This document shows positions 1-64,000 of a stretch of 64,000 nt of DNA, in pieces. The notes beneath the pieces are model-generated. The model was not told where the DNA came from, did no database searches, and saw only the letters and a program-made list of their open reading frames with translations. Each line of letters starts with the position of its first letter. Within the stretch, counting starts at the first letter, position 1. The stretch comes from Paenibacillus swuensis. GTDB lineage: Bacteria > Bacillota > Bacilli > Paenibacillales > DY6. The stretch covers positions 4,321,501 to 4,385,500 of the forward strand of contig NZ_CP011388.1 of NCBI RefSeq assembly GCF_001644605.1, given 5' to 3'. The translations under genes and the position numbers were made by a program.

Positions 1-362
1 GCTCCCTCAGGAAGCTTACCGCCCGTCATTATCCTTGCAGCCTCGCCAGCCGCAAGGACTTTGCGAGGGTCATGACCGGCGGGGATGTGCTCGATGACTT
101 GTAACGCGATCGGGGAATGCGCGGAAGCTCCCGCGGCATCCTCATAACGAATGGCGAAGCCGTCCATCATCGAACGGTCGAAACGAGGCAATGCGCTTGG
201 CGCATATTCGGTCTTCGCAACGATCGACCCCCGTGCCATTTCGCGCTTTACAAGCTGTACCTCGGCACGTGACACTGCTTGCATGATGATCTGCTGCGCT
301 TCTTCCGCTGTCTTAGATTCCAATGTTGTATGGTTCATTAGTGATTGAATCGAAACAGACAT
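1..362 (-). CDS. moeA: Molybdopterin molybdotransferase MoeA, N-terminal part (cut by window start)
   Basis: The reading frame opens at ATG 360-362 after a strong RBS (AAGGGGGA) and runs off the left edge, so only about 120 residues are visible. The translation contains LPRFDRSMMDGFAIRYED followed by an AGHDP and an AARIMTGGKLPEG stretch, which are the hallmark MoeA N-terminal motifs (the family norm is S/R-xMDG[YF]A and RIMTGAxxPxG). MoeA inserts molybdate into adenylylated molybdopterin in the cytoplasm. It is the last visible gene of the nitrate assimilation operon on the minus strand, which fits because the reductase just upstream needs molybdenum cofactor. The 3' end is outside the window, so length and C-terminus cannot be judged. 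Confidence 0.92.
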   Translation of the reverse strand, partial: MSVSIQSLMNHTTLESKTAEEAQQIIMQAVSRAEVQLVKREMARGSIVAKTEYAPSALPRFDRSMMDGFAIRYEDAAGASAHSPIALQVIEHIPAGHDPRKVLAAGEAARIMTGGKLPEG

Positions 363-446
363 TTCTATTCCCCCTTGAAATGGACCGGCTTACCAGCGGT
401 ATGAACTCATCGCCAACGATATACATAATTTCTACGCATTCTGCGC

Positions 447-534
447 GATCTAGGATTTAGGCGATTTAGGCGACCTAAGTGATCTAGGTGATCTAGGTGA
501 TCTAGGCGGCCTAGACGACCTAAGTGATTTAGGC
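447..534. repeat. 9-bp tandem repeat array at the nasC-moeA junction
   Basis: Nine consecutive 9-bp units from 454 to 534 (two gatttaggc, gacctaagt, two gatctaggt, gatctaggc, ggcctagac, gacctaagt, gatttaggc), preceded by a partial unit (gatctag, 447-453). The units vary mainly by transitions. The array overlaps the nasC stop codon (529-531) and fills about half of the 166-bp gap to moeA. The rare tetramer CTAG recurs in most central units. A 9-bp period is a multiple of three, so copy-number changes would keep frame if the array expanded into nasC; the last nasC residues (ERVERVER) already look repetitive. Confidence 0.9.
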
Positions 535-2643
535 GTCCGAGCGCTCCACGCGTTCTACCCGTTCGATCCGAACCGCGCAAAGCTTGAACTCCGGCATCCG
601 GCTGGTCGGGTCCAGCGCATCATTCGTAATTTGGTTAATGGCGAGCTGATCTCCCCAGTGAAAAGGTACGAATACCGTTCGTCTTTGGATGCCCTCTGTG
701 ATTTTCACCGCAAATTCCAGCGAGCCTCGCCTTGAGGTGATCCGGATCTTATCCCCGAGCGTCAGTCCGATGCGCTGCGCCACGGCAGGATGAATCTCGG
801 CCACCGGCGCGGGGGCCTTCTTCACCAGCTCCGCTGTGCGGCGCGTCTGGACGCCGCTCAAGTAATGGTTCGCGAGCCTGCCCGTTGTCAGAATCAACGG
901 GTACTCGCTGTCGATCGGTTCCGCCGGACGCTTCGGCGTGATGCCATGCATCACGGCCCGTCCGTCCGCGTGCGCGAACCGATCCAGAAACAGCTGCGGC
1001 GTGCCCGCATGCTCGGGGGCGGGACAGGGCCAGAACACGCCCTGTTCCGCCTTCAGGCGGCCATAGCTCAGGCCGCTGTAATCGGCTTTGCCGCCCGCGG
1101 TGGCGCGGCACATTTCCTCGAAGACGGCCTCCGGGCCGTCATAGCGGAAATACCGGCCGCGGCCTAGCGCCTCGGACAAATCGCTGATTAAGCGATAGTC
1201 CTCGCGGCACTGCCACGGCGGCGCAAGCGCCTGGCCGCGGTGGAACACGCGGCCTTCGAGATTGGTCAGCGTGCCCTCCGCCTCGAGAAACGAGGTGCCG
1301 GGCAGCAGCCAATCCGCGTAGCGGGCGGTTTCCGTCTCGAACAAGTCGACAACGACGAGCAGTTCGAGACGCTCCAACGCGCGGCGCACGACCGCGTTGT
1401 TGGGGGAAGACACGAGCGGGTTCGAGCCCAGCACGATCATCGCCTTGATCTCGCCCTCCGCCGCCTTCACCAGCATCTCATAAGCCGATACGCCCTTGCC
1501 GGGCAGTTCGGCGGGATCGATGCCCCAGACGGCGGCAACATGCTCGCGGTCAGCCGGGTTCTCAATCAGCCGGTAGCCCGGCAATTGATCGGCTTTCTGC
1601 CCGTGCTCGCGCCCGCCTTGCCCGTTCGCCTGTCCCGTGACGGCGCCGTAACCGCAGCCCTTGCGACCGATCTTGCCGGTCAGCAGGGCCAGGTTAATGT
1701 AGTTCAACGTGTTCTCCACGCCGTTGACCTGCTGCTCCAGCCCGCGCGCCGTCAGCACGATCCCGGTGTCCGCTTTCGCGAAGCCCCGCGCGATTCCGCG
1801 CGTGACTTCCTCCAGCACCCCGGTCAACTCGCGCACCCGCGCGGGCGTGAATTCCTTCACGGCTTCGGCCACTTCGTTAAAGCCGTGCGTTCTTTCGTGA
1901 ACGAACGCCCCGTCATACAGCCGTTCATTCACGATTACGTGGAGCAGCCCGTTGACGAAGACGCTGTCGAAACCGGGCTGTAGCCCGACGTGTATATCCG
2001 CGGCTTTCGAGGTCATCGTCGTCCTCGGATCAATGGTGACGATGACGGCGCCCTTCTTCTTCGCTTCCATCAGATAAGGCATCATCGTCGGCTGGCACTC
2101 CGCAATGTTCGTGCCGGCAAGAATAATATATTTGGCATGGGGAATTTCGGATAAAGGCATGGTCATCCCCCGGTCAATGCCGAAAGCCTTATTGGAGGCC
2201 GCCGCAGCCGAGGACATGCAATAGCGGCCGTTATAGTCAATGTATTTGGTCCCGAGCGCTACCCGGGCGAATTTACCGAGCAAGTAGCACACTTCATTCG
2301 TAAGAGAGCCTCCGCCGTACACCGAGACGGCATCTTTCCCGTGTTCAGCCTGAATGCGGCGAATATCCCCCGCTATGCGCGATAGTGATTCCTCCCAGGA
2401 AGCCGGTTGCCATGCATCCGAACGGGCGCGTCTGCCCAAAGGCGTTTGGAGTCGATCCGGATGCACCACATGACCCAGTGAATATAATCCTTTCTGGCAT
2501 AATCGACCGGTTGCCACCGGAAAGGTCTTGCTCGGTTTAATCGTAATTCCTGCTTCGCTGTCATCCGGCACGACGTCCATTCCGCACTGCATACTGCAGA
2601 AGCAGCAGTGGGAGGTTCGGGTTTCCACCGCTGTTGTCATCAT
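529..2643 (-). CDS. nasC: Assimilatory nitrate reductase catalytic subunit NasC
   Basis: A 704-aa molybdopterin oxidoreductase, close to the about 710 aa of B. subtilis NasC. It reduces nitrate to nitrite in the cytoplasm using an N-terminal [4Fe-4S] cluster (C13-x2-C16-x3-C20 and C49 in LCQKG) and bis-MGD. Family landmarks include YIDYNGRYCMSSAAAA, ILAGTNIAECQPTMMPY, GQANGQGGREHGQKADQLPGY and the C-terminal molydopterin-dinucleotide binding domain (TTGRLANHYLSGVQTRR). The ATG directly abuts the nirD stop codon, indicating translational coupling. The 3' half is markedly GC-rich compared with the neighbouring nirB, and the stop codon lies inside a 9-bp tandem repeat. No separate NasB electron-transfer subunit is visible in the window. 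Confidence 0.96.
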   Translation of the reverse strand: MMTTAVETRTSHCCFCSMQCGMDVVPDDSEAGITIKPSKTFPVATGRLCQKGLYSLGHVVHPDRLQTPLGRRARSDAWQPASWEESLSRIAGDIRRIQAEHGKDAVSVYGGGSLTNEVCYLLGKFARVALGTKYIDYNGRYCMSSAAAASNKAFGIDRGMTMPLSEIPHAKYIILAGTNIAECQPTMMPYLMEAKKKGAVIVTIDPRTTMTSKAADIHVGLQPGFDSVFVNGLLHVIVNERLYDGAFVHERTHGFNEVAEAVKEFTPARVRELTGVLEEVTRGIARGFAKADTGIVLTARGLEQQVNGVENTLNYINLALLTGKIGRKGCGYGAVTGQANGQGGREHGQKADQLPGYRLIENPADREHVAAVWGIDPAELPGKGVSAYEMLVKAAEGEIKAMIVLGSNPLVSSPNNAVVRRALERLELLVVVDLFETETARYADWLLPGTSFLEAEGTLTNLEGRVFHRGQALAPPWQCREDYRLISDLSEALGRGRYFRYDGPEAVFEEMCRATAGGKADYSGLSYGRLKAEQGVFWPCPAPEHAGTPQLFLDRFAHADGRAVMHGITPKRPAEPIDSEYPLILTTGRLANHYLSGVQTRRTAELVKKAPAPVAEIHPAVAQRIGLTLGDKIRITSRRGSLEFAVKITEGIQRRTVFVPFHWGDQLAINQITNDALDPTSRMPEFKLCAVRIERVERVERSDA

Positions 2644-3021
2644 TTAAGACGCCATTTCTTTAGCTGCAGGAAGACCGATGTAAATCTGTCCATCTTCAAT
2701 ACGAACCGGGTATGTCGTCACACAGCCTGTATCCGGGGCCTGAACCAGCCCAGACATTAAATCGATTTTACGGTCATGCATCGGGCAAAATACGTGTTCC
2801 CCGGCAACGATCCCCTCGGCAAGCACGCCGTCTTTATGGGGGCAACGATTCTGAATCGCTCGGATCGTCCCACTGGAAAGTTTGAACAAAGCCACTTCTG
2901 TCGCATCGCATCGAATCGTCTTCCCCGTATTGAAAGCCAGGTCCTCATAAGCTACAGCCGCATACCATGCCAATTGCCCCTCTGTACCTGCCGAATGTAA
3001 AGTTGTGTTGTTCATGTTCAT
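2644..3021 (-). CDS. nirD: Nitrite reductase small subunit NirD (NasE), Rieske-type
   Basis: A 125-aa Rieske [2Fe-2S] protein. The cluster ligands are visible as C60-x-H62 (CPH) and C79-x2-H82 (CPMH). It is the small subunit of the NAD(P)H nitrite reductase that converts nitrite to ammonium in the cytoplasm. It sits between nirB (23-bp gap) and nasC (0-bp gap) on the same strand. The start at 3021 follows GGAGG with an 8-nt spacing; a second ATG two codons later is possible. It is a little longer than B. subtilis NasE, with about 15 additional N-terminal residues. Confidence 0.94.
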
Positions 3022-3043
3022 TCCCCTCTCCTCCCGAATCTCT

Positions 3044-5473
3044 TTATGATTTAATCTCTACGACTTCATACAAATCTTTACGAATGGTTGCGTTGTTGAC
3101 CGCTTCTTTCCATGGATCTTTAGTAACGGAAAGGGTCTCATTCATCCGTGCGCACAATCCGGCCCGTTGTTCCGGATCGCTGATTACTTCTTTAATAGTA
3201 TCTATGCCTAAACGTTTCACCCATTCGGATGTACGCTCTCCATATATGCCCGTTTCACGGTAATACTGCAAGTAAGCTTCTGTGTATTCGATAACCTCCG
3301 ATTCGGTCTTCACCACCATCATCAAGTCGCCGGCACGTACTTTGACCCCGCCGTTTCCTCCCGCATAGAGCTCCCAACCGCCGTCGATCGCCACAACGCC
3401 CAGATCCTTAATGCCGGACTCCGCGCAGTTCCGCGGACAGCCGGATACAGCCATTTTCACTTTGGCCGGCGTGTTCAACCGCTCGAATCGTTTCTCCAAC
3501 TGGATTCCCATGCCCATGGCATCCGCAGTTCCGAACCGGCAGTAGGTATCACCCACGCAAGTTTTCACTGTCCGCAAGGCCTTCCCATAAGCATAACCGG
3601 ATGGCATATCCAGGTCTTCCCACATCTGGGTCAGATGTTCTTTCTTCACACCCAGTAAGTCGATCCGTTGTCCTCCGGTAAATTTCACGGTAGGCACTTC
3701 AAACTTCTCAGCGACTTCGGCGATTCGTTTAAGCTCCGCAGGAGAAGTTACACCGCCGTAAATGCGGGGAATAACGGAATAGGTGCCGTCCTTCTGGATA
3801 TTCGCATGCATTCTCTCATTTACAAACCGGGATGTCGGATCATCCGCATACGTAGTAGGGTTTAGCATGGCCAAATAATAATTAAGGGCAGGTCTGCACT
3901 TGGAACATCCGCCTTCGTTCTTCCAGGCCAGCACACTCATGACTTCCTTGACGTGGCTGAGACCTTTCTCTTTCATGGCCGCCAAAATTTCTTCGCGGGA
4001 ATGGTCCGTACAACCGCAAATCGTCTCTTTGCCTGACGTTTTCTCATAAGCATCGCCCAACGTATAACTTAACAGCTCGCTGACCAGAGGCTTACAACCT
4101 CCGCAAGAGCGGGAAGCCGTGGTGCAGTTCTTCACTTCTTCCACCGATGTGAGCCCTTGATCCTTAATCGCTGAACAGATCGTCCCTTTGCTGACGCCGT
4201 TACAACCGCAGATGATCGCGTCATCGGCCATCTCGGCTACTCCGGAACCCCCTCCGTTGCCTGAGCCGCTGTTATCTCTCAGAATCGCTGTTTTTTCTAA
4301 GCCGGAGATGTCATCACCGTTGCGAATCATCTGCATCAATCGGGTGCCGTCGGCTGTATCCCCGAACAATACCGCGCCTACAATTTTGTTGTCCTTGACC
4401 ACTACCTTCTTGTATATACCGGAGAACTCATCGTGCACACGGATCGCCTTCGTATCTTCAGCGTCCATGAATTGTCCGCCGGAGAATACGTCTACGCCGG
4501 AAACTTTCAACTTCGTGTACACGACTGAGCCTTCATAAGGTACGGTTTCCGCACCGGCCAACCGTTTGGCTAACACAGCCCCTTGCTCATACAGCGGAGC
4601 CACGAGTCCGTATACCGCGCCGCGATGCTGCGCGCATTCCCCGACCGCATAAACGTTGGGCACGCTTGTTTGCAAGTAGTCGTCAACCACGATCCCGTTA
4701 GCCACCTCAAGCCCTGATTCTCGGGCTAAAGCTACATTCGGCCGAATGCCGACCGCCATGACGATTAAATCCGCTTCCGCAACCGTTCCGTCTTTAAATT
4801 TAAGGCCTTGGACACGCTCATCGCCGATAATCGATTCCGTTTGTTTTTCCAGCAGGAAGTTCATTCCCTGTGCTTCAAGAGCTTCTTGAAGCATCTTGGA
4901 GGCAGTCCGGTCCAGCTGCCGCTCCATAATCGTATCCACGATATGCACAACATCCACCTGCATGCCGAGATTCAGGAAGCCACGGGCCGCCTCCAGCCCC
5001 AGCAGACCGCCGCCGATCACGACGGCTTTCTTGTACTGCTGGGAAGCTTCAATCATAATCTCGCAATCCCGAATCGTTCTGTAAGCCATGACTCCTTCTT
5101 TATCGGCGCCCGGTAAAGGTAACATGAACGGATTTGAGCCCGTGGCAACAATCAGCTTATCGTACGCGACCGTAAGACCGCTGTCTGTAGTGACGTTTTG
5201 ACCTGCAGTGTCTACGGATGTTACCGTTTCGTTACTATATAAATGAATACCGTTTGCTTCATACCACTCCATCGGATGAATCACGATATCCTCTACCTTC
5301 GAGTCCCCAGCCAATACATAGGAAAGTAAAATCCGATTGTAGTTTGGATGAGGCTCACTGCCAAATACCGTGATATCGTACTTATGCGGAGCCAACTTAA
5401 TAATATGTTCAATCGTATTCATGCCCGCCATTCCGTTACCGATTAACACTAACTTTTCTCTGGATTCACCCAT
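3044..5473 (-). CDS. nirB: NAD(P)H nitrite reductase large subunit NirB (NasD)
   Basis: An 809-aa protein with full-length NirB architecture. It has an N-terminal FAD/NAD(P) pyridine nucleotide-disulfide oxidoreductase module ([17 protein letters not shown] at the start, [14 protein letters not shown] near residue 150). Two BFD-like [2Fe-2S] regions follow ([11 protein letters not shown] with CGGCKP, then [11 protein letters not shown] with CSKCRP, about 420-535), then the siroheme/[4Fe-4S] sulfite-reductase-like domain with C-x5-C (CVGDTYC) and C-x3-C (CPRNC). It reduces nitrite to ammonium in the cytoplasm with NirD. The start is preceded by GAGGAGG at an 8-nt spacing. It lies 45 bp downstream of the nitrate transporter gene in the same operon. 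Confidence 0.97.
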
Positions 5474-5518
5474 GTGTTATTCCTCCTCAGGTTAATTAAC
5501 TAAGCATGATTATTGAAG

Positions 5519-6763
5519 CTAAGCTTGGATTTGCGGCTCTTCCACCCGAAGCGCAGATACTTTACCGCCTTCGCCGATCCAAGTGCGTTTCCATTCCTTT
5601 TGCACAATCAAAATGACGAAGATACACAACAACGCAATCCCGCTCAATATGAGAAAGCCCGGCGTGAACGATCCTGTGGAAAGCTTCAGATTACCGAGAA
5701 TTTTCGGAAGGAAAAACCCGCCTAGTCCCCCTGCCGCTCCCACAATACCTGTTACAATGCCGATTTCTTGTTGGAATCGTTGAGGAACAAGCTGGAATAC
5801 CGATCCGTTCCCCATTCCGAGACCCATCATACCGATGAACAACAAGGTCGTTGTAATCCCTATGCTTGGCAATGTGGAGACACCCAGTAACATGAGCGAG
5901 ATTACACCGTACAGCACCATCAGCATCCGAATGCCTCCGAGACGATCTGCCAGATACCCGCCTACCGGACGGAAGAAGGAACCCGCCAACACACATAATG
6001 TTGTAAAGTCGGCAGCTCTGATCGGATCCAGATTGTATTGCGTGTTAAAGAATATGGTTAGGTAATTGGACATGCCCACAAATCCCCCGAAGGTGACGGC
6101 ATACAGCAGGCAGAACAACCACGAATCTTTTTGTTTCAAAACGTTGCCGTAATCCCTTAATTTCTTCGGAGCCGGCTGATTCGGACTGTCTTTAGCCAAC
6201 AGGGAGAACACAATGAATGTAATAACAATCGGTATCAGCGCAATGCCGAATACAATGTGCCAATCCCCGTAGTGCTGTGCAATCCGATTAGCGAACAAGG
6301 TCGTGATAATCGTTCCGCTGTTCCCTGCCCCGGCAATTCCCATCGCTAAACCTTGATGTTCCGGCGGATACCAGCGACTTGCTAACGGCAAGGCGGCCGC
6401 AAAGCTTGCTCCGGCAACACCTAACATTAAAGCCACCATGTATACATTCGATAAACTGTCCGCGAATTGCCATCCGATGACCAGCGGGATTACGGTAAGC
6501 CCCAATCCTAACTGTCCTGTCCGCTTAGGCCCGATATAATCCGTTAAATATCCCAAAACCAGCCTTAAGATAGATCCCCCCAAGATCGGCAGGGCAACCA
6601 AATTTGCTTTCTGGGCGGCGTCCAAGCCGTATTCTTGCGCAATAATGACAGCCAGCGGTCCAAGTAATACCCATACCATGAAACTAATGTCAAAATACAG
6701 AAATGCACTGAATAAAGACCCCTTATGCCCGCTTTGCAAAAAGCTTTTCTTCTCCATCCCCAT
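5519..6763 (-). CDS. nasA: Nitrate/nitrite MFS transporter (NarK/NasA family)
   Basis: A 414-aa integral membrane protein of the nitrate/nitrite porter family, with about 12 hydrophobic segments. Nitrate-signature-like glycine-rich stretches are visible (GVAGASFAAALPLASRWYP, GIAGAGNSGTIIT). It is the first gene of the operon and imports nitrate across the cytoplasmic membrane for NasC and NirBD. An in-frame extension reaches 6808, but the start chosen is ATG 6761-6763 (MGMEKKS) because AAAAGGAG lies 5 nt upstream; ATG 6755-6757 is an alternative. Expression is probably controlled by the leader terminator and hairpins between the promoter and this start. Confidence 0.93.
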   Translation of the reverse strand: MGMEKKSFLQSGHKGSLFSAFLYFDISFMVWVLLGPLAVIIAQEYGLDAAQKANLVALPILGGSILRLVLGYLTDYIGPKRTGQLGLGLTVIPLVIGWQFADSLSNVYMVALMLGVAGASFAAALPLASRWYPPEHQGLAMGIAGAGNSGTIITTLFANRIAQHYGDWHIVFGIALIPIVITFIVFSLLAKDSPNQPAPKKLRDYGNVLKQKDSWLFCLLYAVTFGGFVGMSNYLTIFFNTQYNLDPIRAADFTTLCVLAGSFFRPVGGYLADRLGGIRMLMVLYGVISLMLLGVSTLPSIGITTTLLFIGMMGLGMGNGSVFQLVPQRFQQEIGIVTGIVGAAGGLGGFFLPKILGNLKLSTGSFTPGFLILSGIALLCIFVILIVQKEWKRTWIGEGGKVSALRVEEPQIQA

Positions 6764-6790
6764 CGCGCTCCTTTTCATATCTCTCTGATT

Positions 6791-6848
6791 AATAACAAAA
6801 GCCGCCAAACCGAAGAGGAGATGTGGCTCCCACTTGCGGTTAGCGGCT
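6791..6848 (-). terminator. Intrinsic terminator (attenuator) in the nas operon leader
   Basis: On the minus strand AGCCGC/GCGGCT and AACCG/CGGTT arms (6800-6812 with 6837-6848) form a long stem with a small bulge. The loop holds an inner GTGG/CCAC hairpin, and a U-rich run (TTTTGTTATT) follows. It stands about 28 nt before the nasA start and would stop transcription unless the upstream structure prevents it. Its 5' arm overlaps the fourth hexaloop hairpin (6844-6857), so the two folds exclude each other, as expected for antitermination. Confidence 0.82.
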
Positions 6849-6977
6849 TCATTGCCGTTCTTCTGCGATTACTTCATTGTGACCGCAGAAGGATATGAAT
6901 ACAGAAATAGCCTATCCTCGTCATTAAGGATAGGCGCCGTTGCCTAAAAAATGTAATCCGTGGCACTTCGCTGTGCC
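6844..6977 (-). promoter_or_regulatory. Four-hairpin ANTAR-type antitermination leader of the nas operon
   Basis: In the minus-strand leader RNA four stem-loops each end in a six-base loop with A at position 1 and G at position 4. They are: 6962-6977, 5-bp GGCAC/GTGCC stem, loop AGCGAA; 6910-6935, 10-bp stem including one G-U, loop AATGAC; 6860-6891, 8-bp outer stem with an imperfect inner part, loop AATGAA; 6844-6857, 4-bp CGGC/GCCG stem, loop AATGAA. Known ANTAR target RNAs are pairs of such hexaloop hairpins, the second overlapping a terminator. Here two pairs seem to be stacked before one terminator. The divergent ANTAR gene at 7164 is the obvious candidate binder. Confidence 0.75.
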
Positions 6978-7000
6978 GTTCACGTCAGTGTGATAAGGTA

Positions 7001-7029
7001 ATTATATGTCGATGCATTTCAGATGTCAA
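7001..7029 (-). promoter_or_regulatory. Sigma-A promoter of the nas operon
   Basis: The minus strand reads TTGACA (7024-7029), a 17-bp spacer and TATAAT (7001-7006), a consensus sigma-A promoter. Transcription would start near 6994, giving a leader of about 230 nt before nasA. Confidence 0.88.
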
Positions 7030-7040
7030 CAAACTTAACG
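7024..7040 (-). promoter_or_regulatory. Possible GlnR/TnrA nitrogen-control site overlapping the nas -35
   Basis: The minus strand reads CGTTA-N7-TGACA, one mismatch from the Bacillales TnrA/GlnR consensus TGTNA-N7-TNACA. It overlaps the -35 hexamer of the nas promoter, a position more typical of repression. The match is short and could be chance; the nitrogen-assimilation context raises its likelihood. Confidence 0.45.
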
Positions 7041-7103
7041 TGAAAAATTCAAATAATTTATTTAATGGAAATTGTCGACAAAGAAATGGCCATATGCTAT
7101 ATT

Positions 7104-7131
7104 TTGTGATATCAAACCTGACATGTATAAT
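7104..7131 (+). promoter_or_regulatory. Promoter of the ANTAR regulator gene
   Basis: TTGTGA (7104-7109), a 16-bp spacer and TATAAT (7126-7131), 33 bp before the start codon at 7164. The -10 is perfect and the -35 matches 4 of 6 positions. It is divergent from the nas promoter. Confidence 0.65.
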
Positions 7132-7163
7132 TTTCTCGCAATAAAGTTTATGGGGGTATGAAG

Positions 7164-7817
7164 ATGCTGCAAACGTTTATCCTCATTGATGATTTCTCAG
7201 CAGAACGTAAGAAAGCCGTAACCAATACCCAGACGGTCCCTCCAACTTCCGCCGACGTTTCAGGAAGGCATATGCTTCCCGAACCGAAGTTAAAGCATCT
7301 TGGATTTCGATTGCATCCGCATAAACACGATTCCCCCGCTGAAGGGAATGTGCATCTGGCAGATGCGGTAATCTTGGCCGTGCTTCCCGAAGAGATCGCT
7401 TCTTGGCGCAGCCGTTTGACCGCAATCAAGCCGCTCCCGCTCATATGGTGGTGTGATGAATTTACCTTTCCAGGCAGTAACTGTACGTTAGATATGGAGA
7501 TTGACGGAATGCTCAGTCCGGGCATGAACGCATCCGAAATTCATTGCACCATGCTTCTTTCCTTTAATAGGCATATTCAACGAAGAGACTGGCACATGGA
7601 GCGCGAGCAGCTGCTCTCCCGGCTGGAAGAGCGCAAATGGGTGGAGCAAGCCAAACGGATCTTATGCGAGATCAAGGGAATTACCGAGGCTGACGCTTAT
7701 GACTTTTTACGTAAACAGGCCATGAATGAACGGAAGAGGATTGTTGACGTATCCACCTCCATTGTTAAAGTTTATCAATTACTTCAGGATCAGAACAAAG
7801 GAGGACGAACACGATGA
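7164..7817 (+). CDS. ANTAR-domain antiterminator with degenerate receiver domain (NasT-like)
   Basis: A 217-aa protein. Residues about 150-212 match an ANTAR RNA-binding domain (LSRLEERKWVEQAKRILCE, then EADAYDFLRKQAMNERKRIVDV). The N-terminal part has the layout of a receiver domain (FILIDD at the start, ADAVILAVLP as strand 3) but carries alanine where the phosphoacceptor Asp is expected, and the usual K-P near the end reads S-P (GMLSPG). It is therefore probably not a phosphorylated response regulator. ANTAR proteins bind tandem hexaloop hairpins and prevent termination; the nas leader next door carries such hairpins. The start at 7164 has GGGGG 7 nt upstream; ATG 7158 is too close to it. 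The stop overlaps the next gene by 4 bp. Confidence 0.85.
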   Translation: MLQTFILIDDFSAERKKAVTNTQTVPPTSADVSGRHMLPEPKLKHLGFRLHPHKHDSPAEGNVHLADAVILAVLPEEIASWRSRLTAIKPLPLIWWCDEFTFPGSNCTLDMEIDGMLSPGMNASEIHCTMLLSFNRHIQRRDWHMEREQLLSRLEERKWVEQAKRILCEIKGITEADAYDFLRKQAMNERKRIVDVSTSIVKVYQLLQDQNKGGRTR

Positions 7818-8848
7818 TTACTCTGCTTAAGGAAGTTGGACGCGGAAAGCGCGGCGCCCGGGACCTAACCTATGAAGAAGCGAGGAAAGCAGCCCGTCTG
7901 ATTCTGAGCGGCGAGGCCACTCCCGTGCAGATCGGCGCCTTTCTCGTTGCGGAACGCATTAAGATGGAATCCATTGAAGAGATTCAGGCGTTTGTTCATA
8001 CCTGCAAAGAACAAAGTCAACGATACCCGATGCCAGGGGGACTGGATTGTTCCGGTCCATATGACGGCCGGACACGCACTTTCATTGCCACGATCCCGAC
8101 CGCCTTTGTGCTGTCGGCCTGCGGCTTACCTGTAACGCTTCACGGAAGCAAGTCCTTGCCGCCAAAGTGGGGCATTACCCTAAGCGATGTTTTCTCCGCA
8201 TTAGGGGTACCCGCAGGTGAACTGCCCTCGGAGGCTTTGACTGCCGCGGCGGAACAGACATCCCTTCTCTTCGTACCGGCTGAACGCTGGTGCCCGGCAT
8301 TGGCCCAAATGAGACCTTACAGGGAACAACTGGGGCTTCGTACCGTTTTCAATTCCGCCGAGAAGCTGTTGCGATATTCCGAAGCGGATTACATGGTTAC
8401 GGGTGTATTTCACGGAACGGTATTCGAGAAAATGGCGAAACTCGTTGGAGACCTCGGTGTTAAGCGTGGATTGATTGTCCAAGGAATGGAAGGCTCCGAG
8501 GATTTAACGGTTGATAAGCGCACTAGAACCTACACTGTAAACGACGGCCATTGCGAGTTATTCGTTATTGATCCCGAAGTGTATGAGCTGCAGACAGAAT
8601 TACCGGAGGTGCCCGAAGGCTACTGGGACGCACAACAGCAAGCCGCAACTTGCATGAGTGTCCTTCATGGGAACGCGGAACTGGCCTACGTAAACATGGT
8701 TCTATTGAACAGCGCCGTTCGCTTATGGATTGCTGAGAAAGCCGAATCCATTGAACAAGGCGTATACATTGCCAAGGGCGCGCTTGAAAGCGGAGATGCT
8801 TTAAGACAGTTTGAAGCTTGGCAGCATGGAGTCATGAAATATTCATAG
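7814..8848 (+). CDS. TrpD2-like glycosyltransferase family protein (anthranilate phosphoribosyltransferase homologue)
   Basis: A 344-aa protein of the anthranilate phosphoribosyltransferase/thymidine phosphorylase fold, closer to the YbiB/TrpD2 branch than to biosynthetic TrpD. Visible are the N-terminal helical domain (LTYEEARKAARLILSGEATPVQIGAFLVAERIK), a weakened glycine-rich region (CSGPYDGRTRTF instead of the TrpD GTGGD motif) and GIT..DVF..LG. No trp genes are nearby. The start ATGA overlaps the ANTAR stop and has AAAGGAGG 9 nt upstream, so the two are translationally coupled. TrpD2 proteins in proteobacteria bind nucleic acid; whether this one does is unknown. The link to nitrate control is inferred from position only. 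Confidence 0.75.
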   Translation: MITLLKEVGRGKRGARDLTYEEARKAARLILSGEATPVQIGAFLVAERIKMESIEEIQAFVHTCKEQSQRYPMPGGLDCSGPYDGRTRTFIATIPTAFVLSACGLPVTLHGSKSLPPKWGITLSDVFSALGVPAGELPSEALTAAAEQTSLLFVPAERWCPALAQMRPYREQLGLRTVFNSAEKLLRYSEADYMVTGVFHGTVFEKMAKLVGDLGVKRGLIVQGMEGSEDLTVDKRTRTYTVNDGHCELFVIDPEVYELQTELPEVPEGYWDAQQQAATCMSVLHGNAELAYVNMVLLNSAVRLWIAEKAESIEQGVYIAKGALESGDALRQFEAWQHGVMKYS

Positions 8849-8928
8849 AGATTTATTTTTAGAAATGTAAAGTTTGTGTTAAACTGTCTAGGTACATTTA
8901 ACGGTTAGACAGGAGAGATTCGTTTTCT

Positions 8929-9549
8929 ATGTTAATTATTGGGATTGCAGGCGGCACCGGATCGGGTAAAACCTCGGTTGCGCGCTCCATTATGGATAAA
9001 ATGGGAAATAACGACGCCGTTCTTATTTCTCAAGACAGTTACTATCTGGACCATGCTGAACTTACCATGGAAGAACGGGAACAAATCAATTATGACCACC
9101 CAAATGCGTTTGACAATGAATTGTTGTTGAAGCATTTATCCGCCTTGCGAAGCGGTCAAAGCGTTGATATTCCGGTATATGACTTTACCGTTCATGCCCG
9201 GTCTACGGCGACGGAGCTTGTGGAACCTAAACAGGTAGTTTTGGTTGAGGGTCTTCATGTCCTATCCGACGAAAACCTTCGTTCCGGCTTGGATATCAAG
9301 GTATTTGTGGATACGGATGCGGACATCCGAATTCTTCGCAGGGTCGTGCGCGACATTCAAGAACGCGGACGGTCATTGCAATCGGTGGTGGATCAATACA
9401 TGATGACGGTGAAACCGATGCATGACGCTTTTATTGAGCCCTCCAAGAAACATGCGGATATTATCATCCCGGAAGGGGCCGAGAACCAAATCGGCATATC
9501 CATGTTAACCACCCTTACGGATCGATATCGTAAGCATGGCAAGCTTTAA
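8929..9549 (+). CDS. udk: Uridine kinase
   Basis: A 206-aa P-loop kinase with GIAGGTGSGKTS at residues 4-15, the substrate region SQDSYYLDH, YDHPNAFDNELL and the C-terminal IIPEGAENQIG. It phosphorylates uridine and cytidine for pyrimidine salvage in the cytoplasm. Length matches B. subtilis Udk (211 aa). An AGGAG lies 13 nt upstream of the ATG, somewhat far. It is followed by a strong bidirectional terminator and appears monocistronic. Confidence 0.93.
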   Translation: MLIIGIAGGTGSGKTSVARSIMDKMGNNDAVLISQDSYYLDHAELTMEEREQINYDHPNAFDNELLLKHLSALRSGQSVDIPVYDFTVHARSTATELVEPKQVVLVEGLHVLSDENLRSGLDIKVFVDTDADIRILRRVVRDIQERGRSLQSVVDQYMMTVKPMHDAFIEPSKKHADIIIPEGAENQIGISMLTTLTDRYRKHGKL

Positions 9550-9560
9550 TTCATTAGAAC

Positions 9561-9614
9561 AGGCTGTTCTCTCAAGTTGAGTACATCAACTTTGAAGGAA
9601 CAGCCTTCTTTTTT
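9561..9614. terminator. Intrinsic terminator after udk, shared with the convergent MFS gene
   Basis: AGGCTGTTC (9561-9569) pairs with GAACAGCCT (9598-9606), with a second inner stem CAAGTTGA/TCAACTTTG, followed by TTCTTTTTT. Confidence 0.88.
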
Positions 9615-9622
9615 GGGGACTA

Positions 9623-10915
9623 TCATGATCCGATTCGAATGCGCATCTTCTTTCTTCCCTTGCTTTTGTCCGATTTCAGAGCCCCCTTGTTGGGGTGAAT
9701 GGCAAACATGGCGATAATAGCCGCAAACAGACATGCTCCTGAAACGGTGTAGAACATGGCATGTTTTGAAACATTAAGCAAAATAGAAACCGCAGGCGGA
9801 CCGATCGCAACGCCGATAAATCGCATCGAGCTGTAAAGGGATGTAATCGTGCCTCGTTGTTTCTTATCTATTCCCTCTGTAATAAACGCGTCTAAGCTAG
9901 GCAGTACCAACCCCATCCCCAGTCCCGAAATACATAACAACGCGATGATCCATGGTACGGAATGGACCAGAAATCCGCAGGCGAATACCGCTCCGGTCAA
10001 CACGGCGGTACCGATGAAAGTGAGCCATTTCATGAGAATTTTGTTTTGCCCTATTTTTCGGCCTGTAAAGAAAGAAGACACACATAATGCGGCCAAGGGA
10101 ATCGCAAGTACAACACCTTTAAGCACCCCTTTAATGCCATACACCGCCTCCAACTCATCCGATAAATAAAACAGCGTGCCAAAAATAACAAACATACATA
10201 TGCCGCCAATGGCGAAGATTGCGTAAAGCCAGCGCCCTTTTTCAGTAAATATGTAGCGAACGGAGGCCAGAAATGACTTTAGCTTCACGGGTTTACCCGG
10301 CTCCTTTTCCGGAGACTTCACCAGAAAGAGCACCATCAGGATCGAGATTACACAAAATACGGGAATGAACAGAAAAGGCAAATACCATAAGAACGAGGCA
10401 AGAAAGGAACCCAGGATGGGACTCAGGACCTTACCCAAGGTGTTCGATGTCTCCACAATACCTAATCCCTGACTGACATCCTTCTCCCTTTTAAACAAAT
10501 CTCCGATTAAAGGTAACACAATGGGCGCCGCGCCTGCCGCACCGATTCCTTGAAGCACCCTCCCTGCCAGAATCATCGCATATGGCTCATCGATCCACCA
10601 ACTGGCCAAACCTGACACAAGCCCGCCTAACCCTGCAGCGATCAAACTTGGAATGATGACAGCCTTACGACCATATCGATCAGATAAATATCCCGCAATC
10701 GGAATTAACAAAATAGCCACGGCAGAATACACCGTGATGAGCAGACTTACTTGCAAGGAAGTAATGCCCAGACGGGTACGAATGGCCGGCAGTACCGGAA
10801 TGAGCATGGAATTGCCCAGAGTCATGATAAGCGGGATCGAGGCGACGGATGCCAGGTCCCATTTTTTGTCCGCTTCCATTGGGGGAGAATCATCCTTTAT
10901 TGTGTGCCATTTCAC
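9623..10915 (-). CDS. MFS multidrug-type exporter
   Basis: A 430-aa, 12-TM major facilitator. The antiporter A-motif is clear near residue 75 (GYLSDRYGRKAV), with PVLPAIRTRLG in the first helix-loop and motif-C-like GLGIVETSNTLGKVLSPILGS typical of DHA1 drug:H+ antiporters such as the B. subtilis YfmO/YitG group. It probably exports a toxic small molecule across the cytoplasmic membrane; substrate unknown. The start at 10915 has GGAG 4 nt away; a later ATG (residue 13, MEADKKWD) is an alternative. Confidence 0.85.
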   Translation of the reverse strand: MKWHTIKDDSPPMEADKKWDLASVASIPLIMTLGNSMLIPVLPAIRTRLGITSLQVSLLITVYSAVAILLIPIAGYLSDRYGRKAVIIPSLIAAGLGGLVSGLASWWIDEPYAMILAGRVLQGIGAAGAAPIVLPLIGDLFKREKDVSQGLGIVETSNTLGKVLSPILGSFLASFLWYLPFLFIPVFCVISILMVLFLVKSPEKEPGKPVKLKSFLASVRYIFTEKGRWLYAIFAIGGICMFVIFGTLFYLSDELEAVYGIKGVLKGVVLAIPLAALCVSSFFTGRKIGQNKILMKWLTFIGTAVLTGAVFACGFLVHSVPWIIALLCISGLGMGLVLPSLDAFITEGIDKKQRGTITSLYSSMRFIGVAIGPPAVSILLNVSKHAMFYTVSGACLFAAIIAMFAIHPNKGALKSDKSKGRKKMRIRIGS

Positions 10916-11064
10916 TCCGGCGGTCCGGTTGTCAACGTACAGTATGCCTCAAATCAGGAAGATTTATCATTTTTATGGAGTGAAGTCTTTTCAAGCTAGA
11001 CAAAATACGGTAATATATAGGGGTGGTGTGAAAATAGTTTACATTAAGGGGTAGGTGTACTATC

Positions 11065-11391
11065 ATGTTAGATGCTTTAAAACTTGATGCTTACGAGAAG
11101 TTTAACATGCCGCAAGATGCGGACGTCTACTCGTTTCTGGAAATGTATATCGCGAAGCGGATGCAGCAGGTTGCCGATATTGAGAAGGCCGTGGAACGCT
11201 ACGAAAAGCGCAGAATTAAAGAAGAGCAGGTCTATCAAAGCATGTCAGGTATTCGCAAAATGTTAACAGGTAAGAAACCGGATCATCATCTGGCAGTTGA
11301 GCATATCCATTACGTGAAGAAGCCCTTGGAAACCGCACGCCGAATTCGCGGGGAAATTGAAACCGCACGAGCTATGCTGACAGAGCAATAA
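11065..11391 (+). CDS. Conserved-looking small helical protein, function unknown
   Basis: A 108-aa charged protein with no signal peptide or membrane segment. Residues 30-55 (YIAKRMQQVADIEKAVERYEKRRIKEEQV in part) are strongly helical and probably coiled coil. Not assigned to a known family. It has a plausible RBS (AGGTG, about 9 nt) and its own terminator, which argue for a real gene. Confidence 0.7.
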   Translation: MLDALKLDAYEKFNMPQDADVYSFLEMYIAKRMQQVADIEKAVERYEKRRIKEEQVYQSMSGIRKMLTGKKPDHHLAVEHIHYVKKPLETARRIRGEIETARAMLTEQ

Positions 11392-11397
11392 TGTTAA

Positions 11398-11427
11398 AGT
11401 CCCTGGAGTTTAGGGGGCTTTTTTTAT
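11398..11427 (+). terminator. Intrinsic terminator after the 108-aa gene
   Basis: AGTCCCT/AGGGGGCT stem around GGAGTTT, followed by seven T residues. Confidence 0.8.
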
Positions 11428-11439
11428 GCGTGTGCCACG

Positions 11440-11812
11440 TTATCCCTTTAACTCAGAGCTCCCTTTCCACTCGGTCCGCAAGCTCCTTTTGGTCCCTTGT
11501 CCCACTCAGTTTGTTGGCTTGTTGGTCCTTTGTCCCGTTCACTCAGTTTCTTAATAGTTACCTTTGGCACTTATCCCGTTCACTCAGTGCGCGTCTCCAG
11601 TCCGTCCTTATCCCGTTCACTCAGTTTCGACTGCCAATTTTAACACTTATCCCACTCGCTCAGTTCTTTGGTTTACTCAGTTTTTTGTAAAATCGCTTCT
11701 GACTCAAGGGGATAGGCACTAAAAGTGGATGGCTATATAGATGGTAATAAACAACAGGCTCCCCTCCCCAATCTCAGCAAATGGGATAAAGTGTACTGAC
11801 TGAAAGGGATGA
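11440..11812. repeat. Dispersed repeat array, locus A (TTATCCC-N6-TCAGT family)
   Basis: Copies of an 18-bp motif on the plus strand start at 11440 (TTATCCCTTTAACTCAGA), 11530, 11571, 11608 and 11647, the last four spaced 41, 37 and 39 bp. Degenerate pieces lie between 11461 and 11511 and near 11670. Two more copies lie on the minus strand at 11772-11789 and 11795-11812. The region between the 108-aa gene and amtB (about 460 bp) has no other recognisable content. The same motif forms arrays at 28324, 29128 and 30468. Confidence 0.85.
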
Positions 11813-11843
11813 TACCTAAACGGAGAAACAAGCATACTTGGAC

Positions 11844-11880
11844 AAAAAAAGAGGCAACAGGCAATAACCCGTTGTCCCCT
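11844..11880 (-). terminator. Intrinsic terminator of the ammonium transporter gene
   Basis: On the minus strand CAACGGG/CCTGTTG (one G-U) around TTATTG, extended by GGG/CTC pairs, followed by TTTTTTT. Confidence 0.82.
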
Positions 11881-11888
11881 AATCCTAA

Positions 11889-13187
11889 TCATTTCCCGAT
11901 CATCTTCGACAAATCGATAAAATCGTCTTCTTGGCTGTAAGCCGGCACGCCATGAATACCAACATCCAGGCCGACCAACTCCTCGTCGGCTGTGACACGC
12001 ACCGGCACGATGGCGGCAATCGCCTTAAGCGCTAACCAGGTCAGACCGAAGCCCCAAGCGCTAACCACCACAAGACCGAGTGCCTGCGCGCCGAGGAGCT
12101 GCCATCCCCCGCCATACAACAATCCGGCCGTATCCAACCCGAACTTGGCGGTGAATTCCGGTATGGCGAACAAACCCACGGCAAGCGTGCCTATACTGCC
12201 GCTAATGCCATGTACCGCGAAAGCGCCGACAGGGTCGTCGATGCCCCGGCGCTCCAATGCCTCCGTGGCGAACACCATCGCCACGCCGCAGATCGCGCCA
12301 ATCAGAATCGCCGCTACATCGGACACGTACGCGCATCCCGCGGTAATCCCCACTAGACCCGCCAACGCGCCGTTAATGACCATCGGCGGGTCGGATTTGC
12401 GATAGCGCAGCATGGTGAATAATATACATGTCGCACCCCCTGCCGAGGCAGCCAACATCGTTGTTACCGCAATGTGGCCAATCGCTTCATAGAAATTGGC
12501 AGCGCTCAAGGTGCTCCCCGAATTGAACCCAAACCAGCCAAACCAAAGAATGAACGCCCCCACAGATGCCAAAGGTAAATTAGAAGGCGGCACAATGTTC
12601 GCGGAACCATCCGTGTTAAATTTACCGATCCGCGGTCCTATGACGATGGTTGCCGCCAAAGCGGAGAAACCGCCTAAAGCATGAATAACCGCGGAACCCG
12701 CGAAGTCAATCATCCCCAGCTTTCCGAGCCAGCCGCCGATTCCCCATACCCAGTGACCCGCAATCGGATAAATGAGTCCGGTCATTGCGATTGTATACAG
12801 AATATAAGCCTTAAAGTTAATTCGTTCAGCCACCGCGCCTGACACTATGGATATGACAGCAATGACAAACGCGCATTGAAACAACCAATAGGTTTCATGC
12901 GAAATCATATATTGAATATGACTCAGGTCACCATTCAGCAGAAAACCGCTTGTTCCGATCAGACCTCCGGCATCCTTGCCGTACATGAAAGCAAATCCAA
13001 AAGCGAAGAAAATTAAAGCTCCAAACGTAATATCCACAAACACTTTCATTATGATGCTTACCGCATTCTTCTGCCTGACGAAACCAGCCTCCAGCAACGC
13101 GAATCCGCCCTCCATGAGCAAGATCATGGCCGCTGTCAATACGACCCAGACCGTATCCAGGCCGCCGGCAAGTTGTTCGATGGTCAT
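11889..13187 (-). CDS. amtB: Ammonium transporter Amt
   Basis: A 432-aa membrane protein of the Amt/Rh family with about 11 TM segments. Landmarks include MEGGFALLEAGFVRQKNAV, the AGSAVIHALGGFSALA motif, FGWFGFNSGS and the second channel-His helix (DDPVGAFAVHGISGSIGTLAVGLF in part). It conducts ammonium/ammonia across the cytoplasmic membrane and feeds the same pathway as the nas operon. The start ATG 13185-13187 is preceded by GGGGGATGGAG; the frame could extend to 13238 without an RBS. No glnK (PII) gene accompanies it here. The C-terminal tail ends with a soluble segment (YSQEDDFIDLSKMIGK). Confidence 0.94.
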   Translation of the reverse strand: MTIEQLAGGLDTVWVVLTAAMILLMEGGFALLEAGFVRQKNAVSIIMKVFVDITFGALIFFAFGFAFMYGKDAGGLIGTSGFLLNGDLSHIQYMISHETYWLFQCAFVIAVISIVSGAVAERINFKAYILYTIAMTGLIYPIAGHWVWGIGGWLGKLGMIDFAGSAVIHALGGFSALAATIVIGPRIGKFNTDGSANIVPPSNLPLASVGAFILWFGWFGFNSGSTLSAANFYEAIGHIAVTTMLAASAGGATCILFTMLRYRKSDPPMVINGALAGLVGITAGCAYVSDVAAILIGAICGVAMVFATEALERRGIDDPVGAFAVHGISGSIGTLAVGLFAIPEFTAKFGLDTAGLLYGGGWQLLGAQALGLVVVSAWGFGLTWLALKAIAAIVPVRVTADEELVGLDVGIHGVPAYSQEDDFIDLSKMIGK

Positions 13188-13236
13188 TGTTCTCCATCCC
13201 CCATGTGAATAAAGTTGACTTGTCTTTAGCCACCTC

Positions 13237-13266
13237 ATTATAAATATACAATGAGAAAGATGTCAA
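13237..13266 (-). promoter_or_regulatory. Sigma-A promoter of amtB
   Basis: The minus strand reads TTGACA (13261-13266), an 18-bp spacer and TATAAT (13237-13242), 50 bp before the start codon. The spacer and -10 contain an imperfect 18-bp palindrome (CATTGTATATTTATAATG), possibly an operator. Confidence 0.75.
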
Positions 13267-13319
13267 CGAGGAATGTTAGGATTAATGACGTCGAGTTTCT
13301 GAAAAAGCGAACATTTCAC

Positions 13320-14189
13320 TTAAATATCAGCTGCTAAAATCGCTTTTCCACGCGGCAAATCTCCATAAGCATCAGGTTCCAGTGTAATCGCGATTTGATC
13401 ATAATCAGGCACAGCCGGTTCCAGAGTAAAGAAGATAGCCCCACTGCCCTTCCGGGATTGGAATGTACCTGCATTCACTACTTTATCTCCTTTAATGAGC
13501 CAAACCTGGAACGCCTCTTCCGTTTGCAACTCCGGTAAATTCTCGGCCGATACAATCAAATGTGTACCCTTGGAATTAATCATGATCGTTGCTAACCCTT
13601 TGGCAACCAAGCCTTCCGCAGCGGGATTCAACGTTACAACTTCATTCGTTTTGGCCCCTTGAATAGGCGAATTTAGTCCGTCCGCGATGGGCTGAAGCCG
13701 GTTGATTTCATTAGAAAATTTAATGTTATAGAAGCAGGAAATTGCCACCGCCGCCACCAATCCGATATTCGCTACACTTTTCCAATCATAACGTTTTGGT
13801 CGGGATGGACTGACATTTTCTTTCAGAACCTGCACCTTCTCAACCACAGCCTGCTGTTCCCTAGTAAGAGAAGCAGGAGATGCCGGTTTAATCACCGTTT
13901 CAGGTGGCGCTGGCTCTGTTCCTTTTGTCTGTTCCGTGTCACCTGCAGTAAAGGATTCTCCAAGCACATTGCTCATGATCCTTGCGCGCATGCCGGAGGG
14001 CACTTCCACTTCTGGAGCAGCGTAAGGCAAGAGATCTACAATACTCTGCAATTCCTGTAATCCATTCTTGCATTCATTGCAGGTTGATAGATGTTTCAAA
14101 AAAGCAGCTTTATCGCTTTCATCCAACCCATCAATCACATACAACTCCAAATCGTCACAAGGCTTCTTATCCTGCTCTCTCATTTCCAT
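13320..14189 (-). CDS. RskA-type anti-sigma factor
   Basis: A 289-aa single-pass membrane protein. The N-terminal cytoplasmic anti-sigma domain has the zinc motif H33-x3-C37-x2-C40. A single hydrophobic segment (SVANIGLVAAVAISCFYN) follows near residue 155, and the extracytoplasmic C-terminal half matches the anti-sigma-K/RskA domain (EAFQVWLIKGDKVVNAGTFQ, ITLEPDAYGDLPRGKAIL in part). It should hold the preceding ECF sigma at the membrane until regulated proteolysis. The gene overlaps the sigma gene by 10 bp, so it is translationally coupled. Confidence 0.9.
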   Translation of the reverse strand: MEMREQDKKPCDDLELYVIDGLDESDKAAFLKHLSTCNECKNGLQELQSIVDLLPYAAPEVEVPSGMRARIMSNVLGESFTAGDTEQTKGTEPAPPETVIKPASPASLTREQQAVVEKVQVLKENVSPSRPKRYDWKSVANIGLVAAVAISCFYNIKFSNEINRLQPIADGLNSPIQGAKTNEVVTLNPAAEGLVAKGLATIMINSKGTHLIVSAENLPELQTEEAFQVWLIKGDKVVNAGTFQSRKGSGAIFFTLEPAVPDYDQIAITLEPDAYGDLPRGKAILAADI

Positions 14190-14758
14190 GCCTCCTCCTT
14201 TCCACCGCTGGTAAGAATCTGTTTCAGTTGCTTAATCGCCAACCGCACCCTGCTCTTGACGGTCCCCAGTGGAATTTCCTGTTGACTGGAAACCTCCTGC
14301 TGCGTGTAGCCCCCAAAGTAAATCATTTCAATCACCTGCTGTTGGTCTTTGTTGAGAGACTGCAGCGCCGCCCGCACCTCTTCGCCTATCAATTTATTCT
14401 CGATTTCCGCTTCCGTGTTCGTATTGCGGTCGGCGTATTGTTGTAATTTCTCCGGTTCAGTCATCTGTTTAACGGTACGGTTTTCTTTCTTACGTAGTCC
14501 GTCAATGGCAATATTACGGGTTAAAGTAAACATCCATGTCGTCCATTTGCCTTGGGCAGGATCATAATGCTCAGCTGCGTTCCAGATACGGAAAAACAAT
14601 TCTTGTACGATCTCCTCCGCCTGCATCGCGTCTTTCACCATACGATAAGCAAAAGCGTATACCGGCTTCTCATAGCGATCATACAGCTGCTGCAGCGCTT
14701 CCGCGTCTTTCGCGGCAATCCGCTCCAGAAGGTCCGTATCGGCTAATCTATCAATCAT
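14180..14758 (-). CDS. ECF RNA polymerase sigma factor (SigK/SigL-like subgroup)
   Basis: A 192-aa sigma-70 family ECF factor. Region 2 covers about residues 22-90 (LYDRYEKPVYAFAYRMVKD, EEIVQELFFRIWN, TWMFTLTRNIAIDGLRKK) and region 4 about 130-185 (QQVIEMIYFGGYTQQEVS, LGTVKSRVRLAIKQL). It directs RNA polymerase to a small stress regulon and is paired with the RskA-type anti-sigma. It is distinct from the sporulation sigma-K of the same name. A matching promoter (ATCCAAC-N13-CGAAGT) lies just upstream, suggesting autoregulation. Confidence 0.93.
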   Translation of the reverse strand: MIDRLADTDLLERIAAKDAEALQQLYDRYEKPVYAFAYRMVKDAMQAEEIVQELFFRIWNAAEHYDPAQGKWTTWMFTLTRNIAIDGLRKKENRTVKQMTEPEKLQQYADRNTNTEAEIENKLIGEEVRAALQSLNKDQQQVIEMIYFGGYTQQEVSSQQEIPLGTVKSRVRLAIKQLKQILTSGGKEEAWK

Positions 14759-14798
14759 TCTGGGATACCCCTTTCTGACAAGTATCCTCCCATTATAT

Positions 14799-14824
14799 AC
14801 TTCGCAGAAAGATCTTTGTTGGAT
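14799..14824 (-). promoter_or_regulatory. ECF-type autoregulatory promoter of the sigma/anti-sigma operon
   Basis: The minus strand reads ATCCAAC (14818-14824), 13 bp, then CGAAGT (14799-14804), 41 bp before the sigma start. The divergent gene has the same elements at the same spacing. The pattern resembles the CATCC/CGAAT promoters recorded for SigK-type ECF factors. Confidence 0.65.
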
Positions 14825-14860
14825 GACTTTTATGGAATTATATATTTTTCATGAAAAGTG

Positions 14861-14886
14861 ATCCAACATCCATTATTTTCCGTACT
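14861..14886 (+). promoter_or_regulatory. Second, divergent ECF-type promoter
   Basis: The plus strand reads ATCCAAC (14861-14867), 13 bp, then CGTACT (14881-14886). It matches the sigma operon promoter in both boxes and spacing and points at the small ORF starting at 14943. Confidence 0.6.
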
Positions 14887-14942
14887 TCCAAAAGAGGGTA
14901 GAAAATCACTTCCTAAGATTAGTCTGATTTAAGGAGTAAACG

Positions 14943-15134
14943 ATGAGAGAACCTTTTCCGGAACAACCAGAAATCAAGCTTCCCCCTATAGCCACGAACT
15001 CAACCACCAACAGGCGCAGCAGTAAACGAGCTTCCTCCCATCTAGGAATTCGTCATCACCATGTCCGTATCAATGCCAGACAATATTCACGTCTCCTCGG
15101 CGCAAATTCCAAACGAATTCGGTGTGAAAAATAA
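14943..15134 (+). CDS. Small basic protein, putative ECF regulon member
   Basis: A 63-codon ORF with a near-ideal RBS (AAGGAG, 6-nt spacing) and an ECF-type promoter 57 bp upstream; a terminator follows within 10 bp. The predicted protein is proline-rich at the N-terminus and Arg/His-rich after residue 23 (RRSSKRASSHLGIRHHHVR), with no hydrophobic segment. No family is recognised. The signals, not the protein sequence, are the reason to call it; codon use is not distinctive. Confidence 0.45.
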   Translation: MREPFPEQPEIKLPPIATNSTTNRRSSKRASSHLGIRHHHVRINARQYSRLLGANSKRIRCEK

Positions 15135-15141
15135 AACACAA

Positions 15142-15180
15142 AAAGCAGCCGCCCCGTAAGGGAACAGGCTGCTTTGTATT
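15142..15180. terminator. Bidirectional terminator between the small ORF and cobW
   Basis: AAAGCAGCC (15142-15150) pairs with GGCTGCTTT (15167-15175). T-rich runs follow on both strands, stronger for the minus strand (cobW). Confidence 0.8.
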
Positions 15181-15199
15181 TGGACCTTAAATCATGGTG

Positions 15200-16138
15200 T
15201 TACATCGAATTCAGTTTGCTTTGCAGCTGCTCTTTAGAGAAAGGCTCGCCAATAAATACAGCTACGTCCCCAATCTCACCCTGCGGGTTGATCTTCGTGA
15301 ACTCCGCTTGTCTGTATGCGAATTGAAACAAGTAACGGCTCGCCGTGTCCGAGAAAGTTACGATACCTTTGGCTCGATGAATTTCCGGAGGCAGTGCTTG
15401 CAGAAATGCTTCGAACGCATAGCTGTCAACAGGTCCCGTTAATGGATGGGTGTAGACCAACATGTGATGATGGCCGTGAACAGATCCGTCTGATTCCCTG
15501 GAATCTTCAGTTGCCTCCTTATTCTGTAATACGGTGTTGCCGATCAATAAAGCCGGATCAATCTGACAACGAATCGCAGGAATGATGGGCGCCCGCTTGT
15601 TCCAGTCCTCAAGCGCTTCTCTCACTCTTTCAACATCCTCTAAGTTTACCAGATCTGTCTTATTTAATATCAATAGGGAGGCGCAACGAATCTGATCTTG
15701 CATAAGGCGGAAAGTCGGCCCTTTACCTTTAGCCAATAGTTCAGATAGATGATAGGCGTCAACCACGGTAATGACACCCTTCAGCTCAATAGGCTTATAC
15801 AGCGATAACTCAGCCAACTCATCCAGTACTTCCATCGGATTCGCCACACCTGTGGATTCAACCAAGACGACGTCAGGTTCATGCTCCTCCATTAATTCAT
15901 GCAGCTGATAACCAAAGTCTCCCCGAACTGTACAACAAATACAACCGCTCAACAGTTCCTTCATGGGAACATCCTGTCCAACGACCACACCGTCCAAATT
16001 CACTTCGCCTAACTCATTCATAAGTACTGCTGCCTTGATGCCTTGGGTGTTCCAATATTCCATCATACCGGTCAATAATGTCGTTTTCCCGCTGCCCAAA
16101 AAACCGGACAACAAATATATAGATGTCATTTTACTCAT
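15200..16138 (-). CDS. CobW/COG0523 family GTP-dependent metallochaperone
   Basis: A 312-aa GTPase. The P-loop GFLGSGKTT is at residues 12-20 and the metal motif C66-x-C68-C69 (GCICC) follows. A Walker B-like VLVESTG, guanine-specificity NKTD (LILNKTDL), a His-rich linker (HGHHH) and a C-terminal CobW domain (ALPPEIHRAKGIV) complete it. COG0523 proteins deliver metal, often zinc under Zur control. The start ATG 16136-16138 (MSKMTS) has GGAGG at 5 nt. It is divergent from a permease with a His-rich loop, across a Zur-like box. Confidence 0.9.
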   Translation of the reverse strand: MSKMTSIYLLSGFLGSGKTTLLTGMMEYWNTQGIKAAVLMNELGEVNLDGVVVGQDVPMKELLSGCICCTVRGDFGYQLHELMEEHEPDVVLVESTGVANPMEVLDELAELSLYKPIELKGVITVVDAYHLSELLAKGKGPTFRLMQDQIRCASLLILNKTDLVNLEDVERVREALEDWNKRAPIIPAIRCQIDPALLIGNTVLQNKEATEDSRESDGSVHGHHHMLVYTHPLTGPVDSYAFEAFLQALPPEIHRAKGIVTFSDTASRYLFQFAYRQAEFTKINPQGEIGDVAVFIGEPFSKEQLQSKLNSM

Positions 16139-16178
16139 GTTAGCCTCCGAATCACTGTTCATTAGTGTTGTTGTCCCT

Positions 16179-16208
16179 ATTATAACGAATCACTTAAAGG
16201 TTCGCCAA
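16179..16208 (-). promoter_or_regulatory. Promoter of the cobW gene
   Basis: The minus strand reads TTGGCG (16203-16208), an 18-bp spacer and TATAAT (16179-16184). The Zur-like palindrome lies 6 bp upstream of this -35. Confidence 0.6.
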
Positions 16209-16214
16209 TACTAA

Positions 16215-16229
16215 TAGTAATATTTACGA
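16215..16229. promoter_or_regulatory. Zur-box-like palindrome between cobW and the permease operon
   Basis: TAGTAAT-A-TTTACGA matches the Bacillus Zur box core TCGTAAT-N-ATTACGA at 12 of 14 palindromic positions. It lies between the divergent CobW gene and the permease/TIGR03943 operon, both expected in zinc homeostasis. Confidence 0.55.
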
Positions 16230-16357
16230 ATAACAAGAATAGATTAGGATTAGGTTATGCAGATGAGGAAAATTCACAGAGATGTGCTATTCAATCTCAA
16301 TCTAGCATATTATTCTATGAAACTATCACTCTACTCATGGAGGAGGAGCTGAGCTTG

Positions 16358-17347
16358 ATGAATCCAGATCTGCAAAATTTTAAAACCATTTTTTTAAGCA
16401 TCATTTTGGAAGCTTTTCCTTTTATTTTGTTAGGCGTAATGGTATCCGCATTGCTTCAAATGTTTGTATCCGAAGAAACCATCAGACGTCTTATGCCGCG
16501 GAATTATATATTAGGGATTGTGGTTGCCTGTCTATTAGGGATCATTGCCCCTTTGTGCGAATGCGGAATGATTCCGGTGGTTCGGCAATTGATCCGTAAG
16601 GGAATGCCGGTTTATGCCGGCGTCACCTATATTCTTGCCGCGCCGATTATCAATCCGGTGGTTTTCGCCTCGACGTCCATGGCTTTTCGCGCGGAGCCGG
16701 ATTTAGTGTTCGCTCGAATGGGACTGGCCTTTGTCGCTTCCGCGGTTATTGGACTCATTTTATACAAAACAGTGCGAGGCAATCCGTTGCGGGCTGCACC
16801 ATCCGGCAATGCAGGTGTGCAACATCTGCATACTGATGTCCATGATCCTCACCATCATCATGAGCATGATGGTAAACATCATCACCATGACCACCATCAC
16901 CATGTTCATCATCACCATCACAACCATCAGAAACTCGCAGGACGCGTTTCCGCTCTGTTGGCGCACGCTTCCGGTGAATTTTTTGATATGGGCAAATATC
17001 TGATGTTCGGCGCGCTGTTAACCGCCCTGATTCAGACCCTTTTGAGCCGTGAATTGCTGACAAGCTGGGGAAGTGATGTCATGGGCGGGCACCTGTTCAT
17101 GATGGGATTTGCTTACATTTTGTCCATATGCTCGACATCGGATGCCTTTGTTGCCTCGTCCTTCGGTTCATTATTCACCAAAGGTCCATTACTTACATTT
17201 CTGGTATTCGGACCGATGCTTGATTTGAAAACTACGCTGATGTTGCTGTCCACGTTCCGAGTGAAATTTGTTATGGGCCTGATGGCTCTAATCATTGTCG
17301 TTGTGGGGGTTGGGTCACTGATCACTGAATTGATCCTCTGGAAATAA
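16358..17347 (+). CDS. DUF318 (YraQ/YcgR-like) permease with His-rich loop
   Basis: A 329-aa membrane protein of the predicted permease family DUF318/ArsP_1. Two blocks of about four TM helices each are present; the family motif around PLCECGMIPVVRQL (residues 64-77) and APIINPVV is clear, and the second half has CSTSDAFVASSF. The cytoplasmic loop at about 160-192 is packed with His and Asp, a probable metal-binding linker. Substrate unknown; zinc or another divalent cation is inferred from this loop and the CobW and Zur-box neighbours. The start 16358 has GGAGGAG at 9 nt; the upstream ATG at 16337 has no RBS. Confidence 0.85.
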   Translation: MNPDLQNFKTIFLSIILEAFPFILLGVMVSALLQMFVSEETIRRLMPRNYILGIVVACLLGIIAPLCECGMIPVVRQLIRKGMPVYAGVTYILAAPIINPVVFASTSMAFRAEPDLVFARMGLAFVASAVIGLILYKTVRGNPLRAAPSGNAGVQHLHTDVHDPHHHHEHDGKHHHHDHHHHVHHHHHNHQKLAGRVSALLAHASGEFFDMGKYLMFGALLTALIQTLLSRELLTSWGSDVMGGHLFMMGFAYILSICSTSDAFVASSFGSLFTKGPLLTFLVFGPMLDLKTTLMLLSTFRVKFVMGLMALIIVVVGVGSLITELILWK

Positions 17348-17363
17348 AGAAAGGAGTGTTGTC

Positions 17364-18236
17364 ATGCGTCACAGCCATTCGAATTCCATGCTAATCCATT
17401 ACGGACTGCGGGCTTCCATTCTGCTCGGCTTTGCGTTACTCATCGTATTCCTGACCCGAAGCGGAGATCTCATCCTGTACATAGCACCGCGCATGCAGCT
17501 TTATGTGAAGCTATCAGCGATTGCATTTTTCGTGGCCGCCGTATATCAAGTGTATTTAATACTGGAGAACTCATCCGCACATTCAGATGACTGCCATTGT
17601 GAACACCCGCCTTCCCCTTCCCTGTTGAAAAATGGGATCACCTACACCCTGTTTCTGCTGCCGTTACTGCTAGGGTACCTTCTGCCGGATGAAGCGATGA
17701 ACAGCGCCATGGTGAATAAGAAAGGAATTAATTTGAGCTCCGCGCCAACCACAAATCCGCCCGGAGAAGGAATTCGGATCGCCGAAACAGGGCTTTTCCC
17801 GGCTGAGGACCCGTTCACCCAAATCTATGCGGACTATGCCAAGACCATTTATAAACATAACGTCATCGAAGTGAAAGACGAGTTGTATATTGAAACGTTA
17901 ACCACATTGGACATGTTCAGAAAGCCTTTTTTGGGCAAAACCATTTCAATTACCGGATTCATTTACCGTGCGGAAGGCATGAAAGCGAATGAATTCGCCG
18001 TAAGCCGTTTCAGTGTGGAATGTTGTTCCGCGGATGCGGCTCCTTACGGGATGTTGGCTGATTTCCCGAAAGCCTCGGTTCTCAAAGATAACGAATGGGT
18101 GCAGGTTGAAGGTAAGCTGTCGGAGTCGAAGCTTGGCGAGGAGCGCATTTTGAAAATCAATGTAACGAACATCCGCCGAATCACGGCGCCAGCCTCACCT
18201 TATGTCTATTACAATTATAACTTTGGTTCGGAATAA
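17364..18236 (+). CDS. TIGR03943 family membrane protein (YcgQ-like)
   Basis: A 290-aa protein with an N-terminal membrane region (several TM segments up to about residue 115) separated by a DDCHCEH metal-ligand-rich loop (about residues 75-82). A C-terminal soluble domain has the family motifs SITGFIYR and FAVSRFSVECCSADA. TIGR03943 proteins almost always follow a DUF318 permease, as here (16-bp gap), and the pair is thought to work together in metal handling. The 3' end overlaps the convergent ctaG gene by 22 bp. Confidence 0.88.
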   Translation: MRHSHSNSMLIHYGLRASILLGFALLIVFLTRSGDLILYIAPRMQLYVKLSAIAFFVAAVYQVYLILENSSAHSDDCHCEHPPSPSLLKNGITYTLFLLPLLLGYLLPDEAMNSAMVNKKGINLSSAPTTNPPGEGIRIAETGLFPAEDPFTQIYADYAKTIYKHNVIEVKDELYIETLTTLDMFRKPFLGKTISITGFIYRAEGMKANEFAVSRFSVECCSADAAPYGMLADFPKASVLKDNEWVQVEGKLSESKLGEERILKINVTNIRRITAPASPYVYYNYNFGSE

Positions 18237-19021
18237 TAAGGTTTCGGTAACGTTAATCTTTCTGTTCTTGCTGATCGGTACCATCCCGCAAAGAATAGGA
18301 TGAGAAGCAATGCCTCAATCACGTCGCCGCCATAATACATCAGCATGGCACCCGATTCCGCCTCTGCCCAGGGCACACCCTCCGGTGGATGCGCGTAAAT
18401 ATATTTGGACAATATCCCGTGTCCCGCCCAAGCTAATCCAAACACGATCGTGCGTGTGATGAAACTCGTTCGATGGAGCATAGATTCCGCGCGGAGAATG
18501 GAAACCGTGAAAAGGTAGCCGGCCAAGAAGACATGAAGATGCACCAGTACGTGGGCATAGAAATGATGTTGCATGAAGCTGTAAAGCTCGGTAGTATACA
18601 GCAGCCACAATCCTCCGATATTGAGAATGGCGGTAAAGACGGGATGACACAGCACTCTCGGAAGTTTCAGGGACAACCACCCGGTAAGACGGCGGGCATG
18701 CCGCACAGGTAACGAACGTAGAAGCAACGTTAACGGTAATGACATGGCAATAAAAATCGGAGCCAACATACCCAGAAACAAATGTCCGAACATATGTGTA
18801 TTAAAGTCCGTAGAAGTGTGATTAAACAAAGCAACAGCTATACATATCATGCCCGCCAACCAACACAGGGAACGATATAACGGCCAAGTTCGGCGGTAAC
18901 GTTGTTTGGATAATGTGACAGCAACCAGATAAGAAATTATAACTGTGCCTAGCACAAACCCGATCCAAATAACACTGACATGACTGCCTGCGTGGTGGGT
19001 ATGAATCATTACGGGATCCAT
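18215..19021 (-). CDS. ctaG: CtaG-like cytochrome c oxidase assembly factor (caa3_CtaG)
   Basis: A 268-aa polytopic membrane protein of the caa3_CtaG family with about seven TM segments and conserved His-bearing helices (HMFGHLFLGMLAPIFIAMSLP, HVLVHLHVFLAGYLFTVSI). It is thought to assist copper/haem delivery to caa3 oxidase. The start ATG 19019-19021 overlaps the preceding stop as TAATG and has GAAGGTG 8 nt upstream. The N-terminus HTHHAGSH is His-rich. No cytochrome oxidase genes are in the window. The 3' end overlaps the convergent TIGR03943 gene. Confidence 0.85.
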   Translation of the reverse strand: MDPVMIHTHHAGSHVSVIWIGFVLGTVIISYLVAVTLSKQRYRRTWPLYRSLCWLAGMICIAVALFNHTSTDFNTHMFGHLFLGMLAPIFIAMSLPLTLLLRSLPVRHARRLTGWLSLKLPRVLCHPVFTAILNIGGLWLLYTTELYSFMQHHFYAHVLVHLHVFLAGYLFTVSILRAESMLHRTSFITRTIVFGLAWAGHGILSKYIYAHPPEGVPWAEAESGAMLMYYGGDVIEALLLILFFAGWYRSARTERLTLPKPYYSEPKL

Positions 19022-19521
19022 TACGGATGCACCTTCAGTTCTGTGTTGGCCGTATCTTTTCTCTTGCGAACCATTAGCGCCAAGCCAACTCCAATCATTA
19101 GAAGAGCAAGCAGGTTCCACGTGAGGTCGTACGGTACAATGTTCACGTTATATCGAATTTGATGCAGCTTCATCAGCTTATGCTGAATCGTTCCGTCGTA
19201 TAATTGGAAAACCCCGGCCCCGAGTAATACTCCACCGAACCATTTGGCAGGCATCCAAGCTTGTTTTCGGCGTAGATCCGCATACATGAAGGAAGCGCCG
19301 ATCGTTGCGAACCAGCTTAAGGCGTGAAACAGCCCATCTGACACCAAACCCGCGTCTGTTGTGGATTTATCATAGAAATGATGCCAATGCAATAGCTGAT
19401 GAAACACGGTCTCATCGATGAAAGCAACAAAACCTACGCCGAACAGTATGCCGGACCAGCGATTTCGAGCGGCGGAAGAGGTTGAAGGTTTGAGCCTTTG
19501 TTGAGAAACCTGGGAAGCCAT
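19021..19521 (-). CDS. DUF2243 membrane protein
   Basis: A 166-aa protein with four predicted TM segments and the DUF2243 signature FIDETVFHQLLHWHHFY followed by GLVSDGLFHALSW. Function unknown; DUF2243 genes commonly precede ctaG-like genes as here, with a TAATG stop/start overlap. The start ATG at 19521 has AAAGGAG 10 nt upstream; the frame extends to 19590 without signal. The conserved His residues suggest metal or haem binding, which is inference. Confidence 0.8.
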   Translation of the reverse strand: MASQVSQQRLKPSTSSAARNRWSGILFGVGFVAFIDETVFHQLLHWHHFYDKSTTDAGLVSDGLFHALSWFATIGASFMYADLRRKQAWMPAKWFGGVLLGAGVFQLYDGTIQHKLMKLHQIRYNVNIVPYDLTWNLLALLMIGVGLALMVRKRKDTANTELKVHP

Positions 19522-19614
19522 TAGACATAATCTCCTTTCTGGGACCAAGTTATGGTAATGATTAGAATGCCCATTATATTTTCCGATCAACCCAACCGCC
19601 GATTGGATTTGGAT

Positions 19615-19645
19615 TAAAAAAAAGCATCCTCTGGTGAGGATGCTC
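19615..19645 (-). terminator. Intrinsic terminator of the alcohol dehydrogenase gene
   Basis: AGCATCCTC/GAGGATGCT 9-bp perfect stem with a four-base loop, followed on the minus strand by eight T residues. Confidence 0.9.
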
Positions 19646-19652
19646 GTTCATA

Positions 19653-20819
19653 TTACAGAGACATTCTGTAGATCGCCAAAATGTCTTCCCGGTTCAATCT
19701 CTTGAATTGTCCTACCGCACCGCCGGCTGCAAGAACTTTGTCAGCCATCAGCTCCAGGTTGGAATCATTGATGTTGTAATCACTCAGACGGCTTGGCGCG
19801 CCGATGGAGGTCCAGAAGTCGCGAAGCGCCTTGATGCCTTCCTCGGCAACCTGGCGGTCCGATTTACCTTCCGTGCTGACACCAAATACGTTCACAGCGA
19901 GTTGCTTGAAGCGCGTAACGTTCTCATCTAGCACATAGGTCATCCAATTCGGGAACAGAATCGCTAGTCCCCCGCCATGGGGAATATCATATACGGCTGA
20001 AACCGCATGTTCCAGACCATGATTCGCCCAGTCGCCGACTACACCCATGGACAGAACGCCGTTAAGCGCCAGAGTACCCGAATACAATACCGTTGCACGA
20101 TGTTCATAGTTGTTCAGGTCGTTAACCAGCTTCGGAGCTGTATCTATAACCGCACGCAAAATGGATTCACAGAAACCGTCCTGCACAAGGGTATTCGTAT
20201 CATGATGGAAGTACTGCTCAAAAACATGCGCCATCATATCGACCATACCGTACACGGTTTGATCTTGCGGAACGGAATTAGTGTGTTCCGGATCCAGGAT
20301 CGAAAACTTAGGGAATACCAACGGACTTCCCCAGCCATGCTTCTCATTTAATTCCCAGTTGGTGATTACGGATCCGGAGTTCATCTCAGAGCCCGTTGCC
20401 GCCAATGTCAAAACTGTGCCGAACGGCAATGCATCTTGGGCTGCCGTTTTCTTGCTGACGATGTCCCATACATCTCCGTCGTATTTCGCCGCAACCGCTA
20501 CAGCCTTCGTCGCGTCCAATACGCTCCCGCCGCCAACCGCCAACAGGAAGTCAATGCCATGCTCTTTGCAGATTTGCGCGCCCTTGTTCACCGTTGTATG
20601 TCTCGGGTTTGGTTCCACGCCTGATAATTCATGCACTTCCGCGCCAATCTCTTTCAGTATTGTCATTACGTTATCATAAATGCCGTTGCGTTTAATGCTG
20701 CCGCCGCCGTAAATGACAAGAACTTTACTTCCGTATTTAGGAACCTCTGTTGCCAATTGTTTCAACTGATCCTTACCAAATATTAATTTCGTCGGATTGT
20801 GATAGGCGAATGATTTCAT
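19653..20819 (-). CDS. Iron-containing alcohol dehydrogenase (YugJ/BdhA-like)
   Basis: A 388-aa group III alcohol dehydrogenase, the length of B. subtilis YugJ. NAD(P) binding is indicated by [10 protein letters not shown] and [14 protein letters not shown]; metal ligands lie in the region [10 protein letters not shown] (Asp/His) and in [21 protein letters not shown]. It probably reduces aldehydes such as butyraldehyde in the cytoplasm. The start ATG 20817-20819 ([15 protein letters not shown]) has AAAGGAG at 8 nt. It appears monocistronic with its own terminator. Confidence 0.92.
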
Positions 20820-20892
20820 TGCTCCAGCTCCTTTGATCCCTAAAGGGGATAAATACAATACTTACTTATTGTAAGCATGCAGAAGGACAAAG

Positions 20893-21468
20893 TCAAATGG
20901 AAGTCTCGGCTGATTTTTTCTCCTTCATATAACACTGTCTGCAGAGGGGCAGATACTTCTCGTTGCCGCCGATGTCGATCTGTTCGCCGGTAAAGACAGC
21001 CTTGCCGTTCTTGAAGCGGGTGTTGAATCTCGCTTTACTTTTGCAATACCAACAGATGGTTTTCACTTCTTCAATTCGGTCCGCCAGTTCCAGAAGCCGC
21101 TTGCTGCCCTCGAACATTTCTCCTTGGAAATCGGTCATCAAACCGTATACGATCACCGGAATATCCAGCGTATCCACAATTTCCGCCAATAAATCAATTA
21201 ATTGCGTCGAAGCAAACTGACCTTCGTCCACAACTACGCAGTCCGGCTGCTCTTGTTGAACTTTCTCAAAAACCGTTTCATCCAATAAATAAGCTTCGCG
21301 CTGAATGCCCACCCGAGAGGTGACTTTCCCTAAACCATGCCTGTCGTCTATGGCGGATGTGAAAATAAGCACTTTTTTGCCTTGTTCTTCGTAGTTATTG
21401 GCTATTTTGAGAATATCAATCGACTTGCCGCTGTTCATCGTGCCGTATCTGTAATAAAGTTTAGCCAT
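20893..21468 (-). CDS. tdk: Thymidine kinase
   Basis: A 191-aa type II thymidine kinase. P-loop GTMNSGKS at residues 9-16, DEGQF (VVVDEGQFA) with the catalytic Glu, lasso region FEGSKRLLELAD and structural zinc ligands CWYC and CRQC. It phosphorylates thymidine for salvage. The start is preceded by GAGGA at a normal distance. Confidence 0.95.
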   Translation of the reverse strand: MAKLYYRYGTMNSGKSIDILKIANNYEEQGKKVLIFTSAIDDRHGLGKVTSRVGIQREAYLLDETVFEKVQQEQPDCVVVDEGQFASTQLIDLLAEIVDTLDIPVIVYGLMTDFQGEMFEGSKRLLELADRIEEVKTICWYCKSKARFNTRFKNGKAVFTGEQIDIGGNEKYLPLCRQCYMKEKKSAETSI

Positions 21469-21579
21469 AATCGTGTCCTCGTCTCCGCAATGTCAGCTAT
21501 GTAATCCCTAAAACCATAAGGATTTCAGTATACACAATCGACGCTTTTGCTGTCCATATGAAAGAACTTTAAATTAATC

Positions 21580-22320
21580 CTAATGTGCATGTAAGAAAGC
21601 TTGAAGCGTATGTATGAATTTATCCCGCTCCGTGTTGTGCAAATCGTGCCCGGACCTATGAAAAGTGACCACTTTACCGTTAGTGAGGTGCTTCGAGTAT
21701 TGTTGCTCATGCTCGTCCTGGATTAAGGCCTCTTCCGTTGCGCCTCTTAACACCAGAACGGGTACGTCTATCGAGTGTAACTCTTCCCAGAATTCAACTT
21801 CTTGCGACTCCCTTTGGATCCCATGGACCGCTTCCACACGGATGCATTCGATACGATGATGCGGAATCAGATAGTTATGAATATAATCCTCGGCCCACTC
21901 TTCCGACATTTGTTTATGCGCAGCCGGGTAGTCTTGAAGAATGATGGATCGAAGTGGAGGTCGATTTCGCAGTGCATAGCCTAAAGCATAGGACACCCCT
22001 CTGGAGTAGGCCATAAGGTGAAAGTTCTCAAGCTGCAGATGTTTCGTTACCGCAACAATATCCGATATGTGATGTTCCAGTGCGTACCCTTGCGCAGGAG
22101 TGTCGCTTAATCCTCTTCCTCGGAAGGACAGCGCTATACATCGACGGGGAGAAAGCTGCTCCATCAAGTCTTTATATTCCTCCGCGCGCATCGACAAACC
22201 CGGAGAGATCAGCAACGGAGAAAGATTTGTCTGAATTTCGTCGGTAGTCGGGACGGATTCTATGCAATGGATCGTGACGCCGCGGTTATTGATGAAGTGG
22301 TCTTTGAATTGAATTGTCAC
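21580..22320 (-). CDS. Alpha/beta hydrolase
   Basis: A 246-aa alpha/beta hydrolase fold protein. The oxyanion region is SPGLSMRAEEYKDL and SFRGRGLSDTP, the nucleophile elbow is AYSRG (small-x-S-x-G, Ala instead of the first Gly) and the C-terminal His is in HRSGHDLHN. No signal peptide, so cytoplasmic. Substrate unknown. The ATG overlaps the stop of the inositol monophosphatase-like gene by 4 bp, so the two form an operon. Confidence 0.85.
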   Translation of the reverse strand: MTIQFKDHFINNRGVTIHCIESVPTTDEIQTNLSPLLISPGLSMRAEEYKDLMEQLSPRRCIALSFRGRGLSDTPAQGYALEHHISDIVAVTKHLQLENFHLMAYSRGVSYALGYALRNRPPLRSIILQDYPAAHKQMSEEWAEDYIHNYLIPHHRIECIRVEAVHGIQRESQEVEFWEELHSIDVPVLVLRGATEEALIQDEHEQQYSKHLTNGKVVTFHRSGHDLHNTERDKFIHTLQAFLHAH

Positions 22321-23132
22321 AGAGGTTTTACCCCTTCACTAACCAATTGGAGCATGAGCTCGCGATCTCGCGGGTGGCAAGCAATAAGATACGGCTCGGT
22401 GCTCATACCCGTGAAATCTTTGCCTTCGAAATCCATCACCACTCCACCCGCTTCTTTCACCATAAGCACACCCGAGTATAAGTCATCTCCTTCGGAATTA
22501 TAGACGATGATACCGTCAATGGTGCCTTTAGCAAGCATGCACCAGACCAGTGTCGGAGCCCATAATCGTAATATTCGCTTAAACGTATGCTCCTCGAACT
22601 GACGTAGCAGTAAAGCTCCTGCATCTTTCTGCACCGCATGTCCTTGAATCCAACCAACGGTCATTTTACGAGGTTTGCGTTCTGTTGAATATATGAGTTC
22701 AATCTGTTGTCCGTTGCAAGTTGCTCCCCTGCCTTGTTCGGCGATGTACAGCTTATCTGTTATGGTCTCGTAGATAACACCCAGCACAGGTTTTTGACGA
22801 TACAACAGCGTGAGCGAAACCCCAAATAACGGGAGACCAATGGCGAAATTGTTGGTTCCGTCCAGTGGATCGACTAGCCATAACCAATCTCCCTCCACGC
22901 CAATCCAACCGGTTTCTTCACTGCGAATTTGATGATTCGGGAATTGTTCCTTCAGAGATGTCAGAATTACTCGTTCAGCCAGAAGATCCACCTCTGTTAC
23001 GATATCGCCGTGATCGCCTTTATCATCCGCCACGAAATCAAAACTCTCAAAGTGTTTTTTCTGGATTTGTCCCGCTTCTCGGGCTGCATTGACTGCTACG
23101 GTTTTGGCTTTGCTCAAAATATGATCGTGCAT
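22317..23132 (-). CDS. Inositol monophosphatase family protein
   Basis: A 271-aa Mg-dependent phosphatase with motif 1 WLVDPLDGTNNFAIGLPLFG, preceded by DIVTEVDLLAER and the metal Glu in RSEETGWI. Motif 2 is degenerate (LWAPTLVWCMLAKGTIDGIIVY with LYSGVLMVKEAGG). Such enzymes hydrolyse inositol-1-phosphate, histidinol phosphate or 3',5'-nucleotide bisphosphates; the exact substrate cannot be read. The start has AGGAGG upstream (TCAGGAGGAACCT). Confidence 0.88.
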   Translation of the reverse strand: MHDHILSKAKTVAVNAAREAGQIQKKHFESFDFVADDKGDHGDIVTEVDLLAERVILTSLKEQFPNHQIRSEETGWIGVEGDWLWLVDPLDGTNNFAIGLPLFGVSLTLLYRQKPVLGVIYETITDKLYIAEQGRGATCNGQQIELIYSTERKPRKMTVGWIQGHAVQKDAGALLLRQFEEHTFKRILRLWAPTLVWCMLAKGTIDGIIVYNSEGDDLYSGVLMVKEAGGVVMDFEGKDFTGMSTEPYLIACHPRDRELMLQLVSEGVKPL

Positions 23133-23211
23133 AGGTTCCTCCTGATCGGGATGTTGTGTAACAATGGTGCATATTGCTGATTATGGATTATCATACCATA
23201 ACCGCAAGCAC

Positions 23212-23250
23212 AACAAAGCCACCCGCGTATGAACCGCGGATGGCTTTGTG
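23212..23250 (-). terminator. Probable terminator after the ankyrin lipoprotein gene
   Basis: CACAAAGCCATCCGCG pairs with CGCGGGTGGCTTTGT on the minus strand with one G-U and a seven-base loop. The T-tract is short (TTTGTTG). Confidence 0.6.
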
Positions 23251-23281
23251 TTTGTGCGCGCGTGCGAGGATCGAGCACGCG

Positions 23282-24004
23282 TTATTCGGCGCCGGCGGCT
23301 TGCAGCATGCCGGCGATTTCGTGGTATCCCCGCTTGCTGGCGTGAGCCAGCGGGGATATGCCGTCGCGGTCGGGCAAGTTCACGTCCGCGCCATGGGTAA
23401 TCAGCAGCTTGACGATCTGCTGATGGTTCTGTCCGCCATCGCCCAGTACGATGGCTTCCATCAGTGCAGTCCAGCCCAGGTTGTTGACGTGATTGACGTC
23501 AACATCCGTGCGGGTCAGCAGTTCGCGGACAATCTCCACGTGTCCGCGGTCGCTGGCGGGGATCAGAGCCGTACCGCCGTAGCGGTTCGTCAGCTTGGTA
23601 TCCGCCCCCGCCTCAATCGCGAGTCGGAGAATGTCCATCAGCCCGTCGGCACCGGCGAGCAGCAGCGGATTGTCCGAACGGTGATCGCGAATGTTGATAT
23701 CGGCGCCGGCTTCAATCAACAGCTTCAGCACCTCCGGACGATCACCGTGGGTTGCGGCCATAGCGGCTGTGCGCCCTCTGCCGTCCACAACGTTAAGATC
23801 TCCGCCTTGCCGAATCCAATCTTGCACTTTCGTTACATCGCCGCGTTCGGCGGCTTCAATGAACTCCAGTCTCATCGATTCTTCCCCCTTCGTTATTGAC
23901 GATCCGTCCTTGCCCGCATGACCTTGTTGGCATGCCGTTAATACTGCCAACAACAGCATGACCAGAAGGAACCAGCCCCGGGATACATGATATGTGCGAT
24001 TCAT
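23282..24004 (-). CDS. Ankyrin-repeat lipoprotein
   Basis: A 240-aa secreted lipoprotein. A signal peptide with lipobox LTAC (cleavage before Cys25) is followed by a short linker and about five ankyrin repeats from residue 45 to the end (GRTAAMAATHGDRPEVLKLL, GGTALIPASDRGHVEIVREL and similar). Attached to the outer face of the membrane, it probably mediates protein-protein contacts; the partner is unknown. It is noticeably more GC-rich than its neighbours. It follows the SLH protein gene with a 3-bp gap, so the two probably share a transcript. Confidence 0.88.
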   Translation of the reverse strand: MNRTYHVSRGWFLLVMLLLAVLTACQQGHAGKDGSSITKGEESMRLEFIEAAERGDVTKVQDWIRQGGDLNVVDGRGRTAAMAATHGDRPEVLKLLIEAGADINIRDHRSDNPLLLAGADGLMDILRLAIEAGADTKLTNRYGGTALIPASDRGHVEIVRELLTRTDVDVNHVNNLGWTALMEAIVLGDGGQNHQQIVKLLITHGADVNLPDRDGISPLAHASKRGYHEIAGMLQAAGAE

Positions 24005-24007
24005 GTA

Positions 24008-25498
24008 TTACTTGGTTTGCAACTGAATGCCGTCCGCGGAAGCCCAAGCATTCGCCGGCGTTACTGTATAGGGTGTTCCGGATGCTAGTTTTGCGCCATT
24101 CTGCAATTCGAACACACCTGTTGCCACCTTGCGAGTCGTTACTTTGTAGGTAGCCGTTATTTTATTACCCGCTTGATCTGCAAGGATCACGCTGCGGCCG
24201 GAGAATATCTCATCCTTCGGATCCTGGGCAAGTGTAATGGCAATCGAAGTTTCATTTAACGGTTCCGCTGAAACTACTTTCAATGGCTCCACGGCCTTTG
24301 CTGTGAACGTTGCGTTTTCCATCGTAAACCAATCGGAGGCAATCGTGTATTTCATTCCGGGTTGCAGCGACTGTCCCTCCGGCAGTTTGAATTTGGGCGC
24401 TTGGCGTCCGTCCGTAGCTTGCGTATACGGAATATAGCTGGCAACGATCGGTTGACCGCCTTCAGGCGTTACCGTAACTTGTCTGGAACGAAGGGAGGAA
24501 ATAACCTCATAAGCTTTTCCGCCTGCAACGTTATCCTCGTTCAAGCTCATTTCCAAGCCGTTACGATTGCCATAGTAAGCCTCAACAACGTTTCCGTAAT
24601 CCGTTATGCCCTTCTCTAGAGAAGAACGAACTTCAAATGTATCGAATGCCACTTGTTCCGCATCCTGCATTGGAAGCTTGTTCGTCTTAGCTTCGAATGT
24701 ACCCGCCGATTTACCTTTATAACTAAGCTCGTAAGTTACTCCCGGTTTCTGAACGGTTACAGGGACAATATAGGTGGAAACCGAGCCGGTTTTTAATTGA
24801 GGAACATTGACAATCGTCATCCCTTGGCTAAAAGCGAAATTTTTCGCAGCCTGCGGCAAACTTACATCTTCAGCGGTCAATGGTGCTGAGAACTTAACTT
24901 GCAATGTAATGGGATTCAGCGCCTCCATCTTTTCAATCGCCGCATCAGGCGATGCGATATGCGGCTGAGCCAGAATGACCAACCCTGTGGTCAATGCCCG
25001 ACTAACCGTGGCATCCGCTTTATAACCGCCCGGCATCCAAGTTTGAACTACCGCTGGTTTTTTGCCTAGAACACCGCCCAACATGTTGGTAAAGTACTCT
25101 TGCGTTACTTCAGCGCGAGGTTGGAACAGCGTTTCATCTTTCGACAGCACCCCTTTGTTAACTAACGTTTCAACCGCATTGTGATACCACGCATCTGCAG
25201 GCACGTCCGTCATCGCGAGATCTCCCGCCGTATTGGTGTCGATCCGGAAAGCCTTAACCATAATTAACGCCAGCTCCGCTCTCGTAATAGCGCGTCCAGG
25301 CTTCAGCATCCCCTTCGCATCACCGGTTAAAACTTGCTGTTTCACCAAAGCTGTCATAGCCTCTTGATAAGCGCCGGCCTGTGCCAGATCTGCGAATTTG
25401 CCTGCCTGAGCATTCACACTCGCTGTTGTATAAGGTACAATCGCCGCGGAACCAATCGTAGCCGCCACCATCATCTTAAAAACCGTTTTCTTGTTCAT
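24008..25498 (-). CDS. S-layer-homology domain surface protein
   Basis: A 496-aa secreted protein. An N-terminal signal peptide ends near the TASVNAQA stretch. About two SLH-like modules lie at residues 35-150 (ITRAELALIMVKAFRI, DVPADAWYHNAVETLVNKGVL, then RAEVTQEYFTNMLG), which would anchor it to secondary cell-wall polymer. The rest is beta-rich, with ESTSIAITL-like blocks resembling bacterial Ig/fibronectin modules. Function beyond surface display is unknown. The start has GAGGAGG upstream. It lies just downstream of a two-component system that may regulate it. Confidence 0.87.
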   Translation of the reverse strand: MNKKTVFKMMVAATIGSAAIVPYTTASVNAQAGKFADLAQAGAYQEAMTALVKQQVLTGDAKGMLKPGRAITRAELALIMVKAFRIDTNTAGDLAMTDVPADAWYHNAVETLVNKGVLSKDETLFQPRAEVTQEYFTNMLGGVLGKKPAVVQTWMPGGYKADATVSRALTTGLVILAQPHIASPDAAIEKMEALNPITLQVKFSAPLTAEDVSLPQAAKNFAFSQGMTIVNVPQLKTGSVSTYIVPVTVQKPGVTYELSYKGKSAGTFEAKTNKLPMQDAEQVAFDTFEVRSSLEKGITDYGNVVEAYYGNRNGLEMSLNEDNVAGGKAYEVISSLRSRQVTVTPEGGQPIVASYIPYTQATDGRQAPKFKLPEGQSLQPGMKYTIASDWFTMENATFTAKAVEPLKVVSAEPLNETSIAITLAQDPKDEIFSGRSVILADQAGNKITATYKVTTRKVATGVFELQNGAKLASGTPYTVTPANAWASADGIQLQTK

Positions 25499-25600
25499 CT
25501 TGTTATTGCCTCCTCTGAATGGGGTTTCTTTCTACTTCCCTATCATAAGAGGTTGATCTAAACTGCAATGAAACGAAAGATTAAATCTTTATAAACTCCG

Positions 25601-26287
25601 CTATACAGACAATCGATAGCCTGCTCCCCATACGGTTTCGATATACTGAGGATTGGACGGTTCCGCTTCGATCTTTTCCCGCACTCTGCGAATATGTACG
25701 GCCACTGTTGCGATATCACCGAATGATTCCAAGCCCCAGATTCGTTCAAAAAGGTCCTCCTTCGAAAATACCCGGTTCGGATGTTGAGCCAGAAAATGCA
25801 GCAAATCGTATTCCTTCGCCGTGAACATCCGTTCCTGTCCGTTCATGTATACCCTTCGTGCCGCCGTATCCACCAGCAAATCACGAATGCTGATCTCGTC
25901 TTTCGGAATCGCTTTGCCACCCGTCAGGCGTTCGTACCTCGCCAAGTGGGCTTTCACGCGGGCAACCAGTTCACTCGGTGAGAACGGCTTCGTAATGAAA
26001 TCATCCGCACCCGCTCCTAATCCCCGGATTTTATCGATCTCCTCTTTTTTGGCGGACACAATTAAGATCGGGACATCCATTGCTTCACGAATTTGCCTGC
26101 ACAGATCATAACCATTCAGACCAGGCAGCATTAAATCCACAATAATCAGTCCATAAGCTCCCGTTAAAGCTTCCTTCAAGCCTTCATCTCCGCGGGTGGA
26201 AATTGTAACATCGTATCCGTTTAGTTCAAAATAATCCTTTTGAAGTTCAGCAATAGCAGGTTCATCTTCAATAATAAGAATGTTCAT
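25601..26287 (-). CDS. OmpR/PhoB family response regulator
   Basis: A 228-aa regulator. The receiver domain (1-118) has the acidic pocket EDE near residue 7, the phosphoacceptor Asp in IIVDLMLPG and Lys in TKPFSP. The C-terminal winged helix (130-228) has EYDLLHFLAQHPNRVFSKEDL and VAVHIRRVREKIE. Its ATG overlaps the kinase stop by 4 bp. The kinase gene comes first, the reverse of the most common order. Confidence 0.94.
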   Translation of the reverse strand: MNILIIEDEPAIAELQKDYFELNGYDVTISTRGDEGLKEALTGAYGLIIVDLMLPGLNGYDLCRQIREAMDVPILIVSAKKEEIDKIRGLGAGADDFITKPFSPSELVARVKAHLARYERLTGGKAIPKDEISIRDLLVDTAARRVYMNGQERMFTAKEYDLLHFLAQHPNRVFSKEDLFERIWGLESFGDIATVAVHIRRVREKIEAEPSNPQYIETVWGAGYRLSV

Positions 26288-27768
26288 GATTTTCCCACTT
26301 CCTCCTTGCTGTCTGCCATTTGGAGCGAAATCATAACCGATGTACCCTCTCCGGGCTCGCTTTCAGCCCAAATTCTGCCTCCGTGACCTTCTACAATTCG
26401 CTTGGCGATCGCCAGTCCCAATCCGCTGCCCCCCGATCGGGAGTTACGGGACACTTCCGCTCTGTAGAAGCGGTCAAAGATCTGAGTCAGAGCCTCCGCC
26501 GGAATACCTAGTCCATTATCACGCAGTGTCACAATGGCTTCAGACGGAGTCCGTTTCAGCTCCAACCGGATACGCCGGTCCGATTTGTCTGCAAATTTCA
26601 CACTGTTGGCAATGATGTTGGACAGGACTCGTTTAAATTGTTCAGGATCCGCTCTAACCATCCACGGTTGAGGGGACTCGTCTATAGCCAGTTCCAGCTG
26701 GAACCCCCGATTTTCCAAGTCAAAACGCAGCTCTTCCGCAAAATCTCGTACATACCGTTTAATGTCGATCATCTGGAACGAGAATGGCACCTGGTTGAGA
26801 TCCAGCTTGGAGTATAGAAACAATTCATCAATGAGCCTGTCCATATCATTCGTTTTGCTATAAATGGTATCTACATACTTGGCCATCTTCTCCGGTGTGT
26901 TGGGAACGCCGTCGCGGATTCCTTCGATATACCCTTTAATGGTCGTTAGCGGTGTCTTCAAATCATGCGAAATGTTGGAAAGCAGCTCCTTACGGTTCTC
27001 TTCATATTGAAGACGCATCTCTACTGAAGCCTTAAGCTTCAGCCTCATTTCTTCAAAGGACGTATAGAGTTGCCCAATTTCATTCCTTGGTGCGGTACCA
27101 ATCTGAAAGTCCAATTGCCCCTCTTTAATATGCTCGGCGGAACGGCGCAGCTTCTCAAGAGGTTTGACCACACTCCGGGTTACGAAAGAAAACAGGAGGA
27201 CGTTCGTCAGTACCAACATAATAAAAAGCAACGAAATCCAGATGGGCAACAGCCTGCGTGAAAGTTCAGCAAACGGGCTAAGTTCCCTAAATACAAACAA
27301 ACGACCTGGCGTTCCGTCCCTATAAGCAAAATCAAACTTAGCATAAGCATAAAATCGCTTATCCTGCTCGACCGTATTCCGAAGCGTTCCGTTACGTTCG
27401 TCGTATGGCGGTAACAAGGCTTGAACAGGCACATCTTCCAACGCATAGGATTTAAATTGGATTTGGTCGTTCTTTAAAACCAACAGAGAAGCTTTTTCCG
27501 TACGGAGTCTATTCCCGTAATCTACCATCACATCGGGATTGCCCAGTTCGGAAGGGTCTTTTTTGGCGGCAAACTTCATCTCCAGATACAGATTATCAAC
27601 TGCGGGGGGTAAAGGATTCAAGGAGAAGTGAATGCGATAAAAGTCCCGGAAGCCTTTGACATCGCCTGTTACAGCTGCGGTAACGAAAAATGCGATCGAG
27701 AAAAAAATCAGCAAAGTTACCAGCAAAGTCCATGTATAAGAAAGCAACAGCTTCATGCGGATCGACAT
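26284..27768 (-). CDS. Sensor histidine kinase
   Basis: A 494-aa membrane kinase. Two TM helices (about 8-33 and 175-200) flank an extracytoplasmic sensor of about 140 aa; then come HAMP (RSVVKPLEKLRRSAEHIKEG), HisKA with the phospho-His in LSNISHDLKTPLTTIKGY and HATPase_c (NIIANSVKFAD, DNGLGIP, GGSGLGLAIAKRI). It senses an unknown cue at the membrane and phosphorylates the coupled regulator. AAGGA lies 9 nt before the ATG. Confidence 0.94.
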   Translation of the reverse strand: MSIRMKLLLSYTWTLLVTLLIFFSIAFFVTAAVTGDVKGFRDFYRIHFSLNPLPPAVDNLYLEMKFAAKKDPSELGNPDVMVDYGNRLRTEKASLLVLKNDQIQFKSYALEDVPVQALLPPYDERNGTLRNTVEQDKRFYAYAKFDFAYRDGTPGRLFVFRELSPFAELSRRLLPIWISLLFIMLVLTNVLLFSFVTRSVVKPLEKLRRSAEHIKEGQLDFQIGTAPRNEIGQLYTSFEEMRLKLKASVEMRLQYEENRKELLSNISHDLKTPLTTIKGYIEGIRDGVPNTPEKMAKYVDTIYSKTNDMDRLIDELFLYSKLDLNQVPFSFQMIDIKRYVRDFAEELRFDLENRGFQLELAIDESPQPWMVRADPEQFKRVLSNIIANSVKFADKSDRRIRLELKRTPSEAIVTLRDNGLGIPAEALTQIFDRFYRAEVSRNSRSGGSGLGLAIAKRIVEGHGGRIWAESEPGEGTSVMISLQMADSKEEVGKS

Positions 27769-27787
27769 TTAAGTAAGTCCTTTCTGA

Positions 27788-28246
27788 CTAGAGCTTTAGG
27801 AAATATTCGTAAAAGTCCGTTTCCTTCTTATATCCAAGGGACTCATACAGATGTTGCGCCAAAAAGTTATCCTTCGCTGTCTGGAGCGTAATGCCCTTGG
27901 AACCCGTCTCTATGGCGTATAACCGAGACTCTTCCATTAGTGCTCGCCCCACACCACGACTGCGACTATCTTCGGCAATGTATAAATCGTTGAGAATCCA
28001 TAGCCTTTTGGCGGAGACCGAAGAAAATGAGGGATACAACTGCGTGAACCCTAATAAGGTTCCGTTCGAATCTTTTGCGGCAAAAATGACAGATTCCTGA
28101 AGATCATATCGCTCCCGGATAAAAGTCTCGGCCAATTCCAGATTCGTTTCCTGACCATAAAACATACGATAAGCATTGAATAAAATGGCAATAGCTTGTA
28201 AATCTTCTTTTTGCGGGCGTATGATGGTGAAATCTGATGCAGTCAT
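27788..28246 (-). CDS. GNAT family N-acetyltransferase
   Basis: A 152-aa GNAT protein covering the whole fold. The acetyl-CoA binding motif is in EDSRSRGVGRALMEES, with LNDLYI just before it and LYESLGYKKETDFYEYFL at the C-terminus, like the Spt/diamine-type or aminoglycoside-like subgroup. Substrate unknown. AGGAGG lies about 9 nt before the start. Confidence 0.85.
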   Translation of the reverse strand: MTASDFTIIRPQKEDLQAIAILFNAYRMFYGQETNLELAETFIRERYDLQESVIFAAKDSNGTLLGFTQLYPSFSSVSAKRLWILNDLYIAEDSRSRGVGRALMEESRLYAIETGSKGITLQTAKDNFLAQHLYESLGYKKETDFYEYFLKL

Positions 28247-28323
28247 TCAGTGATCCTCCTTAAATTATGTTACATTAGATAAATACTCCAATAACCTTTA
28301 TTCACAAAACCACCTTCTGTGCC

Positions 28324-28493
28324 TTATCCCGTCTAGTCAGTTATGTATGCTGTTTGCGTCTTGTCCCTTTTAATCAGTTATGTAAGCTGTTTGTGTCTAA
28401 TCCCGTCCAGTCAGTAATGCAACTGCCTTTACGGTCTTATCCATCCAGTCAGTAATGCAACTGCCCTTTATGGTCTTATCCCATCTAATCAGT
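28324..28493 (+). repeat. Dispersed repeat array, locus B (TTATCCC-N6-TCAGT family)
   Basis: Five copies of the 18-bp motif start at 28324, 28361, 28398, 28437 (one base shorter) and 28476, with a period of 37-39 bp. The spacers are also related in pairs (TATGTATGCTGTTTGCGTC beside TATGTAAGCTGTTTGTGTC; AATGCAACTGCC twice), so the true unit is about 38 bp. The array fills most of the gap between an acetyltransferase and a thioesterase gene. Confidence 0.9.
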
Positions 28494-28507
28494 TGGAGGT
28501 TACCTCT

Positions 28508-29020
28508 TCATTCCCATGGCTTCTCCATCGAAAGGAATGAGGCTAATTCTTTGGCCTGGGTACGGCGAACTTTACGCATTTCCGCTCGGCTAGCACCGGT
28601 TTCATGCAACTTTCTCTCTTCATCTGTTTCCGGAGCAATCGGAGCAACTCGCTGAGGCTGTCCCGCTTCATTCACACTTACAAAAGTCAAAAAAGCGGTA
28701 GCCGCAATTTTCCGTTCCCCCGTATTCAAGTCTTCAGCAACCGCCTTCGTAAAAACCTCTATAGAAGTAGTGCCAGTCCAAGTTACGAACGATTCCAAAC
28801 AAATAGAGTCTGTCGGCCGAATCGGATGCAGAAAATCCACGGAATCCGTTGAAGCCGTAACGACATCGGTTCGACAATGCCTGCGGGCTGCAATCGCAGA
28901 GTTCGCATCCATATTGCGCATCAGGATCCCGCCAAACATCGTATTGTGATTATTCGTGTCATTTGGCATAACCAGATCGGTGCGAATAACACGTGTTTCT
29001 TTCACTTTTTTGGCCTTCAT
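28508..29020 (-). CDS. Acyl-CoA thioesterase (YkhA-like, hotdog fold)
   Basis: A 170-aa hotdog thioesterase. The catalytic/acyl-CoA motif NDTNNHNTMFGGILMRNMD is typical of the BACH/YkhA family, followed by TASTDSVDFLHPI and VTWTGTTSIEVFTKA. It hydrolyses fatty acyl-CoA in the cytoplasm. The C-terminal 20 residues are highly charged. It is flanked on both sides by dispersed repeat arrays. Confidence 0.9.
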   Translation of the reverse strand: MKAKKVKETRVIRTDLVMPNDTNNHNTMFGGILMRNMDANSAIAARRHCRTDVVTASTDSVDFLHPIRPTDSICLESFVTWTGTTSIEVFTKAVAEDLNTGERKIAATAFLTFVSVNEAGQPQRVAPIAPETDEERKLHETGASRAEMRKVRRTQAKELASFLSMEKPWE

Positions 29021-29127
29021 GAGGCAGCCTCCTGTCTGTAACTATTTGCAAATATTCTATCCGTATTGTATCATATCCCTCCACCACTTCTACAAATTGC
29101 AAGTTCGATACCGAACCCTTACGCACC

Positions 29128-29295
29128 TTATCCCTTTCAGTCAGATATCGGGTTCATTTGAATATTTATCCCCATGAGTCAGTTCCATACCTCTTTTGCC
29201 TCTTATCCCCATGAGTCAGTCACTTAGCCTCCTTTGCCTCTTATCCCCTTGAATCAGCTCCATGACCTCTTAGTATCTTATCCCTTTTGGTCAGA
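29128..29295 (+). repeat. Dispersed repeat array, locus C (TTATCCC-N6-TCAGT family)
   Basis: Five copies start at 29128, 29166, 29203, 29241 and 29278, with periods of 38, 37, 38 and 37 bp. Two are identical (TTATCCCCATGAGTCAGT). The array ends 75 bp before the promoter of the IS1595-like gene. Confidence 0.92.
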
Positions 29296-29369
29296 TCAAA
29301 CTGAGAAATGGATAATTGAAAATCGAATACTAAACTTAAAAAAAATATACATATTAATCCATAAATTTA

Positions 29370-29398
29370 TTGAAATAAGAACATTTGTTTGGTATAAT
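29370..29398 (+). promoter_or_regulatory. Sigma-A promoter of the IS1595-like gene
   Basis: TTGAAA (29370-29375), a 17-bp spacer and TATAAT (29393-29398), 45 bp before the start codon. Confidence 0.75.
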
Positions 29399-29442
29399 TT
29401 AATTAAGAGATAGATCATAAATGTTGTTGGAGGCGATTGCTG

Positions 29443-30360
29443 GTGCAGGAAGGGTTCGTAGATTTTAATGAGTTTTGTAGAAAATTTGATACAGAGCATG
29501 TTTGTTTTGAAACGCTTTTTGCATATAAGTGGCCTACTGGCTACGCCTGTCCCCGTTGCGACCACCGACACGCTTCCAAAATAACCACGCGGCGAATCCC
29601 TCTATATCAATGCCTCAATTGTAACTACCAAGCTTCGCTGATTTGCGACACAGTCATGGAAGGAACTCGAACCAAGTTATATAAATGGTTTCAGGCGATC
29701 TTCCTGTTATCCCATCCTGCTGCCAATATTAACGCAACCAAACTCTCACAAATCATCTCCGTCACTTACAAAACAGCATGGCTCATTCTACATAAACTAA
29801 GAGATGCGATTCATCAAGCAGATCTACAGATTGTATTGACTCAAGCGGTTAAAGTAAACGCCGGCATTTATAATAAGCCTCTCTTCACAAGCACGCCTTA
29901 TATTTTGCCTGGAGAACAACCCTTTATTGGAGCCGCTTCGGTTAACCAGCAAGGTGAGATGGCTTACGCAAAATTAAAGCATGTTGTCCATGAGAACAAT
30001 GAGCTTCAAGAAGTTTCTAGATACGACATAGAACATTACATTAAACAACACGTTCGCACCAACAATGTCATTAATGAGAGCAGAATGTATTTCCGCCATC
30101 GCTATCAGCCTCTTTCCCGCCTCTGCAGAAATGCATCCGTTGAAATCAACAGAGTCTATCATGGAGTAAGTCCTAAACATCTACAGGCTTATTTTGATGA
30201 GCTTTGCTTTCGAATCAATTATTCTCTATCTAGTAGTCCCGCTACTTCTTTGTCCCAACTTCTACAAATAGCAGCAACGTCAATTACCATTACTTATCGT
30301 CAATTGACCTCTCCCACCCGCGATATTTCGACTACTCCATCTAAATTTTCTGCAGCATAA
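29443..30360 (+). CDS. IS1595-like transposase homologue with degenerate catalytic site (possibly domesticated)
   Basis: A 305-aa uninterrupted frame. The N-terminal part matches IS1595 transposases: a zinc ribbon (CPRC ... CLNC, residues about 34-57) after YKWPTGYA, then TKLYKWFQAIFLL and VTYKTAWLILHKLRDAI. The C-terminus keeps GVSPKHLQAYFDELCFRIN. The catalytic core is eroded: the expected VEVDETYIGG reads VKVNAGIYNK, the second Asp region reads NVINESRMYF, and the HxNxIE-type Glu segment is shortened. No terminal inverted repeats were found. GTG at 29443 has GGAGG at 9 nt; TTG 29437 is possible. An intact frame, promoter and RBS with a dead-looking active site suggest a retained non-transposing function. 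A decaying IS copy is the alternative. Confidence 0.75.
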   Translation: MQEGFVDFNEFCRKFDTEHVCFETLFAYKWPTGYACPRCDHRHASKITTRRIPLYQCLNCNYQASLICDTVMEGTRTKLYKWFQAIFLLSHPAANINATKLSQIISVTYKTAWLILHKLRDAIHQADLQIVLTQAVKVNAGIYNKPLFTSTPYILPGEQPFIGAASVNQQGEMAYAKLKHVVHENNELQEVSRYDIEHYIKQHVRTNNVINESRMYFRHRYQPLSRLCRNASVEINRVYHGVSPKHLQAYFDELCFRINYSLSSSPATSLSQLLQIAATSITITYRQLTSPTRDISTTPSKFSAA

Positions 30361-30467
30361 TATAAGCACTCGCGATTCTTTCCTTTTCTCTTAAACATGT
30401 TATCTAATCCGATCAATAGACCTTCTCTGAAATTTTCACAGTTCATAATAATCGGGTGACCATACAA

Positions 30468-30668
30468 ACTGAGCCTTCGGGATAACATTCATAAGGGATA
30501 ATAAAATGATGTCCAAAATTAACCTTAAACACCTCCCAATATAAGAAATTATTTGAGCAATGTTTGAGCAATGTTTAAGCATTACTTGAGCAATAACTGA
30601 GCTATAACTGAGCAATATCTGAGCAATATCTGAGCAATATCTGAGCAATATCTGAGCAAAAGGGATAA
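30468..30668 (-). repeat. Dispersed repeat locus D, two TTATCCC-N6-TCAG copies on the minus strand
   Basis: Minus-strand copies of the same 18-bp motif lie at 30468-30485 (TTATCCCGAAGGCTCAGT) and 30651-30668 (TTATCCCTTTTGCTCAGA), with a partial copy near 30492. Between them is an 11-bp tandem array that runs directly into the second copy. The orientation is opposite to loci B and C on the other side of the IS1595-like gene. Confidence 0.8.
30553..30662. repeat. 11-bp tandem repeat array (CTGAGCAATAT, ten units)
   Basis: Ten contiguous 11-bp units: two TTGAGCAATGT, TTAAGCATTAC, TTGAGCAATAA, CTGAGCTATAA, four identical CTGAGCAATAT (30608-30651) and CTGAGCAAAAG, whose end merges into GGGATAA of a dispersed repeat copy. 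An 11-bp unit is about one helical turn. Homogeneity increases toward the dispersed motif, as if the array grew from it. The region 30361-30748 has no convincing gene. Confidence 0.92.
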
Positions 30669-30744
30669 CGGCCAAAAGACTTCACTAATGGATTAGGCTA
30701 ACATCCAGTTCTGACTGACATGTATTTCGGAGATGTAAGGAGCA

Positions 30745-30776
30745 ACAAAAACAAGGTACCCATTGCGAGTACCTTG
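30745..30776 (-). terminator. Terminator of the SDR gene
   Basis: AAGGTAC (30753-30759) pairs with GTACCTT (30769-30775); the minus strand continues GTTTTTGTT. Confidence 0.75.
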
Positions 30777-30801
30777 ATTAATCATCGATATTAGGTTTTG
30801 C

Positions 30802-31563
30802 TCATTCAGCGTATATCATTTTCACAGTCATGCCCCCGTCGATGACCAGGTTTTGACCCGTGATGAAGCTTGCGTGTGGTCCTGCTAAATACAGACAAGC
30901 ATGCGCGATATCGTCCGGGACGCCCACGCGGCCAACCGGATGCTGCAGCCGGTCCTCTTCGGAGTGGTGCGGCGTCTTCGCACGCTCCGAATACTGCCAA
31001 TCCCCAGTTTCAATCCAACCGGGGGAGATTGCATGGACACGGATGCCGTGGCGACCGAGGCTCACCGCCATCGCGTGTGTCAACGCGAGTATGCCGCCCT
31101 TCGAAGCCGCGTAGGCTTCCGTGTCCGGCTCTGACATCAACGCTCGCGTAGACGCGATGTTGATGATTACCCCGCCGCCGCCGGAATCACGCATCCGGCG
31201 GGCCGCCTCTTGCGCGCACACAAAGGTGCCGCGCAAATTCACGCCCAGCACGCGGTCAAAGTCGTCCAAGTCTAGCTCCAGCATGGAGCCTCCTCGTCCT
31301 ATGCCCGCGTTGTTGACAAGCACGTCGACCGTGCCGTATTCCTCGTCGGTGACTTTAAACCAGCGCCGCATCTCCTCGGCGCTCCCCGCGTCACCGCGCA
31401 GAAACAAGGCTTGGCCTCCAAGTTTATGTATATGCCGGACGGTTTCCAGTCCGGCCTCTTTGTCGGTATCGCACAAGGACACGCGATAACCTGCTTCCGC
31501 AAAACGAAGAGCGGCAGCGCGCCCGATACCTTGCGCGCCCGCGGTAATCATCACCGTCTTCAT
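30802..31563 (-). CDS. Short-chain dehydrogenase/reductase
   Basis: A 253-aa classical SDR. Cofactor motif TAGAQGIGRAAA at the N-terminus, NNAGIG (LVNNAGIGRGG), catalytic Ser-Tyr-Lys in IASTRALMSEPDTEAYAASKG and the C-terminal SFITGQNLVIDGGMT. Substrate cannot be told; similar enzymes act on sugars or on 3-oxoacyl groups. The gene is strikingly GC-rich against an AT-rich surrounding, which may point to acquisition from another genome. It lies 27 bp downstream of a 75-aa gene. Confidence 0.9.
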   Translation of the reverse strand: MKTVMITAGAQGIGRAAALRFAEAGYRVSLCDTDKEAGLETVRHIHKLGGQALFLRGDAGSAEEMRRWFKVTDEEYGTVDVLVNNAGIGRGGSMLELDLDDFDRVLGVNLRGTFVCAQEAARRMRDSGGGGVIINIASTRALMSEPDTEAYAASKGGILALTHAMAVSLGRHGIRVHAISPGWIETGDWQYSERAKTPHHSEEDRLQHPVGRVGVPDDIAHACLYLAGPHASFITGQNLVIDGGMTVKMIYAE

Positions 31564-31590
31564 ATCCGGATTCCGCCCTTTCCTCCTGCC

Positions 31591-31818
31591 TTAATACAGA
31601 GACAGCGCCAATGTGTCCGTTTCTTTCGAAGAATACAGAATGGCATCGCTGCCCACAATTTCAATGCTATCCAAAGAATTCAGGAACTTGGTTACTGTAC
31701 GCTTTCCTGTTTTGATTTTCAGATTAATCACTTCGATTAGTTTATCCAAAGCTTTCTTGCTTTTTTCCTCGAAATATACAGGTACTTTCTTATTTTGAAC
31801 TTCAATGACGGTTTTCAT
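31591..31818 (-). CDS. Small protein of unknown function
   Basis: A 75-aa charged protein without signal or membrane segment; KSKKALDKLIEVINLKIKTGKR suggests a basic helix. GGAGG stands 9 nt before the ATG. No family recognised. It precedes the SDR gene by 27 bp and may be co-transcribed with it, but its composition is AT-rich, unlike the SDR. Confidence 0.6.
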   Translation of the reverse strand: MKTVIEVQNKKVPVYFEEKSKKALDKLIEVINLKIKTGKRTVTKFLNSLDSIEIVGSDAILYSSKETDTLALSLY

Positions 31819-32072
31819 GTTTAAAGACCTCCATCGGACGACATATTTTTATAAAATCATAACGTACAGAATCTCAATTTGGTTCACTTCTTCACTCTAT
31901 GAAAATAGTATAAATTACGAATATTAAAATAAACTTAAAAATCTTTTAAGAAAAAACGAACAACACGCATAATTTATCCATATTTTATGAAAAAAATCTC
32001 CTAAAACATGTTAATATAATGAAGTTAGGACTAAAGTGCTGTTTCTTAAGCACCATATAAGGAGAGAAGAGT

Positions 32073-33704
32073 ATGCCAAAAGTAATCATTCTAGGTGGCG
32101 GAATCGCCGGAATGAGCGCCGCGCACGAACTGGCTGAACGCGGTTTTCAGGTTGAAGTCTATGAAATGAAACATTTACCGGGGGGTAAAGCGCGCAGCAT
32201 ACCCGTTCCGGGAACAGGCATCAACGGACGAAAGGATTTGCCTGGGGAACACGGTTTTCGATTTTTTCCTAAGTTCTATAAACACATTCCCGATACTTTG
32301 AAACGGATTCCTTACAAAAATAATAAAAATGGCGTATATGACAATCTCGTCGAAGGTACCCGGCTGGGTTTAGCCCGATACGGAATGGATCCCGTGGAGC
32401 TCTGCACCGAATTTCCTTTCTCGCTGTCGGATATTCGGACGATGATCATCTCCATTTTTGATAACAACCTAGGATTGACAGAACATGATGTTGAACAGTA
32501 TGTCAGTAAGCTCTGGCAGGTTATGACCTCCTGCGATGAACGCCGCTTTCTGGATTTTCAGCGCATTGGCTGGTGGAACTTCATACAGGCGGACAAGCAA
32601 TCGGAAGCTTATCGCAAAGTATTTACGGGACTAACCCGCATTCTGGTTGCCGCTAAATCCCGCGAGGCCAACGCTTACACCATTGGAGCCGTGTGCGGTC
32701 AAATTATGGTAGACATGATTACGCCCGGCAGCGCGGATCGCCTGCTTAACGGTCCGACCAACGAAGTTTGGCTGGAGCCTTGGTTGCGGCATTTGGTCAA
32801 TATGGGTGTGGAATATCATATGCAAACCAAGGCTCTTTCTATTGAATGTATAGACGGCGTCATTCAAGGCGTATGGATTGAACTTGACGGTCAACCTGTC
32901 CGTGTCACAGGTGATTATTACATTGCCGCCGTCCCCGTTGAAGTGATGGCAGGTCTTCTGAATGAGGATCTCTGCAATGCCGATCCCTTGCTGGGCAGAT
33001 TGCCTGAGCTGGCAGAATCCGTAGATTGGATGAACGGCATTCAATTCTTCCTGAACGAAGACGCACCTATCATTCATGGCCATATGATATACATGGATAC
33101 CCCGTGGGCTTTGACATCGGTATCCCAAAAGCAATTTTGGCCCAACTCGAATTTATCGGACTATGGAGACGGCTTGGTCCAAGGTGTTCTCTCTGTAGAT
33201 ATTTCAGATTGGTCTACGGAAGGCGTTATTTACGGCAAAAAAGCGATGGATTGCTCTCCAGAACAAATTAAAGAAGAAGTTTGGGAGCAGCTGAAACGCA
33301 GTTTGAACCGGGACGGCGAGATCGTATTACGAGATGAACAAGTACATAGCTGGTTTCTTGATGATGATATTCATTATCCGAATCCGGAAGGAGCATGCTC
33401 CAACATGGAACCGTTGCTGGTGAACAAAATACATACATGGGACTTACGCCCGAATGCTTACACCCAGATTCCGAATTTCTTCCTGGCGGCTGATTATGTA
33501 CGCACCAATACGGATTTGGCAACGATGGAAGGGGCTAATGAAGCGGCACGCCGCGCGGTGAACTGCATACTGGAGGCGTCCGGTTCTAAAGAAGATCCAT
33601 GTAAAGTGTGGGAAATGTATGAACAGACGATGCTTGCCCTGTGGCGAAAACACGATCGGGAGCGATTCCAGCAAGGATTACCATGGAACGGGGCTTTGGC
33701 TTGA
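32073..33704 (+). CDS. FAD-dependent amine oxidase/desaturase-type oxidoreductase
   Basis: A 543-aa flavoprotein. The Rossmann FAD motif is at residues 4-35 (VIILGGGIAGMSAAHELAERG ending in VEVYE, then LPGGKARS). The C-terminal FAD contact is FLAADYVRTNTDLATMEGANEAARRAV. The layout resembles hydroxysqualene dehydroxylase (HpnE), phytoene desaturase and the large group of paenibacterial FAD oxidoreductases with that fold. No isoprenoid genes are adjacent, so the substrate is open. No signal peptide. AAGGAG precedes the ATG; the 250-bp upstream gap is AT-rich with a TATAAT at about 32022. Confidence 0.8.
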   Translation: MPKVIILGGGIAGMSAAHELAERGFQVEVYEMKHLPGGKARSIPVPGTGINGRKDLPGEHGFRFFPKFYKHIPDTLKRIPYKNNKNGVYDNLVEGTRLGLARYGMDPVELCTEFPFSLSDIRTMIISIFDNNLGLTEHDVEQYVSKLWQVMTSCDERRFLDFQRIGWWNFIQADKQSEAYRKVFTGLTRILVAAKSREANAYTIGAVCGQIMVDMITPGSADRLLNGPTNEVWLEPWLRHLVNMGVEYHMQTKALSIECIDGVIQGVWIELDGQPVRVTGDYYIAAVPVEVMAGLLNEDLCNADPLLGRLPELAESVDWMNGIQFFLNEDAPIIHGHMIYMDTPWALTSVSQKQFWPNSNLSDYGDGLVQGVLSVDISDWSTEGVIYGKKAMDCSPEQIKEEVWEQLKRSLNRDGEIVLRDEQVHSWFLDDDIHYPNPEGACSNMEPLLVNKIHTWDLRPNAYTQIPNFFLAADYVRTNTDLATMEGANEAARRAVNCILEASGSKEDPCKVWEMYEQTMLALWRKHDRERFQQGLPWNGALA

Positions 33705-33740
33705 TGTTTATCCTGTAAAAAGGTATGTTATACTAGGTTC

Positions 33741-33754
33741 GTTAGTTAACTAAC
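33741..33754. promoter_or_regulatory. Perfect 14-bp palindrome in the aldo/keto reductase promoter region
   Basis: GTTAGTTAACTAAC lies 22 bp before the start codon and just after a probable -10 (TATACT, 33729-33734; weak -35 TTTATC at 33707). Its position at about +1 to +15 is typical of a repressor operator. No regulator gene is adjacent. Confidence 0.6.
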
Positions 33755-33776
33755 TTATTTATAGGAGGTAATGCAT

Positions 33777-34769
33777 ATGTCGTACCAACCATCTTCTGAA
33801 CGTTACGCAACCATGAAATATAACCGTTGCGGTAAATCCGGACTCCGGCTTCCGGCTCTGTCCTTGGGTTTGTGGCACAACTTCGGTGGCGTAGATACAT
33901 ACGAGAATGCTAGAGCCATGATCCGTAAATCTTTTGATCTTGGTATCACCCATTTCGATCTGGCCAATAACTATGGCCCCCCCGCGGGTTCCGCGGAGGA
34001 AACGTTCGGCAAAGTGTTGAAGGACGATTTGTCGGCACACCGGGACGAGCTGATCATCTCCAGTAAAGCCGGATATTATATGTGGGAAGGTCCTTATGGC
34101 GACTGGGGCTCCAAAAAATACCTGGTGAGCTCGCTCGACCAAAGCTTGAAACGAATGGATCTGGATTATGTCGATATTTTCTATCATCACCGTCCGGACC
34201 CGGAAACACCGTTGGAAGAAACCATGGCGGCCTTGGATCTGATCGTGCGTCAAGGTAAAGCTTTATACGTAGGTATCTCCAACTATCAGGCGGACCAGGC
34301 AGCAGAAGCCATTCGCATTCTGCGCGAATTAGGCACCCCGCTGTTAATTCACCAGCCTAGCTATTCCATGTTCAATCGCTGGATTGAAAACGGTCTGCAG
34401 GATGTTCTGGAAGAAGGCGGCGTAGGCTCCATCGCCTTTACGCCTCTGGCACAAGGGATGCTGACAAATCGTTATCTGGGCGGTATTCCTTCAGACTCCC
34501 GAGCAGCCAAGCCTGCTACTTTCCTTCGCGAAGGCGATGTAACCGAACAGAAGGTGGCTAAAGTTCAGCAGCTGAACGTAATTGCCCAAGAGCGCGGTCA
34601 GAGCGTTGCTCAACTGGCTTTAGCGTGGGTGCTTCGCGGCGGACGAGTTACAACCGCTCTGATTGGCGCAAGTCGTGTCAGCCAGATTGAGGAGAACGTT
34701 GCCGCGTTAAATAACCTTGATTTCACTGCAGAAGAGTTGGATCGGATCGAAGCGATCCTGAGAGACTAA
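33777..34769 (+). CDS. Aldo/keto reductase (YghZ/L-glyceraldehyde-3-phosphate reductase type)
   Basis: A 330-aa AKR (AKR14 group). Catalytic residues are visible as Asp and Tyr in FDLANNYGPPAGSAEE, Lys in IISSKAGYYMW and His in DIFYHHRPDPETPLEETM. The NADPH site includes LLIHQPSYSMFNRW and GASRVSQIEENV. YghZ-type enzymes detoxify glyceraldehyde-3-phosphate enantiomers and methylglyoxal. The start ATG 33777 has AGGAGG at 8 nt. A palindromic operator-like site lies in the promoter. Confidence 0.9.
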   Translation: MSYQPSSERYATMKYNRCGKSGLRLPALSLGLWHNFGGVDTYENARAMIRKSFDLGITHFDLANNYGPPAGSAEETFGKVLKDDLSAHRDELIISSKAGYYMWEGPYGDWGSKKYLVSSLDQSLKRMDLDYVDIFYHHRPDPETPLEETMAALDLIVRQGKALYVGISNYQADQAAEAIRILRELGTPLLIHQPSYSMFNRWIENGLQDVLEEGGVGSIAFTPLAQGMLTNRYLGGIPSDSRAAKPATFLREGDVTEQKVAKVQQLNVIAQERGQSVAQLALAWVLRGGRVTTALIGASRVSQIEENVAALNNLDFTAEELDRIEAILRD

Positions 34770-34787
34770 GACGCTGCATTACAATGA

Positions 34788-34831
34788 GAAAGGCCCTTGA
34801 AGTGATTACACTTCAAGGGCCTTTCTTTAGT
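34788..34831. terminator. Bidirectional terminator between the aldo/keto reductase and queD
   Basis: A 17-bp perfect stem (34788-34804 with 34809-34825), four-base loop, T-rich end. Confidence 0.92.
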
Positions 34832-34838
34832 TGTATGC

Positions 34839-35267
34839 TTAAGGGCGATAGATTACGTAGCTCGTTGGCGTCTCCCGAACCAACACTTGTAAACAGGTAG
34901 CTTTATTCGGGAATTGCTGCAGGTAAGCCTCGACCGTCTCCCATACTTGTCTTGCCAGCACTTCAGTTGTGGGATACCGTTCAGGTTCGGAGCTGCTTTC
35001 ACCTGTAAACTCTTCATGATCGTTCAATAACGTATGATCGTAACGGCCATGAATTAGTTTCTTCAGATCCGAGAAATTCACAAGAAAGCCCGCTTCATTA
35101 AGCTCATTGCCGGCAACAGTAATGTCAGCCACGTACGTATGCCCGTGCATTCTCGCACATTGCCCTGCGGAAGCAGCCGGAATAAAGTGAGCCGCCGAAA
35201 AATTCATATCTTTGTGAAGCTCATATTTGTAGTTATGGGCCGGAGCCGGATAGTATTGAAATAACAA
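34839..35267 (-). CDS. queD: 6-carboxytetrahydropterin synthase QueD-like
   Basis: A 142-aa PTPS/QueD family enzyme. Zinc-binding His are in FSAAHFIPA and MHGHTY, the catalytic Cys is in GQCARMHGH, and DHTLLND and a C-terminal acidic region are present. It makes 6-carboxy-5,6,7,8-tetrahydropterin for queuosine synthesis. No other queuosine gene is nearby, so the gene is detached from a queCDEF cluster, and a related pterin role cannot be excluded. The start appears to be TTG (35265-35267) with GGAGG at 8 nt. Confidence 0.87.
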   Translation of the reverse strand: MLFQYYPAPAHNYKYELHKDMNFSAAHFIPAASAGQCARMHGHTYVADITVAGNELNEAGFLVNFSDLKKLIHGRYDHTLLNDHEEFTGESSSEPERYPTTEVLARQVWETVEAYLQQFPNKATCLQVLVRETPTSYVIYRP

Positions 35268-35346
35268 TGCATGTTCCTCCTGAAAAAGTATAAAGCACTA
35301 CCCTAGTATAATGTATCCTGAACGTGAATGTAACAAGAATGCTATG

Positions 35347-35386
35347 AAAAAAAGGGCAATTTGCCGACGAATCAGCAAATTGCACC
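35347..35386 (-). terminator. Terminator of the degV gene
   Basis: GCAATTTGC/GCAAATTGC 9-bp stem with a ten-base loop, followed on the minus strand by CCTTTTTTT. Confidence 0.88.
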
Positions 35387-35390
35387 TTGG

Positions 35391-36251
35391 TTATAACGCT
35401 TTATTTAGAAAGAATAATGCGATGGTGCCAGGACCCGCATGAGCGCCGATCGAAGCACCGATCGAATGAATGACGAAATCCGTGCAACCGAATTTCTCTT
35501 GAATCGTGCGTCGCAACGCCTGCGCGGTAGCTTCATCGTCGCCGTGTGAAATGCCGATCGTCTGTGTCTTTAAGTCAGACGCGCCTCGGGCCTCCATTAA
35601 TTCCGCAAGCCTGCTGAGGGACTTGGAACGTCCGCGCGCTTTCTCCAGCGGCACCAGCTTACCGTCTTCCATATGCAGCACCGGCTTGATATTCAATAAA
35701 CCGCCGATAAATGCTGAGGTCTTACTGACGCGCCCTCCGCGGTATAAATACTCCAAATTTTCCACTGTGAAAATATGTTCCATATGTAACGCCGCTTCTG
35801 CAGCCACCGCCGCCACTTCGGCCGCCGATTTGCCGGCTTGCGCCGCCTGTGCCGCGCGCAACACGACAAGCCCGAAACCGAGCGATGCGCATTTGGTATC
35901 GATAATTTCCAATTGGAGCGATGGATGTTCCTCTTTCACCATGTCCCTTACAAGCAACGAGGTTTGATATGTGCCGGATAATCCCGAGGAAAAGGCCACA
36001 TACACGGCAGGTAGCCCTTTAACCGCTATGGCGCTAAAAGCCTTATGGAACTGTTCGATGGAAACTTGAGCTGTTTTATAAACATGTCCTTCTCGCATAC
36101 GATCGAATAATTGCTTAGGCAACAACGTTCCTCCGTCGGAATAAATGCCCGCAGCATCGGAAACGCTTAAAGGAACGACCTCAATGCCGTATTGTTCAAT
36201 CAGGGACCGCGGCAAATCAGCAGCGCTGTCCGTAATAATTTGTACTGTCAA
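35391..36251 (-). CDS. DegV family fatty-acid-binding protein
   Basis: A 286-aa DegV/FakB family protein: IITDSAADLPRSLIEQY at the start, SSGLSGTYQTS in the middle and GASIGAHAGPGTIALFFL at the end, all typical. FakB-type proteins present fatty acids to the kinase FakA for phospholipid synthesis; no fakA is near. The start is TTG with GGGGTGG at 6 nt. Confidence 0.9.
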   Translation of the reverse strand: MTVQIITDSAADLPRSLIEQYGIEVVPLSVSDAAGIYSDGGTLLPKQLFDRMREGHVYKTAQVSIEQFHKAFSAIAVKGLPAVYVAFSSGLSGTYQTSLLVRDMVKEEHPSLQLEIIDTKCASLGFGLVVLRAAQAAQAGKSAAEVAAVAAEAALHMEHIFTVENLEYLYRGGRVSKTSAFIGGLLNIKPVLHMEDGKLVPLEKARGRSKSLSRLAELMEARGASDLKTQTIGISHGDDEATAQALRRTIQEKFGCTDFVIHSIGASIGAHAGPGTIALFFLNKAL

Positions 36252-36405
36252 GGTTGACCACCCCGTTATTTTCTCCCCGATGCGTGATTAAAGAGGAAGA
36301 CAATCCCTACCCTTGTCCCGACTCGGAGGCTCATAGCGTATATTATATCATGTTCATCATGAAACCGATGCTATAATCCTACTGATTTCTTCCTACCCCT
36401 GATCC

Positions 36406-37428
36406 CTAAGCCTTATCCCGCACATGATGATCCACCAGCTTCTCCAAACGGCTCACCTGAAAGCCGTAATCATATATAGCCGAGGCTACGATCGCCAGTC
36501 TTAACCGGCCGTCTTTGCGATCCGCGTAGGCATCCATAATTTTACGAAGAAAATCTTCATTATCAGCATCCATCGTATATTGGTCGGCGTGGTCCGGTTT
36601 TATTTTGCCATCAAATTTAAGCAGAACGTGCTCGTGGTATTTATTGACTTTCTCGAGAATCTGATCGAAATCCGCATCGGTTTCAATCTCTCTTGAAGCC
36701 TGGAAATAGTGTTGCTCCGCCGCTTCCAGAATTTCGTATCCTTTATGCAACGTGTTCAACATCTGCTTGTAAACCACCAGCAATCGGACATCACTGTACT
36801 TGCGTTGCTTGAGCTTCTTTTCTTCTTCCTCAAACAGCTTATATTTTCCGTCCAGGGAACGTATAGCTCCTTCCAGCTTATCTTTCTCTTCCTGGAACAC
36901 GCTTTCCTTGATTTCATTGGAAATGAGCGTACGCAGCAATAATGATAAGTCGATAAACACTTGCTGTACTGTTGCGAAAAATTGTCCCTGCGGTTTGGGC
37001 GGCAGAAACAGTATATTGATTAAGAATGAAGAAACGATACCGATAATCGTCAGCGTAAATCGGTTGAGCGCAAATGTCCAATGTCCCGGCGCCTCCATGA
37101 CTGCAATAACCGTAACCAACGTTAATCCAATTGAATCTTCCATCTTAAGCTGCCTGCAAACGACGATGACCAAAATACATGTTGCTCCGATCGCAATCGG
37201 ATTGTTCTGAAAGAAATAACCGGCGATTAAAGCCAACGTAGCGCCTATGGTATTCGTTTGAAGCTGTTCAAGGAAATAGCGCCAAGACCGGTATATGGAC
37301 GGCTGCATGGCGAATAAGGCAGCAACGGCTGCTATGATTGGAGGATTCAAGCCTAGCAAAGTGCTGGCATACAGGGCGAGAGCGACAGCGACTCCCGTTT
37401 TGAATACTCTTGCCCCTAACGTCACCAT
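36406..37428 (-). CDS. Aromatic acid exporter family (DUF939/FUSC-like) membrane protein
   Basis: A 340-aa protein. The N-terminal half has about five to six TM segments (GARVFKTGVAVALALYAS, AAVAALFAMQPSIYRSW and on), matching the ArAE/FUSC-like family 1. The cytoplasmic C-terminal half (about 160-340) is helical and charged. It may export small aromatic acids; function not known for the Bacillus homologues. The start ATG 37426-37428 (MVTLGARVF) has AGGGG at 7 nt; the longer frame to 37503 has no RBS. Confidence 0.8.
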   Translation of the reverse strand: MVTLGARVFKTGVAVALALYASTLLGLNPPIIAAVAALFAMQPSIYRSWRYFLEQLQTNTIGATLALIAGYFFQNNPIAIGATCILVIVVCRQLKMEDSIGLTLVTVIAVMEAPGHWTFALNRFTLTIIGIVSSFLINILFLPPKPQGQFFATVQQVFIDLSLLLRTLISNEIKESVFQEEKDKLEGAIRSLDGKYKLFEEEEKKLKQRKYSDVRLLVVYKQMLNTLHKGYEILEAAEQHYFQASREIETDADFDQILEKVNKYHEHVLLKFDGKIKPDHADQYTMDADNEDFLRKIMDAYADRKDGRLRLAIVASAIYDYGFQVSRLEKLVDHHVRDKA

Positions 37429-37501
37429 TGATGATCCCCTTTCCATTATATCTATAGTATGGACTAACCCACCTATTCTACATGCAAAACAGACGGAATG
37501 C

Positions 37502-37528
37502 AAAAAAAGAGCGCCCCCAGGGCACTCT
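37502..37528 (-). terminator. Terminator of the YjzC-like gene
   Basis: AGAGTGCC/GGCGCTCT 8-bp stem (one G-U) with a CTGGG loop, then seven T on the minus strand. Confidence 0.8.
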
Positions 37529-37543
37529 CCGTTTAATTAGATG

Positions 37544-37840
37544 TTACACATGCTTCCATAGCGTACCTTCACCGCTAACGGGACAAACCGGGAAGTAGGC
37601 ACCCTTCTCGAATGATCTTGTCTCTCCTGCGGAACATATATATTCGCCGGTCTCCGTCACGCGGTCTCCCGTACGATGCTCGTGCTCACTGTGTCTCCAG
37701 GTGGTTGGCGTGTCATCCGCAGGACATGCCGGGAACGTAGCTCCCGTTGAAAATTGACTTTTCACGCCGTTCTCGCTGATATAGGTGCCCGCTTCCAGAA
37801 CGTGCTCTCCGGAACGGTGCAAATGAATTGTGTTTACCAT
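37544..37840 (-). CDS. YjzC-like protein with two internal repeats
   Basis: A 98-aa cytoplasmic protein made of two tandem copies of a about 43-residue unit: HRSGEHVLEAGTYI...FPACP...TTWRH and HRTGDRVTETGEYI...FPVCP...TLWKH. Each unit keeps one Cys in F-P-x-C-P. Such units are found in Bacillus YjzC-type proteins of unknown function. AAAGGG lies upstream of ATG 37838-37840. Confidence 0.75.
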   Translation of the reverse strand: MVNTIHLHRSGEHVLEAGTYISENGVKSQFSTGATFPACPADDTPTTWRHSEHEHRTGDRVTETGEYICSAGETRSFEKGAYFPVCPVSGEGTLWKHV

Positions 37841-37934
37841 ATTGAACACACCCTTTAAATGGATTTGGTCCTCGACCATCTAAAAGTATTAACCACATAA
37901 ATCACAAATGAAACAATTTAGCGCTGCATCTAAA

Positions 37935-37962
37935 GAAAAAAGACCGCCAAGGACGGTCTTTC
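37935..37962 (-). terminator. Terminator of the CAP/LysM gene
   Basis: AAGACCG/CGGTCTT stem with a seven-base loop, then TTTTTTC on the minus strand. Confidence 0.82.
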
Positions 37963-37979
37963 ATGATCATATTATGAAA

Positions 37980-38636
37980 TTATCCGATAAATTCCTGTAC
38001 CCACTCACCTTGATAATAGCCTACACCGATCTTCGTGAAGCCGCTGTTTAAGATGTTCGCGCGGTGTCCCGGGCTGTTCATCCAATCCGTCATCACTTGT
38101 TGTGCGCTAGTTTGACCTGTTGCAATATTTTCGCCGGCCGTGTTGTACTGAATTCCGTAAGTTTTCATCATATCAAACGGAGATCCGTACGTCGGAGAAT
38201 TATGATCGAAATAACGATTGTTTTCCATGTCAACGGCTTTGTCATAAGCCATTTTCGCCAATGGCGCGTCTGAAACTAAAGGACTTAAACCCGCTTTAGC
38301 ACGCTCTTGGTTCACAAGCGTAACGACTTGCTGTTCCAAAGACCCTTTGTTGGCAGACGGTTGTTGAATGTTCGTGTTCGGTTGTGTAACAGATTGTCCT
38401 GTTTGCGGTATGTTAAGCTTCATCCCCGGCCAAATAATGTCCGGATTCGTCACTTGCGGATTCGCTTGAATTAACGCGGTTAAGCTGACACCGTTCCGTT
38501 TAGCGATCAGATACATTGTATCTTGTGTTGCCACCGTATAATTCGCGTTTGCAGCCATCGCTGCGCCTGCTCCCAAAATTGGAGTTAAAGCAATAATACC
38601 TGTTAAAGCCAGTTTCTTAAAGTCCATAGACTTCAT
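37980..38636 (-). CDS. Secreted LysM plus CAP (SCP/PR1) domain protein
   Basis: A 218-aa protein with a signal peptide (cleavage near AAMAANA, residues 26-32). One LysM domain (about 32-77, YTVATQDTMYLIAKRNGVS and WPGMKLNIP) binds peptidoglycan and a YkwD-type CAP domain covers about 95-218 (LVNQERAKAGLSPL, HNSPTYGSPFDMM, GENIA, WMNSPGHRANIL). It acts in or on the cell wall; the CAP role in bacteria is unsettled. A ydaO-type riboswitch precedes it, linking it to c-di-AMP control. Confidence 0.92.
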   Translation of the reverse strand: MKSMDFKKLALTGIIALTPILGAGAAMAANANYTVATQDTMYLIAKRNGVSLTALIQANPQVTNPDIIWPGMKLNIPQTGQSVTQPNTNIQQPSANKGSLEQQVVTLVNQERAKAGLSPLVSDAPLAKMAYDKAVDMENNRYFDHNSPTYGSPFDMMKTYGIQYNTAGENIATGQTSAQQVMTDWMNSPGHRANILNSGFTKIGVGYYQGEWVQEFIG

Positions 38637-38640
38637 AAAA

Positions 38641-38790
38641 TCCTTCTCCCTTCGAATTGGCCTGCGAGGTTAGCTGTCGGGTTAGGACGAAAAGAGAATG
38701 CCCCGCCGCGGAAAGATCGGCTTCACCCCAAATCCAAATACATGGGTTCCCCGTGCTTCATTAAGAGCTTCGGCCTTTATGTTGTGTTCT
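38641..38790 (-). ncRNA. Cyclic di-AMP (ydaO/yuaA) riboswitch
   Basis: The minus-strand 5' leader carries the conserved ydaO blocks in order: CACGGGGAACCCATG, then TTTGGGGTGAAGCCG, then CCTAACCCGACAGCTAACC with TCGCAGGC, ending in GAAGGGAGAAGG, which serves as the RBS region of the CAP/LysM gene. ydaO RNAs bind c-di-AMP and usually turn off cell-wall and osmolyte genes. The exact 5' boundary is approximate. Confidence 0.88.
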
Positions 38791-38864
38791 CGGACAAGAA
38801 ACAGCTTAACATGACTTCGGAAGCGTTTCATTGGTTAAATAATGGTAATGCGAACAGGTACAAA

Positions 38865-38893
38865 CACCCATCCGCTATAGCCCGCATATCGTA
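38865..38893 (+). promoter_or_regulatory. Probable sporulation sigma-K promoter
   Basis: CACC (38865-38868), a 16-bp spacer and CATATCGTA (38885-38893) match the sigma-K pattern mACm-N16-CATAnnnTA exactly, 36 bp before the Gly/Pro-rich coat-like gene. Confidence 0.6.
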
Positions 38894-38929
38894 TACCATG
38901 ACTGACTACCGGTAAAGGAGTTATGCACA

Positions 38930-39481
38930 ATGGTAAATTACGATTCTGAATTCTCGCAAGAACGCGGAATAGTTCCGACGCAAGAAACTCAATTCGGCAC
39001 AACCGGCATCGGCGGCGGCATTATTGGCGGAGGTATATATATACCTGGCTTAGGCTGGTTTCCGGGAGGCGGCGGATTCCCAGGTCCAGGGCCAGGTCCG
39101 GGTCCAGGGCCTTTCCCTCCACCGCCGTTTCCGGGTCCGGGTCCAGGACCCGGTCCGTTTCCTCCACCGCCGTTCCCGGGGCAGAACCCCTTTGTAACTG
39201 TCGTCATCGACGGCGGTCAGGCCTATCCTTATATTCGGAATAGTTACCGCATTCGGTATTATCCCGGGTTGACTTTGTACCAAGCCCTGCAAAATACCGG
39301 CCAGGTACAATTCGGCGTAGGCGGCCGCATCCGGTCCGTATCCGGGGTCCCTATCGGAAGCAGCGTTGCTTATGAACTGCGCGTGAACGGCAGACTCATC
39401 TCCGGCAACTCCTTGTTCGTACAGTTGAACCCCAATGATCATGTATCTTTACGTTTAATTCTTGTAGGCGTACCTTATTAA
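38930..39481 (+). CDS. Gly/Pro-rich coat-like protein with C-terminal beta-grasp-like domain
   Basis: A 183-aa protein. Residues about 27-85 are low complexity: Gly-rich, then alternating Pro-Gly runs and two FPPPPFPG blocks. The C-terminal 95 residues (VTVVIDGG, YPGLTLYQALQNTG, VAYELRVNGRLI, DHVSLRLILVG) look like a DUF4430-type beta-grasp domain, which is a tentative match. No signal peptide. The RBS AAAGGAG is 9 nt away. With the sigma-K-type promoter, a spore coat or exosporium role is the best guess. Confidence 0.7.
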   Translation: MVNYDSEFSQERGIVPTQETQFGTTGIGGGIIGGGIYIPGLGWFPGGGGFPGPGPGPGPGPFPPPPFPGPGPGPGPFPPPPFPGQNPFVTVVIDGGQAYPYIRNSYRIRYYPGLTLYQALQNTGQVQFGVGGRIRSVSGVPIGSSVAYELRVNGRLISGNSLFVQLNPNDHVSLRLILVGVPY

Positions 39482-39490
39482 GTCTCACAC

Positions 39491-39540
39491 TGAAATAAAG
39501 CTCCCTGTCCCGAACAATCGGGACAGGGAGCTTTATTTCA
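39491..39540. terminator. Bidirectional terminator, 23-bp perfect stem
   Basis: 39491-39513 is perfectly complementary to 39518-39540 around the loop ACAA; T-rich ends on both strands. It serves the coat-like gene and the convergent ABC exporter gene. Confidence 0.93.
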
Positions 39541-39543
39541 CAC

Positions 39544-41289
39544 TTAATCGTTTAAGATCTGTACATTAAACAGCCTGGCATACGCTCCGTCTTTACGCAT
39601 CAGCTCCTCATGCGTTCCTTGTTCCGTAATTTCACCATGTTCCACCAGTACAATCTGATCCGCATGCGTAATGGTGGACAAGCGATGAGCTACGATCAAC
39701 GTGGTTCGGTCACGCGCAAGAGACTCAAGCGAAGCTTGGATCAAATGTTCGGATTCCAGATCCAAGGCGGATGTCGCTTCATCAAGCACAAGAATCCGCG
39801 GATCTTTCAGAAAGACCCGCGCTATCGCGATCCGTTGCTTCTGTCCGCCGGAAAGCTTAACGCCTTTCTCGCCGATTTCCGTATTGTACCCCTGCGGTAA
39901 GCTAAGAATGAAGTCATGAGCATTGGCCGCTTCGGCCGCCGCGTAAATTTCCTCCTCCGAGGCGCCCGGCCGGCCAAAGAGAATGTTCTCGCGCACAGAA
40001 CCGCTAAACAACAGATTATCCTGCAACACCATTCCGATTTGGTTTCGAAGACTATGAATCGTGACGGATCGAATATCGTGACCATCGATGGAAATCGTTC
40101 CCTCCTGGATATCATAGAAACGCGGAAGCAAGGATATAAGCGAAGATTTTCCGCCGCCGCTCATCCCTACAAAGGCGATCGTCTGCCCTGGCTCAATTCG
40201 CAGATTGATTCCCCGAAGCACCCAATCCTCACTGGAATCGTAGCGGAATTTCACCTGTTCGAACGTAATGCCGCCTTTCACCCGCGGCAACGCCAAGGCG
40301 CCTTTAACATCCGTGATATCATAAGGCTCATGCAGCAATTCCATCACTCGGTCCAGGGAAGCAGAGGCTTGCGTTAACTCGGTTGAGGCATTTACCAGCC
40401 GGCGAAGCGGTGAATACAGCCGATCCAGGAAAGCAAAGAAGGCGACAAAAGAACCCACGGTTAAATTTCCTTGAATGACCTGGTAACCACCGTAGCTTAT
40501 AACTAGCAACGGGGCTATATCCGTTAAGGTGTTAATGATCGCGTTCGTCATCGCATTCCAACGGGTCAGCGCAACCGCTCGGTCCAGAAACTGTCCGTTC
40601 TTGCGGTTAAAATGGTTCTTTTCATGCTCTTCTAGCGTAAAACTCTTGATCACAGGTATTCCATTTACCCGTTCATACAGATAACCTTGCATCTCCGCAA
40701 GCGCTTGCGACCGGGAACGCGACAGAAACCTCAGTTGTTTATAAAGCTTCTTCACAGCCAAACCGTAGAAGGGGAACACCGCGATGGATACCAATGTCAG
40801 GTCAACATCGAGCGTAAACATAAATGCGATCGCGAACGTTAACGTAAATAAGTCCAGCCAAACATTCATCATACCCGTTTCTACAATGCTCTTCGTCTGT
40901 TCAGCATCATTAATCATTCTCGAAATAATCTCGCCGACTTTACGGTTATGATAGTATCGCAGTGACAATTTCTGAATATGGTCATACAGCTTGCTGCGCA
41001 GATCATATAGGATTCGGCTGGTTGTCAGCTGTGCGTAATACTGCCGCAAATATTCGATCGGGGCGCGAATGATGACGAACAGCACGAAGGCCCCCGCCAT
41101 AACGATCGCCAATTTTCTGATTTTCTCAGCAGGGGAGAGATCTCCCAACAAAAGCTCATCGACAACGTATTTCATCATAATGGGCAATGTCAGCGGGATG
41201 CCGAACTTCACCATACCAATTAGTACCGTTATAATGACCATGCCTTTATAAGGCTTTACAAAAGTAAGATAAGATTTAAAACTGGACAA
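39544..41289 (-). CDS. ABC exporter, fused permease and ATPase (YfiB/YknU/MsbA-like)
   Basis: A 581-aa half-transporter. The N-terminal type-IV exporter domain has six TM helices (about 15-300); the ATPase has Walker A GMSGGGKSS, Q-loop MVLQDNLLFSG, signature LSGGQKQR, Walker B ILVLDEATSALD and the H-loop in VAHRLSTI. It exports an unknown lipid, drug or peptide as a dimer. The likely start is TTG 41287-41289 (SSFKSYL) with GGAGG about 11 nt upstream; TTG 41313 extends it by eight residues. Confidence 0.9.
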   Translation of the reverse strand: MSSFKSYLTFVKPYKGMVIITVLIGMVKFGIPLTLPIMMKYVVDELLLGDLSPAEKIRKLAIVMAGAFVLFVIIRAPIEYLRQYYAQLTTSRILYDLRSKLYDHIQKLSLRYYHNRKVGEIISRMINDAEQTKSIVETGMMNVWLDLFTLTFAIAFMFTLDVDLTLVSIAVFPFYGLAVKKLYKQLRFLSRSRSQALAEMQGYLYERVNGIPVIKSFTLEEHEKNHFNRKNGQFLDRAVALTRWNAMTNAIINTLTDIAPLLVISYGGYQVIQGNLTVGSFVAFFAFLDRLYSPLRRLVNASTELTQASASLDRVMELLHEPYDITDVKGALALPRVKGGITFEQVKFRYDSSEDWVLRGINLRIEPGQTIAFVGMSGGGKSSLISLLPRFYDIQEGTISIDGHDIRSVTIHSLRNQIGMVLQDNLLFSGSVRENILFGRPGASEEEIYAAAEAANAHDFILSLPQGYNTEIGEKGVKLSGGQKQRIAIARVFLKDPRILVLDEATSALDLESEHLIQASLESLARDRTTLIVAHRLSTITHADQIVLVEHGEITEQGTHEELMRKDGAYARLFNVQILND

Positions 41290-41468
41290 CTTTGGCCACA
41301 CCTCCAACCTCAACTATAGACATCGTCATCAGGGAAAGCAAGAATGCAATACATATGAAATAACTTTCTAATTTTAGTGAAATCATACTATGAAGAGTTT
41401 GAGACCCGTTATTTCGGTTTAAGTAATATTTGTTCAATTCTATTCATAAACCTAGGAGGTTGAGAAAG

Positions 41469-42047
41469 ATGAGAAAACATATTGTAGGTGCATTCAGTAC
41501 TAGAGACGAGGCCATTTCGGCGATTGAGGATTTAAAGAGACTGGGTTACAATTCCGACGATATTTCCGTCGTCAGCCGTAACCAGGATCATCTAGAAACC
41601 ATTACAGAAGAAACAGGTTCCAGAGTACCGGAAGGCATGGCGACAGGAGCTGCTACCGGCGGTGTCATCGGTGGGGTAGCCGGATTGCTCGCAGGCATCG
41701 GATTGCTTGCTATTCCGGGCGTCGGCCCCATTCTGGCGGCAGGACCAATCGCTGCCACGTTAACCGGCGCTGCTGTAGGCGCAGGCGCGGGTACGTTGGT
41801 GGGCGGATTAATCGGACTTGGTATTCCGGAAGACGAAGCTGAACGCTATAATGAATATGTCGATAACGACAAATTACTTGTTCTCGTTGATGTTGAACCG
41901 GAACGTCAAGCCGGAGTTTACGATATTTTCCGTACCCATGGCGCATTGAATGCGGACACCTATAACAACGGTGCGGTAGGTGATGTGAATTCCAATTATG
42001 ATTCCGATCGCAAATTAACTAAAGATAACGACACGTTCATCCTGTAA
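41469..42047 (+). CDS. General stress protein 17M-like (YflT domain) with glycine zipper
   Basis: A 192-aa protein. The N-terminal YflT domain (KHIVGAFSTRDEAISAIEDLKRLGY, residues 3-27) is followed by a Gly/Ala-rich hydrophobic segment (about 55-120) that looks like a membrane-inserting glycine zipper, then VLVDVEPERQAGVYDIFRTHGA and a polar tail. Homologues are stress-induced in Bacillus, biochemical role unknown. The start ATG 41469 has AGGAGG at 9 nt. No sigma-B promoter was found upstream. Confidence 0.85.
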   Translation: MRKHIVGAFSTRDEAISAIEDLKRLGYNSDDISVVSRNQDHLETITEETGSRVPEGMATGAATGGVIGGVAGLLAGIGLLAIPGVGPILAAGPIAATLTGAAVGAGAGTLVGGLIGLGIPEDEAERYNEYVDNDKLLVLVDVEPERQAGVYDIFRTHGALNADTYNNGAVGDVNSNYDSDRKLTKDNDTFIL

Positions 42048-42069
42048 ATTATATTATAGTAACAGAAGC

Positions 42070-42100
42070 AGCACGAAACCAAGCGGTTTCGTGCTTTTTT
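42070..42100. terminator. Bidirectional terminator between the stress protein and germination operon
   Basis: AGCACGAAACC/GGTTTCGTGCT 11-bp perfect stem, loop AAGC, followed by T residues. Confidence 0.92.
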
Positions 42101-42102
42101 GT

Positions 42103-43212
42103 TCACTCATATAACCCCTGCCCATGAATAATGGTAAACTCCACTTGAATATCGAATTCCATCTCTTTGATTTTATGGGGCCAATCCTTCGTGTCCCAGC
42201 CTTTTTGCCGAAACTTCTCACCGATGCCCAGCACATCCGTACCCTTATCGGTCGTTTCTTTAAGAAGGTTTTGGAGTTCCAACTTAATTTTAGATTCGAA
42301 TTTCCTCTCAAGCTCTTGTTTATGTATTAAGGGCTTATCTTGTAGCGTATCGAACAAAGTCCCGCGCATTTTATAGTCTAGGTGCACCCGGTTGCGGCCA
42401 ACCTTCACTTTTTTCTTATAATATTTAATCTCCACACTATCCGTACGTTTATTATCCGAAAATACAATGACATCCGCAGTTCGTTCCCCGACTAGAAGGT
42501 TCATGAACCGATTCTGGTCTTTACCCGTTTCCATTGCATAACGATCTCCCCTCAACACCGCCTCACCTTTGAGGAGTAATGCTTTGTCGGAAACATCAAT
42601 AGAGCTGATCATCGCGCTTTCAATTCCACCGCTGGTCATTCGCGAATACTCTTTCCAAAGCTCTGAAGGAATATAGGTTGGCATGAACAGATGTCCTTTA
42701 GTAATGAAATCCAGCAACCGTCCTTTATCATTCTCCATAGCAAATTTAGCGGAGCTGTCAGACATAAATAAGAGAACACGTTGATTGATTTCGTAATGCC
42801 TGATCAACATATCTATATGCTTCAGAATTCCGTCATTTAACAATGGTTTCCCTATTACGACATATGCGATTTTATCTAAAGTCAGTTTCTTCTGATACCT
42901 TAAGCGCAACTCCCTAAAGCAATATCCAAGGCTCTTTCCCTTTACGGTTAATAAACGCATCTGTTTCATGGCGGACGCCCCCCCGCTTGAAGAATCCCCT
43001 GAACCAGCCGATCCTTCGCTTTCTTCTCCTCCTCCTCCTCCCCCATCCGGCATAATTTCCTGAACCGTCAAAACCAATTCATTATTCGGAGCCATATCGA
43101 TCCCCATACCGACAATGAACGTCTGTGCCCTTAAATCTACAACATCTGTACAACCGCAAAGCAGAATGGAAAGCGATAGCCATATGCTCACCATTTTTTT
43201 ATAATACGACAT
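42103..43212 (-). CDS. Spore germination lipoprotein, GerC family
   Basis: A 369-aa Ger(x)C lipoprotein with a type II signal peptide and lipobox LLCGC near residue 18. Family motifs include VDLRAQTFIVGMGID, a Gly/Ser-rich insertion (about 58-85, GGGGGGEESEG), KGKSLGYCFRELRLRYQKKL and a C-terminal SDWAKKIKEME-like end. It is the C subunit of a nutrient germinant receptor in the spore inner membrane. The start ATG 43210-43212 has GGGGGGAA at 7 nt. Third gene of the gerA-B-C operon. Confidence 0.93.
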   Translation of the reverse strand: MSYYKKMVSIWLSLSILLCGCTDVVDLRAQTFIVGMGIDMAPNNELVLTVQEIMPDGGGGGGEESEGSAGSGDSSSGGASAMKQMRLLTVKGKSLGYCFRELRLRYQKKLTLDKIAYVVIGKPLLNDGILKHIDMLIRHYEINQRVLLFMSDSSAKFAMENDKGRLLDFITKGHLFMPTYIPSELWKEYSRMTSGGIESAMISSIDVSDKALLLKGEAVLRGDRYAMETGKDQNRFMNLLVGERTADVIVFSDNKRTDSVEIKYYKKKVKVGRNRVHLDYKMRGTLFDTLQDKPLIHKQELERKFESKIKLELQNLLKETTDKGTDVLGIGEKFRQKGWDTKDWPHKIKEMEFDIQVEFTIIHGQGLYE

Positions 43213-43213
43213 C

Positions 43214-44296
43214 TTATTTCCCCCCAACTTTAAGAAATAGCCACAACATGGTCGGGATGATTTGAAACAAAAGCAAACCGAACGCGGACCAATACACCTG
43301 TATGACCTCCCATACCTCGGTAGTAACCGGGAACAAATAGATCAGCCAGGCGATTAATCCCACACCTGCGAGAATTTTATATTCAGACTTGAAACCACTT
43401 ATTTGCCTAATCCCTTTCATAGAGCAATACAAGGATAGAATCAAGCCCACCATCGTTATCAACAACCACAGAACCGGGGATAGAAAACTGATTTTCTCAA
43501 TCGGCAGACGTTCAAAAGCAACGGTTTCCAAAGACTCTTGATAGGGAAATGTAAAATGGACAGCCGTCCGGATCCCGAAAATCCCGATGGGGAAAATAAT
43601 AGCCATTAGCAAATGAACAGCCCCGATGGTGGTAGCCATCAACACAGGCGTTTTCAGACTTTTTCCAGGTTCTTTTTTCACATAAGGATATAAAAAAAAG
43701 AGGATCATCACCGGTCTGAACAGAAACAATACGGTCAAGTGCTTTGGATCAAGAATTGAATCGATCGGTCCCCAAAGAGGCAACAATCGATGCACATTCA
43801 ACATAAAGAACTGAGGAATGTTCACCAATGACAACATCAACAATACCAGCGGGGTAATTATTGTAGCAAACCGGGCCCATGCCTCAATCCCTCTGGATAC
43901 GGAATAGACGACGACCAATAAGGTAGCGGTGGCCACGATGGCTGAATGCGTTAAAGGTAATTGGGTGTAAGTCGTCAAGTGCCATAGCTTCATAAAGAAC
44001 TGATAGCCCCAGATCAACATCTCGATCACCAACAACACACCGTAAACAGAACCTATCCAACGACCCAGCAACACCTTTGACCATTGAATAATCGTCTGAT
44101 CTGGAAATCGTTCACACAAATGAACGCTGATCATTAAAGTGATCATGTTTATTCCATAAGCAATCAAAACTGCCCACCAAGCATAATGACCATAACTTTT
44201 CAACAAGGATTGTACATTGCCAATGGGTGTAATACCGATGCTTACCAAGGTCAATATAAGAAAAAATTGCATTCTCGGAATCTGCTGATAACCCAT
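43214..44296 (-). CDS. Spore germination permease, GerB family
   Basis: A 360-aa, about ten-TM protein of the endospore germination permease family (amino acid-polyamine-organocation fold). Start QIPRMQFFLILTLVSIGI and GAWARFATIITPLVLL are typical. It is thought to sense the germinant in the spore inner membrane. TAATG overlap with the preceding gerA gene. Confidence 0.93.
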   Translation of the reverse strand: MGYQQIPRMQFFLILTLVSIGITPIGNVQSLLKSYGHYAWWAVLIAYGINMITLMISVHLCERFPDQTIIQWSKVLLGRWIGSVYGVLLVIEMLIWGYQFFMKLWHLTTYTQLPLTHSAIVATATLLVVVYSVSRGIEAWARFATIITPLVLLMLSLVNIPQFFMLNVHRLLPLWGPIDSILDPKHLTVLFLFRPVMILFFLYPYVKKEPGKSLKTPVLMATTIGAVHLLMAIIFPIGIFGIRTAVHFTFPYQESLETVAFERLPIEKISFLSPVLWLLITMVGLILSLYCSMKGIRQISGFKSEYKILAGVGLIAWLIYLFPVTTEVWEVIQVYWSAFGLLLFQIIPTMLWLFLKVGGK

Positions 44297-45825
44297 TATG
44301 AATCCGGATCTCCCTTCTGCCTGAAGTGATCTTGCGGTTCATAATTCGACATTCTTTTTTTCTGCTTGCTCTTGTCTCTTTCAAAGAAACCCAATAAAGC
44401 ATAGTCTCTTGGTTGATTCGGGGCGAATGCGGACAAGTAAGGAACACCTAACGATTTAAGCGCGCTAAGATGCATCACAAGCACTACCGTTACCAGGGTA
44501 ATACCATAAAAGCCCAGCAATGCGGAACCTACAATTAAAGGATACTTCCAAATCCGGAAAGCAAATGAAATTTGATACGAGGCAAAATAGGATCCGATGA
44601 CCGTCAGGGCTGTCACAATAATCATGACTCGGCTCGTCAACCCCGCTTGCGCCGCGGCTTGTCCGATGACCAAGCTTCCGAACACATTAATGGCCGGACC
44701 AATCGTTCCTGGAACGAAGGAGGTTCCTTCCACGAACAGATCTAATATAACCATAAAGATAAATACTTCGAAGAAGGGCCCGTACGGAATATGCGCCTGA
44801 TCCCTCGCAATGGATAAACCGAACTCTGTCGGTAACACCGTAGTATTGACCGTGACTAAAGCTAAATAAACAGAAGAAGCGTAGAGCGAAAGAACAATAG
44901 CGAAATATTTAAGCATGCGCACGAACGTAGGAATGATACTGCCTTGAAAAACATATTCTGACCCAATGAGCATGGAGTTCATGACCGTCGGCAGAAAAGC
45001 CATAAACGGAGAGCCTTCGATCGCGATGGCAATTCTGCCATCCGTCAGGTTCTTAGAAGTCCGTGCGGGAATTTCAGACAACTCATAAAGCGGAAACGGT
45101 GTATTGTTCCGACCGATAATCAGTTCCATCAGATCTTTTTGAACAGTAACAGCTTCAATATTAATTTTTTTGATGTTCGTCTCAATTTCTTCAACCCATT
45201 CCGGTTTGCAAATGTCTTTAACGTATATGAGACCTACTCGTGTTTTGGAACGTTCGCCGACTTCGAAATAATGAATGACGAGATTGGGATCCCGATTGCG
45301 GTGACGAAGGAGCGCGATGTTTGTATTTAAGTCCTCAACAAAGGAATCTTTCGGCCCCAGAATAAACTTTTCTATTTTCGGTTCGGATATAGCCCTTTTC
45401 GGCAAATCGGACAACGGTATGGCAATGACTATTGCAGTGTCTGTCCGCTGTGTCATTAAAACTACGTGACCGTCCAATAAAGCATGAATCAACTGCGCCA
45501 TATCTTGCGGGGATTTAGCTTGGGGATAAATTCGTTTCCACTGCTCAGGCTCTTTAAGCCACAAATTCAACCTAGTTACAATCTCTTGCTCGTAGCGGGT
45601 CATATCCAACATAGTGTCCAGATAGATGCAGCACAGGTCCTCCTGTAAGGGGAAACAGGCCAAATCGTCCGTTGTTAAAATCCGCTTGACTTCGTTCATA
45701 ATTTCTTGTGATGAAGAACTAAGCGGCGCTTTCATTTGACTGCTATCCAGCGTAGGTTGCGCCTGACTTTCCGGATGTTGTTTTCGTTTAAATGCGAAAG
45801 GGTGTTTCTTACGCGGATCCTTCAT
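44296..45825 (-). CDS. Spore germination protein, GerA family
   Basis: A 509-aa protein. The soluble N-terminal domain (about 50-290) is followed by the GerA membrane domain with about five TM segments (GRIAIAIEGSPFMAFLPTVMN, SLYASSVYLALVTVN, FVEGTSFVPGTIGPAINVFG). It is the A subunit of the germinant receptor, recently regarded as forming an ion channel. The start ATG 45823-45825 (MKDPRKK) has GGAGG at 9 nt. The basic N- and C-terminal tails are typical. First gene of the operon; the sensed nutrient cannot be read. Confidence 0.94.
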   Translation of the reverse strand: MKDPRKKHPFAFKRKQHPESQAQPTLDSSQMKAPLSSSSQEIMNEVKRILTTDDLACFPLQEDLCCIYLDTMLDMTRYEQEIVTRLNLWLKEPEQWKRIYPQAKSPQDMAQLIHALLDGHVVLMTQRTDTAIVIAIPLSDLPKRAISEPKIEKFILGPKDSFVEDLNTNIALLRHRNRDPNLVIHYFEVGERSKTRVGLIYVKDICKPEWVEEIETNIKKINIEAVTVQKDLMELIIGRNNTPFPLYELSEIPARTSKNLTDGRIAIAIEGSPFMAFLPTVMNSMLIGSEYVFQGSIIPTFVRMLKYFAIVLSLYASSVYLALVTVNTTVLPTEFGLSIARDQAHIPYGPFFEVFIFMVILDLFVEGTSFVPGTIGPAINVFGSLVIGQAAAQAGLTSRVMIIVTALTVIGSYFASYQISFAFRIWKYPLIVGSALLGFYGITLVTVVLVMHLSALKSLGVPYLSAFAPNQPRDYALLGFFERDKSKQKKRMSNYEPQDHFRQKGDPDS

Positions 45826-45888
45826 CGCTCGATCCCTCCGATCAACCTGTTTATCATAGGTTTCCAACAAAGGAAGGATTTATCCACC

Positions 45889-46713
45889 TTAAGGTGTGAA
45901 GGACGGCAACATGGAATCGGCAGGAAGCAGATCAGACACCTTTACAAAGTCGGCATCAGGGAAACGTTCGATGGATGCTAACAACTGTCGGGATGTAATT
46001 AATCCCGGGGAACCGACATGTCCGATGGTAATGCAGGTATCATGTGTATTCAAGTAGGTCCTTAATTTCACAATCTGTTTAGATACATGAGCGGTCGTAT
46101 AGACATCATCCAAGAACACGGAGTTTAAACGGAAGGGTACACCCAACTCCCTTGCAAGAGCGGGAATGACGCTTTTACTATTCGTTCGGCTGTCCAGAAA
46201 AAACAGGCCCTTCTCTTTGCAAACTTCTAATACAATGCGCATAATACGAGGATCCGCGGTAACTTTGGAGCCCATATGATTGTTCATCCCTACGGCGTAA
46301 GGGATACTCTCTATAGCTTTAAGTACGCGATCCCGAATTTCCGCTTTGGATAAATCGGCTGTAATTGCCCCTGGACCCAGCCAACTTCGCTTCCCGCGAA
46401 TCGGTTCCATTGGCATATGAATAATCACTTCTTTTCCCATGCGGTGTGCTTTCTCAGCATCGGATCGGGATGAAGGAAGGAACGGCATGATCGCTACAGT
46501 GATGGGGATCGGCAATGCCAACATTTCGGAAGTTCCCTTCATGTTGTTGCCAAAGTCATCAATAACGACAGCTATCTTCTTAGTTGACGTGTTCTGAGGT
46601 ATGTTGGCTGACACCGTTGCGCTAGAAACTGATAACACTCCACTAATGCAAGTTATAATAAGCGCCATAACTATAGCAAGCAACCTTTGATTTTTAATTG
46701 GGTTTCGTTTCAA
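45889..46713 (-). CDS. Divergent polysaccharide deacetylase (YibQ-like)
   Basis: A 274-aa secreted protein. Signal peptide in the first 35 residues, then KIAVVIDDFGNN, ITVAIMPFLPSS, IIHMPMEP, MNNHMGSKVT and FFLDSRTNS, the diagnostic motifs of the divergent polysaccharide deacetylase family. Its metal-binding His and Asp residues are present. It likely acts on cell-wall glycan; substrate unproven. It sits 64 bp upstream of the germination operon on the same strand. Confidence 0.9.
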   Translation of the reverse strand: MKRNPIKNQRLLAIVMALIITCISGVLSVSSATVSANIPQNTSTKKIAVVIDDFGNNMKGTSEMLALPIPITVAIMPFLPSSRSDAEKAHRMGKEVIIHMPMEPIRGKRSWLGPGAITADLSKAEIRDRVLKAIESIPYAVGMNNHMGSKVTADPRIMRIVLEVCKEKGLFFLDSRTNSKSVIPALARELGVPFRLNSVFLDDVYTTAHVSKQIVKLRTYLNTHDTCITIGHVGSPGLITSRQLLASIERFPDADFVKVSDLLPADSMLPSFTP

Positions 46714-46779
46714 GGTGTAATCCTCCTAATAGTCGAGATGTGCCTATAGGATTACCTATAAAGGAAACATTATCAACAT

Positions 46780-46812
46780 GAAAAAGCAGCCTCCCTCTTA
46801 GGAAGACTGCCC
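46780..46812 (-). terminator. Terminator of the 62-aa membrane protein gene
   Basis: GCAGTCTTCC/GGGAGGCTGC 10-bp stem with two G-U pairs, loop TAAGA, then five T on the minus strand. Confidence 0.85.
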
Positions 46813-46828
46813 ATAGAAATATTATTGC

Positions 46829-47017
46829 TCAGAAAAATGTAATTAACATCACAATAAAGGCAACTACAGCTACGCCGAGACTTAGAAATCCCTGTTGTTT
46901 GCGTTTCTGAAACAATCGCAGAATACCAAAGCTGAAGGAAGATCCGATCAATAATATGAAGAATGCGGCTAAGATAAAAAACTGCGGCGTTACTTCCGAA
47001 ATATCCACTAAACCCAT
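46829..47017 (-). CDS. Small two-TM membrane protein
   Basis: A 62-aa protein with two hydrophobic helices (about 12-32 and 44-62) joined by a basic loop (FQKRKQQG). AAGGA lies 9 nt before the ATG and a strong terminator follows. Function unknown; no family recognised. Confidence 0.7.
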   Translation of the reverse strand: MGLVDISEVTPQFFILAAFFILLIGSSFSFGILRLFQKRKQQGFLSLGVAVVAFIVMLITFF

Positions 47018-47095
47018 GAATCAACATCCTTATCTCTTCGTAATGAATCTGTCCTCCATTATAACCCAATCCGAACAGGCTAACAATTGACAGGT

Positions 47096-47836
47096 TTATG
47101 ACAAACTTCGAAGGAAAGAGCGCGTACGGGTATTCGTAGATTGTTCAAAAATATAAGAGGGTGTCCCTTCCTCCACAATACTACCCTGGTCCATAATGAC
47201 GACCTTATCCGCGACCTCGCGCGCAAATTTCATTTCATGGGTTACCACGACCATCGTTATGCCTTCTGAAGCAACCTCTTTCATAACTTTAAGCACTTCA
47301 CCGACCAACTCCGGATCCAGTGCGGATGTGGGCTCATCAAACAGAACAACCTCAGGCTCCATAGCGAGAGCTCTCGCTATGCCCACTCGCTGCTGCTGTC
47401 CGCCGGATAGTTGATGAGGGTATTGATGGGCTTTCTCCGACAAACCCACTTTCTTAAGCAATTCTTCTGCTATAACCGAGGCTTCCGCTTTCGAGCGTTT
47501 CAACACCGTCAGCGGTCCTTCCATGACATTCTGCATAACCGTCATATGCGGGAATAAATTATAATTCTGAAATACCATACCCGTTTGTCTGCGAACCGAT
47601 AAGATGGCTTGCTTGCTCGGCTGTTGATCCGTTGAAAATACTAACCGGGATGCTCCGACTTCCACAATACCTTCGGTTGGCATTTCCAGCAGATTAACAC
47701 AACGCAGAAGTGTAGTCTTTCCCGACCCCGAGGGGCCGATAATGACAACTGTACTGCCTTTGTCCACCTGAAGATTCACGTCGTTCAGCACTTCAAGCTC
47801 CCCGAAGGACTTATGCAATTGAGTCAGTTGAATCAT
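47096..47836 (-). CDS. Polar amino acid (probably cystine) ABC transporter ATPase
   Basis: A 246-aa ATPase: Walker [11 protein letters not shown]-loop [18 protein letters not shown], signature LSGGQQQR, Walker [15 protein letters not shown] and H-loop [12 protein letters not shown]. The family is the GlnQ/TcyC type. It energises the permease encoded just upstream (12-bp gap). Cystine is inferred from similarity to TcyABC layout and from a CymR-like site before the operon. Confidence 0.92.
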
Positions 47837-47848
47837 GGCGTAAGCCTC

Positions 47849-48526
47849 CTAATGTGAAACATAGCGGTCATATCGTCTTTCCAGGTAACCCTGCAATGTC
47901 GACAGAACCGTACTGAAAATTAAATAGATTAAAGCAACTTCTATATACAGCCAAAGACCCTCATACTTTACAGCATTAATGCGCTGTGTAACTTGAAGCA
48001 TTTCCGGAACGGTGATAATAGCGGCCAAAGAGGTGTCTTTGACCAATCCAATGAACGAATTACTTAATGGAGGAACGGCAACACGAACGGCCTGAGGCAC
48101 GATAATCCTTCTTAACGCTTGACGTCTTGTCATGCCGATGGAATCCGCCGCTTCCCATTGTCCTTTCGGTATGGACTGCAGAGCAGCCCTTATAATCTCT
48201 GAATTATAGGCACCTACATTGAGAGTGAATCCGATGACAGCAGCCGGAAAACCATCCAACGTGACACCTACGCTCGGTAATCCGAAGAAAATAATGAATA
48301 ACTGAACCAAAAGCGGCGTCCCGCGGATGATCCACACATAAAACCGCGCAGGCCATGAGAATAACTTAAACTTGGACATACGCGCAAGCGCCGTAAAGAA
48401 AGCAAGGATAAGTCCCAATACAAACGAAATAAGAGCAAGCGGGATGGTAAATTCCAGTCCCGCTTGCAGTATCGGCCAAAAAGATTCAACTAACGTCTCT
48501 ATAATCTGTTCCGTTCTTTCACTCAT
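47849..48526 (-). CDS. Polar amino acid (probably cystine) ABC transporter permease
   Basis: A 225-aa His/Glu/Gln/Arg-type permease with about five TM helices and the EAA loop EAADSIGMTRRQALRRIIVPQAVR. WIIRGTPLLVQLFIIFFGLP is characteristic of the TcyB/YecS group. ATG 48524-48526 has AGGTG 6 nt upstream; GTG 48535 is the other in-frame start. Nearly contiguous with the binding protein gene. Confidence 0.92.
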   Translation of the reverse strand: MSERTEQIIETLVESFWPILQAGLEFTIPLALISFVLGLILAFFTALARMSKFKLFSWPARFYVWIIRGTPLLVQLFIIFFGLPSVGVTLDGFPAAVIGFTLNVGAYNSEIIRAALQSIPKGQWEAADSIGMTRRQALRRIIVPQAVRVAVPPLSNSFIGLVKDTSLAAIITVPEMLQVTQRINAVKYEGLWLYIEVALIYLIFSTVLSTLQGYLERRYDRYVSH

Positions 48527-48535
48527 ATGAATCAC

Positions 48536-49372
48536 CTATTTCGATACGTCTTCTCCGAACCATTTGTTTGAAATTTCCAGGTATGTTCCATCGGATTTCA
48601 TTTCCGCCAAGGCCTTATTTACAGCCTCCACAAGCTCTGGATTACCTTTGTTCATCAGCAGTGCACTTTCAGAAGCATTATCTGTTTCATCCACAACGAT
48701 GACAGGCACATCCGGACGTTGTTTCTTGAAGTCCAGGTAAGACAAGGAGTCGTTAATCGTAGCATCAATACGCTTCGAAATCAACAGCTCCATCGCTTGA
48801 TTAAATCCGTCAACCGGAACGATTTCCGCACCATGACTCTTGGCGATTTCGCCCAAGTCGCTGGTCAAGGATTGACCTGACTTCTTGCCTTTCAGATCAT
48901 CGAGTTTCTGAATTTCTTTATTATCCTCGCGAACCATCAAGACAGCCTTGGACACAATATACGGATTCGAGAAATCGTACTTCTTCTTCCGGTCATCATT
49001 AATGGAAACTTGATTCGCAACAAGATCAAAGCGTTTAGCGTCCAGTCCGGCAAACATGCCGTCCCATTTGGTTTCGATAAATTCCGCCTTAACACCCAGG
49101 CGTTTCGCAACTTCCTCGGCAATTTCCACATCAAAGCCGGTTAGCTTCCCGTTTTGATCATGGAAAGTAAATGGTGCATAAGTACCTTCCGTCCCTACGC
49201 GAAGGGTGCCGCTGGATTTAATATCTTCAAGCAAATTACCAGTTGCGGCCGCATTGCCGCCGTTATTTGGAGCGGAGTCGCCTCCGTTACTTTCATTACC
49301 GTTGTTGCCGCAAGCCGATAATAGTAAAGCGAGTACAAGTAAAACCGATGTGTAAACAAAACCCTTTTTCAT
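48536..49372 (-). CDS. Polar amino acid (probably cystine) ABC transporter binding lipoprotein
   Basis: A 278-aa lipoprotein with lipobox LLSAC (Cys21), a Asn/Gly-rich linker and a solute-binding family 3 domain (LRVGTEGTYAPFTFHDQNGKLTGFDVEIAEEVAKRLG in part, then FDLVANQVSINDDRKKKYDFS). It captures the substrate outside the membrane. AGGGGG lies 7 nt before ATG 49372. Similar in size and motifs to TcyA. Confidence 0.92.
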   Translation of the reverse strand: MKKGFVYTSVLLVLALLLSACGNNGNESNGGDSAPNNGGNAAATGNLLEDIKSSGTLRVGTEGTYAPFTFHDQNGKLTGFDVEIAEEVAKRLGVKAEFIETKWDGMFAGLDAKRFDLVANQVSINDDRKKKYDFSNPYIVSKAVLMVREDNKEIQKLDDLKGKKSGQSLTSDLGEIAKSHGAEIVPVDGFNQAMELLISKRIDATINDSLSYLDFKKQRPDVPVIVVDETDNASESALLMNKGNPELVEAVNKALAEMKSDGTYLEISNKWFGEDVSK

Positions 49373-49394
49373 GAAAAAACCCCCTGATGTCTTA

Positions 49395-49445
49395 ATCCCT
49401 ATTGGGATAGTATGAATTATAGTGTATTTCGACAAATTTCGTCAA
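49395..49445 (-). promoter_or_regulatory. Promoter and CymR-like operator of the amino acid ABC operon
   Basis: The minus strand reads TTGACG (49440-49445), an 18-bp spacer and TATAAT (49416-49421). Directly downstream lies the palindrome ATCCCAATAGGGAT (49395-49408), whose CCAATAGG core resembles CymR sites that repress cysteine uptake genes. The position just after the -10 suits repression. Confidence 0.6.
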
Positions 49446-49571
49446 CCCTTCATTTTACATAAGATTAGATTTCCATAAATCCCCTGAAATATACAGCTCA
49501 TGAAACAAGCCCTATGCTATTTAAGCACAGAGCTTGGTATTGAAACGGCAACCCCTATTAATTTCGTGAGC

Positions 49572-50102
49572 TTAAATGAGTTGGGTCAGATAACGTTGCT
49601 GAATAATGTTCATATGATGCTTCTCATGTCCGGCAATAATATAGGCCAAAGCTCGAGCACTTGTCTGGCTTCCATTCGCGATTCCTAAGCGTATAAACGC
49701 CTCTTCGCTTATGGTATCCAGCAACGTGAACGTGGACTGACGCACGACCGCCAGATTGGATGCAAGCTGCGCAAGGGGAATCTCGGCGAATGAAGAAGCT
49801 GCTACGAAAGCATCTTCGTCAAACCCTGGCAATTCAGCTGATCCGTTGCGAGCAATCCATAACAATCGGTAACTCAAAATACGCTCTGTGTCCCCCATAT
49901 GTCCAAGCAACTCTTTAATGCTCCATTTGTTTTCCGCATATCTGTAGTTGCCTTGCTCCTCGTTTAACCCGGCAATCAGAGCTTGGGTGTTGTCCCCGCC
50001 TTCACGAAGAAGGTCTCTGATGTCTCCCTCGCCAATCTTACCTATATACGTCTCATAAAATGAATGATATTCATCCTTCAACGGTCTATTCAACATATGC
50101 AT
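49572..50102 (-). CDS. DinB family protein
   Basis: A 176-aa four-helix-bundle protein. The three metal His of DinB/YfiT-type proteins are visible in LGHMGDTERI and AGHEKHHMNII. It may act as a thiol-dependent S-transferase or metal hydrolase; role unknown. ATG 50102 or the second ATG two codons later; GAGGGG lies just upstream. Confidence 0.85.
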   Translation of the reverse strand: MHMLNRPLKDEYHSFYETYIGKIGEGDIRDLLREGGDNTQALIAGLNEEQGNYRYAENKWSIKELLGHMGDTERILSYRLLWIARNGSAELPGFDEDAFVAASSFAEIPLAQLASNLAVVRQSTFTLLDTISEEAFIRLGIANGSQTSARALAYIIAGHEKHHMNIIQQRYLTQLI

Positions 50103-50192
50103 ACTTCCCCTCTCATCCCTAGAATAATCTACAGTTTCTAGGTTTGAGATTCAAATTCCTTTATTTGAAAAAGCTGTAATCTTACATATGCA

Positions 50193-50237
50193 GAAATAAA
50201 GAGGTCCGTCCTACAAATTGCGGGAGGGTCCTCTTTG
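50193..50237 (-). terminator. Probable terminator overlapping the end of the 65-aa gene
   Basis: AAAGAGG (50198-50204) pairs with CCTCTTT (50230-50236), the arm lying inside the coding end. The T-tract on the minus strand is weak (TTTATTTC). Confidence 0.5.
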
Positions 50238-50408
50238 ATTTAATAGTCCTTTCAACGTTAACAGTTGAATCGCGGCTTTCACATGAAATTCACTGAACCC
50301 GCTTCTCTTGGATAACTGGTCATGATTCTTGGGGTCAAGCTGAAACTTGGTCAACAGGTCATAAATCCGTTTCTCGGCAACACTTAAATCTTCGTAATTG
50401 TATTTCAT
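50211..50408 (-). CDS. Small putative winged-helix-like protein
   Basis: A 65-aa protein, helical, with a helix-turn-helix-like pattern (DQLSKRSGFSEFHVKAAIQLLTLKGLL). GAGG stands 5 nt before the ATG. Could be a small DNA-binding protein. No family assigned. Confidence 0.6.
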   Translation of the reverse strand: MKYNYEDLSVAEKRIYDLLTKFQLDPKNHDQLSKRSGFSEFHVKAAIQLLTLKGLLNQRGPSRNL

Positions 50409-50479
50409 ATCTGCCTCAATTCCTATGATTTGTGATATTTTTATTTACCCCATATCGGAATGTAGGAAACAGGAAATAT

Positions 50480-50965
50480 TTATAAAGCAAGACTCAGTGT
50501 TTCGACAAATGCTTCAAGTTCTTTCTGCTCTTCTGCTGAGAACCGGTTTTCCACGGGGCTGTCGATATCCAATACCCCCACTAAACGGCCATCCTTCATT
50601 ACAGGAATAACGATCTCCGACAAAGACGCGGCGTCGCAAGCAATATGTCCGGGAAATTCGTGCACATTCGCTATGCGCAATGTTTCCTGACGGGCTGCCG
50701 AGGTACCGCAAACTCCTTTACCCAGCGGGATCCGAACACAAGCCGGCAGTCCTTGAAACGGCCCTAATACCAATTCATTCTTCGCTTCTTCAATCAGATA
50801 AAAGCCTACCCAATTAATATCAGGCATGAATTGATTTAATAAAGCCGCCGCGTTGGATAGATTAGCGATCAGGTTCGTTTCATCTTCGACTAAGGCGGAT
50901 AATTGCTTTCTTAGAAGACTATAATTATGTTCTAAATCCTGGGAATATTCGGTTTGTTGAAACAT
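50480..50965 (-). CDS. msrC: Free methionine-(R)-sulfoxide reductase, GAF domain (YtsP-like)
   Basis: A 161-aa single GAF-domain protein of the fRMsr type. The three conserved Cys are in PACVRIPLG, GVCGTSAARQETL and HIACDAAS, with INWVGFYL and LDIDSPVENRF. It reduces free methionine-R-sulfoxide in the cytoplasm. AGGCCC-GAAAGGGG region upstream gives a plausible RBS. Confidence 0.9.
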   Translation of the reverse strand: MFQQTEYSQDLEHNYSLLRKQLSALVEDETNLIANLSNAAALLNQFMPDINWVGFYLIEEAKNELVLGPFQGLPACVRIPLGKGVCGTSAARQETLRIANVHEFPGHIACDAASLSEIVIPVMKDGRLVGVLDIDSPVENRFSAEEQKELEAFVETLSLAL

Positions 50966-51183
50966 GGCAAAGGCCCCTTTCGATCGGTAATTCCCCTACT
51001 ATATCATGTTTCGAACCAGGGTTGTATCTATCTCTTGAGGTGTTTATGCGCTTCAAACTCTGGGTAGATAGGATAGGTGCTATTCGGATACCAAAATCAT
51101 ACGGAGGAAGTTGTCAGTAAGATGACTTCTTTGTATAATGTAACCTTCATGCAGCACACTACGACTATAAGGAGGATCTGTTT

Positions 51184-52563
51184 ATGAACACAACAATGAA
51201 TGCAACACCCTCAGGCTCCAAACATCCTCCCGGTTTGTACCTGTTATTTTTTACGGAAATGTGGGAGAGGTTCAGTTTCTACGGCATGCGTGCTTTATTA
51301 ACACTATACCTGACTACGGCCTTAATCAGCGGAGGTCTTGGATTTAATGAAGCAACCGCTCTAAGCATTTACGGGTTTTATACCGGGGCTTCTTATTTTA
51401 CGCCGATGATCGGGGGGTATCTCTCTGACCGCTTCATCGGACAGCGCTTTGCTGTTACGCTAGGCGGTATTCTGATGGCGCTTGGGAATTTTGCCTTATT
51501 CGCCATGCATTCCCAGACGGGACTGTATCTCGGGCTGGCATTATTGATCGCGGGTAACGGGTTCTTTAAACCGAACATTTCGACCTTGGTAGGCGAATTG
51601 TATGGCGAGAAGGATGACCGCCGGGACTCCGCCTTTACAATTTTTTATATGGGAATCAACATTGGCGCCTTTTTGGCACCGTTAGTTTGTGGATTTTTGG
51701 CAGAAGATATGTTCAAGACAACGGTAGACGGCGTGGTTCATTTCGGCTTCAGATACGGCTTCTTGGCTGCATCGCTCGGGATGGTTATCGGACAAATTAT
51801 ATTCAATACGTTAGGTAATCGATATCTTGGGGATATAGGTAAGAAGAAGGTAAAAGCCGTAAACATTGCGGGCACTGAGAAATCCAGAGCGCCTCTTACA
51901 CCTGCAGAGAAGAAAAGAACAGCGGTTATTCTGATCATTACTTGTTTCGTCGTCTTCTTCTGGGCAGGATTTGAACAAGCCGGTTCTTCCTTGACTTTAT
52001 ATACGGATAAATTCGTGGATCGCGATCTCATGGGATGGACAGTGCCAACCTCTTGGTTCCAATCGGTTAACCCCCTGTTCATTATCTTGTTTGCTCCCCT
52101 CATCTCGTTGTTATGGGTTAAGCTTGGCCGCTCCCGCAAAGGGGATTTACCTATACCTACGAAGATGGCCTTGGGAATGATTATGCTGGGTTTAGGTTAC
52201 ATGGTTCTGCTCATGGCTGTTATGAAGACGGGAGGCAATGAACAGGAAATTACGTATAGAGCGAATATGCTGTTTATTGTGTTCACTTACTTCCTGCACA
52301 CGATGGGCGAATTATTCCTTTCCCCCGTCGGACTTTCCATGGTTAGTCGTCTGGCTCCGATTAAGATCGCTTCCTTGCTCATGGGTGTATGGTTCGCCAG
52401 CACAGGTGTAGCGAATATTCTTGGCGGTCAACTAGCGGCTGTCACCCAATCGCTAGGCTACTTTGATGTATTTCTAATCATTGGCGCGGCGGCAATCTTC
52501 ATGGGAATCGTGCTTCTGGCATTGTCCAAAAGACTTGTGTTGATGTCAGGCTGCAAGGTTTAA
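51184..52563 (+). CDS. POT family di-/tripeptide:H+ symporter
   Basis: A 459-aa, about 14-TM transporter. PTR2 signatures are present: EMWERFSFYGMRALLTLYL (ExxERFxYYG type), GGYLSDRFIGQR and the second signature FTIFYMGINIGAFLAPL. It imports peptides with protons, like DtpT. GGAGG lies upstream of the ATG; a terminator follows. No regulator adjacent. Confidence 0.93.
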   Translation: MNTTMNATPSGSKHPPGLYLLFFTEMWERFSFYGMRALLTLYLTTALISGGLGFNEATALSIYGFYTGASYFTPMIGGYLSDRFIGQRFAVTLGGILMALGNFALFAMHSQTGLYLGLALLIAGNGFFKPNISTLVGELYGEKDDRRDSAFTIFYMGINIGAFLAPLVCGFLAEDMFKTTVDGVVHFGFRYGFLAASLGMVIGQIIFNTLGNRYLGDIGKKKVKAVNIAGTEKSRAPLTPAEKKRTAVILIITCFVVFFWAGFEQAGSSLTLYTDKFVDRDLMGWTVPTSWFQSVNPLFIILFAPLISLLWVKLGRSRKGDLPIPTKMALGMIMLGLGYMVLLMAVMKTGGNEQEITYRANMLFIVFTYFLHTMGELFLSPVGLSMVSRLAPIKIASLLMGVWFASTGVANILGGQLAAVTQSLGYFDVFLIIGAAAIFMGIVLLALSKRLVLMSGCKV

Positions 52564-52582
52564 TATATGAGTAGTTAATACT

Positions 52583-52640
52583 AATGAAGAAACCTCGATT
52601 TCTTTCCCTTCCGGGGGAAGAAGTCGAGGTTTCTTTCATT
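52583..52640. terminator. Bidirectional terminator between the peptide transporter and DUF11 gene
   Basis: AAACCTCGA/TCGAGGTTT with an inner TTCTTTCCC/GGGGAAGAA stem; A-rich and T-rich ends. Confidence 0.88.
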
Positions 52641-52668
52641 CATTCGTTTGCTGCTTACATCCGCAATC

Positions 52669-55600
52669 CTATTCCTCGTCGTCCACAATCCGAACTTGCA
52701 CAGGATCCGATGTAACAGTCCGGTTTACACGGCGGCCGTCCGGCAACAAGAAATTCAATGATGCACTGGCTACATTCAGAGTTACCGGGTTGGCCGGTTC
52801 AAACGCGGCTCTTGCTTGGAAAGTTACGGTTTTTGAAGCTCTAGGTCCCAGGGAACCCACTTGAATTCCAGTTGCCGGATTCGCGGATGGACTTGCCACA
52901 CCGTCTACGACCACGCTCCCCGTTACAAAGATAAATCCTTCCGGCAGCAGATCCGTTACAACGATATTATCCAAGGAGAATACCGTCGGATTCGTTACAC
53001 TTACGGAGAACGTTACGACACCTCCCACACCGATTTCACGGACATTGGACGTCTTCGTCAATGTAGGCAGCGCGAGTATTGGGATCGTAACCGGATTGGT
53101 AAGTACGGATTGCTGCAACAAACTTCCATCGGCCAGAATGAAGTCAAATACCATGTTCCCTTGATTCGTAATGACTCCGGTAGGCGGGTAGGATACAACC
53201 TTGAATTTAAAGGTTACTCTTGAAGTTGCATTAGCCGGAATCGTTCCTAGCACAAGCCCCGTAAACAGGTTCGCACCCGGGACAGGAGTTCCGTTTAATG
53301 CAAAGCTGTTCTCTACAAATATCGTACCTTCAGGCAGAATATCAAACCAAGTGGAAACGGCATTTAAGTTACCCGCATTCACGATCTCGGTAGCATAATT
53401 TATCGTATCTCCTACAAAAGCAAAGGATTGTAACGCACTCTTCGTTGCGGTTAAGGAAGGAATAAAGACTTCTACCCCCACGACTGTAGACTCGGCAATT
53501 CGGACAGTTCCTGGAATAGGTACCGGATTCGGTCCGGGTCCCAGGGTGGCCTCCACAAATTGAACCCTTGCGATGTCGGTTTGGAAACTGTTTCCGGCGG
53601 GTACGGATTGAACCGTTCCGCGGAATGTAACAATGACCTGCCCCCCTGCGGGAATCGTTCCTACATTGACCCCTTCCAGAATGTTAGCCCCGGGGATCAA
53701 CAGACCGTCTACTGCCACACTGTTAGGAACGAACGCGATTCCCGGAGATGTTTCGTCGGTAACAATGGTGTTCAATGAAGGGAATGCCCCGGTGTTAATC
53801 ACAACAATGGTGAAGTTTACCTGAGTGCCTACGAAAGCGCCGATGCTTCCCGCCGTTTTCTGGATATTAATCGGGAATGAAGCATTCTGTACCCTTACAA
53901 TATTGGACAAAACGTTGCCTGATCCCGGGTTACCGCCCGGTGGCTGGAACGTAAATGAAGCATTCGACTGGTTCTCAAAAAACTGTGTGGGAGGCGCGCT
54001 TACTGCCGTAACATCGAAGGTAACAAAGATGAAATCATCCGGTTGTAACACGCCAATAGGTATCCCTGTCAAAGGGGAAGCCGCCGGAATCGGAACGCCC
54101 GATACGGTGACGGAGCCCGGCACGAAAGAGATAAACGGATTCAGCGGATCCGATACTGTAACATCCAGCGCAATGTCACCTGTATTTTGTGCCCTTACGG
54201 AATAGGTATAGGTCTGACCGATACTCACTACTGTTGTTCCGGTGCCTTTCAAAAGTTGGAGAGCAGGTGTGAACACCGGGATCTCCACCAAGTTGGATAC
54301 GGACACCCCTGTAAATGTACCTGATGTGAATGTAACGGTTCCGCGGTTGCTCAAGATTGGAGGTTGCGGCACAGTAGTGACGGTGACCTGAAAGGTAACG
54401 GGAACGGTCACGCCTCCGGCAATCGTACCCAGCTGAATTCCCGTACTCGGATCGGCTGTCGGCGCCGGCAAACCATTAACAGTCACTGTACCGGCAATGA
54501 AAGTGCTGCCGAACGGAACGGCATCCGATAACACCGTACTATTTACCGGGGTAGGATTGTTATTTACTACATTTAAGGTGTAAGTAACAGTATCCCCTAC
54601 GAAGGTTCCCGCTGTACTGGCTGACTTGGTAACGGTAACATCCGGTGCTGAGACCGGAATGATTACTTCATTGGATGTTGCATTACCTTGCAAAGTACGG
54701 TTATCCGGCAGCGTGAACGTAAACGCGGTAACGGATGTATTTCTTACCACTCCTGAAGCTGGAAGAGAAGTAATCACCACTCTGAAGACAACCGTGACTT
54801 GACCGCCGGGAGCAATGGTCCCGACATTCACACCCGCTGTAATATTGTCGGCTGGACGTGGTGTTCCGTTCACCGTGACACTCCCCGGCACGAAGGATAC
54901 ATCGGTGGATAAAGGGTCGGTAACGGTATTGGATGTACTGATATTACCTGTATTCCTTACGATTAACGTGTAAGTGACCGTGTCACCGACTAAAGCGTTC
55001 GTACGATCCGCGCTTTTCTCAATCGTAACAATGGGATGAAATGCAGGGATTGTAATAATGTTTGACGGGACAAAGGTGGAGATGGGTTTCGAATCCGGTG
55101 TCGGCTGGAACGTGAAGGATACAAGGCTCTGGTTCTGAATTTCGGACGGTACCGGAAAGGAGATGAGTCTTACCCTGAAACTTACGGTTACGGTTCCGCC
55201 CGGCGGAATCGTACCTAACGTAACCCCTAAAGTCGGGTCAGCCAAAGGTTGCGGCGTCCCGTTTACAACTACGCTTTGGGGGACGAAAACGGTGTTCTCC
55301 TCGATATTATCAAAAAGTTCCACGGCCGTGGCATTAACAGCCCCCGTATTTTCCACTAAGACCGTGTAGGTAAATACATCGTCTACGACCAAGCTGGTCG
55401 CATTGGTACTTTTCGTAACGCGAAGAAGAGGCACGGCAATATCGATTTGTAAACCTATGGCATTGACGAGGTAACCGTCACCGTTTGTAATCAAGCCGAA
55501 TTGGGCGGATGTCTGGCCGTTAAGCAGCGTTGCTGAAATGTCTACATTGGTAATATCCCAACCTTGCCTTCCCCCTACAATATTCGAACCCGGCTGACCA

Positions 55601-56478
55601 TTCGTTTGATTACGCGTGCCAAAAGTGCCCGTTGTATCCAAAGCGCCGCTGTCGTTATTAATTTGGGAAGCAAAAAAGTTGTTAGCGAAATTGTTGGGTC
55701 CTGATAGTACAGACAAACTGTTAATATTCGGGCCGAATTGGGCGCGATCCCCCGTCTTATTCGCGTCTCCTTCTTGGGCGCTTACCGCTGCCCTGCCATT
55801 CAATGGACCTTGAAACGGTGTAGCAAACCCGTTAATTAAAGTGTTTACAGGACCTTGTGTGGCTCGGATCACATTGATTCCAACCCGTAAAGAAAGGTTT
55901 CGCAAGGGGGATGCCGGGTTTCTGTAATAAACAGCGAGCGTCCATCCGGCGTTATTCGATGTCGGTTCCGGTATAATGATGGTTCCCACAATTCTGCCGG
56001 CCGCGTAAGTTCCTGCTCCTCCCGCCGCTACAAGGGATGTAACATTTGCGGAGCGCACGAAAACTGCTGTCGGATTATTCTGGAGGCTACCGGACAGAAA
56101 TCCTTCCATTGCGGTATCGGGGTCCGGATTTACGCTGATCAAACCCGCCGGGGTGGTAAAGTTTACAGGATCGTTGATAAACGCGCTGAAATCCACCCCG
56201 CCGTTCAGATAGGTACCGCCCCATATCAATTCTGCATAAAGGATCGTGCTGCCCTGCGGTAATACAAGCTGGGCTGCCGAATTGTTCTGCCGGAAATCAC
56301 CAACCGTTCCCGGCGGATACGTACCGAACTGTTGAGTTGTGTCTGTGGTAATAAAAGCTCCGATTGCGTCTTCAACCCCGGGTACGCCTACTATATTGGA
56401 ACGGCTCAGGCCAAGCGTATTCCCCGTAAAGGTAAGCCCTCCATTCTCATTCAGGAAAAAACGGTTTACAAATGCCAT
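52669..56478 (-). CDS. Large DUF11-repeat surface protein
   Basis: A 1269-aa protein. The N-terminal about 345 residues (SSIVGVPGVEDAIGAFI, LIWGGTYLNGG, QGWDITNVDIS) form a non-repetitive adhesin-like domain. Seven DUF11-type repeats of about 130 aa follow, each with a KS/KT start, GDTVTYT, the TVFVPGSVTVNGTP block and GTIPPGGTVTVSF. No signal peptide or LPXTG is visible, which suggests release in the mother cell onto the spore surface or an unusual export. A CATAAGTTA (56513-56521) lies 35 bp upstream and resembles a sporulation -10. GGGAG lies 8 nt before the ATG. Confidence 0.85.
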   Translation of the reverse strand: MAFVNRFFLNENGGLTFTGNTLGLSRSNIVGVPGVEDAIGAFITTDTTQQFGTYPPGTVGDFRQNNSAAQLVLPQGSTILYAELIWGGTYLNGGVDFSAFINDPVNFTTPAGLISVNPDPDTAMEGFLSGSLQNNPTAVFVRSANVTSLVAAGGAGTYAAGRIVGTIIIPEPTSNNAGWTLAVYYRNPASPLRNLSLRVGINVIRATQGPVNTLINGFATPFQGPLNGRAAVSAQEGDANKTGDRAQFGPNINSLSVLSGPNNFANNFFASQINNDSGALDTTGTFGTRNQTNGQPGSNIVGGRQGWDITNVDISATLLNGQTSAQFGLITNGDGYLVNAIGLQIDIAVPLLRVTKSTNATSLVVDDVFTYTVLVENTGAVNATAVELFDNIEENTVFVPQSVVVNGTPQPLADPTLGVTLGTIPPGGTVTVSFRVRLISFPVPSEIQNQSLVSFTFQPTPDSKPISTFVPSNIITIPAFHPIVTIEKSADRTNALVGDTVTYTLIVRNTGNISTSNTVTDPLSTDVSFVPGSVTVNGTPRPADNITAGVNVGTIAPGGQVTVVFRVVITSLPASGVVRNTSVTAFTFTLPDNRTLQGNATSNEVIIPVSAPDVTVTKSASTAGTFVGDTVTYTLNVVNNNPTPVNSTVLSDAVPFGSTFIAGTVTVNGLPAPTADPSTGIQLGTIAGGVTVPVTFQVTVTTVPQPPILSNRGTVTFTSGTFTGVSVSNLVEIPVFTPALQLLKGTGTTVVSIGQTYTYSVRAQNTGDIALDVTVSDPLNPFISFVPGSVTVSGVPIPAASPLTGIPIGVLQPDDFIFVTFDVTAVSAPPTQFFENQSNASFTFQPPGGNPGSGNVLSNIVRVQNASFPINIQKTAGSIGAFVGTQVNFTIVVINTGAFPSLNTIVTDETSPGIAFVPNSVAVDGLLIPGANILEGVNVGTIPAGGQVIVTFRGTVQSVPAGNSFQTDIARVQFVEATLGPGPNPVPIPGTVRIAESTVVGVEVFIPSLTATKSALQSFAFVGDTINYATEIVNAGNLNAVSTWFDILPEGTIFVENSFALNGTPVPGANLFTGLVLGTIPANATSRVTFKFKVVSYPPTGVITNQGNMVFDFILADGSLLQQSVLTNPVTIPILALPTLTKTSNVREIGVGGVVTFSVSVTNPTVFSLDNIVVTDLLPEGFIFVTGSVVVDGVASPSANPATGIQVGSLGPRASKTVTFQARAAFEPANPVTLNVASASLNFLLPDGRRVNRTVTSDPVQVRIVDDEE

Positions 56479-56640
56479 TGACTTCTCTCCCATCTTTCAC
56501 TTCAAATGTTATTAACTTATGCCGGGAGAGTGCAGGGTAGAAGTCCGTTTTCAAGTTATATTCTGTATTGTGATGCTCGCCAGACAAGACAAGCGCTTAT
56601 AAAGTTTGGTATGCTGATACATATCGTAAAGGCTGAAAGG

Positions 56641-57615
56641 ATGGATGATCCCCAGATGACAGTACGCACTTTAATTGCTTTACATGGCTTTACACCGCAA
56701 CAAGAAGATCAAATTCGCAATGCGGCCCCAGGCTGGAAGACGCTGTTCGGTCGTCCGAAAGACTTTTCGGCAGATCAATTGGCGGAGGCGGAAGTATTAT
56801 GCGGCTGGCATGCTTCCTTCCGGGAGATCCTCTTGGAACAGCCATCCAAGCTGCGATGGGTTCAGCTTTACTCGTCCGGCGCGGATTATATGCCGTTTGA
56901 TCTGCTCCAAGAGCGCGGCATCGTGCTTACCGATGCCATGCAAGTGCATCCCGTTCCCGTAGCGGAGACCGTGATGGCGATGCTGCTGGCGTTCTCGAGG
57001 AAGCTGCACTTCGCGGTACGCAGCCAATCGGCCGCCGCGTGGGAAGTGCAGAACGACTTCACCGAGCTGCGCGGAAAGACCCTGGGCGTCGTGGGTGCGG
57101 GCGCGATCGGCACTGAAGTTGCCCGGCTTGCCGGGGCATTCGGGATGCGCACCTTGGGCGTCCGCCGCTCCGGCGCCCCGGTCCCGCATTTCGACGCCGT
57201 CGTCCCGTTGGCGCAGCTCGATGAAGTGCTGGCGGACAGCGACGTTGTCGTGAACGTGCTGCCGCTGACGGCGGAGACGACCGGGCTGTACGATCAGGCC
57301 CGGTTCGCCGCCATGAAGCCCACGTCATGGTTCATTAACGTGGGCAGAGGAAAGAGCGTCCACACGGAGTCGCTGGTGGACGCTTTGCGCACAGGCGGTA
57401 TCGCAGCCGCCGGCTTGGATGTGTTTGAGCAGGAGCCGCTGCCCGCGGATCATCCGCTATGGTCGATGCCGAATGTCATCATGACCCCGCACATAGCCGG
57501 CAACAGCGATCAGCTGAAAGAACGGGTAACCGAGCTGTTTACCGCTAATTTACTCGGGTTTATAGAGTCAGGTCGTCCCGCCCATAATGTAATAGATTAT
57601 CGTTTGCGTTACTAG
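56641..57615 (+). CDS. D-2-hydroxyacid dehydrogenase
   Basis: A 324-aa NAD(P)-dependent enzyme. The nucleotide motif is GVVGAGAIGTEVARLAGAFG, catalytic Arg in FINVGRGKSV, Glu in DVFEQEPLP and His in MTPHIAGN. It probably reduces 2-keto acids or glyoxylate; substrate not readable. The frame opens at 56506, but ATG 56641 has AAAGG at 8 nt; ATG 56656 is another choice. The central part is strongly GC-rich. It ends 2 bp from the convergent gene with no terminator between. Confidence 0.88.
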   Translation: MDDPQMTVRTLIALHGFTPQQEDQIRNAAPGWKTLFGRPKDFSADQLAEAEVLCGWHASFREILLEQPSKLRWVQLYSSGADYMPFDLLQERGIVLTDAMQVHPVPVAETVMAMLLAFSRKLHFAVRSQSAAAWEVQNDFTELRGKTLGVVGAGAIGTEVARLAGAFGMRTLGVRRSGAPVPHFDAVVPLAQLDEVLADSDVVVNVLPLTAETTGLYDQARFAAMKPTSWFINVGRGKSVHTESLVDALRTGGIAAAGLDVFEQEPLPADHPLWSMPNVIMTPHIAGNSDQLKERVTELFTANLLGFIESGRPAHNVIDYRLRY

Positions 57616-57617
57616 AC

Positions 57618-57875
57618 TTAGAGGTAATCGGCAAAAGTGATGAAGACTCCTGCAATAAACACGCCTACATAGATGATGATTCCCCAACGAATCCATTTAC
57701 GCATCGGAGAAGGGTAATCTTGCAGCTGTTTAGGTACTTGGTGACCGTTAATGGAATCCGCGTGTTGAAGGACATCGTTGAAGCCTTCGCGGTTTAGCAG
57801 TTCGGATTCTTTCGTCGAAACGGTTTGGTGCAGCTTCTGGTCCCGGAACGGATTATATGGTTGTTTGTCGTTCAT
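57618..57875 (-). CDS. Small membrane-anchored protein
   Basis: An 85-aa protein: about 58 polar residues, then one TM helix (about 63-83, WGIIIYVGVFIAGVFITF). GAGAGG lies 10 nt before the ATG. Tail-anchored topology; function unknown. Confidence 0.65.
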   Translation of the reverse strand: MNDKQPYNPFRDQKLHQTVSTKESELLNREGFNDVLQHADSINGHQVPKQLQDYPSPMRKWIRWGIIIYVGVFIAGVFITFADYL

Positions 57876-57947
57876 CTTTCATCAACCTCTCATGTTGAAT
57901 TGTTAGTCCCTGCTTCTTCCAAAAATGTGTAATTCAATTATATCCCA

Positions 57948-57993
57948 AAAAGAGTATACCCGCACGTGATCACACGTAAAGGTATACTCTTTA
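57948..57993 (-). terminator. Terminator of the 886-aa protein gene
   Basis: AAAGAGTATACC/GGTATACTCTTT 12-bp perfect stem with an inner CACGTG/CACGT element; the minus strand continues TTTTGGG. Confidence 0.8.
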
Positions 57994-58025
57994 TTGGTTA
58001 TCGTCCCGTCACATTTACACTAAAC

Positions 58026-60686
58026 TTACCTGACCAAAGCCTCCGCACGCGCTTCTTCCTCAGGCTGCTGTTGCGTGGTGCTTTGCGTTGTTAGCATCCG
58101 GTATAACTCGGCAGCCGCGGTGTCTTTGTTATCCAGAATCTCCAAGGCCAGCTTTTTCATCTTAATTTCCATTTCCAACAGGTCATTCCTTAACTCTTTC
58201 TCCCGGACAGACTCCGCTTGTAAGTTTCTGGAATAATCATCCAAAGCTTCCCCTTGACCCAACAGCGCCTCAACGACAATCCCTTCCGTTCGCAGCACAT
58301 TGCGGTTTGCCGCCAGAATGATGCCCGGAACTTCAATGGCAGTGCCTGACGCCTCATCCACATATTCGGTTACATAGTCTTTCTTCACACGCAGATAATG
58401 GGATAATGGAATGTCCTGGCCGTTCCGGTCCTTGAAAGGCTCTTCCTCAACAAAAGCGTGGTGGCGGTCCTGATAATCAAACACATTCAACAATTGGTAC
58501 AAAATCGCGTTCCGCACCTCTACCCGCTTCTCCGGGATGATTGTATCCTTGATTAGCGCATCCAACTGCGGTAGGGTAACTTCACGATATTTATTTTCCC
58601 CCACTACAAACGTTTCAAAGAAGCCGATCCGCACATCCACCAGATGCAGAAATGTAAGAAACTCCTGATTCATCTGCCGAAATACGAAGTTTAACGTGCG
58701 TGAAACGTTAATGTTCTCAATTTCGCGAACGATAGAGCTTTCTTCCGAGGTTGTATTCTTCTCTTCATATGTCGTGTTAATCTGAACATCCCTGCGTGCC
58801 GAAGCTTTGGACACATGCTTCTGGGTGTTGTTCACCACGTTCTTCGCAAATTGCTCCCGGGCGGAATTCGTGCCTCCGCTCGTGCTTGCGCTTAAAGATG
58901 CGCTGCCCCAGCCCCAAGAAACGCCTGCGGTCGCTTCAAGCTTATAATCGTTGCTTTCACTATAGTTTTTCTTGTCGGATTGCTCTTTGGCAATGGAGTT
59001 TTCGAATTCAATCGAGATATCATCCGTAACCGAATCCAGGATGGTGGAAGCGCTTTTCATCGTTGTCTCATTTTGCGAATAGGATTTGATGCTGATTTTA
59101 CTTTTTTCGCCAGGCAACAGGGAGAAGGTTTTTATCGTCCGGCCTGCGCCATAATTGGCCAAATACGAAGTTAACCTGTAGGATTCCACCAGAATGATTC
59201 GCTTTAAGCGCGAGTTCACTTCCGGGATGATGCTTACATTAACTTCGATCGTTTTCTCATTGAAATTCCCTGCTTTATCGTAAGCTTTGGCTGTAATGAA
59301 TACCTTCTCGGTAGCGTTAAAGCTTAAGGTCGCTTTCCATTTGGACCAGTCCCCTGTCGCATTCTCGGAAGCACGAATCGGCACCGGATTACCTGAAGTT
59401 GTAATTTCCACGCGTTCAATACCGCTGGCGTCCGTTGCCGTACCCAGAATCTCAACCATGGCGCCTTGGGATTGCGTTCCCGCAATTTGGACCGCGTTAA
59501 CCGGAGAGGTGATGCCGATGGCCGGAATCGTGGTATCAATCAGCAGCGTCTTACTGGCCGTGCCTTTATTGCCCGCAGCGTCATAAGCGTTAACGACAAG
59601 TGAGTTACTGCCTTGTGGAATCGTGATCGTCTTCTTCCAATTCTGGAAGTTATTCGTTGACTCCGCCTGAACCGGTGTGCCATTGTTCACAATCAGCTCT
59701 ACTTTACTGATCCCCCGATCATCGCTTGCCGTACCCTCAATCGTTACATTCGCTGAAACCGCGCCGTCTTTGGAAGCGATGGAGCTGGAAGCGGGTGAGG
59801 TGATGTTTACCGTTGGTATGGTTACATCCGGTGCTTGAGCCAGTTGCACAGTTACAACAATTTGGCGTGCTGCGCTGTTCTTGCCATTCGTGTGCATAGC
59901 TTTCACGTATATGTTGGTTTGACCCGGATTAGCAAGCACAACCCCGCTTAATACCCAGTCCCCGTTTGCGGACAGCGAGGCTGTCTTCGCCGCACTCGTC
60001 CCAATGGTGACAGAGACATATTTAATCGATCCTAAACCGCTGTCCACGAAGGCCGTACCGCGTATATCAACTACGGCTCCGGTATGAATACCCTGAATTA
60101 CAGCATTGGCTGCAGGTGAAGAAATACTGACAGATACGCTAATCGGATCTTCTTCCGGAAACGGATCCTCCGTATCCCTTGGAGGCAGCATCTGCGCCAT
60201 ACCGCCATCATTAGATCCGTTTGGCTCTTGCGGCGCACGGAAAATCGGCAGATGTTCTTCAGCAGGTCCTGACGTGAATACGGGCTCGGTTTGCGTGTCT
60301 CTCGCTATGAAATTGTGAGCAAGCGCGCCTGTCATGGTTCGCACGATGTTCAGCTTTTCGCCGGTTTCCTCTTTGCGCAGCACCTCTTCAGCCGTTAAGT
60401 TGGCTAACCCCGTAGTCAGTCGCTCACCGGATTCCTGTGCGAATCTCAGTGTCTCCACCGCGCTTGGCAAAATTTCTGTACTAGGGGATTGGGCTCCATT
60501 CGATATCCCATTTACAGTCACTTCCTGTTTCTTCTGCAAAAAATATCCGTCAGGCAGTTGCAAATCGATGAAATTCCGCCCGCTATAGGTAGTGGGTTCC
60601 GGGACATTGTAAGAAATAACCGGGGCGGTTCCCCCTTGTTGCATCTTGATCATAGGTTCTTGATTTTGGTTGGCGCGCCTTGACAT
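58026..60686 (-). CDS. Large protein with three Ig-like domains and a unique C-terminal region
   Basis: An 886-aa protein without signal peptide or TM segment. Residues 1-185 are polar and Pro-rich. Three bacterial Ig-like modules follow at about 187-290, 292-388 and 389-488 (VNITSPASSS, GTASDDRGISKVELIVN, AYDAAGNKGTA and equivalents). Residues 490-886 are unlike any family I recognise: a Ser/Thr/Lys-rich stretch with WGWGSASLSAS, ARRDVQINTTYEEK, LNFVFRQMNQEF and a helical tail ending in a Gln/Glu-rich segment. It could be a spore-surface, injection-structure or phage-like component; none is shown. The start ATG 60686 has GAAGGAG at 11 nt. Confidence 0.75.
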   Translation of the reverse strand: MSRRANQNQEPMIKMQQGGTAPVISYNVPEPTTYSGRNFIDLQLPDGYFLQKKQEVTVNGISNGAQSPSTEILPSAVETLRFAQESGERLTTGLANLTAEEVLRKEETGEKLNIVRTMTGALAHNFIARDTQTEPVFTSGPAEEHLPIFRAPQEPNGSNDGGMAQMLPPRDTEDPFPEEDPISVSVSISSPAANAVIQGIHTGAVVDIRGTAFVDSGLGSIKYVSVTIGTSAAKTASLSANGDWVLSGVVLANPGQTNIYVKAMHTNGKNSAARQIVVTVQLAQAPDVTIPTVNITSPASSSIASKDGAVSANVTIEGTASDDRGISKVELIVNNGTPVQAESTNNFQNWKKTITIPQGSNSLVVNAYDAAGNKGTASKTLLIDTTIPAIGITSPVNAVQIAGTQSQGAMVEILGTATDASGIERVEITTSGNPVPIRASENATGDWSKWKATLSFNATEKVFITAKAYDKAGNFNEKTIEVNVSIIPEVNSRLKRIILVESYRLTSYLANYGAGRTIKTFSLLPGEKSKISIKSYSQNETTMKSASTILDSVTDDISIEFENSIAKEQSDKKNYSESNDYKLEATAGVSWGWGSASLSASTSGGTNSAREQFAKNVVNNTQKHVSKASARRDVQINTTYEEKNTTSEESSIVREIENINVSRTLNFVFRQMNQEFLTFLHLVDVRIGFFETFVVGENKYREVTLPQLDALIKDTIIPEKRVEVRNAILYQLLNVFDYQDRHHAFVEEEPFKDRNGQDIPLSHYLRVKKDYVTEYVDEASGTAIEVPGIILAANRNVLRTEGIVVEALLGQGEALDDYSRNLQAESVREKELRNDLLEMEIKMKKLALEILDNKDTAAAELYRMLTTQSTTQQQPEEEARAEALVR

Positions 60687-60695
60687 TACTGACAC

Positions 60696-61002
60696 TTCTC
60701 CTTCACTTTTTTGAATTGGCCTGTGCCGTTCGCATCATGCTGACGAAAGTTATTTTTCCATATTTTGCATAGGCATGCCAGTGACAGGGGACCTTGATTT
60801 TGAAGAAAAATAATAACGCGGTTCCGTGACTTCCCGCTTACATCTACGTGTCGAATTATGGCATTTTCGCTTAAAATGTAGCCATAAAGAACTGTATTTA
60901 CGACATTCCCATAAGTAACCAATGTCATCTCAAATGTAATATGACAACTCGGATGACGAAGGATGACAATGTCATTGGTAGACCGAATCGTGTAATAGCC
61001 CT
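60696..61002. other. Gene-free upstream region of the 886-aa protein gene
   Basis: About 300 bp of AT-rich DNA. CATATTACA on the minus strand (near 60940) is one base from a sigma-K type -10 but has no good -35. No convincing gene, repeat or RNA was seen. Confidence 0.5.
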
Positions 61003-61036
61003 TAAAAAAAAGGCCAACCGTAAAGACCGGCTGACC
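61003..61036 (-). terminator. Terminator of the PNPOx-like gene
   Basis: GGTCAGCCG/CGGTTGGCC 9-bp stem (two G-U) with a seven-base loop, then eight T on the minus strand; its first base touches the stop codon. Confidence 0.85.
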
Positions 61037-61596
61037 TATTCTACACTTTCATTTCGTATCCCCAGCGGCGTCGGAATCCCGTCCATGCTTATGGCGTTCT
61101 TGGTCGCTCGATAAGTGTTCAGTTTCGATTCGCCCATCTGGGCAGCCCAATCGATCAGCTTGTTCCGCTCTCCCTCATAATGAAAGAAAGGAATGCTGAA
61201 ACCGCAGGAAGTCTTTACCTTATGGATGTTAGATACAATGATTTGCCTAGCTCCCGGTAACAAGTTAAAATGACCAGACATCGCATCCCAAGCAGGTGTT
61301 TCCGGCAAAATCACTTCTCCGTCGCCATACAATCTCATGATCAGCGGATCTCCTTCAAACGAAACAAACATAAACGTCAGCCGGGAGCATCGAGTCAGAT
61401 GCGCGCTCGTTTCATTCCCGCTGCCCGTTAAATCCAGGTAAGCCACTTGGTTAGGCGAAAGAATGCGAAACACATCATGCCCTTTAGGCGAAATATTCAC
61501 TTCACCGTCTGCTGCGGCGCTTCCGACGAAGAACATGTTTTGCTTGCGGATGAAATCTTCATGTTGCGGTGTGATGGATGTGAATTCTTTACCCAC
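61036..61596 (-). CDS. Pyridoxamine 5'-phosphate oxidase-like flavin-binding protein
   Basis: A 186-aa split-barrel protein of the PNPOx-like family: MFFVGSAAADGEVNISPKGHDVFRIL, AYLDLTGSGNETSAHL, CSRLTFMFVSFEG. It likely binds FMN or F420-like cofactor; substrate unknown. GTG 61594-61596 has AGAGGTGA at 5-7 nt; GTG 61605 is an earlier option. Confidence 0.85.
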   Translation of the reverse strand: MGKEFTSITPQHEDFIRKQNMFFVGSAAADGEVNISPKGHDVFRILSPNQVAYLDLTGSGNETSAHLTRCSRLTFMFVSFEGDPLIMRLYGDGEVILPETPAWDAMSGHFNLLPGARQIIVSNIHKVKTSCGFSIPFFHYEGERNKLIDWAAQMGESKLNTYRATKNAISMDGIPTPLGIRNESVE

Positions 61597-61622
61597 GGGA
61601 CTCACCTCTTTATATTAATTAT

Positions 61623-61946
61623 TTATTCAAAATACAAATGATAATGATGCCTGCAACCGGGATTAAATGAAGCAGCACATTGGGGACAGCGATACTCACA
61701 CTGTAAGTACTGGGTAATGGTCAACTCCGAGTTACATTGTCCGCATAATACCGCTCTTGCCTCTCGTTCATCGATCGGCCAAGTTTCAGGCGCGTGATCT
61801 GCCAGCTCCTCATGGCAATAGAAACAACCATAATACATGTCACAGCATTTAAACTTGATTGCGATAATATCGGTTGACCCGTGGTAATGCGTACATCGGG
61901 TGTGTGAGTCTATGGCTCCAGCTACTTGGGTTGATGAGATTGTCAT
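61623..61946 (-). CDS. CHY zinc-finger protein
   Basis: A 107-aa protein made of one CHY-type zinc finger: CTHYHG, FKCCDMYYGCFYCHEEL, CGQCNSELTI, CPQCAASFNPGCRHHYHLYF. All expected Cys/His ligands are present, so it should bind several Zn ions. Role unknown in bacteria. It overlaps the nitrilase-like gene by 4 bp. Confidence 0.9.
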   Translation of the reverse strand: MTISSTQVAGAIDSHTRCTHYHGSTDIIAIKFKCCDMYYGCFYCHEELADHAPETWPIDEREARAVLCGQCNSELTITQYLQCEYRCPQCAASFNPGCRHHYHLYFE

Positions 61947-62587
61947 AGAACTGATTCCTTCATTTGCTTCTGTTCCCCCATAACTGTATAGCTCAAATCT
62001 TCAAGATCAAGAATGACAGACCTCGTGTCGTTTTTCCTGATGAAGATACTTTCCCCATCCGCATTTATGGCATAAGCAATCGGTATTGAGACATCGCCGC
62101 CACCGAAAGAACCATCCGCATGACTTGTTCCGATGATGATCGTATGGTGTGCCATAGCTAACTCCTTAGCTGCTTGAATCCATACATCGAATTGATTTTC
62201 ACTGAACATGCCTACACCGATCGGATGAGCTACGAAATCCACCTTGTCGTTGTCCCGCTCCCCTAATCCCTGAAGCACCAACTCATCGCACAAAAGGTGA
62301 CCCATCCTCAGCCCTTCTTGCTCAATGTAAACAGCTGGTTCATATTTGGCTTTATCCAGCACGACTTGTCCCATGTGATTGATCATGATGGCTCTGTCCT
62401 TAGGTTTTTTGTAACCTGATATGATCATCGTGCCGCATTTGCGTGCCCACTCACAGGCTTCAGCGACGTTTTCATTTAGGTATCCCTCTGGGTAAATCAT
62501 GATGTCCACTTCCGGATATGCTTGAATTTCATTGATTAGTTGCAAAATCGTTTTTTCCAGTTTCGGTTGACCGATCAAGATTTTCAC
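61943..62587 (-). CDS. Short nitrilase-superfamily (carbon-nitrogen hydrolase) protein
   Basis: A 214-aa protein, short for the superfamily (about 260-300). The triad is visible: Glu in YPEGYLNE, Lys in DKAKYEP and Cys in LLCDEL. Substrate unknown. It is coupled to the CHY zinc-finger gene (4-bp overlap) and lies 2 bp after an acetyltransferase gene, so four genes from 63655 to 61623 form one operon. Confidence 0.75.
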   Translation of the reverse strand: MKILIGQPKLEKTILQLINEIQAYPEVDIMIYPEGYLNENVAEACEWARKCGTMIISGYKKPKDRAIMINHMGQVVLDKAKYEPAVYIEQEGLRMGHLLCDELVLQGLGERDNDKVDFVAHPIGVGMFSENQFDVWIQAAKELAMAHHTIIIGTSHADGSFGGGDVSIPIAYAINADGESIFIRKNDTRSVILDLEDLSYTVMGEQKQMKESVL

Positions 62588-62589
62588 AG

Positions 62590-63150
62590 TTAACTCTCCT
62601 CCAAACCTAGATTTGTCCGTTCTTCCTTTAACAAACCATAAACGAAATGATCATGGTAGACACCATTGAGAAGTTGATACTGCCGCAGGATGCCTTCTTG
62701 CGTAAAGCCCAGCCTTTGCGGAATCGTCTGGCTTTTGACATTCCCGGCACATGCCTGAATATGGATTTTATTCAGATCCAGTTCATCAAATATATAGTTG
62801 TGGATGGCCTTGTTTGCCTTGGTCATGATGCCTTTGCCTTGAAAATCTTCCCCCAACCAATAACCAATGGAAACATGACGATCGTTCCAGTTGATAGGGT
62901 GAATCCCAATACAACCGCAAAACTGATTTTCGATAAAAATTCCGCTTGTAAATCCGTTGTTTTTGGCAAATCTGTGGAGCTCCGTCTCGATAAAACCTTC
63001 CATATGTTCTACCTTTGTTGTGGTTTCCGCCCAAGGCAGCCACTCGGCAAGATAGGATCTGTTCTTCTCAATCATATTCAAAACTTCTTGCGCATGGCGC
63101 TTTTCTAATATTTGCAAGTGAAGTCCCGGTTCAATGATGTGTTTAAACAT
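62590..63150 (-). CDS. RimJ/RimL-type N-acetyltransferase
   Basis: A 186-aa GNAT, YdaF-like: RSYLAEWLPWAETTTKVE, IGIHPINWNDRHVSIGYWLG, DFQGKGIMTKA (acetyl-CoA site) and IHIQACAGNVKSQTIPQRLGF. It probably acetylates a protein N-terminus or small amine. The start ATG 63148-63150 has AGGAGG 8 nt upstream; the upstream gene overlaps by 8 bp. Confidence 0.9.
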   Translation of the reverse strand: MFKHIIEPGLHLQILEKRHAQEVLNMIEKNRSYLAEWLPWAETTTKVEHMEGFIETELHRFAKNNGFTSGIFIENQFCGCIGIHPINWNDRHVSIGYWLGEDFQGKGIMTKANKAIHNYIFDELDLNKIHIQACAGNVKSQTIPQRLGFTQEGILRQYQLLNGVYHDHFVYGLLKEERTNLGLEES

Positions 63151-63655
63151 GCGCTGATCCTCCTTTTTGCTCATAACAAACCAAGCTCGTTTCGTACGTA
63201 CCGAATCGCTCAATCTTCTCATTAATCATCCGGAACCCCATCTTTTCATAAAACATTCGGCCAGAGGAATTAGCTGCCTCAACCCATGCGGTCAAAGTGT
63301 CCATATCGTTTATCCGACTTCGGAACTCCGTAATAAAAGCTCTGCCGATTCCGTTTCCTTGATGGGTAGTCAGAATATAGATTCTGGCTAACTCGTGGGT
63401 TTTGTTTTCACCCAATGTCACCTGAGCATATCCAACTATATTTCCTGTGGAATCTTCAGCAACCAAAAACTGCCTCTCAGAGCGTTCCAGGTCACGCTTT
63501 ACAGCTTGCTCCAGTCTCTCGGTCGAATATGCTCTCCCCAAAAAGTCCATAATGAACTCCAACGGATAACTCTCCTTATAGGTGTTCATCCAACTCTCAC
63601 GAGCCACCAGCTGAATTCCGCTAACGTCATCCATCTCCACAGGTCTGATCCACAT
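63143..63655 (-). CDS. GNAT family N-acetyltransferase
   Basis: A 170-aa GNAT: IRPVEMDDVSGIQLVARESW at the N-terminus, acetyl-CoA motif LTTHQGNGIGRAFI and WVEAANSSGRMFYEKMGFR. Substrate unknown. First gene of the four-gene operon; the stop overlaps the next start region by 8 bp. Confidence 0.88.
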   Translation of the reverse strand: MWIRPVEMDDVSGIQLVARESWMNTYKESYPLEFIMDFLGRAYSTERLEQAVKRDLERSERQFLVAEDSTGNIVGYAQVTLGENKTHELARIYILTTHQGNGIGRAFITEFRSRINDMDTLTAWVEAANSSGRMFYEKMGFRMINEKIERFGTYETSLVCYEQKGGSAHV

Positions 63656-63786
63656 TAAAGACTATCACTCCAACCTCATTTTCCTATATACTATTAATTC
63701 GCTATGTGAACCACGTTCCCTTTTTATCCCAAAAGTGAAACTATTCACGACTAACCGCCGTAACTTTAACCGAGGTGAAACGAGAT

Positions 63787-64000
63787 ATGAAAGAAATCAA
63801 TTGCCAACACTGTTTACTGCCTATTCAAGACCGTGAAGATTTAGTTGTCTCTTTTAGCTTACTTTCGCTCAGACCCTACCACTCGAGTTGCTACTCTCAG
63901 GTGCTCAAGGGTTTTGGCAATCTGATCACCAACAATCAGCCGGTGAACGGCCCATACAGCGCGTTTGTGATAGGCTTCTCGGTCATTTTCGCGATTATTC
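63787..64000 (+). CDS. Start of a membrane protein with a Cys-rich N-terminus (cut by window end)
   Basis: ATG 63787 follows GAGGTG at 9 nt and the frame stays open to the edge (71 codons). It starts INCQHCLLPIQDRED, a C-x2-C motif like a zinc ribbon, with a further Cys in YHSSCY, and turns hydrophobic at the end (AFVIGFSVIFAII). Probably a small integral membrane protein with a zinc-ribbon-like head; family unknown. Confidence 0.65.
   Translation, partial: MKEINCQHCLLPIQDREDLVVSFSLLSLRPYHSSCYSQVLKGFGNLITNNQPVNGPYSAFVIGFSVIFAII

Follow-up and report, generated by a model that had tools for sequence, protein, structure and literature searches.

Two predicted ANTAR attenuators in series in the nitrate assimilation leader of Paenibacillus swuensis

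We propose that the leader of the narK-nirB-nirD-nasC operon of Paenibacillus swuensis contains two complete ANTAR attenuators in series, and that both are read by one divergently encoded ANTAR protein (probability around 80%). The leader lies on the minus strand of the 64,000-nucleotide stretch of DNA that we analyzed (the window). Judged by its sequence, it has a 2+2 arrangement, with two pairs of hexaloop hairpins and two terminators. The first gene of the operon encodes a nitrate/nitrite MFS transporter of the narK type (5519-6763; TIGR00886, 300 bits with a cut-off of 312). The other genes, also on the minus strand, encode the large and small subunits of nitrite reductase (nirB, 3044-5473, TIGR02374; nirD, 2644-3021, TIGR02378) and a nasC-type assimilatory nitrate reductase (529-2643; NF047855, 957 bits, under the cut-off of 1100). 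The putative promoter (TTGACA-17-TATAAT, 7001-7029, minus strand) matches the consensus at 12/12 positions, and its position is conserved among relatives.

Each attenuator, or module, is a pair of hexaloop hairpins plus an intrinsic terminator that overlaps the second hairpin (all coordinates of the leader are on the minus strand). In module 1, a scan for hexaloop hairpins identified P1 (6962-6977), with the loop AGCGAA closed by a C-G pair, and P2 (6931-6946), which reads TAGGC-AACGGC-GCCTA. A scan for intrinsic terminators, which was independent of the hexaloop scan, identified terminator 1 (T1, 6910-6935), a 10-bp hairpin followed by the T-rich tail TATTTCTGTA. In module 2, the hexaloop scan identified P1' (6860-6891), which has the loop AATGAA on a long stem with one mismatch, and P2' (6844-6857), which has the same loop. 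Terminator 2 (T2, 6798-6850, in the context TTTTGTTATT) is a long hairpin of -28.7 kcal/mol whose stem covaries in relatives. P2 shares its 3' arm with T1, and P2' shares its 3' arm with T2; the two structures of each pair are mutually exclusive. Each of the four P loops in the window has six bases, A at position 1 (A1), G at position 4 (G4), and a C-G closing pair. The leader folds far better than its own shuffles (z = -6.7). There may be an additional hexaloop hairpin at the 5' end (6980-6993, loop ACTGAC, 4 bp, -2.3 kcal/mol in the hexaloop scan). We considered it as a piece of a third module, but its stem is weak and no terminator overlaps it, so we list it as possible only; among the nearest ANTAR relatives, there is a stronger hairpin near the equivalent place (in P. 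allorhizosphaerae, with the loop AAUGAC).

An earlier note on this DNA had recognized the leader of a nitrate-assimilation operon as an ANTAR target, with hexaloops beyond the usual single pair, and had described it as four A1/G4 hairpins before one terminator. The four hairpins are indeed present on the minus strand (AGCGAA at 6977-6962, AATGAC at 6935-6910, and AATGAA at both 6891-6860 and 6857-6844), and three of them are P1, P1', and P2'. However, the AATGAC hairpin is T1, and the AACGGC hairpin at 6946-6931 had been missed. This hairpin redraws the layout of the leader, because the GCCTA segment serves both as its 3' arm and as the 5' arm of the AATGAC hairpin. The note was right that the last hairpin overlaps the 5' arm of a terminator, as P2' does with T2, but T2 is not the sole terminator: each P pair has its own. 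The T1 loop in the window is closed by a U-G pair. Since SELEX with NasR selects loops that are closed by C:G (PMC7496416), we exclude the T1 loop as a P loop.

We searched for composite modules, defined as a P1 of at least 4 bp and a P2 of at least 3 bp with C-G-closed [AG]NNGNN loops and an overlapping terminator. In the 128 kb of window strand that was searched, there are exactly two, and both are in the nas leader. For the 80 named relatives, the search of 897 kb of strand gave 99 composite modules inside the nas-leader zone and 3 outside it. As for single hexaloop hairpins (-3 kcal/mol or better), nowhere else in the 64-kb window, on either strand, are there more than two within 170 nt. 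We also used a covariance model (CM) of the dual-hexaloop element, which was built partly from the window's own two elements and which matches them with 34.8 bits (module 2, 6885-6844) and 27.3 bits (module 1, 6979-6932). When we searched the 5-Mb genome with this model, we did not find any credible dual-hexaloop element beyond the two modules in the nas leader. (A third match, at C1:267410 with 22.3 bits, is antisense within the gene for an ABC-transporter ATPase and has no terminator, so we judged it to be due to chance.) A comparison to Rfam, which the earlier note had suggested as a check, gave nothing relevant: no ANTAR-type family was reported for the leader even at E = 10.

Relatives of the regulator are present in 134 of 198 related genomes. 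By a strict composite rule, the leaders at 80 named loci have one module (55 loci), two modules (22 loci), or none (3 loci). The one-module leaders are mostly from Paenibacillus sensu stricto and Cohnella, with P. ferrarius and MAHUQ63 counted as one-module solely through the U-tract rule. Nearly all of the two-module leaders are from the group of P. pectinilyticus, P. alginolyticus, P. validus, and P. ehimensis; the two-module count for Gordonibacillus stems from a shared hairpin and is not a true tandem. On a quick tree of ANTAR proteins, in which the placement of the window's protein is not strongly supported, tandem leaders fall close together, and the state would have been lost or gained several times. 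A CM search with stricter filters of a class-wide sample (398 genomes without the tandem Paenibacillus) identified no further pair of modules in tandem on the same strand, a result that bears little on how common the tandem is.

To compare sequences position by position, we aligned 28 tandem-type leaders, including five from the P. tyrfis clade in which T2 has decayed. For both the antiterminator and the terminator forms, the covariation score is above all 500 shuffles and above all slid controls. Compensatory changes are seen across the stems and the terminators. Related leaders have both the paired loops and the covarying stems that the earlier note had looked to them for. The core pairs of P2 and P2' are invariant (the P2 stem of module 1 is GGC/GCC in 28/28 leaders), so they are uninformative about covariation either way. 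In all 28 leaders, each of the four P loops has six bases, G4, and the C-G closing pair. A1 is present in 28/28 leaders for P1 and for P2 and in 26/28 for P2', but in just 6/28 for P1', where the other 22 leaders have G. We considered whether the AATGAC hairpin is a conserved site of binding and concluded that it is not: the T1 stem is paired in 100% of the cells of the alignment, but it carries an A1/G4 hexaloop in the window genome only and not in the 27 other tandem leaders. Some lineages have lost one terminator or the other. P. whitsoniae and P. athensensis lack T1 and retain T2; T1 is also lost in P. piri. In the P. tyrfis clade, T2 is decayed and T1 is stronger (-20.7 to -26.7 kcal/mol, versus about -15 kcal/mol). 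Both kinds of variants are expected if both terminators work.

The two modules resemble two different types of leaders. At the 80 loci, single-module leaders that face the ANTAR gene mostly precede nirB, and the narK-first loci are all in the tandem group or in the group with an extra loop. The CM search showed that, in the Paenibacillaceae, nirB and narK are found with separate one-module leaders. The second target in this search is narK, which is often head-to-head with another nirB-like gene and away from the ANTAR gene, and each of the two genes has its own ANTAR attenuator (10 such divergent loci). We made profiles of each type from the separate leaders and then tested them on the tandem leaders. 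Module 1 was most similar to the stand-alone nirB leader (the one that is divergent from narK) in 28/28 tandem leaders, and module 2 was most similar to the narK leader in 28/28, with the narK profile favored by only 3.3 bits for the window's own module 2. In a leave-one-out test on the reference sets, the profiles were correct for 35/36 leaders.

Given these uniform assignments, the tandem probably combines two switches that already existed. Because the modules differ in type and are not copies of each other, the most likely origin is that two operons, each with its leader, became joined. We infer the direction of evolution from the sequences; alternatively, the separate-leader state could be the derived one. 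In a fuller scenario, ancestral leaders of the nirB type and the narK type, both from one regulon, were joined when the genes merged. This would have turned two nitrate checkpoints into one two-step, more digital checkpoint, and lineages would have tuned it later by losing either terminator. We would give this scenario even odds.

The earlier note placed the cognate ANTAR gene divergent from and adjacent to the operon, and we agree (7158-7817, plus strand, PF03861). This gene, which adjoins the nas leader, is the only ANTAR gene that we found in the genome, so both modules have a single candidate regulator. The predicted structure of the protein (pLDDT 90.4) has a receiver-like domain (a pseudo-receiver), a long coiled coil, and an ANTAR domain, and it is most similar, among solved structures, to RNA-bound EutV (6ww6) and AmiR (1qo0). 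The RNA-contacting residues of EutV (R142, K143, Y164, and M172; PMC8934654) correspond to R159, K160, Y181, and M189, which are invariant in a 43-row alignment. The equivalent of K147 of EutV is Q.

The regulator has no match to the NIT domain, and its N-terminal half is receiver-like instead. The nitrate signal must therefore arrive another way, perhaps via a partner protein, by analogy to AmiC-AmiR or NasS-NasT. The stop codon of the ANTAR gene is overlapped by a gene from the TrpD/TrpD2-like glycosyltransferase family (7814-8848, plus strand, PF00591/PF02885). In 74 of 80 relatives, the ANTAR gene is followed by a TrpD2-like gene. Within the stretch examined, this gene was not found in Paenibacillus sp. 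cl123 or in the P. tyrfis clade, whose T2 is decayed. Our guess is that the TrpD2-like protein might be the sensor partner of the regulator.

It has been proposed that ANTAR dimers bind one hexaloop at once, with P1 recruiting the protein and P2 blocking the terminator (PMC8934654). If the two modules work this way, then without a signal, the nascent RNA would fold into T1, and any polymerases that escaped would then encounter T2. When nitrate or nitrite is present, the ANTAR dimer would bind P1 and then P2 as each emerges. P2 would hold the 5' arm of T1 so that the polymerase reads through, and the same would happen at P1'/P2' and T2. RNA polymerase would have to pass two checkpoints before reaching the nas genes. 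As each P pair has its own overlapping terminator, these are likely to be independent checkpoints in series and not a single switch with cooperative binding. With two attenuators in series, read-through should be roughly the product of two probabilities, which would keep leakage low and steepen the dose response. Riboswitches with this kind of layout have been termed pseudo-cooperative and are expected to be steeper (PMC9481103); by analogy, we expect the tandem to give a tighter and steeper response to nitrate.

Several points count against two working attenuators in the window. The tail of T1 is weaker than the TTTTT that is found in most relatives. The linker between P1 and P2 of module 1 is 16 nt, while it is 5-10 nt in most relatives (and 15 nt in P. 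alba and P. ferrarius). Lengthening the linker of eutP by 20 nt abolished antitermination (PMC8934654). (The linker between P1' and P2' of module 2 is short.) The stem of P1' in the window does not align column by column with P1' from the relatives. The replacement of K147 by Q, the lack of a NIT domain, and the 3.3-bit margin for module 2 also count against this model.

If module 2 alone were functional, then module 1 would be a relic that is kept by chance or for the structure of the mRNA. The weak T-tract after T1 in the window and the loss of T1 in P. whitsoniae, P. athensensis, and P. piri are consistent with this. But P1, P2, and T1 are the better conserved half of the leader, with A1 and G4 kept in both loops in 28/28 leaders and the T1 stem paired throughout, and module 2, not module 1, is the one that decays in the P. 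tyrfis clade. We think that a relic is unlikely. Instead of a terminator, T1 could be a pause hairpin, with the delay allowing the ANTAR protein to bind; alternatively, the short RNA that ends at T1 could titrate the protein, as EutX RNA does for EutV. The weak tail would fit with either role, and the T1-terminated RNA would keep P1 and, in the window genome only, the A1/G4 loop on T1. However, in most relatives T1 is followed by a full T5 tract, and mutual exclusivity of P2 and T1 is the standard arrangement for an attenuator (PMC3369931), so we view this as quite improbable.

We give even less credence to the model in the earlier note, in which four A1/G4 hexaloops are bound cooperatively before one terminator. 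Four such loops can be counted in the leader, but this count includes the AATGAC loop, which is A1/G4 in 1/28 leaders, is closed by U-G instead of C-G, and belongs to a terminator, and it leaves out the genuine P2 (AACGGC). We prefer two attenuators in series.

It is already known that nas operons are targets of ANTAR proteins and that a transcription unit can have several ANTAR attenuators. The leader in the window has much in common with the dual-hexaloop attenuators of Klebsiella nasF (NasR), Enterococcus eut (EutV), and Pseudomonas ami (AmiR): C-G-closed hexaloops with G4, P1 along with P2, overlap of P2 with an intrinsic terminator, an ANTAR regulator, and a link to nitrogen metabolism (PMC3369931, PMC7496416, PMC8934654). 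It differs from them in that two complete attenuators of different types are stacked and in that position 1 of the P1' loop is G in most of the tandem leaders (22/28). Also, NasR is a NIT-ANTAR protein, whereas the regulator in the window is of the pseudo-receiver type. In Desulfotomaculum acetoxidans, at least 13 ANTAR attenuators are found on 6 transcription units, hence more than one per unit; the main text of that study is silent on whether they are in series within one leader, and we saw no analysis of types or of covariation there (PMC3369931). Pseudo-cooperative tandem riboswitches (such as tandem TPP; PMC9481103) have two sensors for one signal, each with a terminator, in one leader, as we predict for this leader. 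In contrast to those, the leader in the window is predicted to be read by a protein, its modules would be ON switches, and they look like two types of leaders rather than a duplication. Our literature searches on tandem ANTAR and on tandem attenuators turned up no report of a leader that has two complete ANTAR attenuators or that combines two leader types. In the bgl operon of E. coli, BglG acts at two terminators that flank bglG. That system also has one antiterminator protein and two terminators in one operon, but the RNA element (RAT) and the protein family are different, and the bgl terminators are separated by a gene.

The tandem leader appears to extend the class of tandem terminators to a case that is read by a protein. 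The natural variants (single, tandem, T1 lost, T2 decayed, or with an extra loop) provide material for testing how attenuators combine. The alignment is also informative about recognition by ANTAR proteins: G4 is invariant in 112 loops, and G is tolerated at position 1, chiefly in one hairpin of the four, which agrees with the structure of EutV. Finally, the two module types suggest a route to tandem regulatory RNAs in which operons are joined along with their leaders, rather than one leader being duplicated.

We also note some unusual leaders. In P. piri, the loop of P1' is apparently AGCTTC, so that the otherwise invariant G4 is gone, and there is an isolated G4 hexaloop about 120 nt upstream. 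Four narK-first leaders have one lone hexaloop upstream and one module of the narK type; by sequence, they look like a tandem minus P2 and T1. Three other loci have a further hexaloop hairpin (GACAC, then AATGGG or AACGGG, then GTGTC) downstream of the nas terminator and near the start of the next gene, where it could act on translation. Elsewhere in the window, the ydaO/yuaA leader has a c-di-AMP riboswitch (38644-38785, minus strand, 87.5 bits).

Follow-up and report, generated by a model that had tools for sequence, protein, structure and literature searches.

A DDE-less IS1595-lineage gene of Paenibacillus swuensis flanked by putative former transposon ends, with a LexA-type promoter box and apparent terminator targeting

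A transposase that has lost catalysis is usually taken for a gene in decay or for a single domesticated host gene. Tn7-type ends carry several transposase-binding sites and belong with TnsA/B/C genes, and group IIC introns have their insertion points just downstream of terminator hairpins. The IS1595 family of insertion sequences combines a zinc ribbon with a DDE transposase and makes 8-bp, A/T-rich target duplications (PMC12561309, PMC8101967). In RAYT/REP (REPIN) systems, a transposase-like gene lies between two inverted copies of a genome-dispersed repeat that also occurs in arrays; the catalytic residues of the RAYTs, tyrosine enzymes of the HUH type, are conserved, and the REPs are palindromic (PMC2817692, PMC3116915). 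MITEs of bacterial insertion sequences have also been described (PMC10969869).

The window analysed here is a stretch of 64,000 nucleotides (4321501-4385500 of a single-contig genome of 5.01 Mb), from the sole representative of its family among the 101 relatives searched. A gene of the IS1595 lineage lies within it, and the features of interest are as follows:

11441..11812, no strand assigned: gene-less element of five plus-strand sites followed by three minus-strand sites, inward facing (site search)
28324..28493, plus strand: gene-less array of four plus-strand sites, no opposite arm (site search)
29128..29295, plus strand: upstream array of five inward-facing TATCCC-N6-TCAG sites starting at 29128, 29166, 29203, 29241 and 29278, period about 37-38
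29370..29398, plus strand: promoter TTGAAA-N17-TATAAT (sequence; family consensus in 136 loci)
29379..29390, plus strand: LexA/DinR-like SOS box GAACATTTGTTT in the -35/-10 spacer (sequence; conserved in relatives)
29443..30360, plus strand: gene for the DDE-less IS1595-lineage protein, GTG start at 29443, TAA end at 30360, 305 aa
30468..30485, minus strand: downstream inward-facing site TTATCCCGAAGGCTCAGT (site search)
30554..30657, plus strand: 11-bp tandem array TGAGCAATATC running into the outer downstream site (sequence)
30651..30668, minus strand: outer downstream inward-facing site TTATCCCTTTTGCTCAGA, closing the 11-bp tandem array (site search)
30747..30776, minus strand: probable right junction, an A5 run and hairpin CAAGGTACC/GGTACCTTG (sequence, fold z = -3.5, pattern in relatives)

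The reading frame is uninterrupted across its 305 codons and is preceded by a ribosome-binding site, GGAGG, at about 29427. Pfam detects Zn_ribbon_IS1595 (PF12760) above cut-off (E=1.3e-9), while DDE_Tnp_IS1595 (PF12762) aligns only over profile positions 105-153, its last third, and falls below cut-off, as does the NCBIfam IS1595 transposase profile. An alignment of 58 DDE-less proteins shows little or no variation in the zinc ribbon, the helix-turn-helix (VTYKTAW) or the C-terminal KHLQxYLDE block; the four zinc-ribbon cysteines are invariant, and the DNA-binding part is the best-conserved portion of the protein. The DDE (or DDN/DDH) triad with a lysine at +7 that marks active IS1595 elements is absent from the 305-aa protein. 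Its D1 position is N139. Of the remaining 57 rows of alignment A2, 11% have an acid there; Asn, Ile and Gly predominate in the column, where Ser, Gln and His occur as well. No acid is conserved at the D2 or E positions among the DDE-less relatives in the same alignment. The first-pass annotation had described an intact gene that keeps the zinc ribbon, the helix and the C-terminal block and is catalytically degenerate, and had proposed aligning it to IS1595 transposases; Pfam and the alignment agree with it on every one of these points. The protein is securely identified as a DDE-less member of the IS1595 lineage.

An AlphaFold (AF2) model of the protein has a pLDDT of 90.5. Residues 133-264 of the model align with the retroviral integrase core (HIV integrase 58-189, Z 9.2 by VIA-align) and with the ISCth4 transposase (Z 8.3), so that the RNase H fold is predicted to be retained; by the alignment offset, N139 would fall where the integrase has D64. 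Foldseek against the PDB alone returned no match at E<=0.001, and the integrase-core assignment rests on the VIA-align Z of about 9 together with family membership. In a tree that excludes L307 and L308, two intact elements found later, 41 DDE-less rows lie on one side of the branch separating them from nine intact near relatives (support 62/71), and the near group of intact relatives has support of 98/98. A single loss of catalysis in the DDE-less clade is favoured but not proven, the branch support being modest.

The genome holds 14 further near-full-length paralogues, 42-48% identical to the window protein over most of their length, and two fragments (at 1984760 and 1658680). All but one of the 15 listed near-full copies span the whole protein with no stop. 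In subfamily A of this genome the median dN/dS over 28 paralogue pairs is 0.11 (range 0.05-0.20, Nei-Gojobori); in other species, multi-copy sets have group medians of 0.15-0.29. For five diverged pairs that occupy orthologous sites in different species the values are 0.08-0.18; one more such pair, L111/L200, is almost identical and carries no information. The paralogue and orthologue values bear out the suggestion that the gene is retained under selection. Between orthologous pairs, site cores are 84% identical, the N6 69%, LexA boxes 96% and other flanking sequence 52%. Purifying selection acts on the protein, the TATCCC sites and the LexA box alike.

The promoter proposed earlier is present as described, with TTGAAA at 29370-29375, a spacer of 17 and TATAAT at 29393-29398, and the consensus over 136 loci is TTGA.AtaaGAACATATGTTTGGTATAAT; what had been overlooked is the LexA-type box within the spacer. 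A GAAC-N4-GTTC-type box over a promoter is the sequence mark of the LexA (SOS) regulon. The box is found in 61 of 66 rows tested, where about 0.1 would be expected in each, and is conserved across genera. The gene is predicted to be switched on by DNA damage. LexA boxes likewise lie upstream of intact IS1595-family transposases in genome G075 (L044, L218-L222), which suggests DNA-damage-induced transposition in that branch.

The oppositely oriented arrays that had been reported around the gene are real, with five plus-strand sites upstream and two minus-strand sites downstream. The window holds 24 site matches against 4.65 expected by shuffling, and the whole genome has 80 exact copies of TTATCCC-N6-TCAGT against 0 of a reversed control. 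A thioesterase-like gene (28508-29020, minus strand) parts the gene-less array at 28324-28493 from the gene locus, and the gene-less element at 11441-11812 is of the same class as that locus. Function of the repeat as a palindrome or single-stranded DNA hairpin was ruled out, since the repeat does not fold (array z = +1.6). Serial end insertion, with an array unit made of an A run plus an element end, was also rejected: AAAA lies 5-13 nt before a site in 6.5% of cases against 4.3% at random. Simple tandem repeats of other kinds (5-12 bp units) lie beside the gene in many relatives, e.g., L022, L025 and L035. On the right, the A5 run at 30747-30751 precedes a strong hairpin, the intrinsic terminator of a convergent SDR gene (30802-31563); a left junction was looked for in the window and not found.

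Each of the 15 gene copies in this genome has plus sites upstream and minus sites downstream, so the sites always face inward. The same holds across species. Over 141 DDE-less loci, searched to a distance of 600 nt for sites with no more than one mismatch, and with about nine loci counted twice under two names, there are 249 upstream and 198 downstream inward sites against 6 and 2 outward ones, a bias of 56:1 (447 versus 8), and 119 of the loci have sites on both sides. Weighted statistics find information outside the searched motif as well (T at -9 and +7/+8, A/G at -2, C/G at -3) that extends the site to about 27 bp, the size of a transposon end. The site variant differs by protein subfamily (ATATCCC, GTATCCC, GTCTCCC or TTATCCC forms); gene and sites are inherited together, so this match is no evidence of specificity. 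Two very large gene-less double arrays in this genome, L095 (about 1680250-1681070) and L097 (about 1849590-1850670), have seven plus and nine minus, and eight plus and nine minus sites, respectively, with units that differ between the two arms.

Intact relatives point to where the site came from. L307 (G300) and L308 (G284), found in another family, are intact single-copy IS1595 elements of other Bacilli with D1 and D2 present (VEVDETY, VSDGFPSY). Their terminal inverted repeat is CATGGC+TATCCC-CATGTC-TCAG, that is, 6 bp plus TATCCC-N6-TCAG, their 8-bp target duplications are TACCACGA and AAATCAAA, and they too have LexA boxes. Stop codon and right terminal repeat overlap (TAGCCATG). The intact G075 relatives, which have D1, D2 and a His with Lys at +7, end in TTTGAA+TATCAA-GTTGTT-TCAG (6 bp plus TATCAA-N6-TCAG) and also make 8-bp target duplications, e.g., TAAAATGA and ATAGAAAA. 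Because intact elements carry TATCCC-N6-TCAG as their terminal inverted repeat, the arrays of the DDE-less family are best read as multiplied and internalised transposon ends. The claim that the locus lacks terminal inverted repeats should therefore be corrected: the opposed arrays correspond to inverted copies of the family's own repeat, as seen at the L307/L308 ends.

Homologues (E<=1e-5) occur in 35 of the 101 relatives, this genome included, at 1 to 15 gene copies per genome, and the majority are DDE-less. One peptide pattern finds at least 585 encoding stretches in genome contigs, the best 80 of which lie in Paenibacillus, Cohnella and Ammoniphilus; further homologues occur elsewhere in the class. 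The co-occurrence of gene and repeats that had been proposed as a check is strong: nine or more sites are found in 10 of 35 gene-bearing and 1 of 66 gene-less relatives, and the mean number per genome is 12.1 with the gene against 2.6 without (Mann-Whitney p=2e-4, over species that are not phylogenetically independent). The gene-less exception, G076, has one orphan array of eight sites with a 51-bp period, plus singletons, and repeats without the gene in G076 and G086 reduce to that array and background singletons. G073 has 80 TATCCC sites and few gene copies, many of the sites lying in long arrays with a period of about 60-65 bp. The DDE-less family accounts for a class of TATCCC-N6-TCAG arrays found in many Paenibacillaceae.

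The elements have also moved. Ten subfamily-A copies lie at unrelated places, their shared sequence stops at A runs, and most of their right ends lie immediately before a terminator hairpin. For the G092 element L115, two relatives preserve the empty site, which falls precisely in a terminator's A run; the junctions read GATGCAAAAAAA against GATCAATC at one end and GGGGACTAG against AAAAACCGTC at the other. The insertion duplicated 5-7 A, the exact length being masked by the A run in this one empty-site comparison. Homology to the terminal inverted repeat is seen in the sites flanking the gene, but the inserted DNA runs on for about 70-85 bp past the outermost TATCCC sites. In intact elements the cut lies 6 bp outside the site, so end recognition must differ between the two. 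At the L127 site, G092 has a derivative about 330 bp long that has lost the gene but retains the two inverted sites and the two A runs, and the junctions share the A runs; an L118 empty-site comparison was set aside as not clean. The right neighbour is convergent in 103 of 119 loci (duplicates removed), and an A run with a hairpin was found on the right in 43 of 119 loci, against 10 on the mirrored left side and 2 in shuffled sequence. Short hairpins directly follow the A run at the left ends of subfamily-A and Cohnella silvisoli elements, where insertion would recreate a terminator with a duplicated T run.

New insertions are confined to single species and, as the DDE-less state is common to the clade, most likely postdate the loss of catalysis. 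The DDE-less lineage thus seems to have kept spreading, inserting into terminator A/T runs in a fixed orientation; neither this targeting nor the origin of the repeats as terminal inverted repeats had been noticed in the first-pass annotation. Gene-less subfamily-A copies have internal deletions that differ from copy to copy, some with gene remnants, and for that reason look like in-place decay; independently multiplied MITEs were ruled out for this subfamily on the same grounds. A helper in the same genome was also sought. This genome (G000) has no intact IS1595 transposase, its PF12762 matches being DDE-less genes that align with the C-terminal part of the profile only, and no intact PF12762 match occurs in G092, G078, G024, G031, G034 or G005, which have many DDE-less copies. 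A resident IS1595 helper was therefore rejected for G000 and the gene-richest genomes, though helpers may have been present in the past.

We tentatively propose, at somewhat less than an even chance, that the gene encodes an end-binding protein of transposon origin under LexA control, and that catalysis in trans mobilises its element. DNA damage would lead to cleavage of LexA and production of the DDE-less protein, which would bind as a multimer to the inward-facing sites to the left and right of its gene and pair the two element ends. Another recombinase would then cut and join in trans, either an intact transposase of the IS1595 lineage, where one is present, or some other enzyme; by binding the ends, the DDE-less protein would keep a catalytically dead element mobile. 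Binding to TATCCC-N6-TCAG is predicted from the conserved zinc ribbon and helix-turn-helix, the conservation of the sites and their homology to the terminal inverted repeat, and we infer end pairing and catalysis in trans as well. The trans-catalysis step is weakened by the genomes with most copies, which show no intact IS1595 transposase. The broader statement, that a widespread family of SOS-controlled mobile elements of Bacilli has a catalysis-less transposase as its only protein, which binds arrays of former terminal repeats and directs insertion into the T runs of intrinsic terminators while the chemistry falls to an unrelated enzyme, is possible but doubtful. If true, a transposon lineage would here have found a novel means of persisting and spreading once catalysis is lost.

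Several other readings must be set against end binding with catalysis in trans. The protein might be a host-domesticated, SOS-induced DNA-binding protein, the dispersed arrays its chromosomal binding sites and mobility its history, with a role in nucleoid organisation or at replication/transcription boundaries beside terminators. Strong purifying selection at fixed orthologous sites, the conserved LexA box and sites, and the placing at terminators would all fit; we nevertheless consider it rather unlikely, as the gene is patchy (35 of 101 relatives) at 1 to 15 copies per genome, every gene is tied to its own local sites, gene-less copies decay through varied deletions and new insertions are specific to single species. 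Antagonism, in which intact IS1595 transposases that are under LexA control and use the same end would be titrated or competed for by the protein and its arrays, draws on the identical TATCCC-N6-TCAG end and the LexA box of L307/L308, through which both proteins would be made simultaneously, and on the DNA-binding part being the best conserved. The genomes richest in the DDE-less gene are without intact PF12762 members, though, and antagonism alone leaves the spread of the elements unexplained, so we think it quite improbable.

That the elements moved after the triad was lost, with the RNase H fold and several invariant residues retained, could also mean that the protein cleaves and joins DNA itself through non-DDE residues. 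We regard this altered chemistry as improbable, given that no invariant acid lies at or near the predicted active site and that the conserved E253 and Y250 lie outside it and are conserved in intact members too. An ordinary dead IS1595 in decay, with repeats that are chance or unrelated minisatellites, would account for the lost DDE residues and the few fragments, and is already refuted by the 14 of 15 near-full copies that are stop-free over the whole protein, dN/dS values far below 1, the 56:1 inward bias and conservation across genera; its probability is close to nil.

A whole, old, multi-genus clade (at least 585 encoding stretches) lost catalysis, yet continued inserting at a defined type of target, and in it the DNA-binding parts, the end sequence and the SOS-type promoter box were all kept under selection. 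Many soil bacteria have the same package of gene and sites, moved to new places. How an element can spread with no catalysis of its own becomes a testable question, and the clade offers an example, occurring naturally in bacteria, of DNA-binding proteins that derive from transposases and evolve together with their sites. The open-access literature, with subscription papers outside the search, yielded no description of such a DDE-less IS1595 element and array system and no paper tying IS1595 to LexA control or TATCCC-type arrays.

Against known systems, the element descends from the IS1595 family, with which it shares the zinc ribbon, helix-turn-helix, predicted RNase H fold and C-terminal KHLQxYLDE block; its one empty-site comparison shows an A-rich target duplication of masked length, and TATCCC-N6-TCAG is the terminal inverted repeat of intact relatives. 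It fails the family's catalytic criterion, and differs in the clade-wide loss of the triad, in sites that are multiplied and internal, in element ends 70-85 bp further out (one case measured), in the LexA-type promoter box and in terminator targeting. The suggested parallel with RAYT/REP stands in part: the gene is flanked by its own inverted repeats, dispersed in the same genome, and the layout is somewhat RAYT-like. The split of one gene from independently spreading repeats finds no support, as 15 gene copies each have their own sites and gene-less subfamily-A copies carry different deletions. The element is no member of RAYT/REP, having a DDE-less RNase H/integrase-core protein rather than an HUH Y1 enzyme (Tyr plus a His pair), sites that do not fold, many gene copies and repeats that travel with the gene. 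Gene-less copies keep both inverted ends as MITEs do, but those checked in subfamily A look decayed in place, not like a multiplied miniature element. Multiple inward-facing sites at both ends, here predicted binding sites, recall Tn7, with a single gene lacking an active site in place of TnsA/B/C-like genes. Insertion beside the T run of an intrinsic terminator in a fixed orientation is shared with group IIC introns, from which the element differs in having neither reverse transcriptase nor ribozyme and in duplicating the target A run.
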